From: Methylosinus sp. H3A
Lineage (GTDB): Bacteria; Pseudomonadota; Alphaproteobacteria; Rhizobiales; Beijerinckiaceae
Reading direction: 5' to 3'
Assembly (NCBI RefSeq): GCF_015709455.1
Contig: NZ_JADNQW010000005.1
Location: 992,001 to 1,056,000 of the forward strand
Length of the DNA: 64,000 nt
Shown one piece after another: positions 1 to 64,000 of this stretch. Position 1 is the stretch's first letter, and every line of letters starts with the position of its first letter. The position numbers and the translations under genes were made by a program. The notes below the pieces were generated by a model. That model ran no database searches. It was given only the letters and a program-made list of their open reading frames with translations, and was not told where the DNA came from.

Positions 1-587
1 CATTCGCCTTCGCCCTCCTCGCGCAGCGGCGCGTTCAGCGAGGCGTCGCCGGCCATGCGGCGGTTCATCTCGATGACGTCCTGCTTGGAGACGCCGAGCC
101 TTGTGGCGATCGTCTCGACATGCTCGGGCGTCAGATCGCCGTCCTCGAAGGCCGAAATCTTGCTCTTGGCCTTGCGGAGGTTGAAGAACAGCTTCTTCTG
201 GCTCGCGGTGGTGCCCATTTTCACGAGCGACCAGGAGCGCAGGATATATTCCTGGATCGAGGCGCGGATCCACCACATGGCATAGGTGGCCAGCCGAAAG
301 CCGCGGTCCGGCTCGAAGCGCTTGACGGCCTGCATCAGGCCGACATTGCCTTCGGACACGATCTCGCCGATCGGCAGTCCATAGCCGCGATAGCCCATGG
401 CGATCTTGGCGACGAGCCGCAGGTGGGACGTAACGAGCTTTTGCGCGGCTTTCGGGTCTTCGTGCTCGCGCCAGCGCTTTGCGAGCATATATTCTTCCTG
501 CGGCTCCAGCATGGGGAACCGGCGGATCTCGGCGAGGTAGCGCGCGAGGCCGCTTTCGCCTGAGACGATAGGCAGGGCGTTCGCCAT
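1..587 (-). CDS. rpoH: RNA polymerase heat-shock sigma factor sigma-32 (RpoH), partial
   Basis: Sigma factor that directs RNA polymerase to heat-shock promoters. The first 195 or so codons are present; the C-terminal part, with region 4, lies beyond the window edge. Visible are the region 2 core (the stretch around GEIVSEGNVGLMQAVKRFEP), the region 2.3/2.4 motif TYAMWWIRASIQEYILRSWS, and the RpoH-specific box QKKLFFNLRK just after it, which separates RpoH from RpoD and FliA. The start at 587 is an ATG preceded by a good CAGGAGGTG ribosome site. Alphaproteobacteria often carry more than one rpoH copy; which copy this is cannot be told from here. The 281 bases upstream, up to the end of the DUF2267 gene, hold its promoter but no motif that I can name. 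Confidence 0.93.
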   Translation of the reverse strand, partial: MANALPIVSGESGLARYLAEIRRFPMLEPQEEYMLAKRWREHEDPKAAQKLVTSHLRLVAKIAMGYRGYGLPIGEIVSEGNVGLMQAVKRFEPDRGFRLATYAMWWIRASIQEYILRSWSLVKMGTTASQKKLFFNLRKAKSKISAFEDGDLTPEHVETIATRLGVSKQDVIEMNRRMAGDASLNAPLREEGEGE

Positions 588-868
588 TTTCACCTCCTGA
601 CGGGCCCCCGAATACGGCGAGCCCGTAATGCACGGCCGCCAGCGCCGGCCGCAACGCCTCAATATAGACCGATCCGAGCATGGCCGAAAGATGGCTTCTC
701 GCTAAGCGCCAAATGACGGCCGGGTTAAATTTCCGTAATGTGCGTAGGGGCCGAGAATTCGCGCTCAACTAGCGCGCCGCGGCGCGGGGTCACGCCCTCG
801 GCGCGCCGATCTTTTCTTAGAGCAGGGTCGAGCATCTTCGCCCGAGACGCGCCTGCGGCTTTGAATCG

Positions 869-1288
869 TCAGTCGCGCCAGAAGTCCGCGGCTCCGGGTG
901 GAAGCGTCGCCAGAAGGCGATCGAATTCCGCTCCGTCGACGCAGGCGCGCAGGGCGAAGGCGACATCGGCGATGGCGCTGTCGGGCGAGAAATTATGGTC
1001 CCGCCGCAGCGACCTGACCTCCTCGATCAGAGCCGCGTGGGACGAAAAGGCGCGCGGCTCCTCCTGCGTATCCCAATCGGCGACGAATATCGCCCGCAAC
1101 ACGGGAGGAAGCACGCCGGCGAAGCGGATCGCATCGCGCATCTCGAGGCGGCGGCGGAATGTCAGCAGGACGCTCTGGGCCGTCGTATAGGCTTGATTGC
1201 GCGTCGTCAGGCCCGAGCGCTCGACGACGAGTCGCAAGAAGCGTTCGAACTCCTCCGACGCGTGCTGATAGTCCATCGGAATGGGCAT
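869..1288 (-). CDS. DUF2267 family protein
   Basis: A 139-residue soluble protein beginning MPIPMDYQHASEEFERFL. The two-part helical pattern, with LRRRLEMRDAIRFAGVLPPVLRAIFVADW in the middle (here quoted only as landmarks LRRRL and LPPVLRAIF), matches DUF2267, a family of small helical proteins of unknown biochemical role, often stress-linked. The frame stays open for another 30 codons upstream, but that extension is basic, low complexity and runs into the rluD end, so I take the ATG at 1288. It lies 16 bases downstream of rluD on the same strand and may be cotranscribed with it. No function can be assigned. Confidence 0.75.
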   Translation of the reverse strand: MPIPMDYQHASEEFERFLRLVVERSGLTTRNQAYTTAQSVLLTFRRRLEMRDAIRFAGVLPPVLRAIFVADWDTQEEPRAFSSHAALIEEVRSLRRDHNFSPDSAIADVAFALRACVDGAEFDRLLATLPPGAADFWRD

Positions 1289-1304
1289 AGCTTCTCCGCC
1301 CCGC

Positions 1305-2345
1305 TCAGTCGCCTCCGAGCGCTTCCCGCAGAGCGGCGAGGTCGGCCGGAAGCGCGCTCTCGAACAGCAATTCCTCACCCGTCACCGGATGCGCGAAGCC
1401 GAGCGTCGCGGCGTGCAACGCCTGTCGCCCCAGCGCCTCGACGGCGGCGCGAGCGGCCGGCGAGAGCAGAGCGGTCTTGGTCTTGAAGCCGGCGCCATAG
1501 GTCGCGTCGCCGATCAGCGGATGGCCGATATGCGCCATATGCACGCGAATCTGATGCGTGCGGCCGGTCTCCAGCTGGCAGGCGACAAGAGAGGCGGGGC
1601 CGAAATTCTCGACCAGCTCCCAATGCGTCACCGCCTCGCGGCCGCGCTCCTGCGGCACGATGGCCATTTTCTCGCGCTGGGTCGAGTGGCGGCCGATCGG
1701 CGCTTCGATCACGCCCTGGCGGCGCTCGGGCGCGCCCCAGACGAAGGCGAGATATTCGCGTACCAGATGCAGCTTGCGGCCGTGATCCTCGAAGAGGCGC
1801 GAGAGCCCTTTGTGCGCGGCGTCGGTCTTGGCGACGACGAGCAGGCCCGAGGTGTCCTTGTCGATGCGATGCACGATTCCGGGCTTTTTCACGCCGCCTA
1901 TGCCGGAGAGGCTGGCGCCGCAATGGGCGATGAGGGCGTTCACCAGCGTCCCGGTCTCATGGCCATGGGCGGGATGGACCACGAGCCCCGCCGGCTTGTC
2001 GACGACGAGCAGATGCGCGTCCTCGAACACCACAGTCAGCGGAATATTCTCCGCCTGCGGCTCGGCGGGCTCGGGCGGCGGCACGGCGAGCGCGACCTGG
2101 TCGCCCGCGACGAGGCGACGGCTGGCGTCCCGCACGGCCGCGGCGCCGATGACGAGCCTTCCGTCCTCGATCAGCGCCTTGAGCCGCGTGCGGGAAAGAT
2201 GCGCGGCGACGAGCTCCGGCCGCTCGGCGAGGAAACGGTCCAGCCGCGACCCCGCCGCCTCGGGCGGAACCTCGAAGGAGAACAGCAGCTCCTCGTCCTC
2301 GTCGATCGGCTCTCTGTTATCGATCTCTGGGGCGCCCTCGCGCAT
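1305..2345 (-). CDS. rluD: 23S rRNA pseudouridine synthase, RluD/RluA family
   Basis: A 346-residue RluA-family enzyme that converts uridines to pseudouridine in rRNA. An N-terminal S4 RNA-binding domain (about residues 30-90) is followed by the catalytic domain. The family motif HRIDKDTSG is at residues 159-167, with the catalytic aspartate expected at D162. The motif GRTHQIRVHMAHIGHPLIGD further on is also typical. Length and S4 plus catalytic layout fit RluD better than the shorter RluA; the exact target uridines cannot be read from sequence. The ATG at 2345 faces the divergent flavoprotein gene, whose probable start is only 24 bases away, so the promoters of both must overlap the coding starts. 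Confidence 0.88.
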   Translation of the reverse strand: MREGAPEIDNREPIDEDEELLFSFEVPPEAAGSRLDRFLAERPELVAAHLSRTRLKALIEDGRLVIGAAAVRDASRRLVAGDQVALAVPPPEPAEPQAENIPLTVVFEDAHLLVVDKPAGLVVHPAHGHETGTLVNALIAHCGASLSGIGGVKKPGIVHRIDKDTSGLLVVAKTDAAHKGLSRLFEDHGRKLHLVREYLAFVWGAPERRQGVIEAPIGRHSTQREKMAIVPQERGREAVTHWELVENFGPASLVACQLETGRTHQIRVHMAHIGHPLIGDATYGAGFKTKTALLSPAARAAVEALGRQALHAATLGFAHPVTGEELLFESALPADLAALREALGGD

Positions 2346-2369
2346 GGATTTCCTTTTCGTGCTCTCGAC

Positions 2370-3650
2370 GTGCTAACCAGCGCGCCTGTCCTCGATCCGC
2401 ATCGGAGCCGCGCCATTCCGCCCGACCCTCGCTCGCCGAGCTGCGCCATCGTCGGCGGCGGGCCGGCCGGCCTCTTCGCCGCGGACCTCCTCTCGCGCCA
2501 GGGCGCGAGCGTGACGGTCTATGAGCGCAAGCCGAGCGTCGCCCGCAAATTTCTGATGGCCGGGCGGGGCGGCCTCAATATCACGCATAGCGAGCCCTTC
2601 GATAGATTTATCGCCCGCTATGGCGAAGCCGCCGCGCGGCTCGGCCCCGTCATTCGCGCTTTTCCACCCGAGCGCCTGCGCGATTATTGCGCTGCGCTCG
2701 GCGAGGAGACATTCGTCGGCTCGAGCGGGCGCGTCTTTCCAAAGAGCTTCAAGGCTACGCCTCTTCTGCGCGCGCTGCTCGCGCGGCTTTCCGCAAATGG
2801 GGTCCGCATCGAGACGCGCTGTCGTTTCGAGGGCTTTTCGGAAAGTGGAGAATTGCTGATCGCGGATGCGAGCGGCGAGCGCCGCGCGCGTCCCGCCGAG
2901 GCGACGATATTGGCGCTCGGCGGCGCCTCCTGGCCGCGCCTCGGCGCCGATGGCGGCTGGGTCGAGCTTCTCGCGGCGAAGGGCGTCGGGATCGAGCCGC
3001 TCGCGCCCGCCAATTGCGCCGCGATCGTCGATTGGCCAGACGGATTCGTCGATCTTTTCGAAGGGGCGCCGCTGAAGACGATCGCCTTGCGTCATGGAGA
3101 AGAGCGCGCCTTGGGCGATATCATCGTCACGCGGGCGGGACTCGAAGGCGGTCCCGTCTATGCGCTGTCTTCGAGCCTCAGGCGCAAAATCGCGAGCGAG
3201 GGCGTCGCGACTCTGCATATCGATCTGCGTCCGAGCAGTCCGCTCGAGGCGCTGGCGCAAAAGCTCGCGCGCCCGCGGGAAAAACAATCGCTCGCGACCT
3301 TCCTGCGCAAGACGCTGCGGCTGTCGAAACAGGAGATCGCGCTGCTGCGCCTCTCCGCGCCTTTGCCGGACGACCCGGGCGCGCTCGCCTCGCGCGTGAA
3401 AAATCTGCCGCTCGCCGTCGTCGCCACGGCGGGGCTCGAGCGCGCGATCTCGAGCGCCGGCGGCGTGCGCTTCGACGCGCTCGACGATGATCTGATGATC
3501 GAGAAGCTGCCCGGCGTCTTCCTCGCCGGCGAGATGCTCGATTTCGACGCGCCGACCGGCGGATATTTGCTGCAGGCGGCTTTTTCCAGCGCTTTTGTCG
3601 CGGCCCGCGGCGCGGCGCGGCGCCTCGGGCTCGCGGGCTGCGTCGCCTGA
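2370..3650 (+). CDS. TIGR03862/HI0933-like NAD(P)/FAD-dependent flavoprotein
   Basis: An approximately 426-residue flavoprotein. The FAD-binding Rossmann motif IVGGGPAGLFAADLL lies near the N terminus, followed by KFLMAGRGGLNITHSE, the signature of the HI0933/BaiN family. The C-terminal GEMLDFDAPTGGYLLQAAFSSA closes the FAD domain, as in that family. Substrate is unknown; some relatives reduce bile-acid or heme-like compounds, but this cannot be transferred here. The frame is open far upstream across rluD on the other strand, which I treat as shadow. The start is uncertain: a GTG at 2370 is the only plausible codon close to the conserved N terminus and it lacks an obvious ribosome site. Confidence 0.8.
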   Translation: MLTSAPVLDPHRSRAIPPDPRSPSCAIVGGGPAGLFAADLLSRQGASVTVYERKPSVARKFLMAGRGGLNITHSEPFDRFIARYGEAAARLGPVIRAFPPERLRDYCAALGEETFVGSSGRVFPKSFKATPLLRALLARLSANGVRIETRCRFEGFSESGELLIADASGERRARPAEATILALGGASWPRLGADGGWVELLAAKGVGIEPLAPANCAAIVDWPDGFVDLFEGAPLKTIALRHGEERALGDIIVTRAGLEGGPVYALSSSLRRKIASEGVATLHIDLRPSSPLEALAQKLARPREKQSLATFLRKTLRLSKQEIALLRLSAPLPDDPGALASRVKNLPLAVVATAGLERAISSAGGVRFDALDDDLMIEKLPGVFLAGEMLDFDAPTGGYLLQAAFSSAFVAARGAARRLGLAGCVA

Positions 3651-3814
3651 ATCGGACGGGCGTGGCCAGTCCCGGCGCGCCCTGCGCCTGACCGGGAATC
3701 GCGCAAAACGCCGGCGCGCTTCATGCGCGTCGGGAATGACAATCCCTTTACATCGTCCGACGCAGCGCATTCGCCCTTTGGGACTGACGTTCCACGCGAA
3801 ATTCACCCGTTCGA

Positions 3815-3870
3815 CAAAAGTAGCAATTAAACCTATTGCGTCTATAGGGTTTATAATCTTTAATAGAGCG
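3815..3870 (+). promoter_or_regulatory. AT-rich promoter region of tonB-exbB-exbD
   Basis: A short AT-rich patch in GC-rich surroundings just before tonB. It holds a perfect TATAAT at 3852-3857 and a weak TTAAAC 19 bases upstream. An iron-responsive operator would be expected from the gene content, but I could not match a Fur, RirA or Irr consensus with confidence. Confidence 0.35.
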
Positions 3871-3897
3871 TAAGGTTTCGCACGAGGGGGTCATTCC

Positions 3898-4623
3898 ATG
3901 ACGGCTGCGGCTGCAGAGGCGCTCATTGGCGCGCAGGAAACAATCGCGACGGCGGGGGAGTTCCGCAACACCCAATCTCTGTTGCTGCCCGACGGCGGCC
4001 GCCCGAATTATCCGGTGCGGGCAGCCGCGGTGCTCGCCTATGCGCTGCTGCTCACGGCCGCGGTGAATTTCTCCCTGCCGCATACGGAGACGCCCGCCGA
4101 GGAGCCGCTGGAGCTCGTCGTCGTTCCCAATCCGGCGGTCGACCAGCCGCCGCCGGAAGAGATTCCGCAACCCGAAGAACTCGACGATACGCCGCCGCCG
4201 CCCGAGGCGATCGAGCCGGTCGCGCCGATCGAGCCGCCGAAGCCGCCGGCGCCCAAGCCCGTTCCCAAGGTCGTGGAGAAGAATCCGACGCCGCGTCCCG
4301 CCGCCGCTGCGCGCACCGACGCCGCTCCGGCGCAGAGCGCCTCCACCAACGCCAATGCGCAGCAGTCCATCGCCGCCAATCAGTTTCTGTCCTGCATGCA
4401 GCGCTCGGCGAGAAACGCAGCGCCCGACTCGCCCATTCCCAAGCATGGCCGCGTCGCCTATCGCGCGACATTCAGCGCCAATGGCGGGATGACCGGCTTC
4501 AGCATCGTATCCTCCTCCGGCAATCCCACGCTCGACGCCATAGCGACGCGCGTCGGCTCGCGCTGCGGATCGCTGCCGGCGATCGGACGCCTCTTCACGG
4601 TCAGCGGCGGCGTCGTCTTCTAG
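3898..4623 (+). CDS. tonB: TonB-like energy transducer
   Basis: A 241-residue periplasmic-spanning protein that carries proton-motive energy from ExbB/ExbD to outer-membrane receptors. The single membrane segment is about residues 41-60, preceded by an unusually long cytoplasmic leader of 40 residues. A proline-rich spacer with PPPEEI and EPPKPPAPKPVPK repeats covers about 85-130. The C-terminal part (about 160-241) resembles a TonB C-terminal domain with the usual YRATFSANG-type strand. Strong ribosome site GAGGGGG 8 bases before the ATG. Followed at 76 bases by exbB and then exbD, which confirms the role. The receptor and the transported metal or cofactor are not in the window. Confidence 0.82.
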   Translation: MTAAAAEALIGAQETIATAGEFRNTQSLLLPDGGRPNYPVRAAAVLAYALLLTAAVNFSLPHTETPAEEPLELVVVPNPAVDQPPPEEIPQPEELDDTPPPPEAIEPVAPIEPPKPPAPKPVPKVVEKNPTPRPAAAARTDAAPAQSASTNANAQQSIAANQFLSCMQRSARNAAPDSPIPKHGRVAYRATFSANGGMTGFSIVSSSGNPTLDAIATRVGSRCGSLPAIGRLFTVSGGVVF

Positions 4624-4699
4624 CCCTCTTTCAACGAAAATCGCGGCGACGCGCGTCGCCGCTTCCTGTCTCTCTCGCCGACAAAGGACGAAAACGAAG

Positions 4700-5423
<724 letters not shown>

Positions 5424-5443
<20 letters not shown>

Positions 5444-5876
5444 GCACGATTCGGAATTCGATTCTCAGCCGATCGCCGACATCAATGTCACGCCGCTCGT
5501 CGATGTGATGCTCGTCCTGCTCATCGTCTTCATGGTCGCCGCGCCGCTGATGACCTCCGGCATTCCCGTCGATCTGCCCAAGGTGCAAGCCAAGCAGCTC
5601 AACGACCAGAAGCCGCCGATCGTCGTCAGCGTCGACGCCGGGGGTGGGTTCTTCGTCGACAAGCGCGAGGTTCCGGCCGACGGATTGCTCGCCGCGCTGA
5701 GCGACGGCAGCGACAACAGCAAGGATCGCCGCATCCATGTGCGCGCCGACAAAGCCGTGCCCTATGGGCGCGTCGTCGAGGCCATGGGCGCGATCAATGC
5801 GGCCGGCTACACCAAAGTGGCGCTGGTCTCGGAGGCCCCGACGACCGGCGGCGTGAAATCCGCCCCCGCGCCGTAA
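5424..5876 (+). CDS. exbD: Biopolymer transport protein ExbD
   Basis: A 150-residue partner of ExbB with a short cytoplasmic N terminus, one membrane helix (about residues 24-44, NVTPLVDVMLVLLIVFMVAA) and a periplasmic domain. Asp27 in the PLVDV motif is the position of the essential proton-carrying aspartate of the family. The periplasmic part contains the typical HVRADKAVPYGRVVEAMGAI strand-helix unit. It starts inside the end of exbB and is the last gene of the tonB operon; a strong intrinsic terminator follows 80 bases after its stop. Confidence 0.9.
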
Positions 5877-5955
5877 GGCCCCCGATCGCCGACTTTTTAT
5901 CCTGAACTTTTTTAGGCTTCCCCGCTTTTCTCTATCCTCGACTTGGCCCGACTAC

Positions 5956-6005
5956 GGGTCGTCGGCGCAAACACCTCCCCAGGCGCGCCGGCGACCCGGT
6001 TTTTC
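5956..6005 (+). terminator. Intrinsic terminator of the tonB-exbB-exbD operon
   Basis: Arms at 5956-5968 (gggtcgtcggcgc) and 5985-5997 (gcgccggcgaccc) pair over 13 positions with one mismatch, followed at once by ggttttt. The T-run reads on the plus strand, so it ends the exbD transcript. It lies just before the 3' end of the convergent recR. Confidence 0.72.
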
Positions 6006-6041
6006 CTTGCGGGCGAGTTGCGAGCTTGCAGAATCGCTTTT

Positions 6042-6647
6042 TCAGAACGCTGTGCGTCGCTCGAGCGCCGCTGCGAGCGTGCCTTCGTCGAGATAATCGA
6101 GCTCGCCGCCGACGGGCACGCCATGGGCGAGACGCGTCGTCTTGACGCCAAGAGGCGCCAGAAGGTCGGCGAGATAATGCGCCGTCGTCTGGCCGTCGAC
6201 AGTGGCGTTCACCGCAATGATCGCCTCGCGCACACCGCCGTCGGCGATGCGCTGCACCAGATTCGCGATGTTGAGCTCATTGGGGCCGACGCCGTCGAGC
6301 GGCGACAGCACGCCGCCGAGAACGTGGTAGCGCGCGGCGAGCAGGCCCGCGCGCTCCAGCGCCCAGAGATCGGCCACCGTCTCGACGATGACCAGAATGC
6401 CGGCGTCGCGGCGCGCGTCGCGACAGATTGCGCAAGGATCGCTGGTGTCGATATTGCCGCAGGTCTTGCAGGTGAGAATGCGCTCATGGGCGACGCGCAT
6501 GGCCTCGCCGAGCGGGCCCAGCAGCTCCTCGCGCTTGCGGATGAGATGCAGAACGGCGCGCCGCGCCGAACGCGGCCCGAGGCCAGGCAGCCGCGCCAGC
6601 AATTGCACGAGGCGCTCGATCTCGGGTCCGGCGATGCGTTCGGCCAC
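6042..6647 (-). CDS. recR: Recombination protein RecR
   Basis: A 201-residue DNA-binding protein of the RecFOR pathway, which loads RecA on gapped DNA. An N-terminal helix-hairpin-helix (about residues 10-35, [17 protein letters not shown]) is followed by a four-cysteine zinc finger with C60, C63, C72 and C75, then a Toprim domain beginning at [18 protein letters not shown]. The order and spacing are standard and the length is normal. It is the last gene of a dnaX-ybaB-recR group, an arrangement seen widely in bacteria; the gap to ybaB is 19 bases. Confidence 0.96.
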
Positions 6648-6666
6648 TTTGGTTCGCTCGAAGCGA

Positions 6667-6990
6667 TCAGAAGGGCAGCTTCAGCCCCGGCGGCAATTGC
6701 AGCCCGCCGGTCACTTCCTTCATCTTCTCGGCGAGCGTCTCCTCCGCCTTGGCGCGGGCCTGCGCATGGGCGGTGACGATCAGATCCTCGACGATATCGC
6801 TCTCTTCCGGCTTCAGCAGGCTCGGATCGATAGCGACGCGCTGCAGCGCGCCTTTGGCGGTCATCGTCACTTTCACCAGCCCGCCGCCGGCCTCGCCTTC
6901 GACGACAGTCTGGTCGAGCTCGCTCTGCAGCTCGGCCATTTTCGATTGCATGGCTTGCGCCTGCTTCATCAGTCCCATGAAGTCGAGCAT
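6667..6990 (-). CDS. ybaB: YbaB/EbfC nucleoid-associated protein
   Basis: A 107-residue small DNA-binding protein that dimerises into a tweezer-like shape. The N-terminal [20 protein letters not shown] helix and the following [24 protein letters not shown] are family signatures. It sits between dnaX and recR with 26- and 19-base gaps, the classical position for this gene. Its cellular role is nucleoid organisation, with little more known. The start ATG has a GAGGAG-type ribosome site. Confidence 0.93.
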
Positions 6991-7016
6991 GTTTTAACTC
7001 CTCGCGCGGCGACGCC

Positions 7017-8825
7017 TCACGCGTCGTCCGGCTCCTCGTCGTCATAAGCCAATTCGGCGCCGGGCGCCGCGCCCTGCTCCGTCTCCTTGCCGCGCACGGC
7101 GACGATCTCCGCGCCGGGAAACCGCGCCAAAATGCTCGCGACGAGCGGATCGGCCTCGATCCCGGAGCGCTTCTCGCTCGCGCGGGCCTCGGCCTCCTCC
7201 CGCAGCGTCGGCGCGCCGCCAGAGGCGAGCGCCACCAGCCAGCGCGTCCCGGTCCAGTCCTGCAGCTTCTGCATCAAGAGCTGCGGAAGCCGCGTCGAGC
7301 CGCCCGGCGCCAGCTCGAACTCGATGCGCCCCTGCTCGAAGCGCACGAGGCGCACTTCCGATTCGAGCGCGATCTTCAATTGTATGTCGCGCTTCTCGCT
7401 CGCCAGGGCCACGAGGGCGCGGAAATCGGCGATTTTTACGCCCGGCGAGGGCGCGGAGGGCTCCGGCTCGCGGCGCGGCGCTGCGGAGGCGCGGGGCGCG
7501 CCGATAGACGGCGCGGCCCGGGGAACAGGCGCGAGCGCAACGGGAGGTCGCTCGGTGGGCGCAGCCGCCGGAGCCGCGCCCGGCGTGGGGCGGGGCGCCC
7601 CGCCCTGGCCGAAGCCGAGCTTGCGCAGCGCCTCCTCTGGCGAGGGCATTTCGGCGGCGTGAGTCAGGCGCACCAGCACCATATCGGCGCTGGCGAGAGG
7701 ACGCGGCGAGCCGCGCAGCTCGTCGACGCCCTTCATCAGGATTTGCCAGGCGCGGGTCAGCACGGAGATGGACAGCGTCCCCGCCGCCGCGGCGCCGCGG
7801 CGGCGCTCCTCCTCGGTCAGCGCCGTGGATTGCCCGGCGTCCGGAGCGAGCTTCAGCCGCGTGACGAGATGGGTGAATTCGGCGAGCTCCAGCAGCACCT
7901 GCGCCGGGTCGGCGCCGCCGTCATATTGGTCCTGGAGCAGAGCGAGCGCCGTGGCGATCTCGCCCTTCATCGCCGCCTCGAAGAGATCGATGACGCGCGA
8001 TTTATCGGCCACGCCGAGCATGAGGCGCAGATCCTGCGCGGCGATCGCGCCGCCGCCAGCGGCGCCATGGGCGATGGCCTGATCGAGCAGCGACAGCGCG
8101 TCGCGCGCCGAGCCTTCCGCGGCGCGGGCGACCATGGCCAGCGCCTCGTCCTCTATGGTCACGCCCTCGAGATCGCAGATCTTGCGCAAATGCGCCGCGA
8201 GCAGGCCAGCGTCTATGCGGCGCAGATCGAAGCGCTGGCAGCGCGAGCGCACGGTGACGGGAACCTTGTCGATCTCCGTCGTCGCGAAGATGAATTTCAC
8301 ATGCTCGGGCGGCTCTTCCAGCGTCTTCAGCAGGCCGTTGAAGGCGGCCTTGGAGAGCATATGCACTTCGTCGATGATGTAGACTTTGACGCGCGCCATC
8401 ACCGGGCGATAGCGGGCGTTCTCGATGATCTCGCGAATGTCGTCGATGCCGGTGTGCGAGGCGGCGTCCATCTCCAGCACATCGGGGTGGCGCGAATCGA
8501 TGATCGCCTGACAATGTGCGCCGAGCGCGTCCATATGAATGGTCGGCCGATCGACGCCGGGGCGGCCGTCCTGCGCGGGAAGCTCGTAATTGAAGGCGCG
8601 GGCGAGAATGCGGGCGGTCGTCGTCTTGCCGACGCCGCGCACGCCGGTCAGCAGATAGGCCTGATGGATGCGGTTCAGCTCGAAGGCGTTCTCGAGCGTG
8701 CGCACCATCGGCTCCTGGCCGATGAGATCGGCGAAGCCGGAGGGGCGATATTTGCGCGCCAGCACGCGATAGGCGGCGGAAGGCGCGCCGGCGGCTTGCG
8801 GATCGGGAAACATCGCGTCATCCAT
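7017..8825 (-). CDS. dnaX: DNA polymerase III subunits gamma/tau
   Basis: A 602-residue clamp-loader ATPase. Walker A GVRGVGKTT is at residues 61-69 and the DEVHMLSKAAFNGLLKTLEEP block (Walker B and sensor region) follows. A proline/alanine-rich linker near residues 400-460 leads to the C-terminal tau-specific region. The usual cysteine cluster of the zinc module (one C, then two CxxC) is reduced to one cysteine, in the motif GAHCQAI; this is what I remember of alphaproteobacterial DnaX and should not be read as damage. No obvious slippery heptamer for a shorter gamma form was seen. First gene of the dnaX-ybaB-recR group. Confidence 0.95.
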   Translation of the reverse strand: MDDAMFPDPQAAGAPSAAYRVLARKYRPSGFADLIGQEPMVRTLENAFELNRIHQAYLLTGVRGVGKTTTARILARAFNYELPAQDGRPGVDRPTIHMDALGAHCQAIIDSRHPDVLEMDAASHTGIDDIREIIENARYRPVMARVKVYIIDEVHMLSKAAFNGLLKTLEEPPEHVKFIFATTEIDKVPVTVRSRCQRFDLRRIDAGLLAAHLRKICDLEGVTIEDEALAMVARAAEGSARDALSLLDQAIAHGAAGGGAIAAQDLRLMLGVADKSRVIDLFEAAMKGEIATALALLQDQYDGGADPAQVLLELAEFTHLVTRLKLAPDAGQSTALTEEERRRGAAAAGTLSISVLTRAWQILMKGVDELRGSPRPLASADMVLVRLTHAAEMPSPEEALRKLGFGQGGAPRPTPGAAPAAAPTERPPVALAPVPRAAPSIGAPRASAAPRREPEPSAPSPGVKIADFRALVALASEKRDIQLKIALESEVRLVRFEQGRIEFELAPGGSTRLPQLLMQKLQDWTGTRWLVALASGGAPTLREEAEARASEKRSGIEADPLVASILARFPGAEIVAVRGKETEQGAAPGAELAYDDEEPDDA

Positions 8826-8878
8826 GGCGGAAGTCTAAAGGCTCGCGACCGCCTTATCCACCGCCATGCGGCGAAAAT

Positions 8879-9235
8879 CTAGACGCTTCTCCCGTCGACG
8901 TGTGTCGACGCCAGCGCGCGCGGATCGACGCCGTCGAGGCAATTGACGTTGACCGCGACCATTTGCGCGCCATCCGGCGACACGCCCTGGGCGAAGGGCT
9001 CGATCCCGCAGATCTTGCAGAAGCGGTGAGCGATCATCTTCTTGTTGAAACGATATTCGCCGAGAGCATCCTCGCCCGAACTCAAGTGGAATTTTTCCGC
9101 GGGCGTAAAGCTCAAGACGGCGCCCAGTCGCTGACAACGGGAGCAATTGCATGTGATGGTGTGGTCGAGGTCCAGCGTCGCCTCGAATGTCACCGCCCGA
9201 CATTGGCAGGAGCCGTGATACGACGCATCGCCCAT
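8879..9235 (-). CDS. GFA-family (CENP-V type) zinc protein
   Basis: A 118-residue protein of the glutathione-dependent formaldehyde-activating (GFA) fold. It carries the expected zinc-binding cysteines: GSCQCRAV near the N terminus, CNCSRCQRLGA about 20 residues later, and FCKICGIEPFAQG further on. In spite of the family name most members have no proven reaction with formaldehyde, so a role in C1 metabolism is only a possibility, though tempting in a methanotroph. I take the ATG at 9235, because further upstream the frame runs into the SRP RNA gene. It lies 53 bases before dnaX on the same strand. Confidence 0.82.
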   Translation of the reverse strand: MGDASYHGSCQCRAVTFEATLDLDHTITCNCSRCQRLGAVLSFTPAEKFHLSSGEDALGEYRFNKKMIAHRFCKICGIEPFAQGVSPDGAQMVAVNVNCLDGVDPRALASTHVDGRSV

Positions 9236-9263
9236 GAGCAAAATTCTCCGCAAAACCAGAGTG

Positions 9264-9362
9264 GGAGGCTGGACAAAGACCCGCCCGGAACTCGTTAGGG
9301 CTGCTTCCTTCCGGACCTGACCCGGTTGGCGAGTGGAGCGTCCACCGCCAACCTCCCGCGCC
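9264..9362 (-). ncRNA. ffs: Signal recognition particle RNA, bacterial small (4.5S) type
   Basis: Read on the minus strand, the apical core gtcaggtccggaaggaagca followed by gccctaac is the universally conserved SRP domain IV: a GGAA tetraloop with the asymmetric AGCAGCC internal loop that binds Ffh. Flanking helices pair around it, and the outermost GGGAGG and CCTCCC close a rod of about 94 nucleotides. ffs close to dnaX is a common arrangement in proteobacteria. Ends are set from the closing helix and may be off by a few bases. Confidence 0.93.
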
Positions 9363-9411
9363 CTATGTGGCAAAACTCGCGCGCCGGCGCAAGGGCGTCG
9401 AGGCGGGTAGG

Positions 9412-10227
9412 CTATTTCAGGCGATCGGTGAAGAAGCGAACGACCTGGCCACGGGCCGCGTCCGCCTTCGGATTGCCGTCTTCGAGGAAAAAGCCGTGGC
9501 CTTGGCCCGGAAAGGTGATGAGTTCCGCCTCGCCGCCGAGCGAGCGTGCAAAGTCGCGCAGCCGGATTCCTGTGCTCTGCTGGAATACATGGTCTTCACC
9601 GCCCCAGATCAGCAGGAGCGGCGGCATGGAGCGGACGCGTGGCTGAAAATTGATGGGAAAGTCGCCGTCGACGATGACAGCGGCGTCGATCTCAGGATTA
9701 TTCGCACCGGCCGCCGTTGTCGGCATCGCGCCGAGCGACACGCCGAGCAATCCAATTTTCGTCCGATATTCGGCCCGCCGCCGCAAGGCGGCGACTGTCG
9801 CATGGATCGTCTCCGTCCAGGCGGCCATTCGATTCGAGTAATAGGCGATGCGATCCCGCGCCGATTTTGCACTCTCGAACGCCGCCGCGTCGCGGTCGGA
9901 AATATAATGGACGAAAAATACGTCGATCCCTTGCGCGTTGAGGTCGGCCGCTAGTCGAAGATAGGTGGGGGATCGGTACCCCTTGGAGCCGCTCGCCGCC
10001 AGTACCGCTGGACGTAGCGCGAAGCCCGCTGTCGTATGGCCGGTCACGGTGAACCGACCTTCGGAGGTTTCGAGCGTCAGTTCGGCTGCTCGTGGCGTCG
10101 ATGTCATGAAAAATATCATCGCTGCGAAAGCGACGAATAGGCTCCAGACGGGCAAGACGATAAAGCTCCGAAACGAAACGGGACTGGCTGCTTTTAAAAT
10201 ATGCCCCGAATTTACGCGGGGCCACAT
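9412..10227 (-). CDS. Secreted dienelactone-hydrolase-like alpha/beta hydrolase
   Basis: A 271-residue alpha/beta hydrolase. Residues about 15-45 form a hydrophobic signal segment (FIVLPVWSLFVAFAAMIFF) before a probable cleavage after PRAA, so it should act in the periplasm or outside. The catalytic triad is visible: nucleophile serine in GVSLG, aspartate in IWGGEDHVF, histidine in GQGHGF. The spacing suits the dienelactone hydrolase group. Substrate unknown. The start ATG at 10227 lies 50 bases downstream of the phasin stop. Base composition and codon choice in the first third are more AT-rich than in neighbours, a mild hint of later arrival. Confidence 0.75.
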   Translation of the reverse strand: MWPRVNSGHILKAASPVSFRSFIVLPVWSLFVAFAAMIFFMTSTPRAAELTLETSEGRFTVTGHTTAGFALRPAVLAASGSKGYRSPTYLRLAADLNAQGIDVFFVHYISDRDAAAFESAKSARDRIAYYSNRMAAWTETIHATVAALRRRAEYRTKIGLLGVSLGAMPTTAAGANNPEIDAAVIVDGDFPINFQPRVRSMPPLLLIWGGEDHVFQQSTGIRLRDFARSLGGEAELITFPGQGHGFFLEDGNPKADAARGQVVRFFTDRLK

Positions 10228-10277
10228 CCATTCTATCGCCGCCTGGCTCCGAGTCGATTCGACGGCTCTGCCGACGC

Positions 10278-10706
10278 TTACTCCTTTGTCGCGTTCTCCC
10301 GCGCCTTGGCGGCCAATTGCTGGGTCTGCTCGCCGATGTCGGCGACGATCTTGCTGGTCGCCTCCGTGGCCGCTTTGGTCGCCTGCTCGCTCGCCGTCTG
10401 GGCGGAGACGAAGGCCTCTTTGGCGAGATTGGAATAGAGCTCGCCGACGCGCGAGGCGCGGGCGAAGAAATCGCCATAGGCGTTGCGGTAGAATTCCGAC
10501 TGCAATTGCACGATGTCGTCGATCTTCTGCACGCGCAGCAGCTTCTCGAAATAGGCGCGGCCATTGTCGAGCGATTGCTTGGAATAATCGGTCGCCTCCG
10601 CCGCGATCGCGCGCAGGCTCTTGGCGGTCGAGCTGCTCGCCGTGTTGAAGGCGTCGAGCTGATATTTGCCGAGATCGCGAAACTCGTCGAAATTCAGATT
10701 GGCCAT
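10278..10706 (-). CDS. phaP: Phasin (polyhydroxyalkanoate granule-associated protein)
   Basis: A 142-residue all-helical protein that begins MANLNFDEFRDLGKYQLDAF. The long amphipathic helices with many alanines, and the block YSKQSLDNGRAYFEKLLRVQKIDDIVQLQSEF, are typical of alphaproteobacterial phasins of the PhaP/Phasin_2 type, which coat PHB storage granules. PHB is the standard reserve polymer of type II methanotrophs. The ATG at 10706 has a GGGAGGATG ribosome site; an upstream GTG would add a low-quality extension. No PHB synthesis gene is nearby. Confidence 0.85.
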   Translation of the reverse strand: MANLNFDEFRDLGKYQLDAFNTASSSTAKSLRAIAAEATDYSKQSLDNGRAYFEKLLRVQKIDDIVQLQSEFYRNAYGDFFARASRVGELYSNLAKEAFVSAQTASEQATKAATEATSKIVADIGEQTQQLAAKARENATKE

Positions 10707-10851
10707 CGGACATCCTCCCGCCGGTCGCCGCACGTGGAAGGCGACCCCCTCCGACGCTACGCGCGCGACTTCGCTCGCGAGCGAGATTTTCGGGAATGAG
10801 CGCCCGGAGGGAAATAAGGGAAATCACTTAGTCGCACGCTCGCGCCCGCGC

Positions 10852-12798
10852 TCAGATCGTGAGCTGAGCGCCGAGCTCGACGACGCGATCGGTCGGGATG
10901 GAGAAGAAGTCGGTGGCGTTGGCCGATTGCTTGGTCAGGGCGACATAGAGCCTGTCCTGCCATGCCGGCATTTCCGAGGCCGGGCTCTCCTTGATCGAGC
11001 GCCGGCCGAGGAAGAAGGAGGTGGTCATAATGTCGTATTTGACGCCCGCCTTGCGCATGGCCGCGAGCGCCGCCGGCACGCGCGGACTTTCCATATAGCC
11101 GTAATGCAGCGTCGCGCGGGTGAAGTCGTGCGACAATTTCTCGATCTCGAAGCGCTTTTCCGGCGGCACGCGCGGCGTGTCCTCCGTGTTCACGCAAATG
11201 ACCAGCACGCGCTCGTGCAGCACTTTATTGTGCTTGAGATTATGCAGCAGCGCAGTGGGCGCGACATTGGGGTCGCTGGTCAAAAAGATCGCCGTGCCGG
11301 GCACGCGCGTCGGCTTGGATTTCTCCAGCATGGCGATGAGATCGCAGATGGGGATCGAATCGCGATGCGTCTTCTCGGCGAGCAGCGCCGTGCCGCGCAC
11401 CCAGGTCCACATCACCACCATGGAGCAGCCGCCGAGCAGCAGCGGAACCCAGCCGCCCTCGACCACTTTCATGAGATTGGCGGCGAGGAAGGCGAGATCG
11501 ACGGTGAGAAAGGCGAGGATGAACAGCGCCGCCGCCCACAGCGGCCAGCGCCATTTGCGCCACACCACGATGAAGGCGAGCGCCGTCGTCGTCACCATCG
11601 TGCCGGTGACGGCGATGCCATAGGCGGAGGCGAGCGCGCTCGAGCTCTTGAACGCAGTGACCAGCACCAGCACGCCGATGAGCAGCAGCCGATTGACGCG
11701 GCCGATATAGATCTGCCCCTCCTGCGTCGCGGAGGTGTGGGTGATCTCGAGACGGGGCAGCAGGCCGAGCTGAATCGCCTGACGCACGATCGAGAAGGCG
11801 CCGGTGATGACCGCCTGGCTGGCGATGACGGTCGCCACCGTCGAGAGAATGACGAGCGGCAGCAGCGCCCATTCGGGGGCGAGCAGGAAGAAGGGATTCT
11901 CGATCGCCTTCGGATCGGCGAGGATCAGCGCGCCCTGGCCGAGATAATTGAGGAACAGCGACGGCAGCACGAAGAAAATCCAGGCGATCTGGATCGGCGC
12001 GCGGCCGAAATGGCCCATATCGGCGTAGAGCGCCTCGGCGCCGGTGACGACGAGGAAGACCGAGCCGAGCACGGCGAAGCCGATCCAGCCGTGATTCAGC
12101 AGGAAAACGAAGCCGCGGCGCGGATCGAAAGCGTGCAATACCTGCGGCGCGTCGCCGATATGTAAGGCGCCGAGCACGGCTATCACGACGAAGAAGACCG
12201 CCATCACCGGGCCGAACAGCGCCGCGACGCGGGCCGTGCCATGGCTCTGCCCCCAGAACAGCGAGACGAGAATCGCCACTGTGATGGGAAAGACGAATTC
12301 GCCGAATCGCGGATCGACGATCGCGAGGCCCTCGACCGCCGAGAGCACGGAGATCGCCGGGGTGATGATCGCGTCGCCCGAGAACAGCGCCGCGCCGGCG
12401 ACGCCGAACAGGAAGACCGGCGTCGCACGCCGCCCCAGCGCATTTTGCGCCAGCGCCATCAGCGAGAGAATGCCGCCCTCGCCGCGATTGTCCGCGCGCA
12501 TCAGGAAGAACACATATTTCGCCGTGACCGTGAAGATCAGCGCGAAAATGAGCAGCGAGATCGTCCCGATGACGACGTCCTCGCCGAGGCCGCCGGATTT
12601 GGCGTGGGCGAGCGACTCGCGCAGCGCGTAGAGCGGGCTGGTGCCGATATCGCCATAGACGACGCCGATGGAGCCGACGATGAGCGCCGCCATATTCGCC
12701 GGGCGCTCCGCATGGAGCGTCGGCTGCGTCGCCGCGGGCCCCTCCGTGTCGCTTCGAGTGGAAGAGCCCGCCGCGTCACGCGCCACATTGGGATCCAT
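10852..12798 (-). CDS. kup: Kup/Trk-type low-affinity potassium uptake protein
   Basis: A 648-residue potassium/proton symporter of the inner membrane. About 12 hydrophobic segments fill the first 460 residues, opening with the family signature GVVYGDIGTSPLYALRE, followed by the GEGGILSLMALAQNAL and SVLSAVEGL motifs. A cytoplasmic C-terminal domain of about 180 residues follows. I take the ATG at 12798, which has GAGGA at an ideal distance; a GTG at 12819 would add 7 residues. It is divergent from hpnB, with 293 bases between that include a short tandem repeat. Confidence 0.93.
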   Translation of the reverse strand: MDPNVARDAAGSSTRSDTEGPAATQPTLHAERPANMAALIVGSIGVVYGDIGTSPLYALRESLAHAKSGGLGEDVVIGTISLLIFALIFTVTAKYVFFLMRADNRGEGGILSLMALAQNALGRRATPVFLFGVAGAALFSGDAIITPAISVLSAVEGLAIVDPRFGEFVFPITVAILVSLFWGQSHGTARVAALFGPVMAVFFVVIAVLGALHIGDAPQVLHAFDPRRGFVFLLNHGWIGFAVLGSVFLVVTGAEALYADMGHFGRAPIQIAWIFFVLPSLFLNYLGQGALILADPKAIENPFFLLAPEWALLPLVILSTVATVIASQAVITGAFSIVRQAIQLGLLPRLEITHTSATQEGQIYIGRVNRLLLIGVLVLVTAFKSSSALASAYGIAVTGTMVTTTALAFIVVWRKWRWPLWAAALFILAFLTVDLAFLAANLMKVVEGGWVPLLLGGCSMVVMWTWVRGTALLAEKTHRDSIPICDLIAMLEKSKPTRVPGTAIFLTSDPNVAPTALLHNLKHNKVLHERVLVICVNTEDTPRVPPEKRFEIEKLSHDFTRATLHYGYMESPRVPAALAAMRKAGVKYDIMTTSFFLGRRSIKESPASEMPAWQDRLYVALTKQSANATDFFSIPTDRVVELGAQLTI

Positions 12799-12943
12799 GG
12801 AAATTTCCTCGAAAGACACCGGATGCGCGGCGCGCCGATCGGTCCTCGCTACGCTCGGGCCCGACCGCGCCGGCGCGGCGATATACGCCTGTTCCAGATA
12901 GAAGAGAAGCCGTCGCCGGCCATTTCCGGGGAAATCGCGTCGC

Positions 12944-12979
12944 CATCGGGACTTGGAGCCGCATCGGGACTTGGAGCCG
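12944..12979. repeat. Tandem repeat, 18-base unit, two perfect copies
   Basis: The unit catcgggacttggagccg occurs twice head to tail in the kup-hpnB divergent intergenic region. One more partial match to gagccgc follows. It may be a simple slippage product or a doubled binding site; nothing else marks it. Confidence 0.85.
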
Positions 12980-13091
12980 CGTCTCGTTCACCCGATCACT
13001 CTGCGCCCGCTGGCCACGCGGCCGCGGCGATGCTATGGCCGAGCCTCCGTCACATTGTCCCGGGCTCTCCCCGCGACGCGAGCGCGAGGCG

Positions 13092-14243
13092 ATGATCGCG
13101 ATTGTCCTCGGAGGCGCCGGCCTCCTCATCTGGCTCTACCTCCTCCTCGGCCATGGCGGCTTCTGGCGCCTCGCCGAGCATGACCGCCGTTTCGCCCCCG
13201 CGGGCGCCGCCGTTTCGCCGGGGACGCGCGTCGTCGCCGTCATTCCGGCGCGCGACGAGGCCGATGTCGCCGCGACAGGCCTGCGCTCGCTGTTTCGGCA
13301 GCAATTCTCCGGGCGGCTCGAGATCGTGCTCGTCGACGACGAGAGCTCCGACGGCACGGCGGAGGTCGCGCGCGCCTGCGCCAGCGAGGAAGGAGCGCAG
13401 GATCGGTTGACCGTGCTCCAGGGGCGACCGGAGCAGGGCTGGACCGGCAAGCTCGCGGCCATGGACCGCGGCTTTGCTCATGTGCTCTCCTGCGGGGTCT
13501 CGCCCGATTTCGTGCTGTTCTGCGACGCCGACATCGCCTTCGCCCCCGGCCTCGTCGAGCGGCTGGTCGCCGGCGCGGCGGCGCGGGGAACCGTGCTCTC
13601 CTCGCTGATGGTCGAGCTGCGCTGCGAGAGCCTCGCCGAGCGCTGGTTCGTTCCGGCCTTCGTCTTTTTCTTCCAGATGCTCTATCCCTTCTCGCGTGTG
13701 AATGATCCCAAAAGCCCGGTCGCGGCGGCGGCGGGCGGGGTGATGCTGGTCCGTCCCGCGGCGCTCGAGGAGGCCGGCGGCCTGCAGCAGATCCGCGGCG
13801 CGCTCATCGACGATTGCGCGCTCGGCAAGCTCATGAAGAAGCAGGGGCCGATCTGGCTCGGCCTCACCGACGACGCCTGGAGCTTGCGGCCCTATCCGCA
13901 TTTGCGCGATATCGAGCAGATGGTGACCCGCTCCGCCTATGCGCAATTGGGCTATTCCCCCTGGCGGCTGGCGGGCGCGGTGGCCGGAATGGTCGTCGTC
14001 TATCTGGCGCCGCCGATCCTCGCCTTCACGGCGCCGGAGCCGGCCGCCTATCTCGCCCTCGTCGCCTATTTCCTGATGGCGCAGTCCTATATGCCGTCTC
14101 TGCGATTTTACGGACGCAATCGGCTCGGCGCCTTCGCCTTGCCCGCGGTCGCCGCCTGCTATACGTGGTTCACCATACTGTCCGCTTGGCGGCATGGACG
14201 CGGGCGCGGCGGCGCCTGGAAGGGTCGCTATCAGGCCCCCTGA
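13092..14243 (+). CDS. hpnB: Hopanoid-biosynthesis glycosyltransferase HpnB
   Basis: A 383-residue family 2 glycosyltransferase anchored by one N-terminal helix (about 1-20) and three C-terminal helices. GT-A motifs are VIPARDEAD near residue 55, the nucleotide-binding LVDDESSDGTAEVA, and the metal-binding FCDADIAF. QQIRGALIDDCALGKLMKK contains the catalytic acid region. It is the first gene of hpnB-C-D-E, and this context fixes the name: HpnB is the hopene-associated glycosyltransferase of hopanoid clusters, although its acceptor is not firmly settled. I take the ATG at 13092, just before the membrane helix. Confidence 0.87.
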   Translation: MIAIVLGGAGLLIWLYLLLGHGGFWRLAEHDRRFAPAGAAVSPGTRVVAVIPARDEADVAATGLRSLFRQQFSGRLEIVLVDDESSDGTAEVARACASEEGAQDRLTVLQGRPEQGWTGKLAAMDRGFAHVLSCGVSPDFVLFCDADIAFAPGLVERLVAGAAARGTVLSSLMVELRCESLAERWFVPAFVFFFQMLYPFSRVNDPKSPVAAAAGGVMLVRPAALEEAGGLQQIRGALIDDCALGKLMKKQGPIWLGLTDDAWSLRPYPHLRDIEQMVTRSAYAQLGYSPWRLAGAVAGMVVVYLAPPILAFTAPEPAAYLALVAYFLMAQSYMPSLRFYGRNRLGAFALPAVAACYTWFTILSAWRHGRGRGGAWKGRYQAP

Positions 14244-14282
14244 CACGAGCAGGCCCGTAGACATGAGGATGAGCGAGTTCAC

Positions 14283-15161
14283 ATGAGCGACATCGCCGCC
14301 GCCGGATCGGGGAAGGGGCATAAGGACGAGAATTTCCCCGTCGCCTCTCTCTTCGCGCCGCGACACCGCGCGGCCGTCCTGGCGTTTTACGATTTCGTGC
14401 GCGCGGCGGACGATATCTCCGACCACGTGACGCTCCCGGGCGAGCAGAAGATCGCCATGCTGGACCGCATGGAGGCGGCGCTGCTGGGCTCGGGCGAGGA
14501 TATTCCCGTCGCGGCAAAGCTCCGCGCGGAACTCGCCGAGCGCGGCCTCGAGCCCCGCCATGCGCAGGATCTGCTCATCGCCTTCCGTCGCGACGTGACG
14601 CAATTGCGCTATCGCGATTGGGACGATCTCATCGATTACTGCCGCTATTCCGCCATGCCGGTCGGCCGCTTCGTGCTGGACGTTCATGGCGAGGATCGCG
14701 CGACGACCTGGGGGCCGAATGACGCGCTCTGCGCGGCGTTGCAGATCATCAATCACCTTCAGGACTGCGCGAAGGATTATCGCGGCCTCGACCGCGTCTA
14801 TCTGCCGCAGGACGCGCTCGCCGCCAATGGCGCGAGCGTCGAGATGCTTTCCGCCGAGCGCGCCTCGCCGCAGCTCGCTGCGACTTTGCGCGTGCTGGCG
14901 GAGCGCACGCAGGAACTGCTGAGAGAGAGCGCGCCTTTCGCCGATCGCATCGCCGATACGCGGCTCGCCATGGAAGTGGGCGCGATCCAGCGCCTCGCCG
15001 AGACGCTGACGGCGCGCCTTCTCGTCGCCGATCCGTTGAGCGAGAAAGTTCACGCCGCCAAGGGCGTGTTCCTGCTCACCGCGCTCGCCGGGGCCGGAAC
15101 GGTGCTGCTGCGCCGGCTGCTGTGGCCGCGCGCCGCCTCCGCCGCGAGCGCCGCGCGATGA
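14283..15161 (+). CDS. hpnC: Squalene biosynthesis synthase HpnC
   Basis: A 292-residue trans-isoprenyl diphosphate synthase-like enzyme. In the three-enzyme HpnCDE route to squalene, HpnC converts presqualene diphosphate to hydroxysqualene. The first aspartate-rich motif is ADDISDH and the second is DCAKDYRGLDRVYLP, as in phytoene/squalene synthases. The C terminus ends in a hydrophobic stretch that could attach it to the membrane. The stop overlaps the hpnD start as ATGA (15158-15161), so the two should be translationally coupled. Confidence 0.92.
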   Translation: MSDIAAAGSGKGHKDENFPVASLFAPRHRAAVLAFYDFVRAADDISDHVTLPGEQKIAMLDRMEAALLGSGEDIPVAAKLRAELAERGLEPRHAQDLLIAFRRDVTQLRYRDWDDLIDYCRYSAMPVGRFVLDVHGEDRATTWGPNDALCAALQIINHLQDCAKDYRGLDRVYLPQDALAANGASVEMLSAERASPQLAATLRVLAERTQELLRESAPFADRIADTRLAMEVGAIQRLAETLTARLLVADPLSEKVHAAKGVFLLTALAGAGTVLLRRLLWPRAASAASAAR

Positions 15162-16021
15162 GCATGGAGACAATCGCTCCCGAGGCGCCGCGGGTCGCCG
15201 CGAAAAGCTCCTTCTATCTCGCCATGCGCATTCTCGAGCCCGAGCGGCGCGACGCAATGTATGCGATCTATGGCTTCTGCCGCGCCGTCGACGATATCGC
15301 CGACGAGGAGGGCGACCGCGCCCTGCGCCTCTCGCAGCTCGATGATTGGCGGCGCGATCTCGACGCGCTCTACGCCGGCCGCACGCATCAGCGCTGCGCC
15401 GATCTGGCGCGGCCTGTGCGCCGCTTCGGCCTCGAGCGCGCCGATTTCGAGGCCGTCATCGACGGCATGGCGATGGATGTCGTCGAGGATATTCGCGCGC
15501 CGGAATGGGATCGGCTCGATCTCTATTGCGACCATGTCGCGAGCGCCGTGGGGCGGCTGTCGGTGCGCGTCTTCGGCCTCGCCGACGAGGCGGATTGCGC
15601 GGGCGGCGCGCTGCCGACCAAAGCGCGCATGCTCGCCTATCACATGGGCCGCGCCTTGCAGCTCACCAATATTCTGCGCGATCTCGACGAGGACGAGGCG
15701 CGCGGGCGCCTCTATCTGCCCCGCGAGGCGCTGGCGGCTGCCGGCGTCACGAATTTCGCGCGCGGCGCGGTGTTGGCGCATCCGGGCCTGCCGGATGTCT
15801 GCACGGCGGTGGCCGAGCGCGCGCGCAAGCATTATGCGGAATCGGAGCTTCTCATGCGCGTCTCGCCGCAGCGCGCGGTGAAGGCGCCTTATCTGATGGC
15901 GACGGCCTATCGCTCCGTTCTCGATCGTCTGGTGGCGCGCGGCTTTGCGCCGCCGCGCGAGCCGGTCTCCGCCTCGCGGACGAAAGTCCTGCTGGCCCTG
16001 CTCAGATTCGCGCTGACGTGA
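15158..16021 (+). CDS. hpnD: Presqualene diphosphate synthase HpnD
   Basis: A 287-residue enzyme that condenses two farnesyl diphosphates to presqualene diphosphate, the first step of the HpnCDE path. The motif YGFCRAVDDIADE holds the first aspartate cluster and LTNILRDLDEDEARGRLYLP the second; both are the standard squalene/phytoene synthase metal-binding motifs. The ATG at 15158 overlaps the hpnC stop, and its own stop overlaps the GTG of hpnE in the same 4-base style (GTGA, 16018-16021). Normal length. Confidence 0.93.
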   Translation: MSMETIAPEAPRVAAKSSFYLAMRILEPERRDAMYAIYGFCRAVDDIADEEGDRALRLSQLDDWRRDLDALYAGRTHQRCADLARPVRRFGLERADFEAVIDGMAMDVVEDIRAPEWDRLDLYCDHVASAVGRLSVRVFGLADEADCAGGALPTKARMLAYHMGRALQLTNILRDLDEDEARGRLYLPREALAAAGVTNFARGAVLAHPGLPDVCTAVAERARKHYAESELLMRVSPQRAVKAPYLMATAYRSVLDRLVARGFAPPREPVSASRTKVLLALLRFALT

Positions 16022-17262
16022 CCGGAACCACGCATATTGTCGGCGCGGGTCTCGCCGGCCTCTCCTGCGCCATTCGCCTGACCGACGAGGGCCGCGGCGT
16101 CGCGCTCTATGAAGCCGCGCGCATGGCGGGCGGGCGGTGCCGCTCCTATTATGATTCCAGCCTCGATCTCACCATCGACAATGGCAATCATCTGCTGCTC
16201 TCCGGCAATTCCACGGCGCTGGATTACGCCCGTCGCATCGGCTCGGTCGGCGAGCTCGTCGGGCCGAAGGAGTGCGCCTTCGATTTTCTCGACACGCGCG
16301 ACGGAACGCGCTGGCGCATGAGGCCCAATTCCTCGCGCCTGCCCTGGTGGATTTTCGTGCGCGATCGCCGCGTTCCCGGAACATCGCCCGGCGATTACCT
16401 CGGAGCGATCGGCATTCTCCTCGCCAAAAAAGGCGCGACGATCGGCGAGGCGATGAATTGCTCCGGCACGCTCTATGAGCGGCTGTGGGGCCCGGTGCTG
16501 CTCTCCGCGCTCAACACAGAGCCGCGCGACTCCTCCGCCGCGCTCGCCGCCGCCGTGCTGCGGGAGACGCTTGCCGCCGGCGGCGCCGCCTGCCGTCCGC
16601 TGGTCGCGCGGCGCGGGCTCGGGACCGCCTTCATCGAGCCGGCGCTGACGACGCTCGCCGCGCGCGGCGCCGCGCCACGCTTCGCCGCGCGGCTGAAGGG
16701 AATCGAGTTTGCGGGCGAGCGCGCCGTGGCGCTCGATTTCGGCGACGAGAAAATCGCGCTCGGCGAGAATGATCGGGTCGTGCTCGCCGTCCCGCCTTGG
16801 GCGGCGCAGGAGCTGCTTCCCGGTCTCGTGGCGCCGGATGATTTCCGCGGCATCATCAACGCGCATTTCAAGATCGCGCCGCCGCCCAGCCAGCCGGCGC
16901 TGCTCGGCATGATCGGCTCGCTCACCGAATGGCTGTTCGCTTTCGAGGACCGTCTCTCGGTGACGATCAGCGGCGCCGATCGGCTGATGGACGAGTCCCG
17001 CGAGAGCCTCGCCGAGCGCATCTGGGCCGAGGTCGCCGCCGCCACGGGCCTGCCCGCGGCGCTGCCGCAATGGCAGATCGTGAAGGAGAAACGCGCGACC
17101 TTCGCCGCGACGCCGGCGCAGCAAGAACGCCGACCCGGCGCGCAGACGAGCTGGCGCAATCTCCTGCTCGCCGGCGATTGGACGGCGACCGGCCTGCCGG
17201 CGACGATCGAAGGGGCGATAAGGTCGGGCTATCGCGCGGCGGAACTCGCGGGGCGCTCGTAA
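16018..17262 (+). CDS. hpnE: Hydroxysqualene dehydroxylase HpnE
   Basis: A 414-residue FAD-dependent amine-oxidase-like enzyme that reduces hydroxysqualene to squalene, the last step of the HpnCDE route. The FAD motif HIVGAGLAGLSCAIRL is at the very N terminus and the second dinucleotide block ARMAGGRCRSYYD follows. The C-terminal LAGDWTATGLPATIEGAIRSGYRAAE is the typical FAD-domain closing motif. The start is a GTG overlapping the hpnD stop. No squalene-hopene cyclase (shc/hpnF) follows; the strand switches to phoB, so the cyclisation step is encoded elsewhere. Confidence 0.92.
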   Translation: MTGTTHIVGAGLAGLSCAIRLTDEGRGVALYEAARMAGGRCRSYYDSSLDLTIDNGNHLLLSGNSTALDYARRIGSVGELVGPKECAFDFLDTRDGTRWRMRPNSSRLPWWIFVRDRRVPGTSPGDYLGAIGILLAKKGATIGEAMNCSGTLYERLWGPVLLSALNTEPRDSSAALAAAVLRETLAAGGAACRPLVARRGLGTAFIEPALTTLAARGAAPRFAARLKGIEFAGERAVALDFGDEKIALGENDRVVLAVPPWAAQELLPGLVAPDDFRGIINAHFKIAPPPSQPALLGMIGSLTEWLFAFEDRLSVTISGADRLMDESRESLAERIWAEVAAATGLPAALPQWQIVKEKRATFAATPAQQERRPGAQTSWRNLLLAGDWTATGLPATIEGAIRSGYRAAELAGRS

Positions 17263-17286
17263 CGCTCGGGCCGCCCCCTTCCCCAG

Positions 17287-17312
17287 CCCTCCCCCGCTTC
17301 GCGGGAGAGGGG
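17287..17312. terminator. Palindrome between convergent hpnE and phoB
   Basis: The sequence ccctcccccgc, ttc, gcgggagaggg forms an 11-base-pair hairpin with one mismatch. There is no T-run on either strand. The form is also that of a common dispersed palindrome in GC-rich alphaproteobacteria, so it may be a repeat unit used as a transcript end. Confidence 0.5.
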
Positions 17313-17341
17313 GCGTTGCGCGCAATGAGGAAAATGGAGCC

Positions 17342-18085
17342 TCAATTCCTTCCAAAGGTCTCGTCGAAGGAATAGCCGGTGCCGCGCACGGTGCGAATCG
17401 GGTCTTTCTCGCGGCCGCGGATGATCGCCTTGCGCAGACGTCCGACATGCACGTCGACGGTGCGCTCGTCGATCTCCGCCGAGAGCCCCCACACGCTGTC
17501 CAGCAATTGCGCGCGCGAGAAGACGCGGCCGGGCTTCTCCATCAGATATTCGAGCAGGCGAAACTCCGTCGGCCCGAGATGAATCTCGCGCCCGCCGCGC
17601 TTCACGCGCCGCGTCTCGCGGTCGAGGTCTATGTCGCCGGCGACGAGGCGCGTCGCCACGCGCTCCGGCCGCGCACGGCGCAGCAGCGCATGCACGCGCG
17701 CCATCAGTTCCGGCGTCGAGAAGGGTTTCACCACATAATCGTCGGCGCCGACGGAGAGTCCGCGCACCCGCTCATTCTCGTCGCCGCGCGCGGTCAGCAT
17801 TATGATCGGCATGGTGCGCGTGTCGTCGCGGGCGCGCAGCCGCCGGCAGATTTCCAGCCCCGAGACGCCGGGCAGCATCCAGTCGAGAATAACGAGGTCG
17901 GGAACCGATTCGGCGAGGCGGATCTCCGCCTCGTCGCCGCGCTCCACATGCTCGACCTGGAAGCCTTCGGATTCGAGATTATAAGCGAGAAGCAACGCGA
18001 GCGCCGCCTCGTCCTCGACAACGAGAATGCGCGGCGCGCGGTCGTGCGGCGTGTCGCGCGGCGTTGCGACGCGTATTTCGTTCAT
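17342..18085 (-). CDS. phoB: Phosphate regulon response regulator PhoB
   Basis: A 247-residue OmpR-family response regulator. The receiver domain (about 18-135) has the acidic pocket in VVEDE, the phosphoacceptor Asp68 in VILDWMLPG, and the conserved lysine in VVKPFST. A winged-helix DNA-binding domain covers about 150-240 (RTVDVHVGRLRKAI, IRTVRGTGYSF). Phosphorylated by PhoR, it should bind the Pho box found upstream of pstS. Its ATG overlaps the phoU stop by 4 bases, making it the last gene of the pst-phoU-phoB operon. Confidence 0.95.
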   Translation of the reverse strand: MNEIRVATPRDTPHDRAPRILVVEDEAALALLLAYNLESEGFQVEHVERGDEAEIRLAESVPDLVILDWMLPGVSGLEICRRLRARDDTRTMPIIMLTARGDENERVRGLSVGADDYVVKPFSTPELMARVHALLRRARPERVATRLVAGDIDLDRETRRVKRGGREIHLGPTEFRLLEYLMEKPGRVFSRAQLLDSVWGLSAEIDERTVDVHVGRLRKAIIRGREKDPIRTVRGTGYSFDETFGRN

Positions 18086-18807
18086 TGCGAGGGCTCATCC
18101 GTTTCCGCGCTGGCGCCGACGACCGACGACTTTCCCTTCGGACGGTCGGTCGGCATCGCCTCGCCAGTGACGAGATAGACGATCGTCTCGGCGACATTGG
18201 TGGTGTGATCGCCGATGCGCTCGATATTCTTGGAGCAGAACAGAAGATGCGTGCAGAAGGAGATGTTGCGCGGGTCTTCCATCATGAAGGTGAGGAGATC
18301 GCGGAACACAGAATCTTCGAGAGCGTCGAGCTCGCTGTCGTTGGTCCAGACGGCGCGGGCGCGCTCCACATCGCGCTGGGCGTAGGCGTCCAGCACGTCC
18401 TTCAATTGCATGGCGGCCACTTCCGCCATCGTCTTGAGGCCGATGACGGCGCGCGGCACGCGCGCCTCCGAGAGGATCTTCACCGTGCGCTTGGCGATGC
18501 TCTTGGCGAGATCGCCGACGCGCTCGAGATCGGCGGCGATGCGCATCGCCGCTATGCATTCGCGCAGATCGATGGCGAGCGGCTGGCGCCGCGCGATGGT
18601 GAGGATGGCGTTCTCCTCTATCTCCCGCTGCAGCGCGTCGAGGCGCTGATCGGTGGCGACGACGCGATGGGCGAGCTCTATGTCGAAATTGGCGAGCGCA
18701 TCCATGGCTTCGGCGAGCATTTTCTCCGCGATGCCCCCCATCTCGGCGATTCTGCGGCCGAGCACCTCGAGGTCGCGGTCATAGGAGCTGACGATATGTT
18801 CGCTCAT
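18082..18807 (-). CDS. phoU: Phosphate transport regulator PhoU
   Basis: A 241-residue protein of two three-helix bundles that links the Pst transporter to PhoR and keeps the regulon off when phosphate is plentiful. The metal-binding motif of the first bundle (EIEENAIL after LDALQ) and that of the second (VRDLLTF-type, here FRDLLTFM, and DHTTNVAETIVYLVTGE) are present. It lies 29 bases after pstB and overlaps phoB by 4 bases. Typical length and context. Confidence 0.95.
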   Translation of the reverse strand: MSEHIVSSYDRDLEVLGRRIAEMGGIAEKMLAEAMDALANFDIELAHRVVATDQRLDALQREIEENAILTIARRQPLAIDLRECIAAMRIAADLERVGDLAKSIAKRTVKILSEARVPRAVIGLKTMAEVAAMQLKDVLDAYAQRDVERARAVWTNDSELDALEDSVFRDLLTFMMEDPRNISFCTHLLFCSKNIERIGDHTTNVAETIVYLVTGEAMPTDRPKGKSSVVGASAETDEPSQ

Positions 18808-18836
18808 GTCTCATATTCCTCGTGCGCGTATCGCGC

Positions 18837-19622
18837 TCAGCCGAAGCGGCCGGTGATATAGTCCTGCGTCTTTTTGTTCTGCGGCGCGGTGAACAGATTG
18901 TTCGTCTCGCCGAATTCGACGAGATCGCCGAGATACATGAAGGCGGTGAAATCGGAGACGCGGGCCGCCTGCTGCATATTGTGGGTGACGATGGCGATCG
19001 TGTAGCGCTCCGACAATTCGTCGATGAGCTCCTCGATCTTCGCCGTCGAGATCGGGTCCAGCGCCGAGCAGGGCTCGTCGAACAGGATCACATCCGGCTG
19101 AATGGCGACGGTGCGGGCGATGCACAGGCGCTGCTGCTGGCCGCCCGAGAGGCCGAGGCCGCTCGAATTCAGCTTGTCGCGCACTTCGTCCCACAGCGCC
19201 GCGCCACGCAGCGCCGCCTCGACGCGGCCGTCGAGCTCGCTGCGCGACAGCTTCTCGTAGAGGCGAATGCCGAAGGCGATATTGTCGTAGATCGACATGG
19301 GGAAGGGCGTCGGCTTCTGGAACACCATGCCGACGCGCGAGCGCAGCAGGTTGAGGTCGATGCGCGGGTCCAGAATATTCTCGCCGTCGAGCAGCACCTC
19401 GCCCTCGGCGCGCTGCCGCGGATAGAGGTCGTACATGCGGTTCAATATGCGCAGCAGAGTCGATTTGCCGCAGCCGGACGGGCCGATGAAGGCCGTCACC
19501 TTATTGGTGTACAGCGGCAGCGAGATCGATTTCAGCGCGCGCGTCTGGCCGTAATAGAAGTCCAGATCGCGAACCGAGACCTTGGTTGGAATGGTGGCTT
19601 CGACAACCGGCATGGCGGTCAT
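18837..19622 (-). CDS. pstB: Phosphate ABC transporter ATP-binding protein PstB
   Basis: A 261-residue ABC ATPase. Walker A is GPSGCGKST at residues 47-55, the signature [16 protein letters not shown] lies near 160, and Walker B is [12 protein letters not shown]. The helical region [19 protein letters not shown] is characteristic of PstB. It powers phosphate import through PstC/PstA. The start at 19622 overlaps the end of pstA by 4 bases. An ATG a few codons on would give an equally plausible protein. Confidence 0.96.
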
Positions 19623-20458
19623 TGTTGTTTTCCCTGGCTGCTGAGCGCACGCGCGGTGATGGAGAGCAGAAGGACGGCGAGGGTGACGAGCAGAGCGCCG
19701 GTCCAGGCGAGCTGCTGCCAGTCCTTGTAGGGCGAGAGCGCGAATTGGAAGATGACGACGGGCAGGCTGGAGACCGGCGCGTTGAGGTCCGTGCTCCAGA
19801 ACTGATTGTTGAGCGAGGTGAAGAGCAGCGGCGCCGTCTCGCCGGAGACGCGCGCTATGGCCAGCAGCACGCCGGTGATGATGCCCGATTTCGCCGCGCG
19901 ATAGGCGACGCGCAGCAGCATATGCGAGCGCGGCAGGCCGAGCGCCGCCGCCGCCTCGCGCAGCGGGCTCGGCACCAGCAGCAGCATGTCCTCCGTGGTG
20001 CGCACCACGACGGGCACCACCAGCACGGCGAGCGCCAGGGCGCCGGCTATGCCGGAGAAATGCCCGACCCGCGCCACCACCACAGTATAGACGAAGAGTC
20101 CGACGACGATGGACGGCGCACTGAGCAGAATGTCGTTGATGAAGCGCACGACCATGCTGAGCTTCGAATAGCGGCCATATTCGGCCATATAGGTGCCGGC
20201 GAGCATTCCGAGCGGCGTGCCGAGCAGCACGCCGATCGTCGTCATCACCAGAGAACCGGCGATGGCGTTGAGCAGGCCGCCGGTGGCGCCGGGGGGCGGC
20301 GTCATCTCGGTGAAGACGGCCGGCGTGAGGCCGCGCGCGCCCTCATAGATCAGCGCGCCGAGGATCAGCACCAGCCAGGCGAGGCCGAAGACCGTGCCGG
20401 TCCAGCACAGCGTCGTGGCGAGCGCGTTGGTGCGGCGGCGGGAGGCGGAGATGGACAA
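19619..20458 (-). CDS. pstA: Phosphate ABC transporter permease PstA
   Basis: A 279-residue inner-membrane permease with six hydrophobic segments. The binding-protein-dependent transport motif [29 protein letters not shown], which contacts PstB, is at about 185-215. The [15 protein letters not shown] block is specific to PstA. It follows pstC by 3 bases and overlaps pstB by 4, so the three form a tight transcription and translation unit. Confidence 0.95.
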
Positions 20459-20461
20459 GGG

Positions 20462-21493
20462 TCAGGCTCCCGATTTCTGCTCGATGCGCATCAGCATGAA
20501 GCGCGCCGCCGCCAGCACGAAGAAGGTGATGACGAAGAGGATGAGGCCGAGCTCGATCAGCGCGGAGGTGTAGAGGTCGCCGACCGCCTCGGTGAATTCA
20601 TTGGCGATCGTCGCCGAGATCGTCGTGCCCGGCGCGAGCAGCGAGCTCGACACTTTATGCGCGTTGCCGATGACGAAGGTGACGGCCATCGTCTCGCCGA
20701 GCGCGCGGCCGAGGCCGAGCATCACGCCGCCGATGACGCCGACGCGCGTATAGGGGATCACGACATAGCGCATGACTTCCCAGGTCGTGCAGCCTATGCC
20801 CGAGGCCGCCTCCTTCAGCATCGGCGGCACGGTGTCGAACACGTCCCGCGAGATGGAGGTGATGAAGGGCAGCACCATGATGGCGAGGATGAAGCCCGCC
20901 GTCAGCATGCCGATGCCATAGGGCGGGCCGGCGAACAGGCTCGACAGCACCGGAATGTCGCCGGTGAAGGAGATCAGCGCCGGCTGCACATGCTGCTGCA
21001 GGAAGGGGGCGAGCACGAACAGGCCCCAGATGCCGTAGATGATCGACGGAATGCCGGCGAGCAGCTCTATGGCGACGCCGATCGGCCGGCGCAGCGCATG
21101 GGGGCAGAGCTCGGTGAGGAAGATGGCGATGCCGAGCCCGAGCGGCACGGCGATGACCATGGCGATGGCCGAGGTCACCAGAGTTCCGTAGATGGGCGCG
21201 ACCGCGCCGAATTTCTCGGTGACCGGATTCCAGGATTCCGTCGTCAGAAAGCCGAGGCCGAAGGCCTGGATGGCCGGCAGAGAGCCATAGATCAGCGAGA
21301 AGATCACGCCGCCGAGGATGAGCAGGACGAGCACCGCCGCGGCGCGGGTCAGATTGTGGAAGAAGAAGTCGAACAGGGCCATGCGGCCGAGAACTTTCCC
21401 GCGGTCGACTTCGGCGGCGCGGGGCGGCGCTTCTACGATTGCTAGGTCCGACACGCTATTGTCTCTCGTTTGGCGGGTGAAGCCGGCTTCCAT
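20462..21493 (-). CDS. pstC: Phosphate ABC transporter permease PstC
   Basis: A 343-residue permease partner of PstA. After a cytoplasmic leader there are about six membrane segments; the coupling motif is KEAASGIGCTTWEVMRYVVIPYTRVGVIGG and GRALGETMAVTFVIGNAH follows, both PstC hallmarks. Two starts are possible: the ATG at 21493 with GGGAG at good distance, which I prefer, and a GTG at 21454. The 222 bases between it and pstS contain a stable hairpin. Confidence 0.93.
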   Translation of the reverse strand: MEAGFTRQTRDNSVSDLAIVEAPPRAAEVDRGKVLGRMALFDFFFHNLTRAAAVLVLLILGGVIFSLIYGSLPAIQAFGLGFLTTESWNPVTEKFGAVAPIYGTLVTSAIAMVIAVPLGLGIAIFLTELCPHALRRPIGVAIELLAGIPSIIYGIWGLFVLAPFLQQHVQPALISFTGDIPVLSSLFAGPPYGIGMLTAGFILAIMVLPFITSISRDVFDTVPPMLKEAASGIGCTTWEVMRYVVIPYTRVGVIGGVMLGLGRALGETMAVTFVIGNAHKVSSSLLAPGTTISATIANEFTEAVGDLYTSALIELGLILFVITFFVLAAARFMLMRIEQKSGA

Positions 21494-21662
21494 CGCGCGC
21501 TCCCGAAGGCGGATTTTTCATGTGAGGTCATAGCGCAGGTCTTTGGTGAACTCACTGCGCCGGGAGGCGCCGCGTCGAAAGGAAGCGGGGGGAGTTCGTC
21601 CTCGGGTGGGTCGTTGCGCGCCATTCCGCCACCTGTGGCTCTCGTGCGTCTGGCGTCGAGGG

Positions 21663-21700
21663 GCGCCGGCGAAATATTCCGTCAGGAATTTCGCCGGCGC
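21663..21700 (-). promoter_or_regulatory. Stem-loop between pstS and pstC
   Basis: Perfect 13-base-pair inverted repeat: gcgccggcgaaat at 21663-21675 pairs with atttcgccggcgc at 21688-21700 across a 12-base loop. No T-run follows. A hairpin just after a binding-protein gene and before its permease genes often protects the upstream transcript or partly stops transcription, giving more binding protein than permease; here that is inference. Confidence 0.65.
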
Positions 21701-21715
21701 GTATCGACGATGCGC

Positions 21716-22768
21716 TCAGTTGTTCGACGCCAGCGGCTTGCCGCTCGCGTCTTTGACATTGGCGGTCCAGCTCTTCTTGATCAGAGCCACGACATTGGCC
21801 GGCAGCGGGATATAGTCGAGCTCCTCGGCCGCCTTATTGCCCTTGGCGAAGGCCCAGCCGAAGAATTTCAGCGCCTCGGCCGCAGCCGCCGTGTCCTGCG
21901 GCGCCTTGGGCAGCAGGATGAAGGTGGCGGCGGTGATCGGCCAGGACTGCGCGCCCGGCTGGTCGGTGAGAATCTGGTAGAAGCCCGGCGCATTGGCCCA
22001 ATCGGCGTTGGAGGCCGCGGCCTGGAAGGTCGGCGTCGTCGGAGCGACGGTCTTGCCGTCCTTGTTGACGAGCTTGGTGTAGGTCAGCTTGTTCTGCTTG
22101 GCGTAGGCGTATTCGACATAGCCGATCGCGCCCTTGGTGTTGGCGACATTGTTGGCGACGCCTTCATTGCCCTTGGCGCCGATGCCGACCGGCCATTCGA
22201 CCGAGGCGTTCTCGCCGACCTTGGACTTCCAGTCCGGGCTGACCTTGGACAGATAATTGGTGAAGTTGAAGGTCGTGCCCGATCCGTCCGAGCGATGCAC
22301 GACGGCGATCGCGGCCGACGGCAGCTTGGCCTTCGGGTTCAGCTTCTTGATCGCGGCGTCGTCCCAGCTCTTGATCTCGCCGAGGAAGATGGCGCCGAGC
22401 GTCTTGCCGTCGAGGACGAGATCGCCGGAGGCGACGCCGTCCAGATTGATCACCGGCACGATGCCGCCGATCACCTGCGGCCATTGGGTGAGGCCGGCGG
22501 CCTCGAGCTCCTCGGCCTTCAACGGCTGGTCGGAGGCGCCGAAGGTCACGGTGCGGGCCTTGATCTGCTTGATGCCGCCGCCCGAGCCGATCGACTGATA
22601 ATTGAGGCCGGCTCCCGTCTCCTTCTTATAGCTGTCCGCCCATTTGGCGTAGATCGGATAGGGGAAGGTGGCGCCGGCGCCGGAGATGTCGATCGCGAAG
22701 GCGGCTCCGGCCGTCGCCACGGCCAGGCTCGTCGCCAGTGCGACACGATGAAGAACTTTGGAGAGCAT
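21716..22768 (-). CDS. pstS: Periplasmic phosphate-binding protein PstS
   Basis: A 350-residue periplasmic binding protein that delivers phosphate to PstCAB. The N-terminal signal peptide ([22 protein letters not shown]) is followed by the mature start [22 protein letters not shown], the standard PstS beginning; the phosphate-contact blocks GSGGGIKQI and [18 protein letters not shown] are present. I take the ATG at 22768, because 22 further codons upstream would spoil the signal peptide. A Pho box lies about 100 bases upstream, in the gap before phoR. Confidence 0.96.
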
Positions 22769-22863
22769 GTTCGGTCTCTTTCGAACTCGAGGTTCACTGT
22801 GTCGGCGCGCGTCCAGCGCCCCAGCGGTGGGCACACTAGAGGCCCACGGCGAGGGTTTTACGA

Positions 22864-22888
22864 CTGTCTAATGACTGTCATATGACAG
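22864..22888 (-). promoter_or_regulatory. Pho box (PhoB-binding site) upstream of pstS
   Basis: Three 7-base repeats with 4-base spacers: on the plus strand CTGTCTA, atga, CTGTCAT, atga, CAGTTTA-like; on the minus strand CTGTCAT, atga, CAGTCAT, taga, CAGTCGT. The known consensus is CTGTCAT repeated every 11 bases, so the match is close in both directions. It lies 96-120 bases upstream of the pstS start, in an AT-rich gap, and fits control of pstS-C-A-B-phoU-phoB. Confidence 0.85.
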
Positions 22889-22927
22889 TTTATCTATTTG
22901 AATATATTTACTTAATTCGTCTTTTCG

Positions 22928-23986
22928 TCAGGCGTTTTCGGCTTTTTCCGGGTCGATCAGTGGCAGAAACACCCGGAATGTGGCGCCCTTGGCTGGCGCA
23001 GAATCTATGGCGAGCCGGCCGCGATGGCGAGCCACGATATGCTTGACGATGGCCAATCCGAGCCCGGTGCCGCCCTTGGCGCGGCTCTTGCCCGCGTCGA
23101 CGCGATAGAAGCGCTCGGTGAGGCGGGGCAAATGCTCCGGCGCGATGCCGGGGCCGTGATCGCGCACCGAGAAGACGGCGGAGGCGCCGAGCGGGGAGAG
23201 AGATATCTCGACCGGCCCGGCCCCGTATTTGATCGCGTTCTCGATGAGATTTTCGGCGACGCGGGCGAGCTCGTCGCGATCGCCCGGCACGACGACCTGC
23301 CCGACGATGTCGAGCTTCAGCTCTATGCCGCCATCCTCCGCCATGGGCGCGAGCGTGTCGACGATATGGGCGACGAGAATGCCGAGATCGACCGGCGTGT
23401 CCGGGCGCAGATGGAGATGCTGCTCTATGCGCGACAGGGACAAAAGGTCGTCGACGAGCCGCGACATGCGCTGCGCCTGATCGCGCATGATGGAGAGGAA
23501 GCGGTCGCGCGCCTTCTCATCGTCGCGGGCCGGGCCCTGCAGCGTCTCCACGAAGCCGAGCAGCGAAGCGAGCGGCGTGCGCAATTCATGGCTGGCGTTG
23601 GCGACGAAATCGACGCGCATACGCTCGACGCGGCGCGATTCGGTCAGGTCGCGCAGGCTCACCACGGCGGCGTTCTCATAGCCTTCGAGGCGCAGCGGCG
23701 CGATATGCACCTCGAACCAACATTCCACCGGCAGGCGCTCGAGCCAGATGACCTTCTCCGGCTGGCCGCCGCGCAGCACGCGGTCCAGCGCGTCGAGCAC
23801 GTCGGGCGAGCGCAGGCTGCGCGCCAGCGGGTCGTTGGGGCGCAAGGACGGCAATACGGAGCGCGCGGCGCGATTGGCGGCGACGATGCGCGCCTCCGAG
23901 TCGATGACGAACACCGCCTCCGGCAGAGCGTCGATGACGAGGCCGAGCAGAGCTTCGCCCTGATAGCGTCTGCGTAGATCGGGCAT
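22928..23986 (-). CDS. phoR: Phosphate regulon sensor histidine kinase PhoR, without membrane anchor
   Basis: A 352-residue histidine kinase. A PAS domain (about 10-115) leads to the phosphoacceptor His133 in NASHELRTPLASLLGF and an ATPase domain with ENLIENAIKYG, DHGPGIA and GGTGLGLAIVKHI. The position, just before pstS and on the same strand as pst-phoU-phoB, identifies it as PhoR. Unusual: there is no N-terminal membrane segment, and an in-frame TAA only 21 bases before the ATG rules out a longer protein. Classical PhoR has one or two N-terminal helices that hold it near PstCAB-PhoU. Confidence 0.88.
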   Translation of the reverse strand: MPDLRRRYQGEALLGLVIDALPEAVFVIDSEARIVAANRAARSVLPSLRPNDPLARSLRSPDVLDALDRVLRGGQPEKVIWLERLPVECWFEVHIAPLRLEGYENAAVVSLRDLTESRRVERMRVDFVANASHELRTPLASLLGFVETLQGPARDDEKARDRFLSIMRDQAQRMSRLVDDLLSLSRIEQHLHLRPDTPVDLGILVAHIVDTLAPMAEDGGIELKLDIVGQVVVPGDRDELARVAENLIENAIKYGAGPVEISLSPLGASAVFSVRDHGPGIAPEHLPRLTERFYRVDAGKSRAKGGTGLGLAIVKHIVARHRGRLAIDSAPAKGATFRVFLPLIDPEKAENA

Positions 23987-24017
23987 GGTCCCTCGGTCGG
24001 ATTAATCGCGACCGAAA

Positions 24018-24075
24018 GCGAGCCTGATGGCTCGCGGTCCGGAGCGCGCATTGGACCGCGAGCCTTCAGGCTCGC
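24018..24075. repeat. Pair of inverted palindromic repeats (GCGAGCC-GGCTCGC family)
   Basis: Two 23-base elements of the form gcgagcctgatggctcgcggtcc, at 24018-24040 and, inverted with one change, 24053-24075. Each is itself a 7-base-pair hairpin with a 4-base loop. They sit between the YbhN-like gene and phoR. Related copies occur at 32656, 32685 and, inside a gene, 32864. Confidence 0.85.
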
Positions 24076-24102
24076 ATCGGAAGCGAGCGGCTGGAAGGCG
24101 GA

Positions 24103-25299
24103 TCATTCTCTCGCCTCCAATATACGCGCGATCGTCTCGCGCAGGCTGTTCCAGCGCCGCGAGCCCTCGTCGGCGCCAAGAAGCGCGAGCGCGAGTATGA
24201 AGGGCAGGAAATAATAGATGACGCGGAACAGCAGCAGCGAGGCGAGCAGGCTCTCCTGCGAATGCGACGGCAGCGCGTTCAGCATCGTCGCCTCGAACAC
24301 GCCTATGCCGCCCGGCGCATGGCTGATGACGCCGAGAATGCAGGCGAAGACATAGACCGAGACGAAAGTCGCGAAGTCGAGATTCACATCCTGCGGCAGC
24401 AGCGCATAGAGCGCGGCGGCCGCGCAGCACAGATCGGCGACGCCGAGCAACGTCTGGCCGACGGTGGGCGCGAGCCCCGGCAGCTCGAAGAAATGCCCGC
24501 GCAGCCGCACCCGACGGCGGCGCAGCGACACCCAGACGACATAATAGCCGACGCCGGCGCAGATCATGAGGCCGAGCACGAAATTGGCGAAGGCCGGCAG
24601 TTTGTCGATCGCGCCGATCTCGCTGGCGCGCGCCATGAGGCCGACGCCCACGACGGAGGTCATGCCGAGCCAGAAGGTCACGCCCGCGATGACGGTGATA
24701 TTGGCGACCTGCACGGCGGTCACGCCGACGCGCGCGTAGATCCAATAGCGGACCGCCGCGGCGGTGACGACGGGAAAGCCGAGATTGAAAGAGAAGGCGT
24801 AGCTCGCGAAAGAGGCGAGCGCGGCGACGCGGTAGCGCACACGCAGCCGCAATTGGCGCAGCGCCAGCGCGTCATAGCCGGTGAGCGCGACATAGGAGAG
24901 CGCGGTGAGCAGCAAAGCGGCGAAAATCTGCTCGGCGCTCATCGCCGCTATGGCGGCGCGGACGTCGGAGAATTTGACGCTCGAGATCGCGCTCGCCAGA
25001 GCAAAGCCCGCCAGCGCGAAGACGGCGAGGCTGGCGATTCCGCCGAGCGCCTTGCCGAGGTTGGGCGCGATATAGCGCCGCGCTGTCGCCAGCAGGTCGA
25101 GACCGGCGGCGCCCTGATCGGGATTCGGCTTCTCCTCGGCGGGCGCGGCGACGCCCGTCTCGTCGAGATCGCTGTCTGGCCGCTTCAATTTCTCTTTTTC
25201 CTCGAGGCGTCTTCGAATATGCGCGGAATATGCCTCTTCGATACGACGTCGGGCGGCGGAATTCAAAGGCGACCGACGGGCCTCGCGGCGTCCGTTCAT
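24103..25299 (-). CDS. YbhN/UPF0104-type integral membrane protein
   Basis: A 398-residue protein with a charged cytoplasmic N terminus of about 85 residues and roughly eight membrane helices, of the lysylphosphatidylglycerol-synthase transmembrane-region superfamily. Landmarks are TALSYVALTGYDALALRQL, SFNLGFPVVTAAAVRYW and the conserved SHAPGGIGVFEATML near the end. Only the membrane (flippase-like) part is present, with no C-terminal aminoacyl transferase domain, so it is not a full MprF. The substrate is unknown. It lies upstream of phoR with a 116-base gap holding the repeat pair. Confidence 0.78.
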   Translation of the reverse strand: MNGRREARRSPLNSAARRRIEEAYSAHIRRRLEEKEKLKRPDSDLDETGVAAPAEEKPNPDQGAAGLDLLATARRYIAPNLGKALGGIASLAVFALAGFALASAISSVKFSDVRAAIAAMSAEQIFAALLLTALSYVALTGYDALALRQLRLRVRYRVAALASFASYAFSFNLGFPVVTAAAVRYWIYARVGVTAVQVANITVIAGVTFWLGMTSVVGVGLMARASEIGAIDKLPAFANFVLGLMICAGVGYYVVWVSLRRRRVRLRGHFFELPGLAPTVGQTLLGVADLCCAAAALYALLPQDVNLDFATFVSVYVFACILGVISHAPGGIGVFEATMLNALPSHSQESLLASLLLFRVIYYFLPFILALALLGADEGSRRWNSLRETIARILEARE

Positions 25300-25419
25300 A
25301 GGATTTTCGATCCCTGTTGCGCGACCCCGGCGAGCCTTCGACGGGGGAAACGTCCGGGGGGAGGGGATGGTTCGGTTTCGCCCCGAAGCGTGACGATAAG
25401 ATGACGCGACGGCCGCGGC

Positions 25420-25499
25420 TCAGAACAGGCCGTGGACGAACCAGCGCGGATCGGCGCTATCACGGCCGATGAGCCCCTCGCGGAACAGCCAGAAGCGCG
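25420..25499 (-). pseudogene. Gene remnant: C-terminal end resembling ImuB (Y-family polymerase-like protein)
   Basis: On the minus strand a reading frame ends RFWLFREGLIGRDSADPRWF, then VHGLF and a stop at 25420-25422. The pattern RFWLFREGL...PRWF.HGLF is the end of ImuB proteins as I remember it. About 26 codons survive with no start, and the frame is interrupted at about 25500 by the unrelated plus-strand remnant. I read it as the scar of a deleted SOS-mutagenesis gene. A search would be needed to confirm the family. Confidence 0.5.
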
Positions 25500-25580
25500 A
25501 AGCTCGCCGGCCGCATCTGGGTGGAGGAGACGCCGGGCGGCGGCGCCACGTTCAAGCTCGCCTTCGAGAAGGTCGACTGA
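25500..25580 (+). pseudogene. Gene remnant: C-terminal end of a histidine-kinase ATPase domain
   Basis: On the plus strand the last 26 codons read LAGRIWVEETPGGGATFKLA, then FEKVD and TGA at 25578-25580. GGRIWVEETPGGGATF is the closing G-box region of a sensor kinase ATPase domain. Nothing upstream in this frame continues the kinase. It abuts the ImuB-like remnant and ends 7 bases before the end of the convergent diguanylate cyclase gene, so the loss took the front of the kinase gene only. Confidence 0.6.
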
Positions 25581-25586
25581 GCGCGC

Positions 25587-27845
25587 TCAGGAGAGGCCGC
25601 CCGAGGCCGGCGAGCGCGAGACCATCTCGACGCGATTGCGGCCGCGGAGCTTGGCGAGATAGAGCGCCTCGTCGGCGCGGCCGACGAATTCCTCCGCGGA
25701 ATCGTCCGGCGTAAATTGCGTGACGCCGAAACTGCAGGTGACGCCGTCGATCTCCTCGACGCCGAGCCTCTCGATCGACGCGCGCAATTTCTCGGCCGCC
25801 TTCAGCGCCGCGGAGCCGTCCACGCCCGGCGTCAACAGAGCGAATTCCTCGCCGCCCCAGCGCGCCAGAATGTCGGACCCGCGCACGAGCTTCGCCGCCG
25901 CCTCGGCGAGGCGCACCAGCGCGCGGTCGCCCGTCTGATGCCCATGGGAGTCGTTGATGGCCTTGAAATTATCGACATCGAACAATACGAGCGAGAGCGG
26001 AACGCCATAACGCTGCGACCGCAGCATTTCGCTCGCCAGCGCCTGATCGAATTTGAGCCGGTTGAACAATCCGGTGAGACGGTCGGTGACGGCCTGCTGG
26101 CCGAGGTCGCGCGCGAGCTCCTGCAGGCGCAGGCGCTTCTCCATCTGAATGCCGTCCTGCAGACGGCGCTCCTGTCCGATGAGATAGATCAAGGTCATCA
26201 TCGTCACGAGCAGAGTGACGATGATGCCGAGCACGCGCGACGCGAAAATCTCGCGCGTCGGCGTCGCGATCGCCACCGACCAGCCCTCCGTGTCGATGAA
26301 ACGACGCCGTATGTAGCCCTGCTCGCCTTCGAGCGCGACCCAATTGGATTCGCCGAGCTCTCGTTCGAGCAGAGGTCGATCGTCGAGCGCGCCATAGCGG
26401 CGCTCGGCCTCGCGCAACCTCTCCGTCGAGAGCGGCCACATCGGCCGCGACATATCGGCGTCGCGATTGGTCATCGCCACCACGCCGTCGGAGTCGAGAA
26501 GAAAATAGGGCCGGTCGAATCGGCGCAGATCGGCCTGCAGGGCGACGAGCGGCTTTCCGAGCACGGCGACGCCGACGACGCCGCCACTCGTGTCTCTTAT
26601 CGGCGCGCTCGCATGATAGACCACGTCGCGATTGGTCGAATCATAGGTCATGCAGCGGCTCGCGACGCCGCCGATCGCCTCGCGAAACGAGCGATGCGAC
26701 GCATAATCTCCGCCGATGGGCGCCTTCTCCCCCGAGGCGGCGGCGGAAGCGACGATGCCGCCGGAGGCGTCGAGGAGCAGTCCCCTTTCCGCGCCCGAGG
26801 CGTCGACATGGAGCTGCAGAGTGGCTCGCGCCGCCTCATTCGCCTGCGGCGCCTCGCCCTCGCCGGTCGGCCGCACCGAGGGCGCGCCGGCGAGCGTCGC
26901 CGCCATTCCCGAGAGGGCCGCCGTCTCGCCGACGAAGCGGCTGGCGAGCAGATCGAGATCGCTGCGCGTCTCCGCTTGAACATTGCGCTGATAGACTGCG
27001 CCGAGGAAATCGGTGAGGCCCCAGCCGCAGAGCAGGATCGCCATCATCGCCGCAATGGTCCAGACGAACTGCCGGCGCAGATAATCGGCGAAACGCCGCG
27101 ACGAGAGCTCCTGCGCCAGCTGATGCTGGCGGATCGACCAGACCGAAAACGCGATGACGCAGGCGAGCAGCCCGCGCAGCAGCTGGATCGGAACGCCCGT
27201 CACGGCCACGAAACGGTCGCTGTTGAGCGCGCTCGCAGGCCAGAACGGCGCCGGCGCGACGACGAGCCCGGCGCAAAAGGCGTAGAGCGCGAAGCCCGCG
27301 GCGGCGAGATAGGCGTAAGGGCGCGCGGCGGCGGCGAGCGCCGGCGCGCCGCCGGCGAAAACGAGAGCCGCGCCGAGCGCGCCGACGAAGCCGATCATAT
27401 AACGCGCGACCGCCGCCGCCGAGGCGAGGCCGGCGACCGCCGCGACCACGATGATGATGAGCGCGAGCGGAACATGAATCCATCGGCCCGGCTTGCCGTC
27501 GCCGGCGGCGACCGCCTCCGATCGCGCGAATTCGAGCAAAAGGAGATAGGACGCGGTCATCAGCGCCTTGCGCGCGAATTCGAAAGCGAAGCCGTCGCCG
27601 ATGACGAGCGCGAGCAGATCGAGCCATTCGACCGCGCCATGCGCGTAGCCGAAGAGGCCGAGCATGACCCAGCCTGCGCGGCGCGGGCCCTCGCCGGCTA
27701 CGGCGAAGCAGATCGCGCCGAGCAGCAGAAAGGCCAAGCCATAGAAAAAGAAAATGAAATCGAGCTGTGCGTCGAAAAACGCCGATATGGTCTCACGCAT
27801 TTTGCTTGCGCCGGCGCTCCCATTCGACGCGCCTGCGCGCGCCAT
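25587..27845 (-). CDS. Membrane diguanylate cyclase with extracellular sensor domain
   Basis: A roughly 752-residue GGDEF protein that makes cyclic di-GMP. A first block of seven or more hydrophobic segments (to about residue 235) is followed by a membrane helix, a Cache-like periplasmic sensor of about 270 residues (with VYHASAPIRDTSGGVVGVAVLGKPL), another helix (LGIIVTLLVTMMTLIYLI) and the catalytic domain with TDRLTGLFNRLKFDQAL and the active motif WGGEEFALL. No EAL domain. The start is unsure: ATG at 27845 or, just before the first helix, 27800; neither has a clear ribosome site. It could feed c-di-GMP to the cellulose synthase in this window, but nothing ties them directly. Confidence 0.88.
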   Translation of the reverse strand: MARAGASNGSAGASKMRETISAFFDAQLDFIFFFYGLAFLLLGAICFAVAGEGPRRAGWVMLGLFGYAHGAVEWLDLLALVIGDGFAFEFARKALMTASYLLLLEFARSEAVAAGDGKPGRWIHVPLALIIIVVAAVAGLASAAAVARYMIGFVGALGAALVFAGGAPALAAAARPYAYLAAAGFALYAFCAGLVVAPAPFWPASALNSDRFVAVTGVPIQLLRGLLACVIAFSVWSIRQHQLAQELSSRRFADYLRRQFVWTIAAMMAILLCGWGLTDFLGAVYQRNVQAETRSDLDLLASRFVGETAALSGMAATLAGAPSVRPTGEGEAPQANEAARATLQLHVDASGAERGLLLDASGGIVASAAASGEKAPIGGDYASHRSFREAIGGVASRCMTYDSTNRDVVYHASAPIRDTSGGVVGVAVLGKPLVALQADLRRFDRPYFLLDSDGVVAMTNRDADMSRPMWPLSTERLREAERRYGALDDRPLLERELGESNWVALEGEQGYIRRRFIDTEGWSVAIATPTREIFASRVLGIIVTLLVTMMTLIYLIGQERRLQDGIQMEKRLRLQELARDLGQQAVTDRLTGLFNRLKFDQALASEMLRSQRYGVPLSLVLFDVDNFKAINDSHGHQTGDRALVRLAEAAAKLVRGSDILARWGGEEFALLTPGVDGSAALKAAEKLRASIERLGVEEIDGVTCSFGVTQFTPDDSAEEFVGRADEALYLAKLRGRNRVEMVSRSPASGGLS

Positions 27846-28012
27846 TGTCGACAAATTGGCGAGGCGACGGAATCGTCAAGGCTCGGTGGACAACGGAGTC
27901 GGCGTCTCGATATTGAATCCAGAGGGCCGACGTGAGACTCTGCGCTCCACCGACATTGCGCTCGGCGCCTCGCTCGCGATGGCGTCGCTCGGAAACTGGC
28001 GTCGCTCGGAAC

Positions 28013-29086
28013 ATGACGTCGCAACGCAAGATCATCCACGTCGACATGGACGCCTTCTATGCGTCGGTCGAGCAGCGTGACAACCCACAGTTGCGCGGGC
28101 GGCCGGTCGCCGTCGGCTCGCCGCGCGAGCGCGGCGTCGTCGCCGCGGCGAGCTATGAGGCGCGCGCTTTCGGCGTGCGCTCGGCAATGCCATCCGTCAC
28201 CGCGATCCGGCGGTGTCCCGAGCTCGTCTTCGTTCCGCCGCGCTTCGACGTCTATCGCGAAGTTTCGCGGCGAATTCGCGCGATCTTCTTCGACTATACG
28301 CCGCTCGTCGAGCCGCTCTCGCTCGACGAGGCCTATCTCGACGTCACCGAAAATCGCCGAGGCCTCCCCTCCGCGACGCATATCGCCGAAGAGATCAGAG
28401 CGCGCATTCGCGAAGAGACGCGCCTCACCGCCTCGGCCGGCGTCTCCTACAATAAATTTCTGGCCAAGCTCGCCTCGGATCAAAACAAGCCGGACGGGCT
28501 CTTCGTCGTCACGCCGCAAATGGGCGCCGCTTTCGTGGCCTCTCTGCCGATCGGCAAATTCCACGGCGTCGGGCCGGCGACGACGAAAAAGATGAACGCG
28601 CTCGGCATAGAGACCGGGCTCGATCTGCGCGCCAAGCCCCTGCCCTTTCTGCAAATGCATTTCGGCAAATCGGGGAGCTATTATTACGGAATCGCGCGCG
28701 GCGTCGACGATCGCCCCGTGCGGCCCGACCGCATTCGCAAGTCGATCGGCGCCGAAGTCACTTTCGCCCGCGATCTCCTCGCGCGCGAGGAGGCCGTCGC
28801 CGCGCTGGCGCCCATAGTGACGCGCGTTTTCACGCATTGCGAGGGTGCGCGCATCAGCGGCCGCACGGTGACGCTCAAAATCAAATATGCGGATTTTCAG
28901 CAGATCACGCGCCGCAGCACCGGCGCGGCGCCGATCGCCTCGCGCGGCGAGCTCGAAGCAGCCGCGCTGGCCTTGCTGCGCCCGCTGTTTCCTTCGGAGA
29001 AAGGCGTGCGCCTGCTCGGCGTCACGCTCTCCTCTCTCTGCCCCGCCGGCGGAAGCGCCGATCCGCAGCTGAGCCTCGCCGTATGA
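28013..29086 (+). CDS. dinB: DNA polymerase IV
   Basis: A 357-residue Y-family translesion polymerase. Palm motifs are HVDMDAFYASVEQRDNP at the N terminus and PLSLDEAYLDVTE with the catalytic aspartate and glutamate. The steric-gate region follows YAS. The thumb has SAGVSYNKFLAKLASDQNKPDGL and helix-hairpin-helix GIGPAT-like PIGKFHGVGPATTKKMNALG. The little-finger domain is complete to ADPQLSLAV. The frame extends upstream, but the conserved start MTSQRKIIHVDMDAF puts the ATG at 28013. It lies on the strand opposite the diguanylate cyclase. Confidence 0.95.
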   Translation: MTSQRKIIHVDMDAFYASVEQRDNPQLRGRPVAVGSPRERGVVAAASYEARAFGVRSAMPSVTAIRRCPELVFVPPRFDVYREVSRRIRAIFFDYTPLVEPLSLDEAYLDVTENRRGLPSATHIAEEIRARIREETRLTASAGVSYNKFLAKLASDQNKPDGLFVVTPQMGAAFVASLPIGKFHGVGPATTKKMNALGIETGLDLRAKPLPFLQMHFGKSGSYYYGIARGVDDRPVRPDRIRKSIGAEVTFARDLLAREEAVAALAPIVTRVFTHCEGARISGRTVTLKIKYADFQQITRRSTGAAPIASRGELEAAALALLRPLFPSEKGVRLLGVTLSSLCPAGGSADPQLSLAV

Positions 29087-29104
29087 GCAGCCGAGAGTCT
29101 TTCC

Positions 29105-29146
29105 GCGTTTCCAACGCCGAACCGGCATCCACTTCGGCTGGAAACG
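29105..29146. terminator. Hairpin between convergent dinB and opgD
   Basis: gcgtttccaacgccgaa pairs with ttcggctggaaacgc over 15 positions with a two-base bulge. No T-run on either strand, so its use as terminator of the two converging genes is a guess from position and stability. Confidence 0.45.
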
Positions 29147-29188
29147 CTCTTGCGAATGGCGAAGGGCGAGAGGCCGTCTATTCGCTCC

Positions 29189-30751
29189 TCAGGGCGCGGT
29201 CCAGGGATAGGTCCAGGTCTCGGTCAAAGTCTGAGAGCCTGCTTTGAGGAAGGCGCGAATATCCGCCGTCTGTCCGGATTTCACGACGATGTCGAACATC
29301 ACGCGCATGCCGTCTATATGCGGATTGGCGGCGACGCTCGAGCGGATGACGACGCCATTCGCGGCCGAGGCGACGACCTCCACCTGCGAGGGATCATTGG
29401 CGTAGAAGGGCAGCTCGCCGCCGGCGAAATCGACGATGAACCGATGCGCGCCGGGCGTCATCGGCTCGCCGGAGCCCAGAGCCCGCGCAGGCGTCTCGAA
29501 CGTATTCGCCGCGCGGCCATTGGGCGAAAGACGCGGCAGCTCGAGCAGAGAGGTGATACGATAGGCGTAGGAGAAGGGCTTGCCGATCTCCAGCGGCTGC
29601 GCGCCGACCCAGGCGGCGACGATATTGTCGTTGGTCTCGTCGAGCGTCGGCAGCTCCAGCAGCTCGACAGCGCCCTCGCCCCAGGCGTTCAGCGGCTCGA
29701 TGAAATAGCTCGGCCGGCGCTCATAGGCGAGGTCTATATCCTGATAAGTCTCGAAATTGCGGTCGCGCTGCATGAGCCCGAAGCCGCGAATATTGGGATC
29801 GGAGAAGGAAGTGAGCCGGGCGATGGGCGCATTGGCGAGCGGGCGCCAGAGCCATTCCTTCGAATCGCCATGGACGAGCAAGCCGTCCGAATCATGCAGC
29901 TCGGTGCGGAAGCCGTCGCGCATGCGGCGATCGTTCTCGCCGGTGAGATACATGGAGGTGAGCGGCGCCAGGCCGAATTTCGCTTTGCGACGCGGGAACA
30001 AAGTCGCCTGCACGTCGATCGTGCTCTCCTGGCCGGTGGCGAGATCGAAACGATAGGCGCCCGTCGCCGCCTCGCCGTCGAGCAGAGCATAGATGGTGAT
30101 GCGATTGCTTCCCGGCTGCGGCGTCTCGATCCAGAATTCGCGGAAGAAGGGGAAGACTTCCGAATTGTCGCCGCAATCGACGCAGAGCGCGCGCGCCGAA
30201 AGGCCATATCTCTGGCCGCGGCCGAGAAAGCGGAAATAGCTCGCGCCGAGGAAGGAGATCACCTCGTCGTGAACATGCGGATCATTGAGCGGGAAATGCA
30301 GGCGAAAGCCGGCGAAGCCGATATTGATCGGCAGGGTCTTCTCGAATTTGTTGCGGCCGGAGTCGAATAGAGCCGCCGAATAGGGAATCGGCGTCGGTAT
30401 GCCGTCGCGGATCGTGTTCACCGTCACCGGGCGCTTGTAGAGAAAGCCCAGATGGAAGGCGTGCAGGCGAAAGGAGCCCGGGATATTCGAGAACAGCGCC
30501 TTTTCCGGACGGAAGCGAAGGTCGCGGTAAGAGTCGAAGTCGAGCTTCGCCAATTCCTCCGGCAGTTGCGGCGGCGCCGCCTCGAAGGGCGCGCCGGCGA
30601 GGTCGCGGGCGCGGCGCGCCACATCCTCGAGCCCGAATCGCGACCCTTGCCCGTTCTGTATGGACTGCGCCACGGCGCGCCCGAGCGGCGCGGCCTGCGC
30701 GCCCGCCGCGAGCATCGCGCCGAGAAGACGGCGGCGTGTGATGTCGATCAT
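29189..30751 (-). CDS. opgD: Osmoregulated periplasmic glucan biosynthesis protein OpgD/OpgG
   Basis: A 520-residue MdoG-family protein for periplasmic beta-glucans. It starts MIDITRRRLLGAMLAAG, a twin-arginine signal (RRRLL at 6-10), as in OpgD rather than Sec-exported OpgG. Landmarks are FDSYRDLRFRPEKALF, HDEVISFLGASYFRFLGRGQRYGLSARAL and ERRPSYFIEPLNAWGEGAVELLE. The membrane glucosyltransferase OpgH is not in the window. The frame is open for about 100 codons upstream, but the Tat signal fixes the ATG at 30751. Confidence 0.9.
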   Translation of the reverse strand: MIDITRRRLLGAMLAAGAQAAPLGRAVAQSIQNGQGSRFGLEDVARRARDLAGAPFEAAPPQLPEELAKLDFDSYRDLRFRPEKALFSNIPGSFRLHAFHLGFLYKRPVTVNTIRDGIPTPIPYSAALFDSGRNKFEKTLPINIGFAGFRLHFPLNDPHVHDEVISFLGASYFRFLGRGQRYGLSARALCVDCGDNSEVFPFFREFWIETPQPGSNRITIYALLDGEAATGAYRFDLATGQESTIDVQATLFPRRKAKFGLAPLTSMYLTGENDRRMRDGFRTELHDSDGLLVHGDSKEWLWRPLANAPIARLTSFSDPNIRGFGLMQRDRNFETYQDIDLAYERRPSYFIEPLNAWGEGAVELLELPTLDETNDNIVAAWVGAQPLEIGKPFSYAYRITSLLELPRLSPNGRAANTFETPARALGSGEPMTPGAHRFIVDFAGGELPFYANDPSQVEVVASAANGVVIRSSVAANPHIDGMRVMFDIVVKSGQTADIRAFLKAGSQTLTETWTYPWTAP

Positions 30752-31257
30752 TTTAGTCGGTTTCCGGAAAAAGGACGAGTGGAGCCCGTCTTCGGGTCGC
30801 AGACGAATCGGGCGTTCTTGGGGACGCCGGACCCGTCCTCGGAGCGCGGCCCGCCGCCGCCGGCCCCGTCCGTGCTTCTGCCTATCCGGCTTTGCGCCCG
30901 CCCGCAAGACGCCCCGCTTTCGCCGCCCACGGCGCGCGTTGGGCAAAAAATGCACGCCCGCTCGAAAAAGCTCTTGCAGAGCCGGCGAAAGCGCGTATTT
31001 ACGTTCTCGCCCACTTTCGCACGTGCCTGTGGTCGTGTGTCGGTCGATGGGGATCCGGACAAGAGGCCGGTCAACCATCGGAATAAAACCGGCAGCCGGA
31101 GGCGAAACCGGCGAACCTCGCCTGAGCGAGGGATCGCGACTTAAAGCAACGACGGACCGGGCTTTTTCGTCTCTGTCGACCCTCCAAAGGTCGGCGTACC
31201 GAAGAGGCTTGTCTTTCTTGCCGGGCGTGCGGAAAGGGAAAAATCCCCTTCCAAGCG
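30752..31257. other. Gene-free stretch between opgD and the decarboxylase leader
   Basis: About 500 bases with no credible gene. It must contain the opgD promoter (minus) and the promoter for the decarboxylase transcript (plus). Near its right end are two hairpins: cgacc/ggtcg at 31177-31193 and ggaaaggg/ccccttcc (one mismatch) at 31231-31252. The rest shows no pattern that I recognise, and no tRNA. Confidence 0.6.
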
Positions 31258-31490
31258 ATGGCTATACGGGTCGGATTCCATGTCCGTTCGGACATGCGCG
31301 TCCGTGTCCTGTCTAGCCTACGGCGCATCACCCGACCGTCTCGCGCTTCGCCTCCAGCGGAGCCATGACTGTCATGGAACGCAGTCGTCTCGATGTGCAG
31401 CGCGCCTCCACCGCGCCTGTGCAAACGGCGGCGTGCATCCGATCGAAGCCCTTGGCCACTCCGCGGCTCTCGCGCCGCGACTTCGTTGGG
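31140..31490 (+). promoter_or_regulatory. Probable structured 5' leader of the ornithine/lysine decarboxylase gene
   Basis: Several inverted repeats sit close together upstream of the decarboxylase: 31177-31193, 31231-31252, catgtccgttcggacatg at about 31279-31296, and the perfect 15-base ccatgactgtcatgg at 31363-31377. Alphaproteobacterial ornithine decarboxylase genes are known to have a long conserved leader, the speF RNA motif. Placement and length agree, but I cannot align to that motif from memory, so identity is inferred. The short ORF 31258-31368 lies inside it. Confidence 0.42.
31258..31368 (+). CDS. Putative arginine-rich leader peptide ORF
   Basis: A 36-codon ORF inside the decarboxylase leader, beginning MAIRVGFHVRSDMRVRVLSS and ending in TGA at 31366-31368. 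It has nine arginines. There is no strong ribosome site directly before the ATG; the nearest purine run, ggaaaggg, is 20 bases off and could be masked by a hairpin. Position, basic composition and the palindromes overlapping both its middle and its stop codon make it a candidate for translational sensing of ornithine or polyamines. It may also be a chance ORF. Confidence 0.33.
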   Translation: MAIRVGFHVRSDMRVRVLSSLRRITRPSRASPPAEP

Positions 31491-31500
31491 GATGCCGCAA

Positions 31501-32643
31501 ATGACGGATCGCATTCGCGAATTTTTGGACGCCCGCCGTCGCGCCGGACGTGACACGGGTCCGTGCCTCGTCGTCGACCTCGACGTCGTGCGCGACAATT
31601 ACACGAGCTTCGCCAAGGCCCTGCCGGACACGCGCGTGTTCTATGCGGTCAAAGCGAATCCGGCGCCGGAGGTGCTGTCGCTTCTCGCCTCGCTCGGCTC
31701 CTGCTTCGACACCGCCTCCGTCGTCGAGATCGAGCAGGCGCTCGCCGCCGGCGCGACGGCCGATCGCGTGAGCTTCGGCAACACGATCAAGAAGGAGCGC
31801 GACATCGCCCGCGCCTATGCGCTGGGCGTGCGCCTCTTCGCGGTCGATTGCGAGGCCGAGGTCGAGAAGATCGCTCGCGCTGCGCCCGGCTCCAAGGTTT
31901 TCTGCCGCATTCTCTGCGACGGAGCCGGCGCCGAATGGCCGCTGTCGCGTAAATTCGGCTGCGCGCCGCAAATGGCGCCGCGCGTGCTCGAGCACGCGCA
32001 TCGTCTGGGCCTTTCCGCCTATGGGGTGTCGTTCCATGTTGGCTCGCAGCAGGGCAATCCCGGCATGTGGGACGGCGCGCTGAAATCGGCCTCCGAGATT
32101 TTCCGCGATCTCGCCGAGCGCGGAATCCAGCTGCAGATGGTCAATCTCGGCGGTGGATTTCCGACCAGATATCTCAAGAATGTCCCGGCGGTGAAGACCT
32201 ATGGCCAGGCGATCTTCCGGGCGCTCTCCAAGCATTTCGGCAATCGCATCCCGGAGACGATCATCGAGCCGGGCCGCGGCATGGTCGGCAACGCCGGAGT
32301 GATCGAGGCCGAGGTCGTTCTGGTGTCGAAAAAGTCCGAGGACGACGCCGTCCGTTGGGTCTATCTCGACATCGGCAAGTTCAACGGCCTCGCCGAGACC
32401 ACCGACGAGATGATCCGCTATCCAATCCGCACGACGGCGGACGGCTCCGCGACGACGCCTTGCGTCATCGCCGGTCCGAGCTGCGATTCGATCGACGTTC
32501 TGTATGAGAAGGCGCCCTATCTGCTCCCGATCAGCCTGGAGATCGGCTCGAAAGTGCTGATCGAGGGAACGGGCGCCTATACGACGACCTATTCGTCGGT
32601 CGGCTTCAACGGCTTCCCGCCGCTCGAATCCTTCGTCATCTGA
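31501..32643 (+). CDS. Ornithine/lysine decarboxylase, PLP fold-type III
   Basis: A 380-residue decarboxylase of the alanine-racemase fold that makes putrescine (or cadaverine) from ornithine (or lysine). The PLP-binding lysine is K51 in VFYAVKANPAPEVL. HVGSQQGNP, NLGGGFP and EPGRGMVGNAGV bind the cofactor phosphate and ring, and the C-terminal GPSCDSIDVLY carries the active-site cysteine and aspartate of the partner subunit. It is the short eukaryote-like type found in alphaproteobacteria, not the large E. coli SpeF/SpeC. The start is ATG 31501, with GGGGA 9 bases upstream; 31492 is also possible. Probably controlled by its long leader. Confidence 0.92.
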   Translation: MTDRIREFLDARRRAGRDTGPCLVVDLDVVRDNYTSFAKALPDTRVFYAVKANPAPEVLSLLASLGSCFDTASVVEIEQALAAGATADRVSFGNTIKKERDIARAYALGVRLFAVDCEAEVEKIARAAPGSKVFCRILCDGAGAEWPLSRKFGCAPQMAPRVLEHAHRLGLSAYGVSFHVGSQQGNPGMWDGALKSASEIFRDLAERGIQLQMVNLGGGFPTRYLKNVPAVKTYGQAIFRALSKHFGNRIPETIIEPGRGMVGNAGVIEAEVVLVSKKSEDDAVRWVYLDIGKFNGLAETTDEMIRYPIRTTADGSATTPCVIAGPSCDSIDVLYEKAPYLLPISLEIGSKVLIEGTGAYTTTYSSVGFNGFPPLESFVI

Positions 32644-32655
32644 CGGCGAATTGCC

Positions 32656-32707
32656 GCGAGCCTGATGGCTCGCTCTATGGGGCTGCGAGCCTGATGACTC
32701 GCGGTCC
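32656..32707. repeat. Two direct copies of the GCGAGCC-GGCTCGC palindrome
   Basis: gcgagcctgatggctcgc at 32656-32673 and gcgagcctgatgactcgcggtcc at 32685-32707, just after the decarboxylase stop. The second carries the same ggtcc tail as the copies at 24018-24075. As hairpins they may also mark the end of the decarboxylase transcript. Confidence 0.85.
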
Positions 32708-32794
32708 GTTTCTCCCCGCTTTGTCCCGTTCGGCGGGCGCGCATGCAGATGCGCGCCAGGCGCGAGGGTCGTCCGTCCTCGAATGGGGGAAGAG

Positions 32795-33433
32795 ATGGCC
32801 TTTGAAACCTCCTGTCATCAGCCTGGGCCGTCGGCCTTCGGCTTCGCATCGCGAATGGCGCCGGCGAGCCTGACGGCTCCGCGTGCGTGCGTCCAGATTT
32901 TCGACGAAGCGCCGGACGACGTCGCGGCGCGCGAGGCGCTGCTCGACGCGGCCTTCGGCCCGGCGCGCTTTCTGAAGACCTGCGAGCGCCTGCGCGAAGG
33001 GCGGATGCCGGCGCGCGGCCTCGCGCTCGTCGCCAGGGATGGGGAACGGCTCGTCGCAACCATGCGCATGTGGCCGATCTTCGCGGGGGCGGGACGTCCA
33101 GCGCTGCTGCTCGGCCCTCTGGCCGTGGCGCGCGACTATCGTTCGCTGGGGCTCGGCGCCGCCATGATCGAGGAAGGCCTCTGCCGCGCCGCGGCGCGCA
33201 ATCATCGCGCCGTGCTGCTCGTCGGCGATGCGCCCTATTATGCGCGCTTCGGCTTCGAGGGGCGCTTCACGGATGGGTTGGTCATGCCGGGGCCGGTCGA
33301 GCGCGAGCGTTTTCTCGGCCTCGAGCTCTCGAAAGGGGCTCTCGAGGGCGCCGAAGGCCGTGTCTTTGGCGCCGGCGCGCGCGAGCCGTCGGCGGTCCGG
33401 CCGGCGTCCCCGGAGTTGGCGCGCGCGGCCTGA
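32795..33433 (+). CDS. GNAT family N-acetyltransferase with palindromic element in its N terminus
   Basis: A 212-residue acetyltransferase. The acetyl-CoA-binding region is LGPLAVARDYRSLGLGAAMIEEGL, followed by VLLVGDAPYYARFGFEGRF, typical of the YhbS-like subgroup. Substrate unknown. The ATG at 32795 follows GGGGGAAG. Residues about 24-30 (PASLTAP) are encoded by a copy of the dispersed GCGAGCC palindrome at 32864-32882, so the first 30 residues look like a recent extension that precedes the conserved domain starting near RACVQIFDEAP. No alternative start lies between. Confidence 0.75.
   Translation: MAFETSCHQPGPSAFGFASRMAPASLTAPRACVQIFDEAPDDVAAREALLDAAFGPARFLKTCERLREGRMPARGLALVARDGERLVATMRMWPIFAGAGRPALLLGPLAVARDYRSLGLGAAMIEEGLCRAAARNHRAVLLVGDAPYYARFGFEGRFTDGLVMPGPVERERFLGLELSKGALEGAEGRVFGAGAREPSAVRPASPELARAA
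32864..32882. repeat. GCGAGCC-type palindrome inside the GNAT coding frame
   Basis: gcgagcctgacggctccgc differs from gcgagcctgatggctcgc by one substitution and one inserted base. It is read in frame as part of the N terminus of the GNAT protein. Confidence 0.6.
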
Positions 33434-33558
33434 CGTTTTGTCCGCGCCAAAAACCCTTTATCGCGAGCGGAGCGATACGGAGCCGCAGCAGCGCTGTTCT
33501 ATTTTATCGCTTCGTCGCGACGCTTCCTCGCAAAAGCGCCGAAGGAGCGCGGGAAAAC

Positions 33559-33594
33559 AAAACAGCCCGAAGTCAAACGACTTCGGGCTGTTTT
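33559..33594. terminator. Strong bidirectional intrinsic terminator
   Basis: A perfect 16-base-pair stem, aaaacagcccgaagtc (33559-33574) with gacttcgggctgtttt (33579-33594), and the 4-base loop aaac. Both strands give a T-rich tail (TTTTGTGTT on plus, TTTTGTTTT on minus). It ends the GNAT transcript from the left and the atp operon from the right. Confidence 0.92.
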
Positions 33595-33619
33595 GTGTTG
33601 TCCAAGGGAGAAGTGGGCG

Positions 33620-34096
33620 TCAGTGCGCCAGCGCCTTCACTTCCGCAATGCCGGCGGAGACGAAATCGGTTCCGGCGACGCCCTTGCGCAGCACGGCCTC
33701 GGCGACCTTCACCGCGGCGTCCGCGGCGCTGGCGCGCACTTCGGCGGCGGCTTGAGCCTCGGCCTGGGCGATCTTGTCCTCGACCTGCTTGGTCCGGCGG
33801 GTCACATAGTCCTCGAGGCGTTGACGCGCCTCAGTGGCGAGCAGCTCGGCCTCGCTTTTGGCCTGAGCGACGATCGCCTTGGCCTCGATCTCGGCGTCTT
33901 CGCGCTTCTTCTCGAAGGAGGCGAGCAGGCTCTCCGCCTCGCTGCGCAGGCGCTCGGCCTCGGCGAGCTCGCCCTTGATGCGGCCGACGCGCGCATCGAG
34001 CGCGGCGCCGAGCTTTTTATGCGCGCCCACATAGAGGAGCACGCAGAGGAAAATGCCGAAGCCGATGGCGACGAAAAGTTCCGCGTCGTAATGCAT
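33620..34096 (-). CDS. atpF: ATP synthase Fo subunit b
   Basis: A 158-residue stator subunit. One N-terminal membrane helix (about 7-27, FVAIGFGIFLCVLLYVGAHKK) leads to a long charged coiled coil (RLRSEAESLLASFEKKREDAEIEAK and so on) that reaches F1. With atpF' directly before it, the organism makes the b/b' heterodimer usual in alphaproteobacteria. It is the last gene of atpI-B-E-F'-F; a strong terminator follows 26 bases on. Confidence 0.94.
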   Translation of the reverse strand: MHYDAELFVAIGFGIFLCVLLYVGAHKKLGAALDARVGRIKGELAEAERLRSEAESLLASFEKKREDAEIEAKAIVAQAKSEAELLATEARQRLEDYVTRRTKQVEDKIAQAEAQAAAEVRASAADAAVKVAEAVLRKGVAGTDFVSAGIAEVKALAH

Positions 34097-34110
34097 GGCC
34101 TGTCCCCTGC

Positions 34111-34707
34111 TCAGCTCGCCTTGATGTTGCGGAATTCGCTCTGCAGCGTCTCAGCGGCGAGGCGGGCGCCGGTCAGCTTCTCTAGAATGGAGCCGGCCGC
34201 CTCGGTGGCGATCTGCTCGACATGCGACAGCGCCTCGGATTTGGCGGTGAGAATCTGCGCCTCGGCCTCGGCGACCTTCTTGGCGAAGGCGGTCTCTTCC
34301 GCAGCGCGGCGCGTGGCCGTCTCGGCGGCGGCCTGCTGCTGCGCGGCGCGGCCGATCTCCTGCGCCTGCGCCTTGGTGGCGCGCAGAGTCTCGTCATGCT
34401 CGGCGGCGGCGGCCTGCGCCTTCCCCTGCAGCTCGCGAGACGCGAAGAGATCGCTCTCGATGCGGCTCTCGCGCTCGCTCAGGATCGAGCCGATGCGCGG
34501 CAGCGCGATGCGCGACATGAGGACGTAGAGGACGCCGAAGATCAGCGCCAGCCAGACCAGCTGCGGCGCGAAATTATTGGTGTCGAAGGGCGGAAAGTCG
34601 CCCCCGCCGTGATGCTCGACGGTCCCATGCCCCGCGGACTCATGCGTCGCGCCTTGCGCGGCGTGCGGCGCCGCTTCCTCGGCGGCGGCGAGAACGATAT
34701 TCGCCAT
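34111..34707 (-). CDS. atpG: ATP synthase Fo subunit b'
   Basis: A 198-residue second b-type stator subunit. A histidine-rich N-terminal leader of about 45 residues comes before the single membrane helix (about 48-68, LVWLALIFGVLYVLMSRIALP), followed by the conserved RIGSILSERESRIESDLFASREL and a coiled coil rich in alanine and glutamate. It forms the b/b' pair with atpF, 14 bases downstream. The long leader with HAAQGATHESAGHGTVEHHG is a feature of alphaproteobacterial b' chains. Confidence 0.92.
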   Translation of the reverse strand: MANIVLAAAEEAAPHAAQGATHESAGHGTVEHHGGGDFPPFDTNNFAPQLVWLALIFGVLYVLMSRIALPRIGSILSERESRIESDLFASRELQGKAQAAAAEHDETLRATKAQAQEIGRAAQQQAAAETATRRAAEETAFAKKVAEAEAQILTAKSEALSHVEQIATEAAGSILEKLTGARLAAETLQSEFRNIKAS

Positions 34708-34785
34708 GACGGCTCCGAAACCTCTCGAGTGCGTTCAAATGCGACGAAGGCCCGGAGCGCTTTGGCCCCGGGCCTCCGAAACGGA

Positions 34786-35013
34786 TCACTTCAGATAGAG
34801 CAGGATCGCGATCAGAAACGCGAAGATGCCGAGACCTTCGGCGAGCGCCGCGCCGATGATGGCGTTGGTGAACTGGCCGGCCGCGGCCGACGGATTGCGC
34901 AGCGCGCCATTGACGAAATTGCCGAAAATCAGACCGACGCCGATAGCGGCGGCGCCCGTGCCGATCGCGGCGAGGCCCGCGCCGATCAGTTGGAAGGAGG
35001 AAGCATCAGCCAT
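34786..35013 (-). CDS. atpE: ATP synthase Fo subunit c
   Basis: A 75-residue proteolipid that forms the proton-carrying ring. Two membrane helices with the polar loop (about RNPSAAAGQ) between; the glycine-rich first helix is [20 protein letters not shown]. The ion-binding acidic residue is the glutamate in [19 protein letters not shown]. It has no sodium-type motif, so it should be proton driven. It lies between atpB (52-base gap) and atpF' (78-base gap); the larger gaps allow extra translation of this high-copy subunit. Confidence 0.96.
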
Positions 35014-35065
35014 TGGTAACTCCTGCTCTTAGCTCTGTGGGCGACTATTTATTGTTGGATGTTTA

Positions 35066-35806
35066 TCAGTGGCCCGGGTGGATCGCGTCATTGAGATAGA
35101 CGCAAGTGAGGACGGCGAAGACGAACGCCTGAAGACAATTGACGAGCAGCTCCAGCGCATACATCGCCACGACCGCGAGGATCGGAATGGGCGCGAGCGC
35201 GGCCCAGGCGCCGGCGCCGAGCAGCATCACCACGAAGCCGCCGAACACCGCCAGCGTGATATGGCCGGCGAGGATGTTCGCGAAGAGACGAACGGAGAGC
35301 GACACCGGGCGCGAGAGGAAGGAGATGATCTCGATCGGGATCAGCACGACCAGCACCGGCGCCGGAACGCCATGCGGCACGAAGAGCTTCAGAAAGCCGA
35401 AGCCATTGCGATAGAGCCCGTAGAGGATCACCAGAAGGATGACGAAAGCCGCGAAGGCGAAGGTGATGACGATCTGGCTCGACAGCGAGAATGTGTAGGG
35501 GACGAGGCCGATCAGATTCGACATCAGAATGAAGGTGAACAGCGTGAAGACGAAGGGGAAGAAGCGCATCCCTTCCTTGCCCGCCGTCTGACGCACCGTA
35601 TTCGCCACGAATTCATAGAGAACTTCGGCGAGCGCCTGTCCGCGGCCAGGCACCAGCGCGCGCTTGGACGTCGTGAACAGGGTGAGGATGATGGCGGCCG
35701 AGGCCGCGAGCAACATATAGAGCGCGGAATTGGTGAAGGAGACGTCGACGCCGTTGATGAAGTAAGGCGCAATGCGTTGGAGCTCGAACTGCTCGATAGG
35801 ATTCAT
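35066..35806 (-). CDS. atpB: ATP synthase Fo subunit a
   Basis: A 246-residue inner-membrane proton channel subunit with about five to six helices. The essential arginine lies in SRPVSLSVRLFANILAGH and the GLVPYTFSLSSQIVITFAFA motif precedes it; ELLVNCLQAFVFAVLTCVYLNDA closes the protein. The N terminus MNPIEQFELQRIAPYF is of the alphaproteobacterial type. It is encoded between atpI and atpE on the same strand. Confidence 0.96.
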   Translation of the reverse strand: MNPIEQFELQRIAPYFINGVDVSFTNSALYMLLAASAAIILTLFTTSKRALVPGRGQALAEVLYEFVANTVRQTAGKEGMRFFPFVFTLFTFILMSNLIGLVPYTFSLSSQIVITFAFAAFVILLVILYGLYRNGFGFLKLFVPHGVPAPVLVVLIPIEIISFLSRPVSLSVRLFANILAGHITLAVFGGFVVMLLGAGAWAALAPIPILAVVAMYALELLVNCLQAFVFAVLTCVYLNDAIHPGH

Positions 35807-35873
35807 CGCTCGATCCCGGACGGCGCGCCCGGCCCTTCATCTCCGCGGCGCCGAGGGAGTCGGGCCGCCCGTT

Positions 35874-36209
35874 TCATCCGTCGCCTCGCGCGTTTTTCGA
35901 CGCGGCGAAGCGAAACACATTGTAGAAGCCCGCGGCGACGCCGAGCCCCAGGAACAGGACCAGCAGCCACGGCTTGGCGCCCAACCAGAGATCCGCCTGC
36001 CAACCGATCAGCGCGCCGACGAGAATCGCCGCCACGAATTCGGACAGCACGGTGAAGCCCGCGCTCAACGCCTTTCCGAACGACCCTCCGACCGGCAAAC
36101 CACCGCCAATCTCGGCGCGTCGCTCCGCTTCCTGCTTGCCGAGCGCGGTCTGGAGCCTTTCCAGTCTCGCGCGCAGCTCGTCGTCGCTCTCGTTCTTGTC
36201 CGCTCTCAT
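35874..36209 (-). CDS. atpI: ATP synthase assembly/associated protein AtpI
   Basis: A 111-residue small membrane protein that begins the Fo operon. A charged N-terminal half (residues 1-45) is followed by two membrane helices, ALSAGFTVLSEFVAAILVGALIGWQAD and LLVLFLGLGVAAGFYNVFRFA. This matches the AtpI/gene 1 family implicated in c-ring assembly or magnesium uptake. The 67-base gap to atpB and the shared strand support one transcript. The operon promoter should lie in the 436 bases upstream. Confidence 0.9.
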   Translation of the reverse strand: MRADKNESDDELRARLERLQTALGKQEAERRAEIGGGLPVGGSFGKALSAGFTVLSEFVAAILVGALIGWQADLWLGAKPWLLVLFLGLGVAAGFYNVFRFAASKNARGDG

Positions 36210-36645
36210 CGGCTCTCTCCCTCGCGCAAAAGCTCAAAAGCACGCGCGAGCAGCATAGATGATTGCCGAAGAAACGCCCGGACAGGGGCGACGGAAGGGA
36301 TTTCGACGCGACGCGATATGGGCCGGGCGGCCAAGTCGTTCGAGCCGCGCGCAACATATGGGCGGCGTCCATTCGTGTCAAGCCGCAGCCGTCGCCGCGA
36401 ATCGCCCGGAAAACTAGGGTTTTTCCGCGATTGTCCAATTCTTGCGCAGACGCTTTTTCGCGGTTGCGAGATGGCGCGGCGGCCGTGACGCGCGAAAGCC
36501 GCCCTTCGCTCGGCCCTGGGGGCGTCGCGATGGGCGGCTCGCTTTCTCGCGTCCCCGGGAGCAGCGGGCGCTGGAAAGTCGTGACGCGCCTGCCGCCAAT
36601 GGATCGGCAGGCGCGGGAAGGGGCGGCCGGCGCGGGAGGAGCGCG
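36210..36645. other. Intergenic region between pmoC and atpI
   Basis: 436 bases without a convincing gene. It must hold the promoter of the atp operon. Close to the pmoC stop is a perfect 10-base-pair hairpin, gcgcctgccg (36586-36595) with cggcaggcgc (36605-36614), which has no T-run; it could end the pmoC transcript or stabilise it. Otherwise nothing recognised. Confidence 0.6.
36586..36614 (-). terminator. Hairpin downstream of pmoC
   Basis: Perfect inverted repeat of 10 base pairs with a 9-base loop, 32 bases after the pmoC stop. GC-rich stem and no T-tract, so a factor-dependent terminator or 3' stabiliser is the most that can be said. Confidence 0.45.
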
Positions 36646-37422
36646 TCAGCCGATGACCGCCGCGACCCCGTCTTCGCCGAGCAGCGCCTTTATGCGCATC
36701 AAAAGTTGCAGCACGACGCCGAACACGCCGAGCGCCATCCAGCCGAAGAAGACGAAGCCCCAATGCAGCGGCGCGACGAACAGCTCCTCCATGAACCAGA
36801 AGGTGTGGCCCCATTCGTTGAGGCCGACATTGGGGATGATCATGAAGGGCCCGACCGCGACGATCAGATAGGCCAGCGAATAGCCTTTGGCGAAATAGGG
36901 GGTGCGCGTCTTGGCGTGGAAGAAGGCGCCCACCGCCATGATCGAATAGATCGGATAGCTCATGTAGAATTCGATGATATGCGACGGGGTGAAATCGGTG
37001 TCGCGGATCACCGTCATATGCCAGGTGCCGTCCTGCTCGGTGAAGAAGCTGGCGCCCCAATAGATGGCGATGGCGTAGATCGTCAGCCATTTCAGATTGT
37101 CGACGAGCGCGCGGAATTCCTGCCGCGGCGTCACCGCGGACATGTCGCGGGTGCGCGTCTTCCACAAATAGCCGGCGAGGCCGAGGCCGGCGACGAGCTC
37201 CAGCGGGATCTCCGTCCAGAGGATCGACAGCCAATAGGTCTGGAACTCCGGCGCGAAGGAGTCGAGGCCGGCGCGCCAGCCGAAAATCTGCTCATAGATC
37301 CGCACGATCAGGTAGAATGTGCAGAGCGCCGCGGCGCCGATCCAGAACGGCTTCATATCGACGATCACATCCGTGTCGTCCGCGACGCCGGCCTTGCCGG
37401 CCGTCTCCGTCGTGAGGCTCAT
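36646..37422 (-). CDS. pmoC: Particulate methane monooxygenase subunit C, solitary copy
   Basis: A 258-residue membrane subunit of particulate methane monooxygenase with about six helices. All metal ligands known from the Methylococcus enzyme are present at a constant offset of 25: D131, H135 and H148 (D156, H160, H173 there; the CuC site, in EQDGTWH and FTPSH) and N202, H206, H220 (N227, H231, H245; the CuD site, in NEWGH and APLH). Normal length and a good AGGAGAG ribosome site. No pmoA or pmoB is adjacent: atpI is downstream and a LysR gene is divergent. Lone pmoC copies are known in type II methanotrophs. AmoC is excluded by gene context only weakly, but methanotroph origin fits better. 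Confidence 0.93.
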   Translation of the reverse strand: MSLTTETAGKAGVADDTDVIVDMKPFWIGAAALCTFYLIVRIYEQIFGWRAGLDSFAPEFQTYWLSILWTEIPLELVAGLGLAGYLWKTRTRDMSAVTPRQEFRALVDNLKWLTIYAIAIYWGASFFTEQDGTWHMTVIRDTDFTPSHIIEFYMSYPIYSIMAVGAFFHAKTRTPYFAKGYSLAYLIVAVGPFMIIPNVGLNEWGHTFWFMEELFVAPLHWGFVFFGWMALGVFGVVLQLLMRIKALLGEDGVAAVIG

Positions 37423-37617
37423 GTTTCTCTCCTTTTTGCGTCTTGCGCCCGCGCGCTCTTCCGCGCGGCCGTCAGGAGAGGTAAGGTCCGTCTCGGCTTC
37501 AGGTAAAATGCATTGTTTTCATCGTGCTATTCGCATTTTTCAGTGGCGTCGGAGGCGCCGATCTGGCGTCATCTTCACGCGTGATCTCGGATCGCGCGAG
37601 GGGCGAAGGGCGGACAT
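37423..37617. promoter_or_regulatory. Divergent promoter region pmoC / LysR gene
   Basis: 195 bases with an AT-rich island at about 37500-37540. It contains the near-palindrome aaaatgcattgtttt (37505-37519, core ATGCAT) 83-97 bases before pmoC. LysR proteins often bind such T-rich/A-rich interrupted dyads in divergent promoters, so this is the best candidate site. No clear sigma-70 promoter pair was assigned for either gene. Confidence 0.4.
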
Positions 37618-38592
37618 ATGACCGAGCTGCGGAACTTCGATCTCAATCTCCTCGTCGCCTTCGATTTTCTCATGGAGGAGCGCAATGTCTCGCGCGCGGC
37701 GCAGAGGATGTTCATCACCCAATCGGCGATGAGCCATGTGCTGCAACGCCTGCGCCAGCAGCTCGACGATCCGGTGCTGGTGAAGACGCCGCAGGGCATG
37801 AAGCCGACCCAGCGCGCGCTCGCGCTCGTCGAGCCGGTGGCGGCGATATTGAGCGAGGTCGAGCAGGTGATCCGCGGCTCGAAGGCGTTTTCGCCGGCGA
37901 CGACGCAGCGGCGCTTCACCATAGCGACGAATGATTATGTCGAGTTCTGCCTGCTGCCGCCGTTGATGAAATCGGTGAGCCGCCAGGCGCCCAATGTGGA
38001 GATTCATCTCGTGCAGACATCGGGCTCGCTGCGTGAGGCGGCGGACGCCGGCGATGTCGATCTCGTCATCGGCTTCGATGTGATTTTGGATTCGACGCCC
38101 TATGTGCGCCGCGAGCGTCTCTACACAGACCGCATCGTCTCGCTGGTGCGCCAGGACCATCCCGATTTTCCGAGCGACGAGCCGACGCTCGAGCAATTCG
38201 TCGCGGCCAAGCATATGCTGATGTCGCGCCGCGAGGCCGGCACCGGGATCATCGACGATTGGCTGGAGCAGCGCGGCCTCGCGCGCAAGGTCGCGCTCGT
38301 CGTGCCGAATTTTCTCTCCGCTCCTTGGATATTGGCGAGCACCGATCTCGTCTTCTCGCTGCCCTTGCGCATCGCCGAGCATTTCGTGCGTCTGGCGCCG
38401 CTGAAGATTTTGGAGATACCGATCGAATTCCCGACCTATGATCTGCTGATGGTCTGGCACTCGCTGCAGGACCGCGAGCCGGCCCACGCCTGGCTGCGCC
38501 AAGAGATCGTGGAGATTTGCCGAGGCGTCGTCGCGGCGCCGCGCGAGGAAGCGCCGCGGCCGGCGCGCGCGAAGGGTCGAGAGCCGGCGTGA
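37618..38592 (+). CDS. LysR-family transcriptional regulator divergent from pmoC
   Basis: A 324-residue LysR-type regulator of the NodD-like branch. Winged helix-turn-helix at about 8-65 (FDLNLLVAFDFLMEERNVSRAAQRMFITQSAMSHVLQRLR, quoted as landmarks LNLLVAFDFL and QSAMSHVLQRLR), then a two-lobe effector domain beginning RRFTIATNDYVEF. ATG 37618 follows AGGGCGG. LysR regulators commonly control the gene divergent from them, so pmoC is the obvious candidate target, with copper, methane-derived metabolites or oxygen as unknown signals. The C-terminal 25 residues are a basic, low-complexity tail. Confidence 0.88.
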   Translation: MTELRNFDLNLLVAFDFLMEERNVSRAAQRMFITQSAMSHVLQRLRQQLDDPVLVKTPQGMKPTQRALALVEPVAAILSEVEQVIRGSKAFSPATTQRRFTIATNDYVEFCLLPPLMKSVSRQAPNVEIHLVQTSGSLREAADAGDVDLVIGFDVILDSTPYVRRERLYTDRIVSLVRQDHPDFPSDEPTLEQFVAAKHMLMSRREAGTGIIDDWLEQRGLARKVALVVPNFLSAPWILASTDLVFSLPLRIAEHFVRLAPLKILEIPIEFPTYDLLMVWHSLQDREPAHAWLRQEIVEICRGVVAAPREEAPRPARAKGREPA

Positions 38593-38951
38593 GATCACAC
38601 GCTTCGAACGCTCGGAAAAGCCCCCTCCCGCATTCTCCTCCGCTGCGCGCTATCGGATTCACACGCAGCGAAACCCGGCGGCCGTCATGGCCGGGCTTGT
38701 CCCGGCCACCCACGCCAACCAGCTGAGAAATTTGGGGAAATAGACGGATTTCGGCTTGCGTGGGGCGGGGTTCTGGCAAGGCCCGGCAGGGGTCGCCGGA
38801 ACTTCGACATCACGCCAACCATCCGAGAAGCCGCGGCGTATCGGCGTGGATGGCCGGGACGAGCCCGGCCAAGACGTCGCGAGGCGAGGATGTGCGCATT
38901 CGATAGCCCGCGGCGCGGGAGAGAGCCGAGGTGGGGGCGCTCCCGCCCCGC
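38593..38951. other. Gene-free region with palindromic repeats between the LysR gene and ettA
   Basis: 359 bases between two converging genes. It holds two inverted copies of a CCGGGC palindrome (separate entry) and a pair of direct repeats starting cacgccaacc at 38711 and 38812. No gene and no T-rich terminator was seen. Confidence 0.7.
38684..38876. repeat. Inverted pair of dispersed CCGGGC palindromes
   Basis: gtcatggccgggcttgtccc plus ggccacccacg at 38684-38714, and its inverted counterpart cgtggatggccgggacgagc plus ccggcc at about 38845-38870. Each is a hairpin with an 8-base-pair stem. This form is common between genes of rhizobia and relatives. Confidence 0.7.
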
Positions 38952-40604
38952 TCAGCGCGAGAATTTCTTATATTTCAGCCGATGCGGAACCACGCTGTCG
39001 AGGCCGAGGCGACGCTTCTTGTCCTCCTCGTAATCGGCGAAATTGCCCTCGAACCATTCGACGTGGGACTCGCCCTCGAAGGCGAGAATATGCGTCGCTA
39101 TGCGGTCGAGGAAGAAGCGATCATGCGAGATCACCACGGCGCAGCCGGCGAAATCGTCGAGCGCCTCTTCCAACGCGCGCAGCGTGTCGACGTCGAGATC
39201 ATTGGTCGGCTCGTCGAGCAGCAGAACATTGGCGCCCTGCTTCAATATTTTGGCGAGATGCACGCGGTTGCGCTCGCCGCCCGAGAGCCCGCCGACCTTC
39301 TTCTGCTGATCGGAGCCCTTGAAGTTGAAGGCGCCGCAATAGGCGCGAGAATTGATCTCCCGCTTGCCGAGATAGATGATGTCATTGCCGCCGGAAATCT
39401 CTTCCCAGACGGTTTTCTTGTCGTCGAGCGCGTCGCGCGACTGATCGACATAGCCGAGTTGCACGCTCTCGCCGACGGTGATGGAGCCATTGTCCGGCTT
39501 CTCCTGGCCGGTGATCATGCGGAACAAGGTCGTCTTGCCGGCGCCGTTCGGGCCGATCACGCCGACGATGCCGCCCGGCGGCAGCTTGAAGGAGAGGTCG
39601 TCGATCAAGAGACGATCGCCGAAGCCCTTCGACAAATGATCGAAGGCGATGACATTGCCGCCGAGGCGCTCGGCCACCGGAATGACGATCTGCGCGGTCG
39701 TCGGCGCCTTCTCGTTCTGCTTGGCGACGAGATCCTCATAGCGCTGAATGCGCGCCTTGGACTTGGCCTGCCGCGCCTTGGGCGAGGAGGCGATCCACTC
39801 GCTCTCCATCTCGAGGGCGCGCTGGCGGGCCTTGTCCTCGCTGCTCTCCTGGGCGAGGCGCTTCTGCTTCTGCTTCAGCCAGGTCGAGTAATTGCCCTCG
39901 TAGGGAATGCCGCGGCCGCGATCGAGCTCGAGAATCCAGCCCGTCACATTGTCCAGGAAGTAGCGGTCATGGGTGACGATGAGGATCGCGCCCGGATAAT
40001 TGCGCAAATGGCCCTCGAGCCAATTCACCGTCTCGGCGTCGAGATGGTTGGTCGGCTCGTCGAGCAGCAGCATCTCCGGCTGCTCGAGCAGCAGGCGGCA
40101 GAGCGCCACGCGGCGCCGCTCGCCGCCCGAGAGCTTGGTGACGTCGGCGTCGTCGGCGGCGCAGCCGAGCGCCTCCATGGCCTGATCCACCTGGCTGTCG
40201 AGATCCCAGAGGCCCTTGGCCTCGATCTCGTCCTGCAGCCGGGTCATCTCGTCGGCGGTCTCGTCGGAATAATTCACCGCGAGATCATTGTAGCGGTCGA
40301 GCACCGCCTTCTTATCGGCGACGCCGAGCATCACATTGCCGCGCACGTCGAGCTCGGGATCGAGCTGCGGCTCCTGCGGCAGATAGCCCACGCGCGCGCC
40401 CTCCGCGACGAAGCCCTCGCCGGTGAACTCCTTGTCTATGCCCGCCATTACGCGCAGCAGCGTCGATTTGCCGGCGCCGTTGACGCCGAGCACGCCGATC
40501 TTCGCATCCGGGTAGAAGGAGAGGTGGACGTTGTCGAGGACCTTCTTGCCGCCCGGATAGGTCTTGGTCAGACCCTTCATATGATAGATGAACTGCCGCG
40601 CCAT
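38952..40604 (-). CDS. ettA: Energy-dependent translational throttle protein EttA (ABC-F)
   Basis: A 550-residue ABC-F protein with two ATPase domains and no membrane part; it gates early elongation on the ribosome by ATP/ADP state. Walker A motifs are GVNGAGKST and GPNGAGKTT, signatures [19 protein letters not shown] and [18 protein letters not shown]. The [25 protein letters not shown] start and the linker ([22 protein letters not shown]) are typical of EttA rather than Uup. The frame is open upstream, but the conserved N terminus fixes the ATG at 40604. Divergent from the epimerase gene. Confidence 0.94.
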
Positions 40605-40785
40605 GGATGATCGGTTCCGCTCGAGGATGAAAGGCTCGGCGCGATGTTTAGCGCCTTTTGGGCCGAAGTGAAAACCGGCTTTTTGCACGGGCCGGCCCGA
40701 TCGCTCGAACCTCGTACGGCGCCGCAAGTTGACAGCGACGGGCGTTTTCCGCCAGAGGTTGCCGGTCTCCAACGGGAACGGGCTC

Positions 40786-41778
40786 ATGCGCGTCTTCGTG
40801 ACCGGCACGGCCGGATTCATCGGCTTCCATCTCGCAAAGCGCCTGCTCGAGCTCGGCTGCAGGGTCGACGGCTTCGACGGGCTCACCCCCTATTACGACG
40901 TGACGCTGAAGCAAGCGCGCCACGCCGAGCTCGCGCGTTTTACCGGCTTTCGCGCCCATATCGCCATGCTCGAGGATATGGAGGCGCTGACGCGCGCCGT
41001 GGAGGCGGCGGAGCCGGATGTCATCGTCCATCTCGCCGCGCAGGCGGGCGTGCGCTACAGCCTCGAGAATCCGCGCGCCTATGTCGACGCCAATCTCGTC
41101 GGCGGCTTCAATGTGCTGGAGATCGCCCGCGCCCGCGCGGTCCGCCATCTGCTGATGGCCTCGACCAGCTCCGTCTATGGCGGCAATCAGCATGTGCCCT
41201 TCCTCGAGAGCGAGCGCGCCGATTTCCCGCTGACGCTCTACGCCGCGACGAAAAAGGCCAATGAGGCCATGGCGCATTCCTATGCGCATCTGTGGCGGCT
41301 GCCGACGACGATGTTCCGCTTCTTCACCGTCTACGGCCCCTGGGGACGGCCGGATATGGCGCTGTTCAAATTCGTCGACGCGATCGAGAAGGGACAGCCG
41401 ATCGACATCTACAATCACGGCAAGATGCAGCGCGATTTCACCTATGTCGGCGATCTGGTCGAGGCGATCTCGCGCCTTCTCGACCGCGCGCCGGAGATCG
41501 GAGCCGACGAGTCCGTTTCGCCGGTCGCGCCCTACCGCGTCGTCAATATCGGGCGCGGCGAGCCTGTGGGGCTGCTCGATTTCGTCGAGGCGATCGAGCG
41601 CAAGCTGGGCAAGACGGCGATCCGCAACTATCTCGAGATGCAGAAGGGTGACGCGCCCCGCACTTTCGCCGACTGCTCGCTGCTGGAGCGGCTGACCGGC
41701 TATCGCCCGCAGACTTCGGTCGAAGAGGGCGTTTCCGCCTTCGTCGACTGGTATCGCGATTATTATGGAGCCGCGTGA
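40786..41778 (+). CDS. NAD-dependent nucleotide-sugar epimerase (UDP-glucuronate 4-epimerase type)
   Basis: A 330-residue short-chain dehydrogenase-like epimerase. The NAD motif [14 protein letters not shown] is at residues 7-20, the catalytic pair is YAATKKANE (YxxxK), and [11 protein letters not shown] supplies the serine. [17 protein letters not shown] and [20 protein letters not shown] are typical of UDP-glucuronate 4-epimerases (CapI/LpsL), which make UDP-galacturonate for envelope polysaccharides. The exact sugar is inferred. The start ATG 40786 opens the conserved [10 protein letters not shown]. Confidence 0.87.
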
Positions 41779-41958
41779 CCCGAGCCGCCGGAGGCCGTTC
41801 CGGGGCGAGCGGCCGAGGTCCGGCTCGAGATTCTCTCCCAATCCTGCTCGCGCCCGAGGTTGATCGTTAACCACCTGTCTGAGACAAGGCCATAACCGCC
41901 GCGCGGGGGCGATTCGCCCCGAGGGCGCGGCCGCGGGCCTCGTTTCGGAGAGCGCTTC

Positions 41959-42831
41959 ATGGCCTTGGCTTGCACTTCAGGTCTCGACACCGGCTTCGTC
42001 GAACTCGGCTATGCGAAAGTGGCGGCGCTCGGCGTCGTTCAAGGCATAACCGAGCTCCTGCCGATTTCCTCCACCGCCCATATGCGCATCGTGCCGGCGC
42101 TGCTCGGCTGGAAGGATCCGGGCTCGGCCTTCTCGGCCGCCATGCAGCTGGCCGCGCTCGCCGCGGTGGTCAGCTATTTCTGGAAGGATATTCGCGAGAT
42201 CGCCTTCGGCTCCGTTCGCGCCCTGCGCAAGCGTGATTTCAACGACTGGTATTTCCGCTTCGTCGTCTGGATCGTCCTCGCCACCATACCCATAGGCCTC
42301 GCCGGCATAGCGCTCTCGGGCGTTCTCAACGCCTGCGGCTCGCCGCTGCGGACCCTGCCGGTCATCGGCATCTCCTGCATCGTCATGGCGGCGCTGCTCG
42401 CCATCGCCGAGCTCTATTGCAACCACTCCCGCACGCTCGACCATGTGAATATGAAGGACGCGCTGGTCGTGGGATTCGCCCAGGTGGGGGCGCTGGTGCC
42501 CGGCGTCTCGCGCTCCGGCTCGACCTTGACGGCGTCGCTGTTTCTCGACCTCAAGCGCGAGCAGGCCGCGCAATTCTCCTTCCTTCTCGGCCTGCCGGCG
42601 ATCACCCTCGCCGGCCTCAAGGAGCTCTACGAGCTCCACAAGGCGCATCTCGACGCGCATGGCTGGTCGGTGCTGGCCGTCGGCCTCGTCGTCGCCTCCA
42701 TTTCGGCCTTCGCCGCCATCTGGGGGCTGATGCGCTTTCTCGAGCGATTCTCCACCTGGCCCTTCGTCGCCTACCGGGCCTTCATCGGCGTGGTTCTGCT
42801 CGTCGGCGCCGCCACCGGCCTATTGTCTTGA
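41959..42831 (+). CDS. uppP: Undecaprenyl-diphosphatase UppP (BacA)
   Basis: A 290-residue membrane phosphatase that recycles the lipid carrier for peptidoglycan and other polymers. The two family motifs are GVVQGITELLPISSTAH (residues about 25-41, with the catalytic glutamate) and PGVSRSGST (about 180-188). About eight helices. It can give bacitracin tolerance when abundant, a family property. Possibly cotranscribed with the epimerase 180 bases upstream; both serve the envelope. Confidence 0.93.
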   Translation: MALACTSGLDTGFVELGYAKVAALGVVQGITELLPISSTAHMRIVPALLGWKDPGSAFSAAMQLAALAAVVSYFWKDIREIAFGSVRALRKRDFNDWYFRFVVWIVLATIPIGLAGIALSGVLNACGSPLRTLPVIGISCIVMAALLAIAELYCNHSRTLDHVNMKDALVVGFAQVGALVPGVSRSGSTLTASLFLDLKREQAAQFSFLLGLPAITLAGLKELYELHKAHLDAHGWSVLAVGLVVASISAFAAIWGLMRFLERFSTWPFVAYRAFIGVVLLVGAATGLLS

Positions 42832-42948
42832 GGTGAAAGGGAGCGGGCGCCGATCCCGCCGTTTCGGCGCCGCGATCTTTTATTTTTGTTCGCTTTGTCG
42901 GCGCCCGGCTCTTGCCCAAACAGGCCCTCGAGACCTAACATCGGGGCC

Positions 42949-43470
42949 ATGGTCGAGACCGCCACCCTCATTCGCCACGCTGGACCCGGCGACGCCGAGG
43001 CGATCACCCATGTGCATGACGCCTCCTGGCGGGACGCCTACCGCGGCGTCATTCCAGGCGGCGAGCTCGAGCGGATGATCGCCCGTCGCGGGCCGCAATG
43101 GTGGGCGCGGGCGATCGTGCGCGGCAGCGGCATTCTCGTGCTGGAATTCGGCCGGGAAGTCGTCGGCTATGTCACCTATGGGCGCAATCGCGTCCCCTCC
43201 ATGCCCTATTCGGGCGAGATCTTCGAAATCTATCTCCTGCCCGAATATCAGGGGATCGGTTTCGGCCGGCGGCTGTTCAACGCCGCCCGGCAGGAGCTCG
43301 CCGAGCACGGCTATCTGTCCACCGTGGTCTGGGCCTTGGCCGACAATGACAAGGCGCTCGCCTTCTATCGCCGGCTCGGCGGCCTGACCATACGCCGCGC
43401 GGAAGAGCGCTTCGGCGACGACATGCTGACGCGCGTCGCCTTCGGATTCGTGTCCGCGCCCGTCCGCTGA
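42949..43470 (+). CDS. GNAT family N-acetyltransferase
   Basis: A 173-residue acetyltransferase. [17 protein letters not shown] near the N terminus and [23 protein letters not shown], the acetyl-CoA site, are clear; the tail [20 protein letters not shown] is the usual fourth motif. This is the RimI-like small-molecule or protein acetyltransferase group; the target is unknown. The ATG at 42949 precedes the first strand; an upstream extension in frame is low quality. It lies 25 bases before ppa and may share its transcript. Confidence 0.83.
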
Positions 43471-43495
43471 ATTTTCCCCCTCCAGGAGTTGTCAT

Positions 43496-44032
43496 ATGCG
43501 TCTCGACGCCATTGAAATCGGCGCGAATCCTCCATTCGAAGTCAATGTCGTGATCGAAGTGCCGCTCGGCGGCGAGCCGATCAAATACGAGCTGGACAAG
43601 GCGTCAGGCACGCTCGTCGTCGACCGTTTCCTCTATACGTCGATGCGCTATCCCGGCAATTACGGCTTCATTCCGCATACTTTGTCGGAGGACGGCGACC
43701 CCTGCGACGTGCTGGTCGCCAATACGCGGCCGATCGCGCCCGGCGCGCTCATCGCGGTGCGCCCGATCGGCGTGCTCTATATGCGCGACGAGGCCGGCGG
43801 CGACGAGAAGATCATCGCCGTGCCGGCGCCCAAGCTGACCAAGCGCTACGACAAGGTGCAGACCTACACCGACCTGCCGGAGATCACGACGCGGCAGATC
43901 GAGCATTTCTTCGCCCATTACAAGGATCTCGAGCCCGGCAAATGGGTCGAGGCGGCCGGCTGGGGCGACGCCGAGGCGGCGCACAAGATCATCCGAGAGG
44001 CGATCGCGCGGGCGACCGCGAAGGGCGAATAG
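43496..44032 (+). CDS. ppa: Inorganic pyrophosphatase
   Basis: A 178-residue soluble type I pyrophosphatase that removes PPi from biosynthetic reactions. Active-site motifs are [32 protein letters not shown], here recognisable by [10 protein letters not shown], and [10 protein letters not shown], with the catalytic aspartates. Normal length and clear CAGGAG ribosome site. Followed by a stem-loop that ends it against the convergent DUF1636 gene. Confidence 0.96.
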
Positions 44033-44048
44033 CAAAAGCGCGCAGCGT

Positions 44049-44078
44049 GCAGCGAGTAGGCCGATATCTACTCGCTGC
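44049..44078. terminator. Hairpin between convergent ppa and the DUF1636 gene
   Basis: Perfect 11-base-pair stem, gcagcgagtag (44049-44059) with ctactcgctgc (44068-44078), 8-base loop. On plus it is followed by tccgctatttcgc, only weakly T-rich. Probable shared terminator. Confidence 0.6.
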
Positions 44079-44092
44079 TCCGCTATTTCGCT

Positions 44093-44494
44093 TCACCTCG
44101 GCGCCGGCGGCGTGCGCGACACGACGCCCTTGCGCATCGCGTCCGGACGATCCTTCTTCGGCACCAGGCCGGTCTCCGACGCCGTATAGCGCCGCGCCGA
44201 TTCGATGAGATCGCCCACATCGTCGGCATTGTCGAAATCGCCCAGCACATAGGTCCATTTGCCGCGCGCGGCCATGGCCACGGTGCAGGGGCGCGAGCAG
44301 ACGCCGAGACATTCGACCGGCTCGGCCGCGACGATCGCGCGATCCTCCGAGGTCAGACGCGCGTCGAAAGCCTCGAGCAGCGCCTGACCGGGACGCACCT
44401 CCGGATCGTCCTTGCTGCGGCAGACGGTACATACATATACCGTCGTTTGGACGGTCGTTTCCTGCTGACTCAACTGACCTCCTTCGCCGCTCAT
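44093..44494 (-). CDS. DUF1636 ferredoxin-like metal protein
   Basis: A 133-residue protein of the DUF1636 family. Four cysteines form a thioredoxin-like [2Fe-2S] pattern: VCTVCRSK near residue 25 and ECLGVCSRPCTVAM about 40 residues later. DUF1636 genes often lie with cobalamin biosynthesis or uptake genes, but none is here. The ATG at 44494 overlaps the stop of the upstream secreted protein gene by 4 bases (ATGA), so the two are translated together. Exact function unknown. Confidence 0.8.
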   Translation of the reverse strand: MSGEGGQLSQQETTVQTTVYVCTVCRSKDDPEVRPGQALLEAFDARLTSEDRAIVAAEPVECLGVCSRPCTVAMAARGKWTYVLGDFDNADDVGDLIESARRYTASETGLVPKKDRPDAMRKGVVSRTPPAPR

Positions 44495-44970
44495 TTCGGC
44501 GGCTCGTATTTGCATTGCGCTCCGCCGCCGGCCTTTTGCGTGATCTCGTCCGGGTCGACCGTGCAGTCGAGAGCGGAGACCGCAGCATAAATCGTTCCGG
44601 CGGCGCCGTCCGGCGGAACGCCGACCTCGAGCAGCGTCGCGAATATCTCATGGGCGAGGCGGCCGGCGACCTGGACCTTCTTCTCGCCGAAGGTCAATTC
44701 GCATGCGTGCTGCGTGATGTCCACATTGCTCGCCCGGCAGCTGACCGCATCGACGACGACATCGATGGTCTTGCCCTTTGGGAAAGCGATCTTCGCATGT
44801 CCGTCGGCGAGCTTGGCGAGCGCCGCCTTCGCGGCCGGCTTGACCGTCGGCGAATATTTGCTGGCCAGCGCCGCCAAGGACAATGCGCCGCTTCCATCCG
44901 TCGTGGCGGCGGCGAGCGCGGCGCCATTGGCCGCGAGAAAGAAAATGGCCGTCGAAAAGAATCGTTTCAT
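44491..44970 (-). CDS. Secreted four-cysteine protein of unknown function
   Basis: A 159-residue exported protein: signal peptide MKRFFSTAIFFLAANGAALA with cleavage expected after ALA. The mature part is alanine-rich with four cysteines (in VSCRA, QHACE, LDCTV and AQCKY), enough for two disulfides. I do not recognise the family. The next gene starts inside its stop codon and encodes the DUF1636 iron-sulfur-type protein, suggesting a functional pair. The frame extends 18 codons upstream, but the signal peptide sets the ATG at 44970. Confidence 0.72.
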   Translation of the reverse strand: MKRFFSTAIFFLAANGAALAAATTDGSGALSLAALASKYSPTVKPAAKAALAKLADGHAKIAFPKGKTIDVVVDAVSCRASNVDITQHACELTFGEKKVQVAGRLAHEIFATLLEVGVPPDGAAGTIYAAVSALDCTVDPDEITQKAGGGAQCKYEPPK

Positions 44971-45056
44971 GCGCAATTCCCCATTTGTCGCGCATCGCGC
45001 GCGAGGGGCGGAGAATCGCGTCATGCGGGGCCGAAATTAAGGCGTGGCTCGAAGGC

Positions 45057-45791
45057 TCAAGCCAGCGCGCCGCGGCTCTCGATCAGATCGCGGCGCTCGG
45101 AGGGCAGGCCCGGCTCGCGCTCGCCGCCGCAGCATTCGCTCGAGAGGCGCGCGACATTCTCTATGGTGACGTCGCGCGTCTCCGTGCGCACGCCGATCTC
45201 GCGCAGCTTGGCGAAAGCGCGCGACAGCGTCTCCTGCTTGACGCCGAGCCGCGCGGCAATGAGTCGCTTGTCATAGGGCAAACGCAGGCAGCAGGACTCG
45301 GCGTTCGGCGGACACAACGACAAGAGGAAACGCGCGAGCCGCTGCTCGGCGGTCTGACCCTTCAGCGATTCGATCTCGCCGATGAGGCCGCTCAATTTGC
45401 GCGCCGCCTCTTCGATCACCGCCGTCGCGAGCGAAGGCGATTCGCGCAGCATGTAACGAAATCGCGGCGCGGACAGTTTCATCACATGTGCATGGCCGAC
45501 CGCTTCCGCGCCCACGCGATAGCTCTCGCCGTCCGGCGTCAGCGCCTCATAGAGGCTCTCGCCGATATTGCAGATATTGATGAGAGTCTCGTCCCCGCAG
45601 GAGGCGGTGCGCGTCAATTTCACAAAGCCGTCGAGCACGATCGCCACATAGAGCGCGCGATCACCCTGACGAAAAATCGTCTGTCCATCTTCGAATTGTT
45701 CTAATTTCGCATCGCGCGTCAGCCGCTGCATCGACTGCGCATCGACAGTCGCAAACATCGGCACGTCTCGAAGAGACGGCGGCTCCGGCAT
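45057..45791 (-). CDS. Crp/Fnr-family transcriptional regulator, cysteine-rich
   Basis: A 244-residue Crp/Fnr regulator. Cyclic-nucleotide-binding-like sensor domain (about 12-140, with QFEDGQTIFRQGDRALYVAIVLDGFVKLTR, quoted as landmark FRQGDRALYV), dimer helix, then a helix-turn-helix with LPYDKRLIAARLGVKQETLSRAFAKLREIGV. The N-terminal cysteines of Fnr are missing, so it is not a classical Fnr. It does have seven cysteines elsewhere, including CC pairs at ESCC and SECC. Signal unknown. It stands alone: the nearest genes are the secreted protein downstream and metW 281 bases upstream. Confidence 0.82.
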   Translation of the reverse strand: MPEPPSLRDVPMFATVDAQSMQRLTRDAKLEQFEDGQTIFRQGDRALYVAIVLDGFVKLTRTASCGDETLINICNIGESLYEALTPDGESYRVGAEAVGHAHVMKLSAPRFRYMLRESPSLATAVIEEAARKLSGLIGEIESLKGQTAEQRLARFLLSLCPPNAESCCLRLPYDKRLIAARLGVKQETLSRAFAKLREIGVRTETRDVTIENVARLSSECCGGEREPGLPSERRDLIESRGALA

Positions 45792-46072
45792 TAGCGCGCT
45801 CCCGCGGTCGCCGACGATTTTTTAGCGCAAATCGACGCATGTCCGTCGGTCATTGCCGGCAATCTATCGCGAAGCGTCCGCATGCGAAAGCCGTCCGTCC
45901 CGGACAGGAGGTCGCACGACGCGCGCGAGCAAGACGCGCGAGCGCCGACAAAAAACGGCGCTCGTCATTGAAATTCCGTATCTTTCGCAAATCGTGCGGA
46001 GCCGCGGCGGCGAATGGGGACGCGCGTCCGCGCGATATTGCGCAGACGCCGAGCGCCGCCGAATTCAAGCGC

Positions 46073-46753
46073 CTAAGTATTTTTTGTAGCGAATGACGAT
46101 ATTTTTTTCGGCGGATCACGCTCGAGCAGGAAGATCGCCTGCGCGCCGAACAGATTCCACACCCACCAGGGCGCGTTCACACGGATCGGCGCGCCGGAAT
46201 GATCGAGCGCGACGCCGCGCTCTATATGCGCGCCGAGCGCTTCGACGAGATCGACGAAATCCCTGATCGTGCAGAGATGTATGTTGGGCGTGTCGTACCA
46301 GGCGTGCGCCAGCGTCGTCGTCTGCGGCATGCGGCCTTTCGCCAGCAATGACAGGCGCACTTTCCAATGGCCGAAATTGGGGAAGGACACGATCGCCCGC
46401 CGGCCGATGCGCAGCATGTCGACGAGCACCTGACGCGGGTGATGCGTCGCCTGCAGCGTCTGCGAGAGAATCACATAGTCGAATCCGTCGGTCGGATAGT
46501 CGCGCAAATCGGTGTCGGCGTCGCCTTGAATGACCGACAGGCCCTTGGCGACGCAATCATTGACGCCGCGCTGCGACAATTCCACGCCGCGCCCGTCGAC
46601 CCGCTTTGTCTCGGCCAGCAATTGCAGCAGCGCGCCATCACCGCAGCCGACATCGAGCACGCGGCTGCCGGGCGCGACCATCGCAGCGACGGCGGCGAGA
46701 TCGAGGCGGACCGAGCGCGCCTGCTCGCTCTGCGGAAAGGAGGGTGCGTTCAC
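46073..46753 (-). CDS. metW: Methionine biosynthesis protein MetW
   Basis: A 226-residue methyltransferase-fold protein that works with MetX in homoserine acetylation. The SAM-type motif is [47 protein letters not shown] follows. MetW is always found beside metX, as here, where its ATG overlaps the metX stop by 4 bases. Its exact chemistry is not settled; recent family knowledge says it activates MetX. Confidence 0.93.
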
Positions 46754-47940
46754 TTTTGCGCCTCCGTCGCCCGCGGCAGGCCGCGCGCCGCCGCGGCGGC
46801 TTCGAGAAAGCCGCGCGTCGTCGCAATGAAATCCGGCTCATAGACGAGAAACGCGTCATGGCCCTTGTCGCTGTCGATCTCGACGAAGGAGACCGAGGCG
46901 CCGCCGGCGTTGAGCGCATGCATGATGGCGCGCGAGGCGGAGGTCGGATAGAGCCAGTCGGTGTTGAAGGAGACGACGCAAAAGCGCGTCTTGGTTCCCT
47001 TGAACGCCTGCGCCAGAGAGCCGCCGTAATCGGCCGCCAGATCGAAATAATCGCAGGCGCGCGTGACATAGAGATAGGAATTGGCGTCGAAGCGGTCGAC
47101 GAAGGCCATGCCTTGATGGCGCAGATAATTCTCGATCTGGAAATCGGCGTCGAAGGAGAAGGTCGGCGCGGCGCGATCCTGCAGCTTGCGGCCGAATTTG
47201 CGTTGCAGCGCCGGCTCCGAGAGATAGGTGATATGCGCGGCCATGCGCGCGACGGCGAGGCCCTTCTCGGGCCGCACGCCATATTCGAGATAGCGCCCGC
47301 CGCGCCAGTCGGGATCGGCCATCACCGCCTGACGGCCGACCTCGTGGAACGCGATATTCTGCGACGAATGCTTGGGCGCCGTCGCGATCGGCATGGCCGA
47401 GAACACGCGCTCTGGATAGCTCGCCGCCCATTGCAGCACCTGCATTCCGCCCATGGAGCCGCCGGCGACGCAGAACAGCGTGTCTATGCCCAGATGATCG
47501 ATCAGCATCGCCTGGGCGCGCACCATGTCGTGAATGGTGACGACCGGAAAATCGAGCCCATAGGCCCGGCCGGTCGCGGGATTGATCGAGGACGGACCCG
47601 AGGTGCCGAGACAGCCGCCGACGACATTGGAGCTGACGATGAAATATCGCTCCGTGTCGAAAGGCTTGCCGGGACCGACCATCACATCCCACCAGCCCGG
47701 CTTGCCGGTCAGCGGATGCATATTGGCGGCGTGCTGGTCGCCGGTCAGCGCATGGCACAGCAAAATGGCGTTGGAACGCTCGGCGTTCAATTCGCCATAG
47801 GTCTGATAGGCGATCGTCAAAGGCGCGACGCAGCCGCCTCCGTCGGTGCAGAGCGGCTGGTCCAGCGGGAACTCGACGATGCGCCCATTGAGCGGGTCCG
47901 CGGAGGACATCGTCTCTATGGCAGGAAGCGCATTGGCCAA
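46750..47940 (-). CDS. metX: Homoserine O-acetyltransferase MetX
   Basis: A 396-residue alpha/beta hydrolase-fold enzyme that transfers acetyl (or succinyl) from CoA to homoserine in methionine synthesis. The nucleophile serine is in [15 protein letters not shown]; the aspartate and histidine lie in FNTDWLYP and DKGHDAFL. The [24 protein letters not shown] block is family typical. Whether it uses acetyl- or succinyl-CoA cannot be read by eye. Upstream there is a 21-base perfect palindrome but no SAM-II riboswitch that I can recognise. Confidence 0.95.
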
Positions 47941-47961
47941 ATTCTTCTCTCCTGTTCGATA

Positions 47962-47982
47962 TGCCGAACAATTTGTTCGGCA
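47962..47982. promoter_or_regulatory. Perfect 21-base palindrome upstream of metX
   Basis: tgccgaacaa, t, ttgttcggca: 10-base arms around a single central base, 22-42 bases before the metX start. It looks like an operator of a dimeric repressor placed over the promoter or start region. The arms could also form a terminator-like hairpin for the bcs operon, which ends at 48047 on the same strand, though no T-run follows. Confidence 0.6.
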
Positions 47983-48046
47983 GCATCGGCGGCGAAGAGG
48001 AGAGTGTCAAGGCCTTGGGCGTCCGCGCCGAGGGCGTCCGCGGCGC

Positions 48047-49021
48047 TCACCGCGCCGCCGATCTGGGCGGCCCGGCGAAGGCCTGGGGCGGCAGCGCCGG
48101 ATCGAAACGGACCGAGGCCGCCCTTGTCTCGACGGTCTTCGCCGGCTCGCTGTAGCGGCGCGCCTCGGTCGTCGTCTCCTCGTGGCGATGGACGGGCCAC
48201 GCCTTGACCTTGTGGGCGATCGCCCGTTTCGCCGGGGCGGCTATGCTCGCCACCGTCGCCGGCGCCGCGGGACGCTCGCTGGCCGAGGGCGCGAGGGGGG
48301 GCGCGTCCGCGCCGCTGCGCGCGACCTCGATGACGCGCTCCACATTGGCGGTCTCGGTGGCGCGCAGCCGCGAGAACCAATCGGCGAATTGCTGCTCCGT
48401 GACGCCCTTGCGGCAGAGCCGCAGCCGGATCGATGCGGGGATCTCGTCGCCGCGGACGATCGTCGTGGCGGCGGCCTCCGGGCGGGCGACGGCGCGCAGA
48501 TCGTCGACCCATTGCCAGGCGAAGGCGCAGCGAGCGCCGTCCGGGCTCGGCCCCACGGCCAGGCCGAAGGGGCCGAGCTCGTTGCGCAGCGGCTTTGCGA
48601 CGATCCGCATCCGCGTCGTCGGGAAGCGCAATGCGAGCTCCTGCCGCACGCCCTCCTCCGTCGGCTTGCCCATCGGTATCTCGCCCTCGCGGCCGCCGCC
48701 GGCTGGCTGAGCGCGAATGTCGATGGTGAGCTCGTTCCAGCCCTTGCCCATGATGGCGCGGTCGAGCGCGACGCTCTGGCGCCAGCCATTGGCGTAGCGG
48801 CGCTCCTCGAGGCCGCCGCGCACGCGCGCCTCGGCGGGCAGCGCCAAAATGGAGGCCGCGCCGCTGCGCGCCTCGACCCCCTGCGCCGGCGGCGGGCCGG
48901 CGGTGGCGCCGGTCGGCGTCGGATCGACGGCGAGAACGCCACGCGTCGGCATGGTCGAGCAGGCGGAGAGGCCGAGCGCCAAAATCAGGAGCGGCGGCGA
49001 ATGTCTCGAAAAATGTCTCAT
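48047..49021 (-). CDS. bcsN: Cellulose biosynthesis protein BcsN
   Basis: A 324-residue exported lipoprotein. The signal LLILALGLSACS ends in the lipobox LSAC, so the cysteine is lipidated. The mature protein has the middle block ANGWRQSVALDRAIMGKGWNELTIDIR, which matches my memory of BcsN, a protein present in alphaproteobacterial cellulose operons with unknown role. A proline/alanine-rich C-terminal tail follows. The ATG at 49021 is fixed by the lipobox signal. Last gene of the bcs operon, 19 bases after the TPR gene. Confidence 0.8.
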   Translation of the reverse strand: MRHFSRHSPPLLILALGLSACSTMPTRGVLAVDPTPTGATAGPPPAQGVEARSGAASILALPAEARVRGGLEERRYANGWRQSVALDRAIMGKGWNELTIDIRAQPAGGGREGEIPMGKPTEEGVRQELALRFPTTRMRIVAKPLRNELGPFGLAVGPSPDGARCAFAWQWVDDLRAVARPEAAATTIVRGDEIPASIRLRLCRKGVTEQQFADWFSRLRATETANVERVIEVARSGADAPPLAPSASERPAAPATVASIAAPAKRAIAHKVKAWPVHRHEETTTEARRYSEPAKTVETRAASVRFDPALPPQAFAGPPRSAAR

Positions 49022-49040
49022 GACGCAATCTCCGAAAGGA

Positions 49041-51146
49041 TCAACGGGTCTGGCTCTGCTTGGCCGCCGGGAGGGAGAGGACGGCGGCGATGTTCGGCGA
49101 TGGCGGAGCGGCGCCGTAGCGGGCGCGGGGCGCCATGGCCGTCGCGACATGCTCGGCGGCGCTGGCCGAGAGCTTGGTCGCGGCGTCGGCCTTCTGCTGG
49201 CCGATCCAGGCCGGATCGGCCTCCTGATTGGCCCATTGCGTGCCGAGCGGCGCGACCTGCTCGGAGGCCGGCGGCCAGGTCGCGAGATCGACGGCGTTCC
49301 AGCCCGGCGAGAGAATGAAGCCATAGCGCTCCGAGGGCATGGGACCGACGCCCGGCACGCGCCGCGCGACCAGAGGCGCCTTGCCCGTCAGCGGCTCCGG
49401 CCGCAGCCCGACAGGCGCGGCGACCGGGATCGGCGCCGGCGGGACCGAGACCGAGCGCGACGCCACGACCGGCGAGAGCGGCTGAAAGCGCAGCGGATTT
49501 TCCGCGGTGACAGCAATGGGGAATTTGCCGCGCACGGCTTTCAGCACGCGCTCGCGATCCTGCGTCTGCGCCGCCACTTTGGCGGCGTCCGGCGTCGTCG
49601 CCTCCTTCTTCTCCGCCTCGACGCGCAGCCGATCGCGCTCGGCGGCGAGCGCCGGGCCGGCCGGCCCCGGCACGATATAGCCGGCCATTTTCACCGCCGG
49701 CCCATGCGCCTTGGCGGCGACGCGCGAGTCGCAGGGGAAGGGCGGATGATAATAATCGTCCGGGAACAGCAGCTCGACGAGCTTGGGGAACAGCCCGTCA
49801 TAGCGGTTGATGAGCTCCAGCGCCTCCTTGTCCTGGCGCAGGCGTTTGAGCGTCAGCACATAGCCATAGACAGTCGCCTCCTTCGGAAACCAGGCGACCG
49901 CGCGCTCGAACCAGAAGCGCGCCACATCGAACTGGCAGGAGTTGTAGGCGTACCAGCCGAGGCCCTGCGCGCCTTCTCCGGAAGCGGATTCGATCGTCAC
50001 CGCCGCATAGCGGGCGAGGCGCGCCGGCTCGACATAGGGCGGCGTCTCCTGAGAGAGCTCGCGCTCCAGAAGATCGAGAAAAAGAATGCCATTGTTCACG
50101 AGCGGCGCGCGCCACGCGTAGGAGACCTCCTCCGCCTCGCGACGCAGATCGAGCGCGCGCAGCGTATGGGCGAGCCCATGCGCGATCATCGCGTCGCCGC
50201 CATTCTCGATCGCCGCCTTGAAGGTTTCGAGCGCGGCGCGAAAATCGCGGCGCTTATATTGCAGCCAGGCGACGAGGCCGAGCTGCTGCGGCTCGCGCGT
50301 CAACTTGGCGAAGCTCTCGAAGCGCTGCAGCTCGTCGGCGGAAATCTCGTCCTTGCGCTCGTCGCGCAGCACGGCGACGATGCGCGCGCGGGTGATGTCG
50401 ATCGCCACCGCGACGAATTCGTCATCCGGCCCTTTCGAGCTCTTGCGCGCCTCGACGAGCAGCGCCTCGACATCGCTCATATGCAGAGTGGCCATCGCCT
50501 TCTGCATGGTGGCGAGGCGCAAATGCTTGTCCTCGTTGGAGGCGAAAATCGCTTTATAGACATCGGCCGCCTCATTGATCTGGCCGGTGCGGGCGAAGGC
50601 CTCGGCGATCGCCCATTGCGCCTCGACATCGGCGTTGGCGGCGAAATAGCGGCTGTCGCGCGCAAAGGCGGCGATGTCGAGCCAGCGCCCTTCGCGCCAG
50701 AAGGCGAAGATCGTATTGCGCTGCTCCTTGTGCTTGAGCTTCTGCATCAGATCGTCGGATGGGCGCCAGCCGGGCATGTCCTTGCGGCGCGCCGCGATCG
50801 TCTCGTGCAATTCGTCGAGCCTGTCGGCCGAGAAGAGCTCCCACAGCCCCGCCTCGTCTATGTCGCCGCGGCGCGGGCCGTAGAGATCGGCCGGCGGCTC
50901 GAAATTGGGATAGAGACGACGCAGCCGTGAGAATTCGGCGCGAACGCGCGCGCGCTGATCGAGCGCCGCATAATAGCGCAATGCGAGATCGTCCGGTTTC
51001 TCGCGGTCGGCGAATGAAGCGCCGGCGCGGGCCGGCGCGACGAGGACGGATTGCGGATCGGCGCTTTCGGCGCGCGGCGCGGAGGGAGCCGCCGAGAGAG
51101 AGACGGCGCAGGCCGCGACGAGGAGGGCTCTCAATTGGTGAGACAC
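49041..51146 (-). CDS. Exported tetratricopeptide-like protein of the cellulose operon
   Basis: A 701-residue periplasmic protein: signal peptide LRALLVAACAVSLSAAPSAPRA, then helical repeats with TPR-like patterns (for example WAIAEAFARTGQINEAADVYKAIFA and WFERAVAWFPKEATVYGYVLTL) to about residue 480, then a proline/alanine-rich low-complexity C terminus. It resembles the TPR half of BcsC but has no outer-membrane barrel domain. Position between bcsZ and bcsN, overlapping bcsZ by 16 bases, argues for a role in cellulose export or assembly. How cellulose then crosses the outer membrane is open. Confidence 0.75.
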   Translation of the reverse strand: MSHQLRALLVAACAVSLSAAPSAPRAESADPQSVLVAPARAGASFADREKPDDLALRYYAALDQRARVRAEFSRLRRLYPNFEPPADLYGPRRGDIDEAGLWELFSADRLDELHETIAARRKDMPGWRPSDDLMQKLKHKEQRNTIFAFWREGRWLDIAAFARDSRYFAANADVEAQWAIAEAFARTGQINEAADVYKAIFASNEDKHLRLATMQKAMATLHMSDVEALLVEARKSSKGPDDEFVAVAIDITRARIVAVLRDERKDEISADELQRFESFAKLTREPQQLGLVAWLQYKRRDFRAALETFKAAIENGGDAMIAHGLAHTLRALDLRREAEEVSYAWRAPLVNNGILFLDLLERELSQETPPYVEPARLARYAAVTIESASGEGAQGLGWYAYNSCQFDVARFWFERAVAWFPKEATVYGYVLTLKRLRQDKEALELINRYDGLFPKLVELLFPDDYYHPPFPCDSRVAAKAHGPAVKMAGYIVPGPAGPALAAERDRLRVEAEKKEATTPDAAKVAAQTQDRERVLKAVRGKFPIAVTAENPLRFQPLSPVVASRSVSVPPAPIPVAAPVGLRPEPLTGKAPLVARRVPGVGPMPSERYGFILSPGWNAVDLATWPPASEQVAPLGTQWANQEADPAWIGQQKADAATKLSASAAEHVATAMAPRARYGAAPPSPNIAAVLSLPAAKQSQTR

Positions 51147-52273
51147 GACGGATACCTCATTTGCGCCGCGAGCAGCGCCAGCAGATGCAGAGTGGCGGGG
51201 TAATAATCTTCGTTCGCCTTGGGAGCGGCGAAGTCGCTGGGAAGCTTGCCGCCGTCGACGACGCAGGCGACGAGCGCGCCGATCGAGGCGATGCCGCTGC
51301 CACCGAACTGGCCGACATCCTTGCCGGTCATGACGTCGACGATCGGCGGCGCCTCCTTGGCGCGCTGCGCCCAGGCCAGGAATGGCGCGTAATGGGCGCG
51401 CTCGCCGACGCCCGCCCAGGCGAGATAGAGCGGAATACGCACGGCGTTATAGGCGAACTCCGGCGCGAAGCCTTCGGCCGGCCGCGCCCGCCAGCCTTCG
51501 AGCGCGACCCAATCGGCGGGCAGGGACTGGGGCGTCGGCCGCGACGCCTCGAGCAGATCGAGGCCGGTTTGGGTGAGGCCCGCCCAATCGACCTCCGGCG
51601 CGACACTGTCGAGCCGCGCGAGCGCCGGGAAGACGTAATAGGAGAGGTTCACCACCGGCCCGTCGGAACGATCGGAGGCGTTGAAGCCGGCGACCGCCGG
51701 CAGCAGCAGCGCGCCGATCTTCGTCTTGAAGAGCACCACTTTGCGCGAGACCTCCACGGCGATGCGCCGCCCCGCCATGCGAAAGGGCGCATCGTCCCAT
51801 TGATCGGCCGCTTCCGCGAGCGCCCAGGCGATCAAAAGATCGCCGTCGGACGCGTTGTTCATGTCGCCGACGGCGGGACGACGCTGCGGATCGAAGCGCC
51901 AGGCGACGAGCTCGTCGTTGCGCACCATGAGATTGGCGCGCGTCCAGCCCCACAGCCGATCGAAAGTCGGGCGGTCATTGGCGGCGACGGCGAGCAGCAT
52001 GGCGTAGCCCTGCCCCTCGCTGTGGCTCACCTGATCATTGGCCGTGTCGATGACCCGGCCCTGCTCGGCGATGAAGCGCTTCTTATAGGCGAGCCAGGCG
52101 TCGGGAGCCTTCAAAGCTCCGCCGAGCTTGATCTTATGGGCGTCGAGCGTGAGCGGAACGCCGATCGCCGCGGCGATCTCGGCGATCGGCTCGGCGCGCG
52201 GCGCGGCCGGCGCGAAAGCGACGGCGAGGCCGAGGGCGGCGAGGACGGGTGCGGCGAGACGCAGAATTCTCAT
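51131..52273 (-). CDS. bcsZ: Endoglucanase BcsZ, glycoside hydrolase family 8
   Basis: A 380-residue periplasmic cellulase of the cellulose operon. Signal peptide RLAAPVLAALGLAVAFAPAAPRA. GH8 motifs: HSEGQGYAMLLAVAANDRPTFDRLWGW with the proton-donor glutamate, and NNASDGDLLIAWALAEAADQW, with the aspartate region, then EFAYNAVRIPLYLAW. It trims disordered glucan and is needed for normal cellulose output. The ATG at 52273 overlaps the bcsB stop by 4 bases. Confidence 0.92.
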   Translation of the reverse strand: MRILRLAAPVLAALGLAVAFAPAAPRAEPIAEIAAAIGVPLTLDAHKIKLGGALKAPDAWLAYKKRFIAEQGRVIDTANDQVSHSEGQGYAMLLAVAANDRPTFDRLWGWTRANLMVRNDELVAWRFDPQRRPAVGDMNNASDGDLLIAWALAEAADQWDDAPFRMAGRRIAVEVSRKVVLFKTKIGALLLPAVAGFNASDRSDGPVVNLSYYVFPALARLDSVAPEVDWAGLTQTGLDLLEASRPTPQSLPADWVALEGWRARPAEGFAPEFAYNAVRIPLYLAWAGVGERAHYAPFLAWAQRAKEAPPIVDVMTGKDVGQFGGSGIASIGALVACVVDGGKLPSDFAAPKANEDYYPATLHLLALLAAQMRYPSCLTN

Positions 52274-54987
52274 CTTGTCCTCCTTCCGACATTGCGCGTC
52301 AGCCACCGCGACGAGGCGGCGAAGAGCGCGGCGACGAGAATTGCGAGGCCGACATAGACGCCGGGATGCAGCGACATCCATCCGGCGGCGATGAGGCGCA
52401 GATTGCCGAAGGAGAGCGGACGCGTGACGATGAAACGGGGGCTGTCGGCGGGCGTCGCCAGCACTTTGGCGTCCTTCATGTCGAGCATGGCGAGCGAGCC
52501 CTGCACGCGGCGCGAGACGCGCGGATCGACGAGACAGGCCGAAGCTTCCGCGAGCGTCGCGGCGTTGGGCGCGGTGACGACGGTCCAGACATCCTTGGCG
52601 GTGTCGCCGAGGATCGACTGGCTCATCGCCAGCGAAGCGTGCTGCGTGGCGGCGCGATCCGCCGCCTCCGCCTCGAAGCCCGCACGCAGCCATGAGGCGG
52701 CGTCGGCGACGCGGGCCGCGCTCCAGGCGCCGGCGACGCGCAGACGCTCGACGACGCCATAGCCCCAGCGGCCCTCGCGGCGCAGATCGTCGCGCCAGGC
52801 CTCGAGCAGATCCTGCTCGCCGTCGCCTCGCTCCACGCGGCCGCCGCGCACCGTGCCGACCGGCGCGAAGTCGACGCGCTCCGGCTCGCCCGCCGGCCCC
52901 GTGGTCGTGGGCGTGGGCGCGGCTTGGGCGGTGATCGTCTTGTCCAGCATCATGCGCGGCGCATAACAGGCCATTGGGAAGTTGCGCTGCAGAACGAAGC
53001 GATTGCGCGCGGCGATCTCGAGCTGCGACAGGCGCTTCTCGGAAGCCTTGCGGCGATCGGCGGTCAGATGCGGACCCCAGGCCTCGCGCAGCATGTCGGC
53101 CGGCATGTCGAGGCGTTGCAGCAGCGCGGCGTCGAAGGAGTCGAGCGGCGCGACGGCGAGCGTCGGCCCCTGCCCCTCGCCGGGCGGCGTATCGACGATC
53201 TCGAAATCGATCGGCTTGCCGGCGGCGATGGCGAAATGCGCGACGATCGTCGCCGCCGCGCCGATCGCGTCGGAGTCGAGCGAGGGCATGTAGAGCTTCG
53301 GCCGCCCTTTCGCGCCGGCGTAAGGAAAGCCGCCGCTCGCCGTCACCGCGAGATCGGGCATGCGCGCGATGCGGGCGATCGGCGGCAGCTCGATCTCCGT
53401 CTCGTCGAGGAAGAGGAAGCGCTTGGCCGCGCGCATCGCCGCGAGCGGATCGCAATCGGCGTCCTGGCTCGTCGGCACATGCGCCTCGATCTCGATGCGG
53501 TTGAGGCCCGGCTTCAGAAAGCCGAGCGGCAGCGGCAAGGGATTGTCGCGGAACACCTCGCCCGAGGCCTTCAAGAGATTGAGGCTCACCGCCGTGCGCT
53601 CGTCGACCTTGACGACGATCTGCGCATTGGAGTCGAGCCCGGCCGCATAGCCGCCGGCGAGCCGCAGCAGCGCATTGCCATAATCCGCCGCATAGAAGTC
53701 CGGCGGCATGACGATGTTGAAGGCGGCGCGATAGAGATGGCCGGTGAACTCCTCGCTGGCGACGCCGAGATCGCGCAGCTTCACGCGTCTGCCGCCATCG
53801 AGCCGATAGCCGGGGAAGGCGGCGGCGGCGCGCAGTCCCTGCGGCGAGCCCTTGGGCGCGGGCGAGACGAGCAGGCGGCGAATGGCTTCGTCGACCTGCG
53901 CCGAGGTCGCGCCGGTGACGACGATGCTGGCGCGCCGGCCGGGCGCCGCCGGCAGCACGAAGGCGCGCGGCTCGTCTAAGGGGCCGACGCGCGAGAGATC
54001 GACTCGGCCGGCGAGCTCGGCGGCGGGGCCGACGTAGAGATTGGCGCCATAACGTCCACCAGCCGCAGGGCCCGCGTCGACGACGGGCTGCTCGAAACGC
54101 CCGGCCAGCGAGATCGCCTGCGCCGCGCGCAGCATGCGCTCGATCTCGAAGGGGCGCGCATTGGCGCCGAGCACGGCGCGGATCGGCAGCGCGCCCTGCT
54201 CGTCCGGCGGCAACGCGCCGAGATCCGCGAGGCTGGCGACGCCGACGTCGTCCTCCGGCAGCACGAGGCCGGTCTCTGTCGGATCGATCTGCGTCCACAA
54301 TTCGTAAGTCGCCTCGAGCGAGCAATCGACGCGATGACGCTGGCTGGTGGCGATGCGCACCGAATTGAAGCCCGGCCGCATCACGCCCGGCGGAATGTCG
54401 AAGACGATGGTCTCGACCTCCTGCACGGCGCGAATGGGCGTGTCGCCGATCGCCTGATCGTTGATCGTCAGCGTCAGCGCCGAGGCTTCCGGCATCACCG
54501 ACACGGCGGCGAGATAGCCGACGCGAAATTGCAGCCGACGCGAGGCCTGCGCCTCGGTGACATAGATCGGCCATTCCGAGGCGCCGATCTCGCCGGCGAG
54601 ACGATAGCCTTGGATATTGTTGGTGAGATGCCGCAGCATCGCGCCCGCGATGGCGGGCCGCGGCGCCAGCGGCGCTGCGACGACGGGCGCGGGAGCGACA
54701 GGCGCAGGAACGACAGACGATGGCGCGACAGGCGATGGCGCGACGTGCGACGGCGCGACTGCTGGCGTCGAGGGAAGTTCGACGGCGGCCACGCGCGCGG
54801 CGAAACGCGCGGGGATGATCGGCTGGAGGCCGGCGACGGCCGGTTTCGGCCTGTCGAATTTCAAACGGAACAGCTGCTCTTGCGGCGCCGTTGTGAAGAT
54901 CGCCTGGGCGCCGACCGCGATCGGCGTCAGCGCCGTCGTGGTCGCGAGCAGAGCGGCGAGGACTCGGAACTGCATCTTGGCACTCAT
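52270..54987 (-). CDS. bcsB: Cellulose synthase regulatory/periplasmic subunit BcsB
   Basis: A 905-residue periplasmic protein with a signal peptide (RVLAALLATTTALTPIAVGAQA) and a C-terminal membrane anchor (VYVGLAILVAALFAASSRWL) that joins BcsA. Carbohydrate-binding-like domains alternate with flavodoxin-like ones; GVMRPGFNSVRIATSQRHRVDC and FLKPGLNRIEIEAHVPTSQDADC are the typical repeated strands with their cysteines. The alanine/proline/valine-rich stretch after residue 70 (SHVAPSPVAPSSV) is a low-complexity linker. It is encoded between bcsA and bcsZ. Confidence 0.93.
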   Translation of the reverse strand: MSAKMQFRVLAALLATTTALTPIAVGAQAIFTTAPQEQLFRLKFDRPKPAVAGLQPIIPARFAARVAAVELPSTPAVAPSHVAPSPVAPSSVVPAPVAPAPVVAAPLAPRPAIAGAMLRHLTNNIQGYRLAGEIGASEWPIYVTEAQASRRLQFRVGYLAAVSVMPEASALTLTINDQAIGDTPIRAVQEVETIVFDIPPGVMRPGFNSVRIATSQRHRVDCSLEATYELWTQIDPTETGLVLPEDDVGVASLADLGALPPDEQGALPIRAVLGANARPFEIERMLRAAQAISLAGRFEQPVVDAGPAAGGRYGANLYVGPAAELAGRVDLSRVGPLDEPRAFVLPAAPGRRASIVVTGATSAQVDEAIRRLLVSPAPKGSPQGLRAAAAFPGYRLDGGRRVKLRDLGVASEEFTGHLYRAAFNIVMPPDFYAADYGNALLRLAGGYAAGLDSNAQIVVKVDERTAVSLNLLKASGEVFRDNPLPLPLGFLKPGLNRIEIEAHVPTSQDADCDPLAAMRAAKRFLFLDETEIELPPIARIARMPDLAVTASGGFPYAGAKGRPKLYMPSLDSDAIGAAATIVAHFAIAAGKPIDFEIVDTPPGEGQGPTLAVAPLDSFDAALLQRLDMPADMLREAWGPHLTADRRKASEKRLSQLEIAARNRFVLQRNFPMACYAPRMMLDKTITAQAAPTPTTTGPAGEPERVDFAPVGTVRGGRVERGDGEQDLLEAWRDDLRREGRWGYGVVERLRVAGAWSAARVADAASWLRAGFEAEAADRAATQHASLAMSQSILGDTAKDVWTVVTAPNAATLAEASACLVDPRVSRRVQGSLAMLDMKDAKVLATPADSPRFIVTRPLSFGNLRLIAAGWMSLHPGVYVGLAILVAALFAASSRWLTRNVGRRTR

Positions 54988-55017
54988 TTTTTCGAGAATG
55001 TCTCGCGTGTGAAAGGA

Positions 55018-57306
55018 TCAGACTTTTTCATCGGTGGCGGAGCGCTTGCGCTCTATGGCGGGCGTCGCCCTCTCGTCCGCCGGCGGTCGCAGGCGCTGCG
55101 GACGGCGGCCGAAGATCGTGGAGAAATCGGCGAAGGGCGGCGGCTCGCGCAGCGAGGGGTCGCCCGCGCGGGGGCGCAGATAGGCGAAGGCGCGCAGCGG
55201 CTCGATCGCGCCCCACCAGAGAAATTGCACCGTTCCGGCGACAATGCCCTTGTGTGCGCGGCGCGCGGCCTGGAAGCGCTCGAGCGCGGAGGCGTCGCCA
55301 TACATGAGATCGGCGAGCGCCAGATAATCCTGAGGCTGCGACAAGGCGAAGGCGGCGGCGGCGCGTCCGTCCGGCGCGACGCTCACGATGCGCGCGGAGA
55401 GGCTCGGACGGCGCGCGGCGTCGACGCAGGAGTCGATGAAGAGACGTCCCTCCGCGACCTTTGCGGCGGCGAGCGCTTTGGCGTCCGCCTCCGTCGCGGC
55501 GCGCAGGCGGCAGCCGCCTGCGGAGACCTCCTCTATGGCGACGCGAATATGCTCCTCGCCGAGCGCCAGCGCGCCGCGCCGCTCGATGGAAAGACGCGGA
55601 TGCGCCTCGCGGCGACGTCGCTCCGCCACGGCGCCGAGCGCGACGCCGGCGGTGACGAGATTGAACATGTTCCACAGCCCGACGAAGAACATCAGCTGGC
55701 GCACGCCCGGCTCGGCGACGCAGCGATAGACGGCGACGGCGGCGCCGAGCGCGAGCAATCCATAGATGGCGAAGAAGGGCCAGGCGAATTCGGAGAGGCG
55801 ATCCTGCGTCTGCACCGCGCCTTTGGCCGTCACCTCGAAGGAGGGGCTGCGCGGCCGCAGAAAGACGGAGACAATCGCTTTGGACAGGAACACGCCCTGG
55901 CAATATTCATAGAGCTCCGACATCCAGGGCCAGCGCACCTTGCCGAAGAGATAATTCTGTAGCATCGCATTCACGACGACATAGGTCGCGGTATAGGCGA
56001 TCGCCTCTTCTATATTGGAGACGAATATCTTGACGTCGAAGAGGATGAAGGCGAGCGGCGCCAGCATGAAGACGAGACGCGGGAAGGGAAAGAACCAGAA
56101 GCTCATGCTCGACAGATAGCCGAGCCGTTGCAGCGGCTCGAGGCCGCGCTTCAGCAGCGGATTGCGCAGCAGGAAAATCTGCAGCATGCCCTGGCACCAG
56201 CGCACGCGCTGGCCGATGAAGGAGACGAAGCTCTCCGGCTGCAATCCGGCGACGAGCGGCCTGTCGACATAGACGCTGGTCCAGCCGCGCGCATGCAGCT
56301 CGAGCGCCGTCTCGCAATCCTCGGTGACGGAGACGCCGGAAAAACCATCCGTCTCGTCCAGCGCGGCGCGACGCAGCAGGGCGGCCGAGCCGCAGAAGAA
56401 AGCGGCGTTCCATTTGTCGAGCCCGCGCTGCGTGATTCCATAGAACATCTCGTTCTCGGAGGGCATGCGGCGGAAGGTGCGCAGATTCTGCTCGATCGGA
56501 TCGGGATTGAGGAAGACATGCGGCGTCTGCACCAGGAACAGCCGGTCATCCTCGAAGAAATAGCCGATGGTCTCGCGCAGGAAGGAGCGGAAAGGCGCGT
56601 GATCGGCGTCGAGCACGACGACGATGTCGCCGGAAATTCGTGTCAGCGCAGCGTTGAGATTGCCGGCCTTGGCGTGCTCGTTGCGCTCTCTGGTGAGATA
56701 ATAGCAGCCGAGCGCGGCGCAGAGCTCCTGCAAGGCGGCGCGGCGCGCCTTCGCGCGTTCGGCGATTTGCGGATCTGGGTCCGCGCATTTTTGATCCGTG
56801 CCGCCGTCGTCGAGCAAGAAGACATTCAGCCGATCGACAGGATAATCGATCGATTTCGCCGCGGCGAGCGTCGTGGCGAGAATGGAGGCGTCCTCGTCAT
56901 AGCTCGGCACCAGAACGTCGACGACGGGCAGAGCCTCGTCCTCGATCTGCGGCGCCGGCTCGCGCGTCAACGGCTCGGCGTTGACGACGAGAGTGAGGAA
57001 CAGCATCGCCACGCAATAGAGCTCGGCTGCGAGCAATATGGAGCCGCAGGTGAGGCCGACGGGATCGGAGAGCGGCGGCAGAGTCGAGGTGATGCGCCAA
57101 TAGACATAGCGCAGCACCACAAAGAGCGCGAGCGCGATGAAGAGTTGGCGCGACTCCGCGCCGCGCGCGAATTTCCACAGCGCCGCCAGCAGGAAGATGA
57201 CGGCGAGGCTGGTGACGAGCTGCGCCTGCACGCTGACCGGCTGTGTGGCGAGCGCGACGGCGACGACGCCGAGCAGGAGAAAGGAGAGAAATCGCAAGGT
57301 CGACAT
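55018..57306 (-). CDS. bcsA: Cellulose synthase catalytic subunit BcsA with PilZ domain
   Basis: A 762-residue family 2 glycosyltransferase with about eight helices. Catalytic motifs: LLDDGG at 165-169, DAD at 233-235, TED at 328-330 and QRVRW at 366-370. A C-terminal PilZ domain of about 560-680 should bind c-di-GMP, but its motifs are atypical: RRRREAHPR at 563-571 has 5 rather than 4 residues between R566 and R571, and EVSAGG (593-598) has glutamate where D or N is usual. The start is ATG 57306, before MSTLRFLSFLLLG; an in-frame upstream extension lacks support. Preceded by bcsS, followed by bcsB. Confidence 0.94.
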   Translation of the reverse strand: MSTLRFLSFLLLGVVAVALATQPVSVQAQLVTSLAVIFLLAALWKFARGAESRQLFIALALFVVLRYVYWRITSTLPPLSDPVGLTCGSILLAAELYCVAMLFLTLVVNAEPLTREPAPQIEDEALPVVDVLVPSYDEDASILATTLAAAKSIDYPVDRLNVFLLDDGGTDQKCADPDPQIAERAKARRAALQELCAALGCYYLTRERNEHAKAGNLNAALTRISGDIVVVLDADHAPFRSFLRETIGYFFEDDRLFLVQTPHVFLNPDPIEQNLRTFRRMPSENEMFYGITQRGLDKWNAAFFCGSAALLRRAALDETDGFSGVSVTEDCETALELHARGWTSVYVDRPLVAGLQPESFVSFIGQRVRWCQGMLQIFLLRNPLLKRGLEPLQRLGYLSSMSFWFFPFPRLVFMLAPLAFILFDVKIFVSNIEEAIAYTATYVVVNAMLQNYLFGKVRWPWMSELYEYCQGVFLSKAIVSVFLRPRSPSFEVTAKGAVQTQDRLSEFAWPFFAIYGLLALGAAVAVYRCVAEPGVRQLMFFVGLWNMFNLVTAGVALGAVAERRRREAHPRLSIERRGALALGEEHIRVAIEEVSAGGCRLRAATEADAKALAAAKVAEGRLFIDSCVDAARRPSLSARIVSVAPDGRAAAAFALSQPQDYLALADLMYGDASALERFQAARRAHKGIVAGTVQFLWWGAIEPLRAFAYLRPRAGDPSLREPPPFADFSTIFGRRPQRLRPPADERATPAIERKRSATDEKV

Positions 57307-57367
57307 GGCGAGCCTTCGAGCAAAGGACGGATGAAATGATTTCGGCCCGAGAAAAACGGCCGTCGAA

Positions 57368-58177
57368 TTAGAAAGCGATATGGGTGTCGAGAATTCCATA
57401 GGCGCCGCTGCCGCGCACACGATCGCGCAGATAGCCGCTGGAGAGGCCGATCTGCAGCGCGCCGAATTTCAATCCGGTGATATGCGCGCCGGCGCGCCAT
57501 TGCGCGAAATAATCGTCGCCGAGCGCCAGCGCCTCCGGGCCGACATAGACATAATCGGCGAGCTCCACGCCGAACTTCAGGCGTGTGTAGTAAGAATTGT
57601 GAACCGTCGAATAATAGGCGACGAGCGCCAGCATGGTGGAGTCCGTCGGCCGCGTGAAGGCCTCGACTCCGACCTTGGCGCCGGCGGAAACGCCGCGCAC
57701 CTGATTGCCCGGATCGAAAGGCGACAGGCTGTGATTCATCACATCCGGGCCGACATAGACAGCGACGCCGCCCTGATTGGTGACGACCTCATAGCCGACC
57801 ATGAAGGAGCCGTCCTCGAGCGTTCCATGCACGCGGCCATAGCCGGAATTGCTCGGAATGAAAGCCGCGCCGACGGGGATATAGACGGGGAGATCGCTCG
57901 CGTCATAGGCGTATTTGCCGATGACGGTCGAAACGCGAATGCGCGGGCCGCTCTCCGCGAGCGAGCCGAAAGGCGCGATCTTGCCGATGGCGGCGCCGGC
58001 GATGGAGCTGCGCGACGTGCCATCGACGGAAAGATCGATGGAGACCGTCGGCTGCGGCGCGGCGGGCGGGGGCGGCGTCTCCCCTGCGGGAGAGCCCGTA
58101 TACCAATCGGCGGCGCGAGCCGTCGACCACAAGGCCGCGCACATTGCGAGCGGCAGAGCCGTTTTCGAGAGCATCAT
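57368..58177 (-). CDS. bcsS: Cellulose biosynthesis protein BcsS
   Basis: A 269-residue exported protein: signal peptide TALPLAMCAALWSTARA, a short proline-rich spacer, then alternating beta-rich sequence with aromatic girdle residues (VHGTLEDGSFMVGYEVVTNQ, YYTRLKFGVELADYVYVGPE) ending in the membrane-type terminal phenylalanine ILDTHIAF. This fits the BcsS family of small outer-membrane-like proteins found at the head of such cellulose operons. It could be the missing outer-membrane pore, but the family function is unknown to me. First gene of bcsS-A-B-Z-TPR-bcsN. Confidence 0.8.
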   Translation of the reverse strand: MMLSKTALPLAMCAALWSTARAADWYTGSPAGETPPPPAAPQPTVSIDLSVDGTSRSSIAGAAIGKIAPFGSLAESGPRIRVSTVIGKYAYDASDLPVYIPVGAAFIPSNSGYGRVHGTLEDGSFMVGYEVVTNQGGVAVYVGPDVMNHSLSPFDPGNQVRGVSAGAKVGVEAFTRPTDSTMLALVAYYSTVHNSYYTRLKFGVELADYVYVGPEALALGDDYFAQWRAGAHITGLKFGALQIGLSSGYLRDRVRGSGAYGILDTHIAF

Positions 58178-58399
58178 GACTCTTCATTCCCAGGCCCGAT
58201 GAGGCGGCGCGCGCGGGAATACCCGCGATGACATTCGCGTCTCTCGATCAAGAGCGCCTGACATGGCGCCTTCCTTAAGAATGGAGGTTAACGGGACAAT
58301 CTTTATTGAATCCTTTAGCGCTTCGGAAAGCGACCGTTATGCCTAACACACGGTACTGCAAAGCTTTTGGCATCGCCGCGGCAAAAGCTCGAGCGCGAC

Positions 58400-59197
58400 T
58401 TAGCCCAGCGCCTCGATCGTGGCCGTGAGATGGGCGAGATCCTCGCCGCGCGAGAGGCGGTGATCGCCTTCCATCACCAGCGTCAGCACGACGGGATCGC
58501 TCGCCAGACAATCCATCAGCCGCAGCGCATGGCGATAGGGCACGTCCTCGTCGCGCATCCCTTGCAATATATGCACGGGCGCATCGACGCGGATGACGTC
58601 GCCCAGCATGAGATGCGCGCGTCCTTCCTCGATGAGCCCGCGCGTGATCGGCGTCGGCTCCGGCGCATAGGGCGAGGAACGCAGCCAGGCGCCGTCCTCG
58701 ATGATCGCGCGGCGGATTTCATCGTCGGCGTTGTTCCAGATCAACTCTTGCGTGAAATCGACGGCGGGCGCGATCAGCACGAGGCCGTGCAGGCGGCGGC
58801 CCGCAGCGGCGAGGCGGCGCGCCATCAGCAGAGCGAGCCAGCCGCCCATCGAGCTGCCGACGAGAATCTGCGGTCCGCTCGTCGAAGCGTCGAAGACGGC
58901 GAGGCTCTGCGCGAGCCAATCGCCGATCGTCCCATCCGCGAAGCGCCCGCTCGATTCGCCATGGCCCGAATAGTCGAAGCGCAGGAAAGCGCGGCCCTCG
59001 GCCTCCGCCCAGGCGTCGAGATGAGAGGCCTTGGAGCCGAGCATGTCGGATTTGAAGCCGCCAAGCAGGACGACGCCGGGGCGCGCCGCCCCCGCCCCAC
59101 GCGCGGCGCGAAAACGGCGAGCGATGCGCCAGGGCTCGCGCCCCTCGAGGGCGAGATCGACGAAGCTCAGCCCCTCCTCGACGCCGTCCACAGCCAT
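58400..59197 (-). CDS. Cytoplasmic alpha/beta hydrolase
   Basis: A 265-residue alpha/beta hydrolase without signal peptide. Motifs: GGFKSDMLGSKA with the oxyanion region, FDYSGHGESSG, nucleophile serine in VGSSMGGWLALLMA, aspartate in GMRDEDVPY and the catalytic histidine in MEGDHRLSR. It belongs to the group of small esterases/palmitoyl-thioesterase-like hydrolases, sometimes near cell-envelope genes. Substrate unknown. It is separate from the bcs operon, with 222 bases upstream of bcsS between them. Confidence 0.8.
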   Translation of the reverse strand: MAVDGVEEGLSFVDLALEGREPWRIARRFRAARGAGAARPGVVLLGGFKSDMLGSKASHLDAWAEAEGRAFLRFDYSGHGESSGRFADGTIGDWLAQSLAVFDASTSGPQILVGSSMGGWLALLMARRLAAAGRRLHGLVLIAPAVDFTQELIWNNADDEIRRAIIEDGAWLRSSPYAPEPTPITRGLIEEGRAHLMLGDVIRVDAPVHILQGMRDEDVPYRHALRLMDCLASDPVVLTLVMEGDHRLSRGEDLAHLTATIEALG

Positions 59198-59375
59198 CCT
59201 ATCCCCTGCGGCGCGTGCGCGCCGCCGCTCGAATGAATAAAAATCTCTCGGCTGCTCAATAACATGGTCCGATCATGGGACCAAAGGGGCCATATTGCCG
59301 GCCCATTTCTGGGGCGAAAAAGGCCCCCGCCACTCGACCGCGACGACGATCTCGTTTACTGGGCACATTGGCTCC

Positions 59376-60593
59376 ATGCTAGAGAATTTCCACGCCTTCC
59401 CCTCGACCAGCCGTCCCCTCGCGGGTCGGACGATTTTGCAGGTCGTGCCCGATCTCCAGTCGGGCGGCGCCGAACGCGCGACGATCGACATCGCCGAGGC
59501 GTTGCATATGGCCGGCGCGCGGGCGCTCGTCGCCTCGGAGGGCGGCCGCATGGTCAGCGAGCTGCAAGCCAAGGGCGGAGTATGGCTGCCATTCCCCGCC
59601 GCGACGAAGAATCCGCTCGCCATGGCGCTGAACTCCTTCCGCCTCGCCCGCATTTTGCGCGAGGAGGCGATCGATCTCGTGCATGCGCGCTCGCGGGCCT
59701 GCGCCTGGGTCGCCTATTACGCCGCGCGGCGCGCCGGCGCGCGCTTCGTCACCACCTTCCACAGCATCTATGGCGGCGCCTCGCCCATCAAGCAGCGCTA
59801 CAATTCGATCATGGCGGCGGGCGATCTCGTCATCGCCAATTCGCATTTCACCGCCTGCCACATCGCCGAGCTCTATCCGCAGGCCGAGCGGCGCATCGTC
59901 GTGATCGCGCGCGGGCTCGATCTGCGCGCCTTCTCGCCCTCCGCCGTCGAGCCCGCCCGCGTCGAGCGCATGCGCGCCGCATGGGGCGTGGCGCGGCACG
60001 AGCGCGTGGTGCTGATGCCGGCGCGGCTCTCGGCGCGCAAGGGCCATCTCGTGCTGATCGACGCGGCGAAGCTCCTCGTCGTCGGAGGCCTCTCGGATGT
60101 GCGCTTCGTCTTGGCGGGCGACGCGCCCAACGCCGCTTTTCGCGCCAATGTCGAAGCGCATATCGCGCGCGCCGGCCTCGAGGGCGTCGTGCTGACTCCA
60201 GGCTATTGCGCCGACATGCCCGCCGCCTATCTCGCCGCCGCGGTCGCCGTGGCGCCCTCGACGACGCCAGAAGCCTTCGGCCGCGTCGCCGTAGAGGCGC
60301 AGGCGATGGGCACGCCGATCATCGTCTCCGATCTCGGCGCGGCGGTCGAGACCGTGCTCGCCCCGCCGCAAGTGGACGCCGCCGACGCCACCGGCTGGCG
60401 CGCGCCGGCGGGCGACGCGGCCGCGCTGGCGCGGGCGATCCGCGAGGCGCTGGAGCTGCGTCCCTCCGCGCGGGACGGGCTGACGACGCGCGCACGGCAG
60501 CATGTGCAGACGCATTTTTCCGTCGAGCGAATGTGCGGCGCGACGCTCGACGCTTATGAGCTCGTGCTCTCGGCGCGCGCGCCCGGCGCGTGA
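59376..60593 (+). CDS. Family 4 glycosyltransferase
   Basis: A 405-residue GT-B enzyme. The N-terminal acceptor domain has LQVVPDLQSGGAERATIDIAEAL; the C-terminal donor domain has VLMPARLSARKGHLVLIDAAKLL and the donor-binding EX7E-like stretch PSTTPEAFGRVAVEAQAMGTP. It most likely adds a sugar to a polysaccharide or lipopolysaccharide core. Donor and acceptor are unknown. The ATG at 59376 opens MLENFHAFPSTSRP; a longer reading at 59295 lacks conserved sequence. It stands alone before lpd. Confidence 0.86.
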   Translation: MLENFHAFPSTSRPLAGRTILQVVPDLQSGGAERATIDIAEALHMAGARALVASEGGRMVSELQAKGGVWLPFPAATKNPLAMALNSFRLARILREEAIDLVHARSRACAWVAYYAARRAGARFVTTFHSIYGGASPIKQRYNSIMAAGDLVIANSHFTACHIAELYPQAERRIVVIARGLDLRAFSPSAVEPARVERMRAAWGVARHERVVLMPARLSARKGHLVLIDAAKLLVVGGLSDVRFVLAGDAPNAAFRANVEAHIARAGLEGVVLTPGYCADMPAAYLAAAVAVAPSTTPEAFGRVAVEAQAMGTPIIVSDLGAAVETVLAPPQVDAADATGWRAPAGDAAALARAIREALELRPSARDGLTTRARQHVQTHFSVERMCGATLDAYELVLSARAPGA

Positions 60594-60733
60594 CCCGCGC
60601 CTTGCGAGGGCCTGAGGAAGACATGCGAGCGCCTGCGGAAGAAATGTTTCGACCTTCGCCCTACGAAGCGGATATTCTCCTTCCATAAAAGATATCTGGC
60701 GATCGATCGCAGCGCGACAAAAGGAGTTGGCGG

Positions 60734-62146
60734 ATGGCTTATGATCTCATCGTCATCGGCACGGGGCCGGGCGGCTATGTCTGCGCGATCCGGGCGGCGC
60801 AGCTCGGTCTCAAGACCGCCGTCGTCGAAAAGCGCGCGACCCATGGCGGCACTTGCGGCAATGTCGGCTGCATTCCCTCCAAGGCGCTGCTCCACGCCTC
60901 GCATATGTTCGACGAGGCGGGCCACGGCCTCGCCGATCTCGGCGTCATCGTCGATCCGCCGCGCCTCGATCTGAAGGCGATGATGAAGCACAAGGCCGAC
61001 ACGGTCGCGGCGAATGTCGGCGGCGTCGCCTTTCTGTTCAAGAAGAACAAGATCGATTCCTATCACGGCGTCGGCCGCATTCTCGGCGCCGGACGCGTCG
61101 AGGTGACCGGCGAGAATGGCGCGACGCAAATTCTCGAATCACGAAATATCGTGATCGCGACGGGTTCCGCCGTCGCGCCGCTGCGCGACGTCGACGGCAA
61201 GGAGATCGCTTTCGACGAGAAGACGATTCTCTCTTCGACCGGGGCGCTCGAGCTCGACGCCCCGCCCAAGCATCTCGTCGTCGTCGGCGCCGGCGTCATC
61301 GGCCTCGAGCTCGGCTCGGTCTGGCGCCGGCTCGGCGCGCAGGTGACGGTCATCGAATATCTCGACCGCATATCGCCCGGCGCCGACGCCGAGATCGCGA
61401 CGCGCTTTCAGAAGATTTTGGAGAAGCAGGGCTTCGCCTTCCATCTCGCCGCCAAGGTCACCAAGATCGAGAAGACCGCGGAGGGCGTCTCGGTCGCCTA
61501 CGCCTCCACCAAGGGCGGCGGCGGCACGCCCATCGCCGCCGACGCCGTGCTCATCGCCACGGGGCGCCTTCCCTACACGGCCGGCCTCGGCCTCGAGGAG
61601 GCGGGCGTCCTCACCGAGCGCGGGCGCGTCGTCATCGACGAGCATTTCGGCTCCAATGTGCCGGGAATTTATGCGATCGGCGATGTGGTGCGCGGCGCGA
61701 TGCTGGCCCATAAGGCCGAGGAGGAGGGCGTCGCTCTGGCGGAAATCCTCGCCGGCCAGGCGGGACATGTGAATTACGGCATCATCCCTTCGGTGGTCTA
61801 TACGATGCCCGAGGTCGCCTGGGTCGGGATGAACGAGGAAGAGGCGAAATCGGCGGGCCTCGCCTATAATGTCGGCAAATTCCCCTTTTCCGCCAATGGC
61901 CGCGCGCGCGCCAACCGGCAGACGGAGGGCTTCGTCAAAGTGCTGGCCGACGCCGCGACCGACCGCGTGATCGGCGTGCATATATTGGGCTCGGACGCCA
62001 GCGAATTGATCGCCGAAGCCGGCGTGCTGATGGAGTTCTCCGGCGCAGCCGAGGATCTGGCCCGCACTTGCCACGCGCATCCGACCTTGTCGGAGGCGAT
62101 CAAGGAGGCGGCGCTCGGCGTCGCCAAGCGCTCGATCCATTTGTGA
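60734..62146 (+). CDS. lpd: Dihydrolipoyl dehydrogenase (E3)
   Basis: A 470-residue FAD enzyme that reoxidises lipoamide in the 2-oxoacid dehydrogenase complexes and the glycine cleavage system. FAD motif VIGTGPGGYVCAIRAAQLG at 8-26; redox disulfide C41/C46 in GGTCGNVGCIPSK; NAD motif VVVGAGVIGLELGSVWRRLG; C-terminal catalytic HAHPTLSEAIKEAAL with the active histidine. Start ATG 60734 with GGAG. No E1 or E2 gene is adjacent, so its complex cannot be named; type II methanotrophs need it for pyruvate and TCA enzymes and for glycine cleavage. Confidence 0.95.
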   Translation: MAYDLIVIGTGPGGYVCAIRAAQLGLKTAVVEKRATHGGTCGNVGCIPSKALLHASHMFDEAGHGLADLGVIVDPPRLDLKAMMKHKADTVAANVGGVAFLFKKNKIDSYHGVGRILGAGRVEVTGENGATQILESRNIVIATGSAVAPLRDVDGKEIAFDEKTILSSTGALELDAPPKHLVVVGAGVIGLELGSVWRRLGAQVTVIEYLDRISPGADAEIATRFQKILEKQGFAFHLAAKVTKIEKTAEGVSVAYASTKGGGGTPIAADAVLIATGRLPYTAGLGLEEAGVLTERGRVVIDEHFGSNVPGIYAIGDVVRGAMLAHKAEEEGVALAEILAGQAGHVNYGIIPSVVYTMPEVAWVGMNEEEAKSAGLAYNVGKFPFSANGRARANRQTEGFVKVLADAATDRVIGVHILGSDASELIAEAGVLMEFSGAAEDLARTCHAHPTLSEAIKEAALGVAKRSIHL

Positions 62147-62164
62147 AGCGCTCGCAAATCCAAT

Positions 62165-62213
62165 CCCCTCATCCTTCGAGACGCCCGCTGCGCGGGCTCC
62201 TCAGGGCGAGGGG
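62165..62213. repeat. Dispersed palindrome downstream of lpd
   Basis: cccctcatccttcgagacgc followed by a ccgctgcgcgg core and ctcctcagggcgagggg forms a long imperfect hairpin. This ccttcgagac/ctcctcag pattern is a common intergenic element in alphaproteobacteria. It may double as the lpd transcript end. Confidence 0.65.
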
Positions 62214-62237
62214 ACTGGAGGTTTTTCGAGCGGCGAC

Positions 62238-62507
62238 TCAGTGCAGACGGAACTCCTCGCCCACCAGCGAGATTTCCGCCGGGCGAATGAGACCGCTATG
62301 CGCCACTTGCACCGAATGGAGCCGCCCATCGAGGCTCCTCTGCCAGAAATCCAGGAATTTGCGCAATTGCGGAAATTCGGGCTGCAGATCGTAGTCCTGC
62401 CAGATGTAGGATTGCATGATCGCGGGATGATCGGGCAGACGGTAGAAAATATTGGCCGTCGTCAGTCCATAGCCTTCGAGCATGCGGCGAAATTCGCGCG
62501 ACGCCAT
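62238..62507 (-). CDS. usg: Usg family protein
   Basis: An 89-residue protein: MASREFRRMLEGYGLTTANI, then FYRLPDHPAIMQSYIWQDYD and FPQLRKFLDFWQRSLDGRLH. This matches the small Usg family of alphaproteobacteria, which has been annotated as tied to tryptophan or aldolase functions without proof. A strong GAGGAGG ribosome site 6 bases before the ATG at 62507 fixes the start. It lies between lpd and the GlcG-like gene; no trp gene is adjacent. Confidence 0.85.
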   Translation of the reverse strand: MASREFRRMLEGYGLTTANIFYRLPDHPAIMQSYIWQDYDLQPEFPQLRKFLDFWQRSLDGRLHSVQVAHSGLIRPAEISLVGEEFRLH

Positions 62508-62687
62508 TCGACGCCTCCTCTTCGATCGCGTGAAACGATAGGTTCGACTGCGATCATCATGCAAGGAGAATGCCGAATAAACTTTTAAAAACAATATGCT
62601 AGCAGCAGGCCACAGCGAGTGCTGATCCGCGTGGCGGCCGCGCTCCGAAAATGGGAGAGCGCGGACGCCGTTTCTCGAGAAGCCGCC

Positions 62688-63176
62688 TCACTGCACGAGC
62701 GTGTCGGCGCCGATTTTGGCGACCTGCGCATCCTGCTGCGACGTGGCGCCGGAGACGCCGATCGCGCCGATGATCTCGCCCTTGTAGACGAGCGGGACGC
62801 CACCCTCGAGCGGGGTGACATTGGGCAGGCTCAGCAGAGCGACGCGGCCGCCGGCGACGGCGTCCTCGAGCGCTTTGGTCGGACGCTTGAACAGCGCGGA
62901 GGTGCGCGCCTTGCGCGTCGCCGTCTCGGACGACGAGGCCTGCGTGCCGTCGAGGCGCTGCAGATAGAGGAGATTGCCGCCGTCGTCGACAATGGCGATC
63001 ACCACATTCCAGCCATTCTTGAGGGCCTCCGCCTCGGCGGCGGCGGCGGCCTTCTTGGCGCCGTCCAGGGTGAGCGAGAATTTCTGCTTCACGCCTTTGG
63101 TGTCGCCCTCCGCCGAAAAAGCCGCGGGGACGGAGAGGAAGAGGGCGCCGATCGCGGCCGCCATGACGAAGCGCAT
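62688..63176 (-). CDS. Exported GlcG/HbpS-like protein
   Basis: A 162-residue exported protein: signal peptide RFVMAAAIGALFLSVPAAFSA, then the GlcG/HbpS fold, with LTLDGAKKAAAAAEAEALKNGWNVVIAIVDDGG and the diagnostic GGVPLVYKGEIIGAIGVSGAT near the C terminus. Family members bind heme or corrin-like ligands, or are accessory proteins of oxidative pathways; in C1 and alcohol dehydrogenase clusters they occur often. Ligand here unknown. The promoter region carries two CTATAG half-sites. Confidence 0.82.
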   Translation of the reverse strand: MRFVMAAAIGALFLSVPAAFSAEGDTKGVKQKFSLTLDGAKKAAAAAEAEALKNGWNVVIAIVDDGGNLLYLQRLDGTQASSSETATRKARTSALFKRPTKALEDAVAGGRVALLSLPNVTPLEGGVPLVYKGEIIGAIGVSGATSQQDAQVAKIGADTLVQ

Positions 63177-63192
63177 TAGTTATCTCCATTGT

Positions 63193-63236
63193 CTATAGAA
63201 CTACTATAGTAAAATACGCGCTTCGACTTTCGTCAA
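63193..63236 (-). promoter_or_regulatory. Promoter and paired CTATAG operator of the GlcG/HbpS-like gene
   Basis: On the minus strand TTGACG (63231-63236), 17 bases, TTTACT (63208-63213) make a fair sigma-70 promoter. Two identical palindromic hexamers CTATAG lie at 63193-63198 and 63204-63209, one helical turn apart, just downstream of and touching the -10. This spacing suits a repressor bound over the start point. Confidence 0.45.
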
Positions 63237-63261
63237 GACACTCTCGGCGCTATCGGCGCGA

Positions 63262-63909
63262 TTGACAGGGCGCCGCTTGCTTTCGAGACCGGAGAGTGAT
63301 CGACTCCAGCGGCGGCTGCGGGAGGTAGCGAGACACCAAATGGAAGCACTCGGCCGGCGCCTCATTCGCGCCTTCTGGTTCACGCTGGCGATTCTCTTCC
63401 TCATCGAGAGCTGGCTGTGGGACAATGTGAAAATCGCGCTCGTGTGGCTCGCGAGCGCGCTGGGCTTGAAGGAGCTCGAGGCGCGGCTGCGCGCTTTCAT
63501 CGCCGGCCTCACGCCGATCGCGACGCTCGCTGTCTTCGCTCTGCCGGCGATCACGATTTTTCCGCTGAAGTTGCTGGCCGTCGCCGCCATCGCCCATGGC
63601 CATGTGGTCGCCGGACTCGCAGTGATCCTCGCCGCCAAGACATTGGCGCTCGGCGTCACATCCTTCCTCTTCGACGCGAGCCGCGAGAAACTGCTGCAGA
63701 TCGGCTGGTTCGCGAAACTCTATGAGACGACGCTGCACGTGAGCCGCTGGGCGCATGAGCGCGTCGAGCCGTTCAAGCGGCGTATTCGCGAAGCCAAGGA
63801 TTATCTGAAAGCGCGACTCGCTCTCGCGCTGGGCGAAGAGGGCCGCTCGCTGTTCTTGCGCAAGCTCGCCCTGTTGCGCGCCCTCGTCCGCCGCCGCGGC
63901 GCGGCGTGA
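63262..63909 (+). CDS. Conserved-looking membrane protein of unknown function
   Basis: A 215-residue protein with three to four hydrophobic segments (AFWFTLAILFLIESWLWDNV, IATLAVFALPAITIFPLKLLAVAAI and VVAGLAVILAAKTLALGV) and a very basic C terminus (VEPFKRRIREAKDYLKARL). I do not recognise the family by name. The start may be the ATG at 63262 or the one at 63340, before the first helix. It is divergent from the GlcG-like gene with only 85 bases between, so both promoters share that gap. Confidence 0.7.
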   Translation: MTGRRLLSRPESDRLQRRLREVARHQMEALGRRLIRAFWFTLAILFLIESWLWDNVKIALVWLASALGLKELEARLRAFIAGLTPIATLAVFALPAITIFPLKLLAVAAIAHGHVVAGLAVILAAKTLALGVTSFLFDASREKLLQIGWFAKLYETTLHVSRWAHERVEPFKRRIREAKDYLKARLALALGEEGRSLFLRKLALLRALVRRRGAA

Positions 63910-63932
63910 CGAGACGTTCCGCTCCCCGCCGC

Positions 63933-64000
63933 TCAGCGGCAGAGCGCATAGCCGAGGCAGGCGTCGGCCGAAGCCGCCTGTCCCGAGGTGACGATGATCC
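63933..64000 (-). CDS. C-terminal end of a cysteine-containing protein, cut by the window edge
   Basis: On the minus strand the last 21 codons read IIVTSGQAASADACLGYALC, then R and a stop at 63933-63935. The IVTSGQAASA part could be the end of a signal peptide, which would make this a very small exported protein with two cysteines (C in DACL and ALCR). The start is beyond the edge. Confidence 0.5.
   Translation of the reverse strand, partial: IIVTSGQAASADACLGYALCR

Follow-up and report, generated by a model that had tools for sequence, protein, structure and literature searches.

The LysR-type regulator gene, and not the ATP synthase genes, is the informative and conserved neighbour of the solitary pmoC gene of Methylosinus sp. 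H3A. The window analysed is a stretch of 64,000 nucleotides, in which pmoC lies on the minus strand at 36646..37422 and the regulator gene is divergent from it on the plus strand at 37618..38592. On balance we lean towards the reading that this pmoC encodes an alternative PmoC, switched by the LysR protein, which would replace the operon PmoC in the pMMO under some condition.

The solitary pmoC was identified by its reading frame, its Pfam profile and its alignment with the PmoC of Methylococcus capsulatus (1yew chain C). The frame gives 258 aa from the ATG without internal stops, so the protein is intact and of full length. The Pfam AmoC profile (PF04896) was matched with 346.9 bits against a cut-off of 26.7, over positions 5-243 of 245. 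In the alignment, D131, H135 and H148 pair with D156, H160 and H173 of the Methylococcus protein, and N202, H206 and H220 pair with N227, H231 and H245. We take these six residues to be the CuC and CuD ligands. They are present in 5/5 orthologs and in all six comparison groups. The earlier note, made from the sequence alone, had described a full-length PmoC under selection as a metal protein, with six ligands at a constant offset of 25 from the Methylococcus numbering. Both statements hold, since all six aligned pairs keep the offset, every ligand is retained and the NG86 dN/dS is below 1. The dN/dS was 0.087-0.161 among the orthologs (10 pairs), 0.037-0.157 for operon 1 and 0.033-0.059 for operon 2. 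The solitary PmoC is under purifying selection, weaker than that on operon 2. A pseudogene or decaying copy was rejected, as the gene is intact in 5/5 carriers with dN/dS well below 1.

A search of the whole genome (G000, 5.38 Mb, with the window at C5:992001-1056000) found four pmoC, three pmoA and three pmoB genes. The four pmoC genes belong to two pmoCAB operons (equal in scores and in the printed frame), to one pmoCAB2 and to the solitary locus. The comparison with the operon genes that the earlier note had proposed gave 80% identity of the window PmoC to the pmoCAB copies and 64% to the pmoCAB2 copy. The window pmoC is not followed on its strand by pmoA and pmoB, and all three copies of each lie outside the window. 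The nearest pmoA ends at position 519370 of contig C5, about 509 kb from the solitary pmoC and about 473 kb past the window edge, so a pmoAB pair just beyond that edge, which the earlier note had allowed for, is absent. A recent duplication of the genome's own operon pmoC is disfavoured by the identity of just 80% and by the placement in the trees described below. Among the best 80 of 332 matches, the nearest named relatives at the locus are Methylosinus strains.

The regulator has 324 aa with HTH_1 and LysR_substrate domains (Pfam), and a gap of 195 bp separates its gene from pmoC. An operator-like element, ATGAAAACAATGCATTTTAC, lies in this gap at 37503..37522 on the minus strand and holds a T-N11-A box at 37509-37521. 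A second, weaker T-N11-A box is located at 37530..37542 on the same strand, 21 bp upstream of the first (the box coordinates were converted by hand). Paired T-N11-A boxes before a gene divergent from the regulator gene are the usual layout of LysR-type regulators, and the locus has the helix-turn-helix and substrate domains, the divergent gene and the boxes. The gap block is kept in 5/5 carriers and can be aligned to the Methylocystis genomes KS32 and G096. Their LysR proteins are 61% identical to the window LysR and are likewise divergent from a solitary pmoC. The searches at the level of the family took in 149 genomes from a larger group. The two boxes stand 21-22 bp apart in the conserved block. 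At 11 sites compared, nine before pmoC and two before a carbonic anhydrase gene, box 2 is present in 11 and box 1 in 10.

The strict box was found in 9/101 distinct pmoC upstream regions, where 0.07 regions were expected from mononucleotide shuffling. These are 4/34 regions classed as solitary and 5/17 from short loci, the latter being the Methylosinus solitary copies, and none of the 50 operon upstream regions carries it. Because the five Methylosinus sequences are orthologous, the nine regions stand for only about four independent lineages. With one mismatch allowed at most, the 20-base element gave six sites in 10 Methylosinus genomes, five of them in the LysR-pmoC gap. The exact element gave four sites in three of 39 Methylocystis genomes, and 4/4 stand before a pmoC. 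The reversed-pattern control gave 0 in Methylosinus, and the control in Methylocystis was also 0. The pmoC behind the four Methylocystis elements is solitary in the matching named contigs, and a LysR relative is present in 3/3 of these genomes. In KS32, one element-bearing solitary pmoC lacks an adjacent LysR gene and has ftsH and a pmoD-like gene after it, while the one LysR match of this strain adjoins its other element-bearing solitary pmoC. The earlier note had named the LysR gene as a neighbour only; the adjacency stands, and the gene is now seen as a partner conserved across two genera.

The ATP synthase Fo genes atpI, atpB, atpE and two atpF-type genes lie downstream of pmoC at 33620..36209 on the minus strand (atpI at 35874-36209), and the LysR gene lies upstream and divergent, as first described. 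The order LysR-pmoC-atpI-atpB occurs in 5/10 Methylosinus genomes (G000, G004, G007, G008 and G009). It is thus not unique to the strain, a point that the earlier note wished to see checked, and the pmoC-atpI pairing is not conserved genus-wide. In three other genomes (G001, G002 and G005), LysR and atpI adjoin at about 510-535 bp with no PmoC match between them. The outer flanks match the window on both sides in G001 and G002, and on the atp side only in the stretch fetched for G005. No LysR match was found in G003, where just about 730 bp of contig precede atpI, or in G006 at the cut-off used. In a tree of four atp genes, the three pmoC-less genomes form one clade (96/96) beside G008 and among the carriers, and one loss is therefore the simplest account. 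Repeated independent acquisition of pmoC beside the atp genes would be less parsimonious on this tree, which was built from the atp genes themselves. The same three genomes have another solitary pmoC elsewhere, 78-79% identical and on a different tree branch, with no element within 400 nt upstream. A solitary pmoC of some kind is found in 8/10 Methylosinus genomes. G003 (86% complete) and G006 showed none, which indicates that the gene is not needed everywhere.

The LysR gene does not serve pmoC alone. Among the three pmoC-less genomes its dN/dS is 0.041-0.069, so it remains under selection where pmoC was lost and has another role too. There the box is retained without the TTTTAC that follows it elsewhere, and the 20-base pattern was not found. 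A LysR relative (E <= 1e-80) occurs in 18/39 Methylocystis genomes, 15 of which are without the exact element. In a quick LysR tree, the pmoC-linked regulators of Methylocystis and Methylosinus did not form one supported clade. The LysR-linked pmoC genes of KS32 (L030) and G096 encode a PmoC identical to operon copies, and the M. silviterrae one (L017) groups with an operon copy; the regulator is thus not confined to a single PmoC type. A carbonic anhydrase gene is a possible second LysR target. In G004, the element with one mismatch starts about 80 bp before such a gene (L252:1501-2155). In Methylocystis G153, a LysR with 61% identity stands divergent from a gene closely resembling this carbonic anhydrase gene (L259:740-2424).

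The 28 Methylocystis LysR loci surveyed adjoin three solitary pmoC genes, one carbonic anhydrase gene, 10 pxmA-like genes and 14 copies of an ORF that is presumably methyltransferase-like. The pxmA-like label was checked with Pfam AMO for one locus (L264) and given to the others by their printed starts. These genes are divergent from a related LysR at L261-L267, L275, L276 and L282, and a related box was aligned for three of the ten. The loci with the methyltransferase-like ORF, also divergent, make up a third branch of the LysR family (L268-L274, L277-L281, L283 and L284). The pxmA-like loci (10/28) resemble the window locus in a related LysR, a related box layout and an adjacent copper-monooxygenase gene. 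They differ in a target of the PmoA family (one Pfam-checked) and in the box sequence.

The window PmoC likely belongs to a solitary lineage common to Methylosinus and Methylocystis, as judged from protein phylogeny. Two careful trees place the five orthologs (100/100) within a clade shared with Methylocystis solitary PmoC and unplaced relatives, without operon rows and with support of 100/99 in each. The clade has 24 rows in the tree of 74 and 19 rows in the tree of 45, a few of which end near contig edges; the rows were picked by hand and gammaproteobacterial rows were left out of both trees. Forcing the orthologs together with the Methylosinus operon and comF-type copies was rejected (p-AU 0.022), and forcing them with the comF-type copies alone was not (p-AU 0.121). 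The gene names comF and grxC are presumed, being given by eye or from recall. The joint solitary lineage was absent from a quick tree with 33 phage rows, which placed the orthologs elsewhere, and because of this disagreement the placement is likely and not certain. The phage rows came from 54 of 80 viral loci, reduced to 33 after duplicates and short ones were dropped. They fell among Methylocystis rows and none joined the window clade in this quick tree, so a phage origin was rejected. Phage-encoded pmoC is alike in that it stands alone, without pmoA or pmoB, in the accessible part of the report on it (PMC7674155).

The five orthologs are set apart from all operon-1 PmoC compared at 11/241 sites. 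A signature of M94, Q101, A105, D108, N109, K111 and H169 is common to most or all of the 14 solitary rows from Methylocystis; for K111 the count is 9/14, and M94 occurs also in 3/4 comF-type rows. Six of the seven sites fall within 18 residues (permutation p 2.5e-5, for sites chosen after seeing the data).

The retained ligands and the few changes speak for a product still able to do the job of PmoC, and the separate candidate regulator speaks for production under conditions other than those of pmoCAB. Together, the two favour the replacement subunit switched by LysR. In this mechanism, the solitary pmoC would be transcribed on its own and encode an alternative PmoC of full length. LysR, made from the divergent gene, would bind the two boxes in the 195-bp gap and may turn pmoC on upon some signal. 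As a subunit for particular conditions or for repair, the product would then replace the operon PmoC in a pMMO whose PmoA and PmoB come from the pmoCAB operons. A broader idea is offered tentatively, and we hold it as possible rather than probable. Type II methanotrophs may have a dedicated, separately inherited PmoC isoform, with a LysR switch serving it and very few other genes. The metal-bearing subunit of the pMMO could then be swapped on demand, as with D1 of photosystem II, and the altered segment 94-111 may tag the isoform, either for being exchanged or for some partner, FtsH for instance.

Published expression data fit the LysR-switched replacement without proving it, and in the parts drawn on none of the genes concerned is identified as the ortholog of the window gene. 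In the accessible parts of these reports, the solitary pmoC2 of strain OB3b is about 450-fold below the operon pmoC during copper-sufficient growth on methane (PMC3615186). A solitary pmoC of M. bryophila is up at ambient O2 with an LFC of 3.9 (PMC12319191). Two solitary PmoC proteins were detected in strain SC2, and with ammonium one rises and one falls (PMC9600857).

A different role, as a non-catalytic sensor or copper-handling membrane protein that may act with PmoD or FtsH and never enters the pMMO, is unlikely in our judgement. Others have proposed regulation or sensing from the low expression (PMC3615186, repeated in PMC10171618) and a folding sensor from ftsH neighbours (PMC3794950), in the portions of these papers drawn on here. 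Our survey of neighbours within 4 kb lends this role some support, with pmoD-like genes at 11/40 solitary loci and 5/26 operon loci, and ftsH at 7/40 and 1/26, the single operon-set match (L038) being at a contig edge. Three of the PmoD-like proteins were matched to 6cpd. On the other side, the six ligands and E129 are retained in every PmoC group examined, only the 11 sites above separate the orthologs from operon-1 PmoC, and the ftsH and pmoD-like queries gave no match within 4 kb of the window pmoC (L135).

In the same survey, a regulator gene lies within 4 kb at 33/40 solitary loci (eight with this LysR, 19 with an AraC-type regulator and six with another LysR) and at 0/26 operon loci. The first count is partly so by construction, since the regulator queries were picked because they recur beside solitary pmoC. 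A regulator could be missed at several operon loci with less than 2 kb upstream (L038, L045-L047, L051 and others), and L134 and L022 look like the same locus. With such queries and short operon upstream regions, the neighbour counts are a guide and not a test. The 40 solitary loci include two of uncertain status, which end less than 1.5 kb downstream of pmoC (L026 and L161), one cut at the pmoC start (L042), several close relatives and a pair that looks like the same strain (L162 and L019).

Several individual loci were also observed. The ftsH gene stands on either side of a solitary pmoC at L015, L018, L021, L032, L035, L158 and L160, as reported for SC2 and Rockwell. A tandem pair of solitary pmoC genes occurs in one Methylocystaceae MAG (L014:2636-4656). 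A MAG contig filed under Elusimicrobia (L033) carries a Methylosinus-like pmoC-pmoA pair and is probably a binning error. Six Methylocapsa-like or other Beijerinckiaceae solitary pmoC genes lie near a different LysR (L058 and L063-L067).

We also doubt that the gene is only a redundant spare or a gene-conversion reservoir with no special role. Several of the solitary copies in Methylocystis match operon copies exactly, and one loss of the copy apparently took place in Methylosinus. The 80% identity to the operon PmoC of the same genome and the two-genus signature argue against homogenisation, however. The operator-like element is conserved, and the three genomes that lack pmoC at this site have another solitary pmoC elsewhere.

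The earlier note had further suggested a link of pmoC with the proton-motive machinery. A sigma-70-type promoter-like site, TTGACA-N17-TATGTT, lies upstream of atpI at 36353..36381 on the minus strand with 10/12 matches, as the one site in the pattern scan of the window, where 0.4 were expected in shuffles. The pattern TTGAC[AT]-N17-TATGTT sits 151-257 bp upstream of atpI in 14/15 genomes (10/10 Methylosinus and 4/5 Methylocystis), with or without pmoC. An independent promoter-like site thus stands between pmoC and the atp genes. A hairpin with an 11-bp perfect stem and no T-run was found by eye at 36585..36615 on the minus strand, about 30 nt past the pmoC stop. The 150 nt past the stop fold at z -2.3, and their best local stem is another one, about 95 nt past the stop. 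Strong local structure follows pmoC in 5/5 carriers, at z -2.3 to -4.1 without a control set from other genes, and the five hairpins are unrelated in aligned sequence. Directly after pmoC the terminator scan flagged no site; elsewhere in the window it flagged three terminator-like sites, where 1.4 were expected. With no clean T-run and a negative scan, these structures are terminator-like at most.

A functional unit of pmoC and the Fo genes, tying methane oxidation to the proton-motive machinery, is highly improbable, although the genes are adjacent on one strand in five of the ten genus genomes and no terminator was flagged directly after pmoC, because atpI has its own promoter-like site, hairpins follow pmoC in all carriers, three relatives lack pmoC between LysR and atpI, the pmoC-atpI gap reaches about 860 bp in G009, and the LysR-pmoC pairs of Methylocystis lie far from atp (in G096 the nearest atpB match is about 3.6 Mb away along the contig). 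The Fo genes were therefore judged to be outside the pmoC unit. The apparent loss of pmoC and the atp-free LysR-pmoC pairs make the ATP synthase neighbourhood look incidental, and the suggested link is not upheld.

The existence of solitary pmoC is already in print, with ftsH or PmoD near some copies, and what appears to be new is the LysR gene with its operator-like element and the two-genus lineage. Excerpts of earlier papers note solitary pmoC across the Methylocystis and Methylosinus pan-genome (PMC7285482), PmoD beside some copies (PMC6189053) and ftsH beside others (PMC3794950). LysR occurs once in the accessible text of PMC3615186, for formate dehydrogenase, and the available passage of PMC12811070 concerns pmoCAB and copper, with none found there on solitary pmoC. 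In the literature searched, no report was found of LysR control of a solitary pmoC, of a pairing of LysR or the element with it, or of a solitary PmoC lineage in two genera.

The window gene resembles the solitary pmoC genes of type II methanotrophs, such as those of SC2 and pmoC2 of OB3b, which by the available parts of the reports are full-length, without pmoAB, present at least once per genome and expressed apart from pmoCAB (PMC3794950, PMC9600857, PMC3615186). The pmoC1Gs copy of SC2 is beside ftsH and identical to the operon PmoC in the same partial source (PMC3794950). In contrast, the window copy is diverged from its operon PmoC, has LysR and the element, and has no ftsH match within 4 kb. 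The lone amoC of Nitrosomonas europaea is under sigma-factor control, whereas the candidate for control of the window pmoC is a LysR protein. Both are additional genes for subunit C that lie apart from the operon, and amoC, presumed to work under stress, is cited for recovery from ammonium starvation in the accessible part of PMC3615186.

Solitary genes for PmoC and AmoC are long known, yet their role has not been settled. With a candidate regulator, a short element and strains with and without the gene at this site, the role is now directly testable. If the switchable subunit is real, the make-up of a major methane-oxidising enzyme would vary with conditions.
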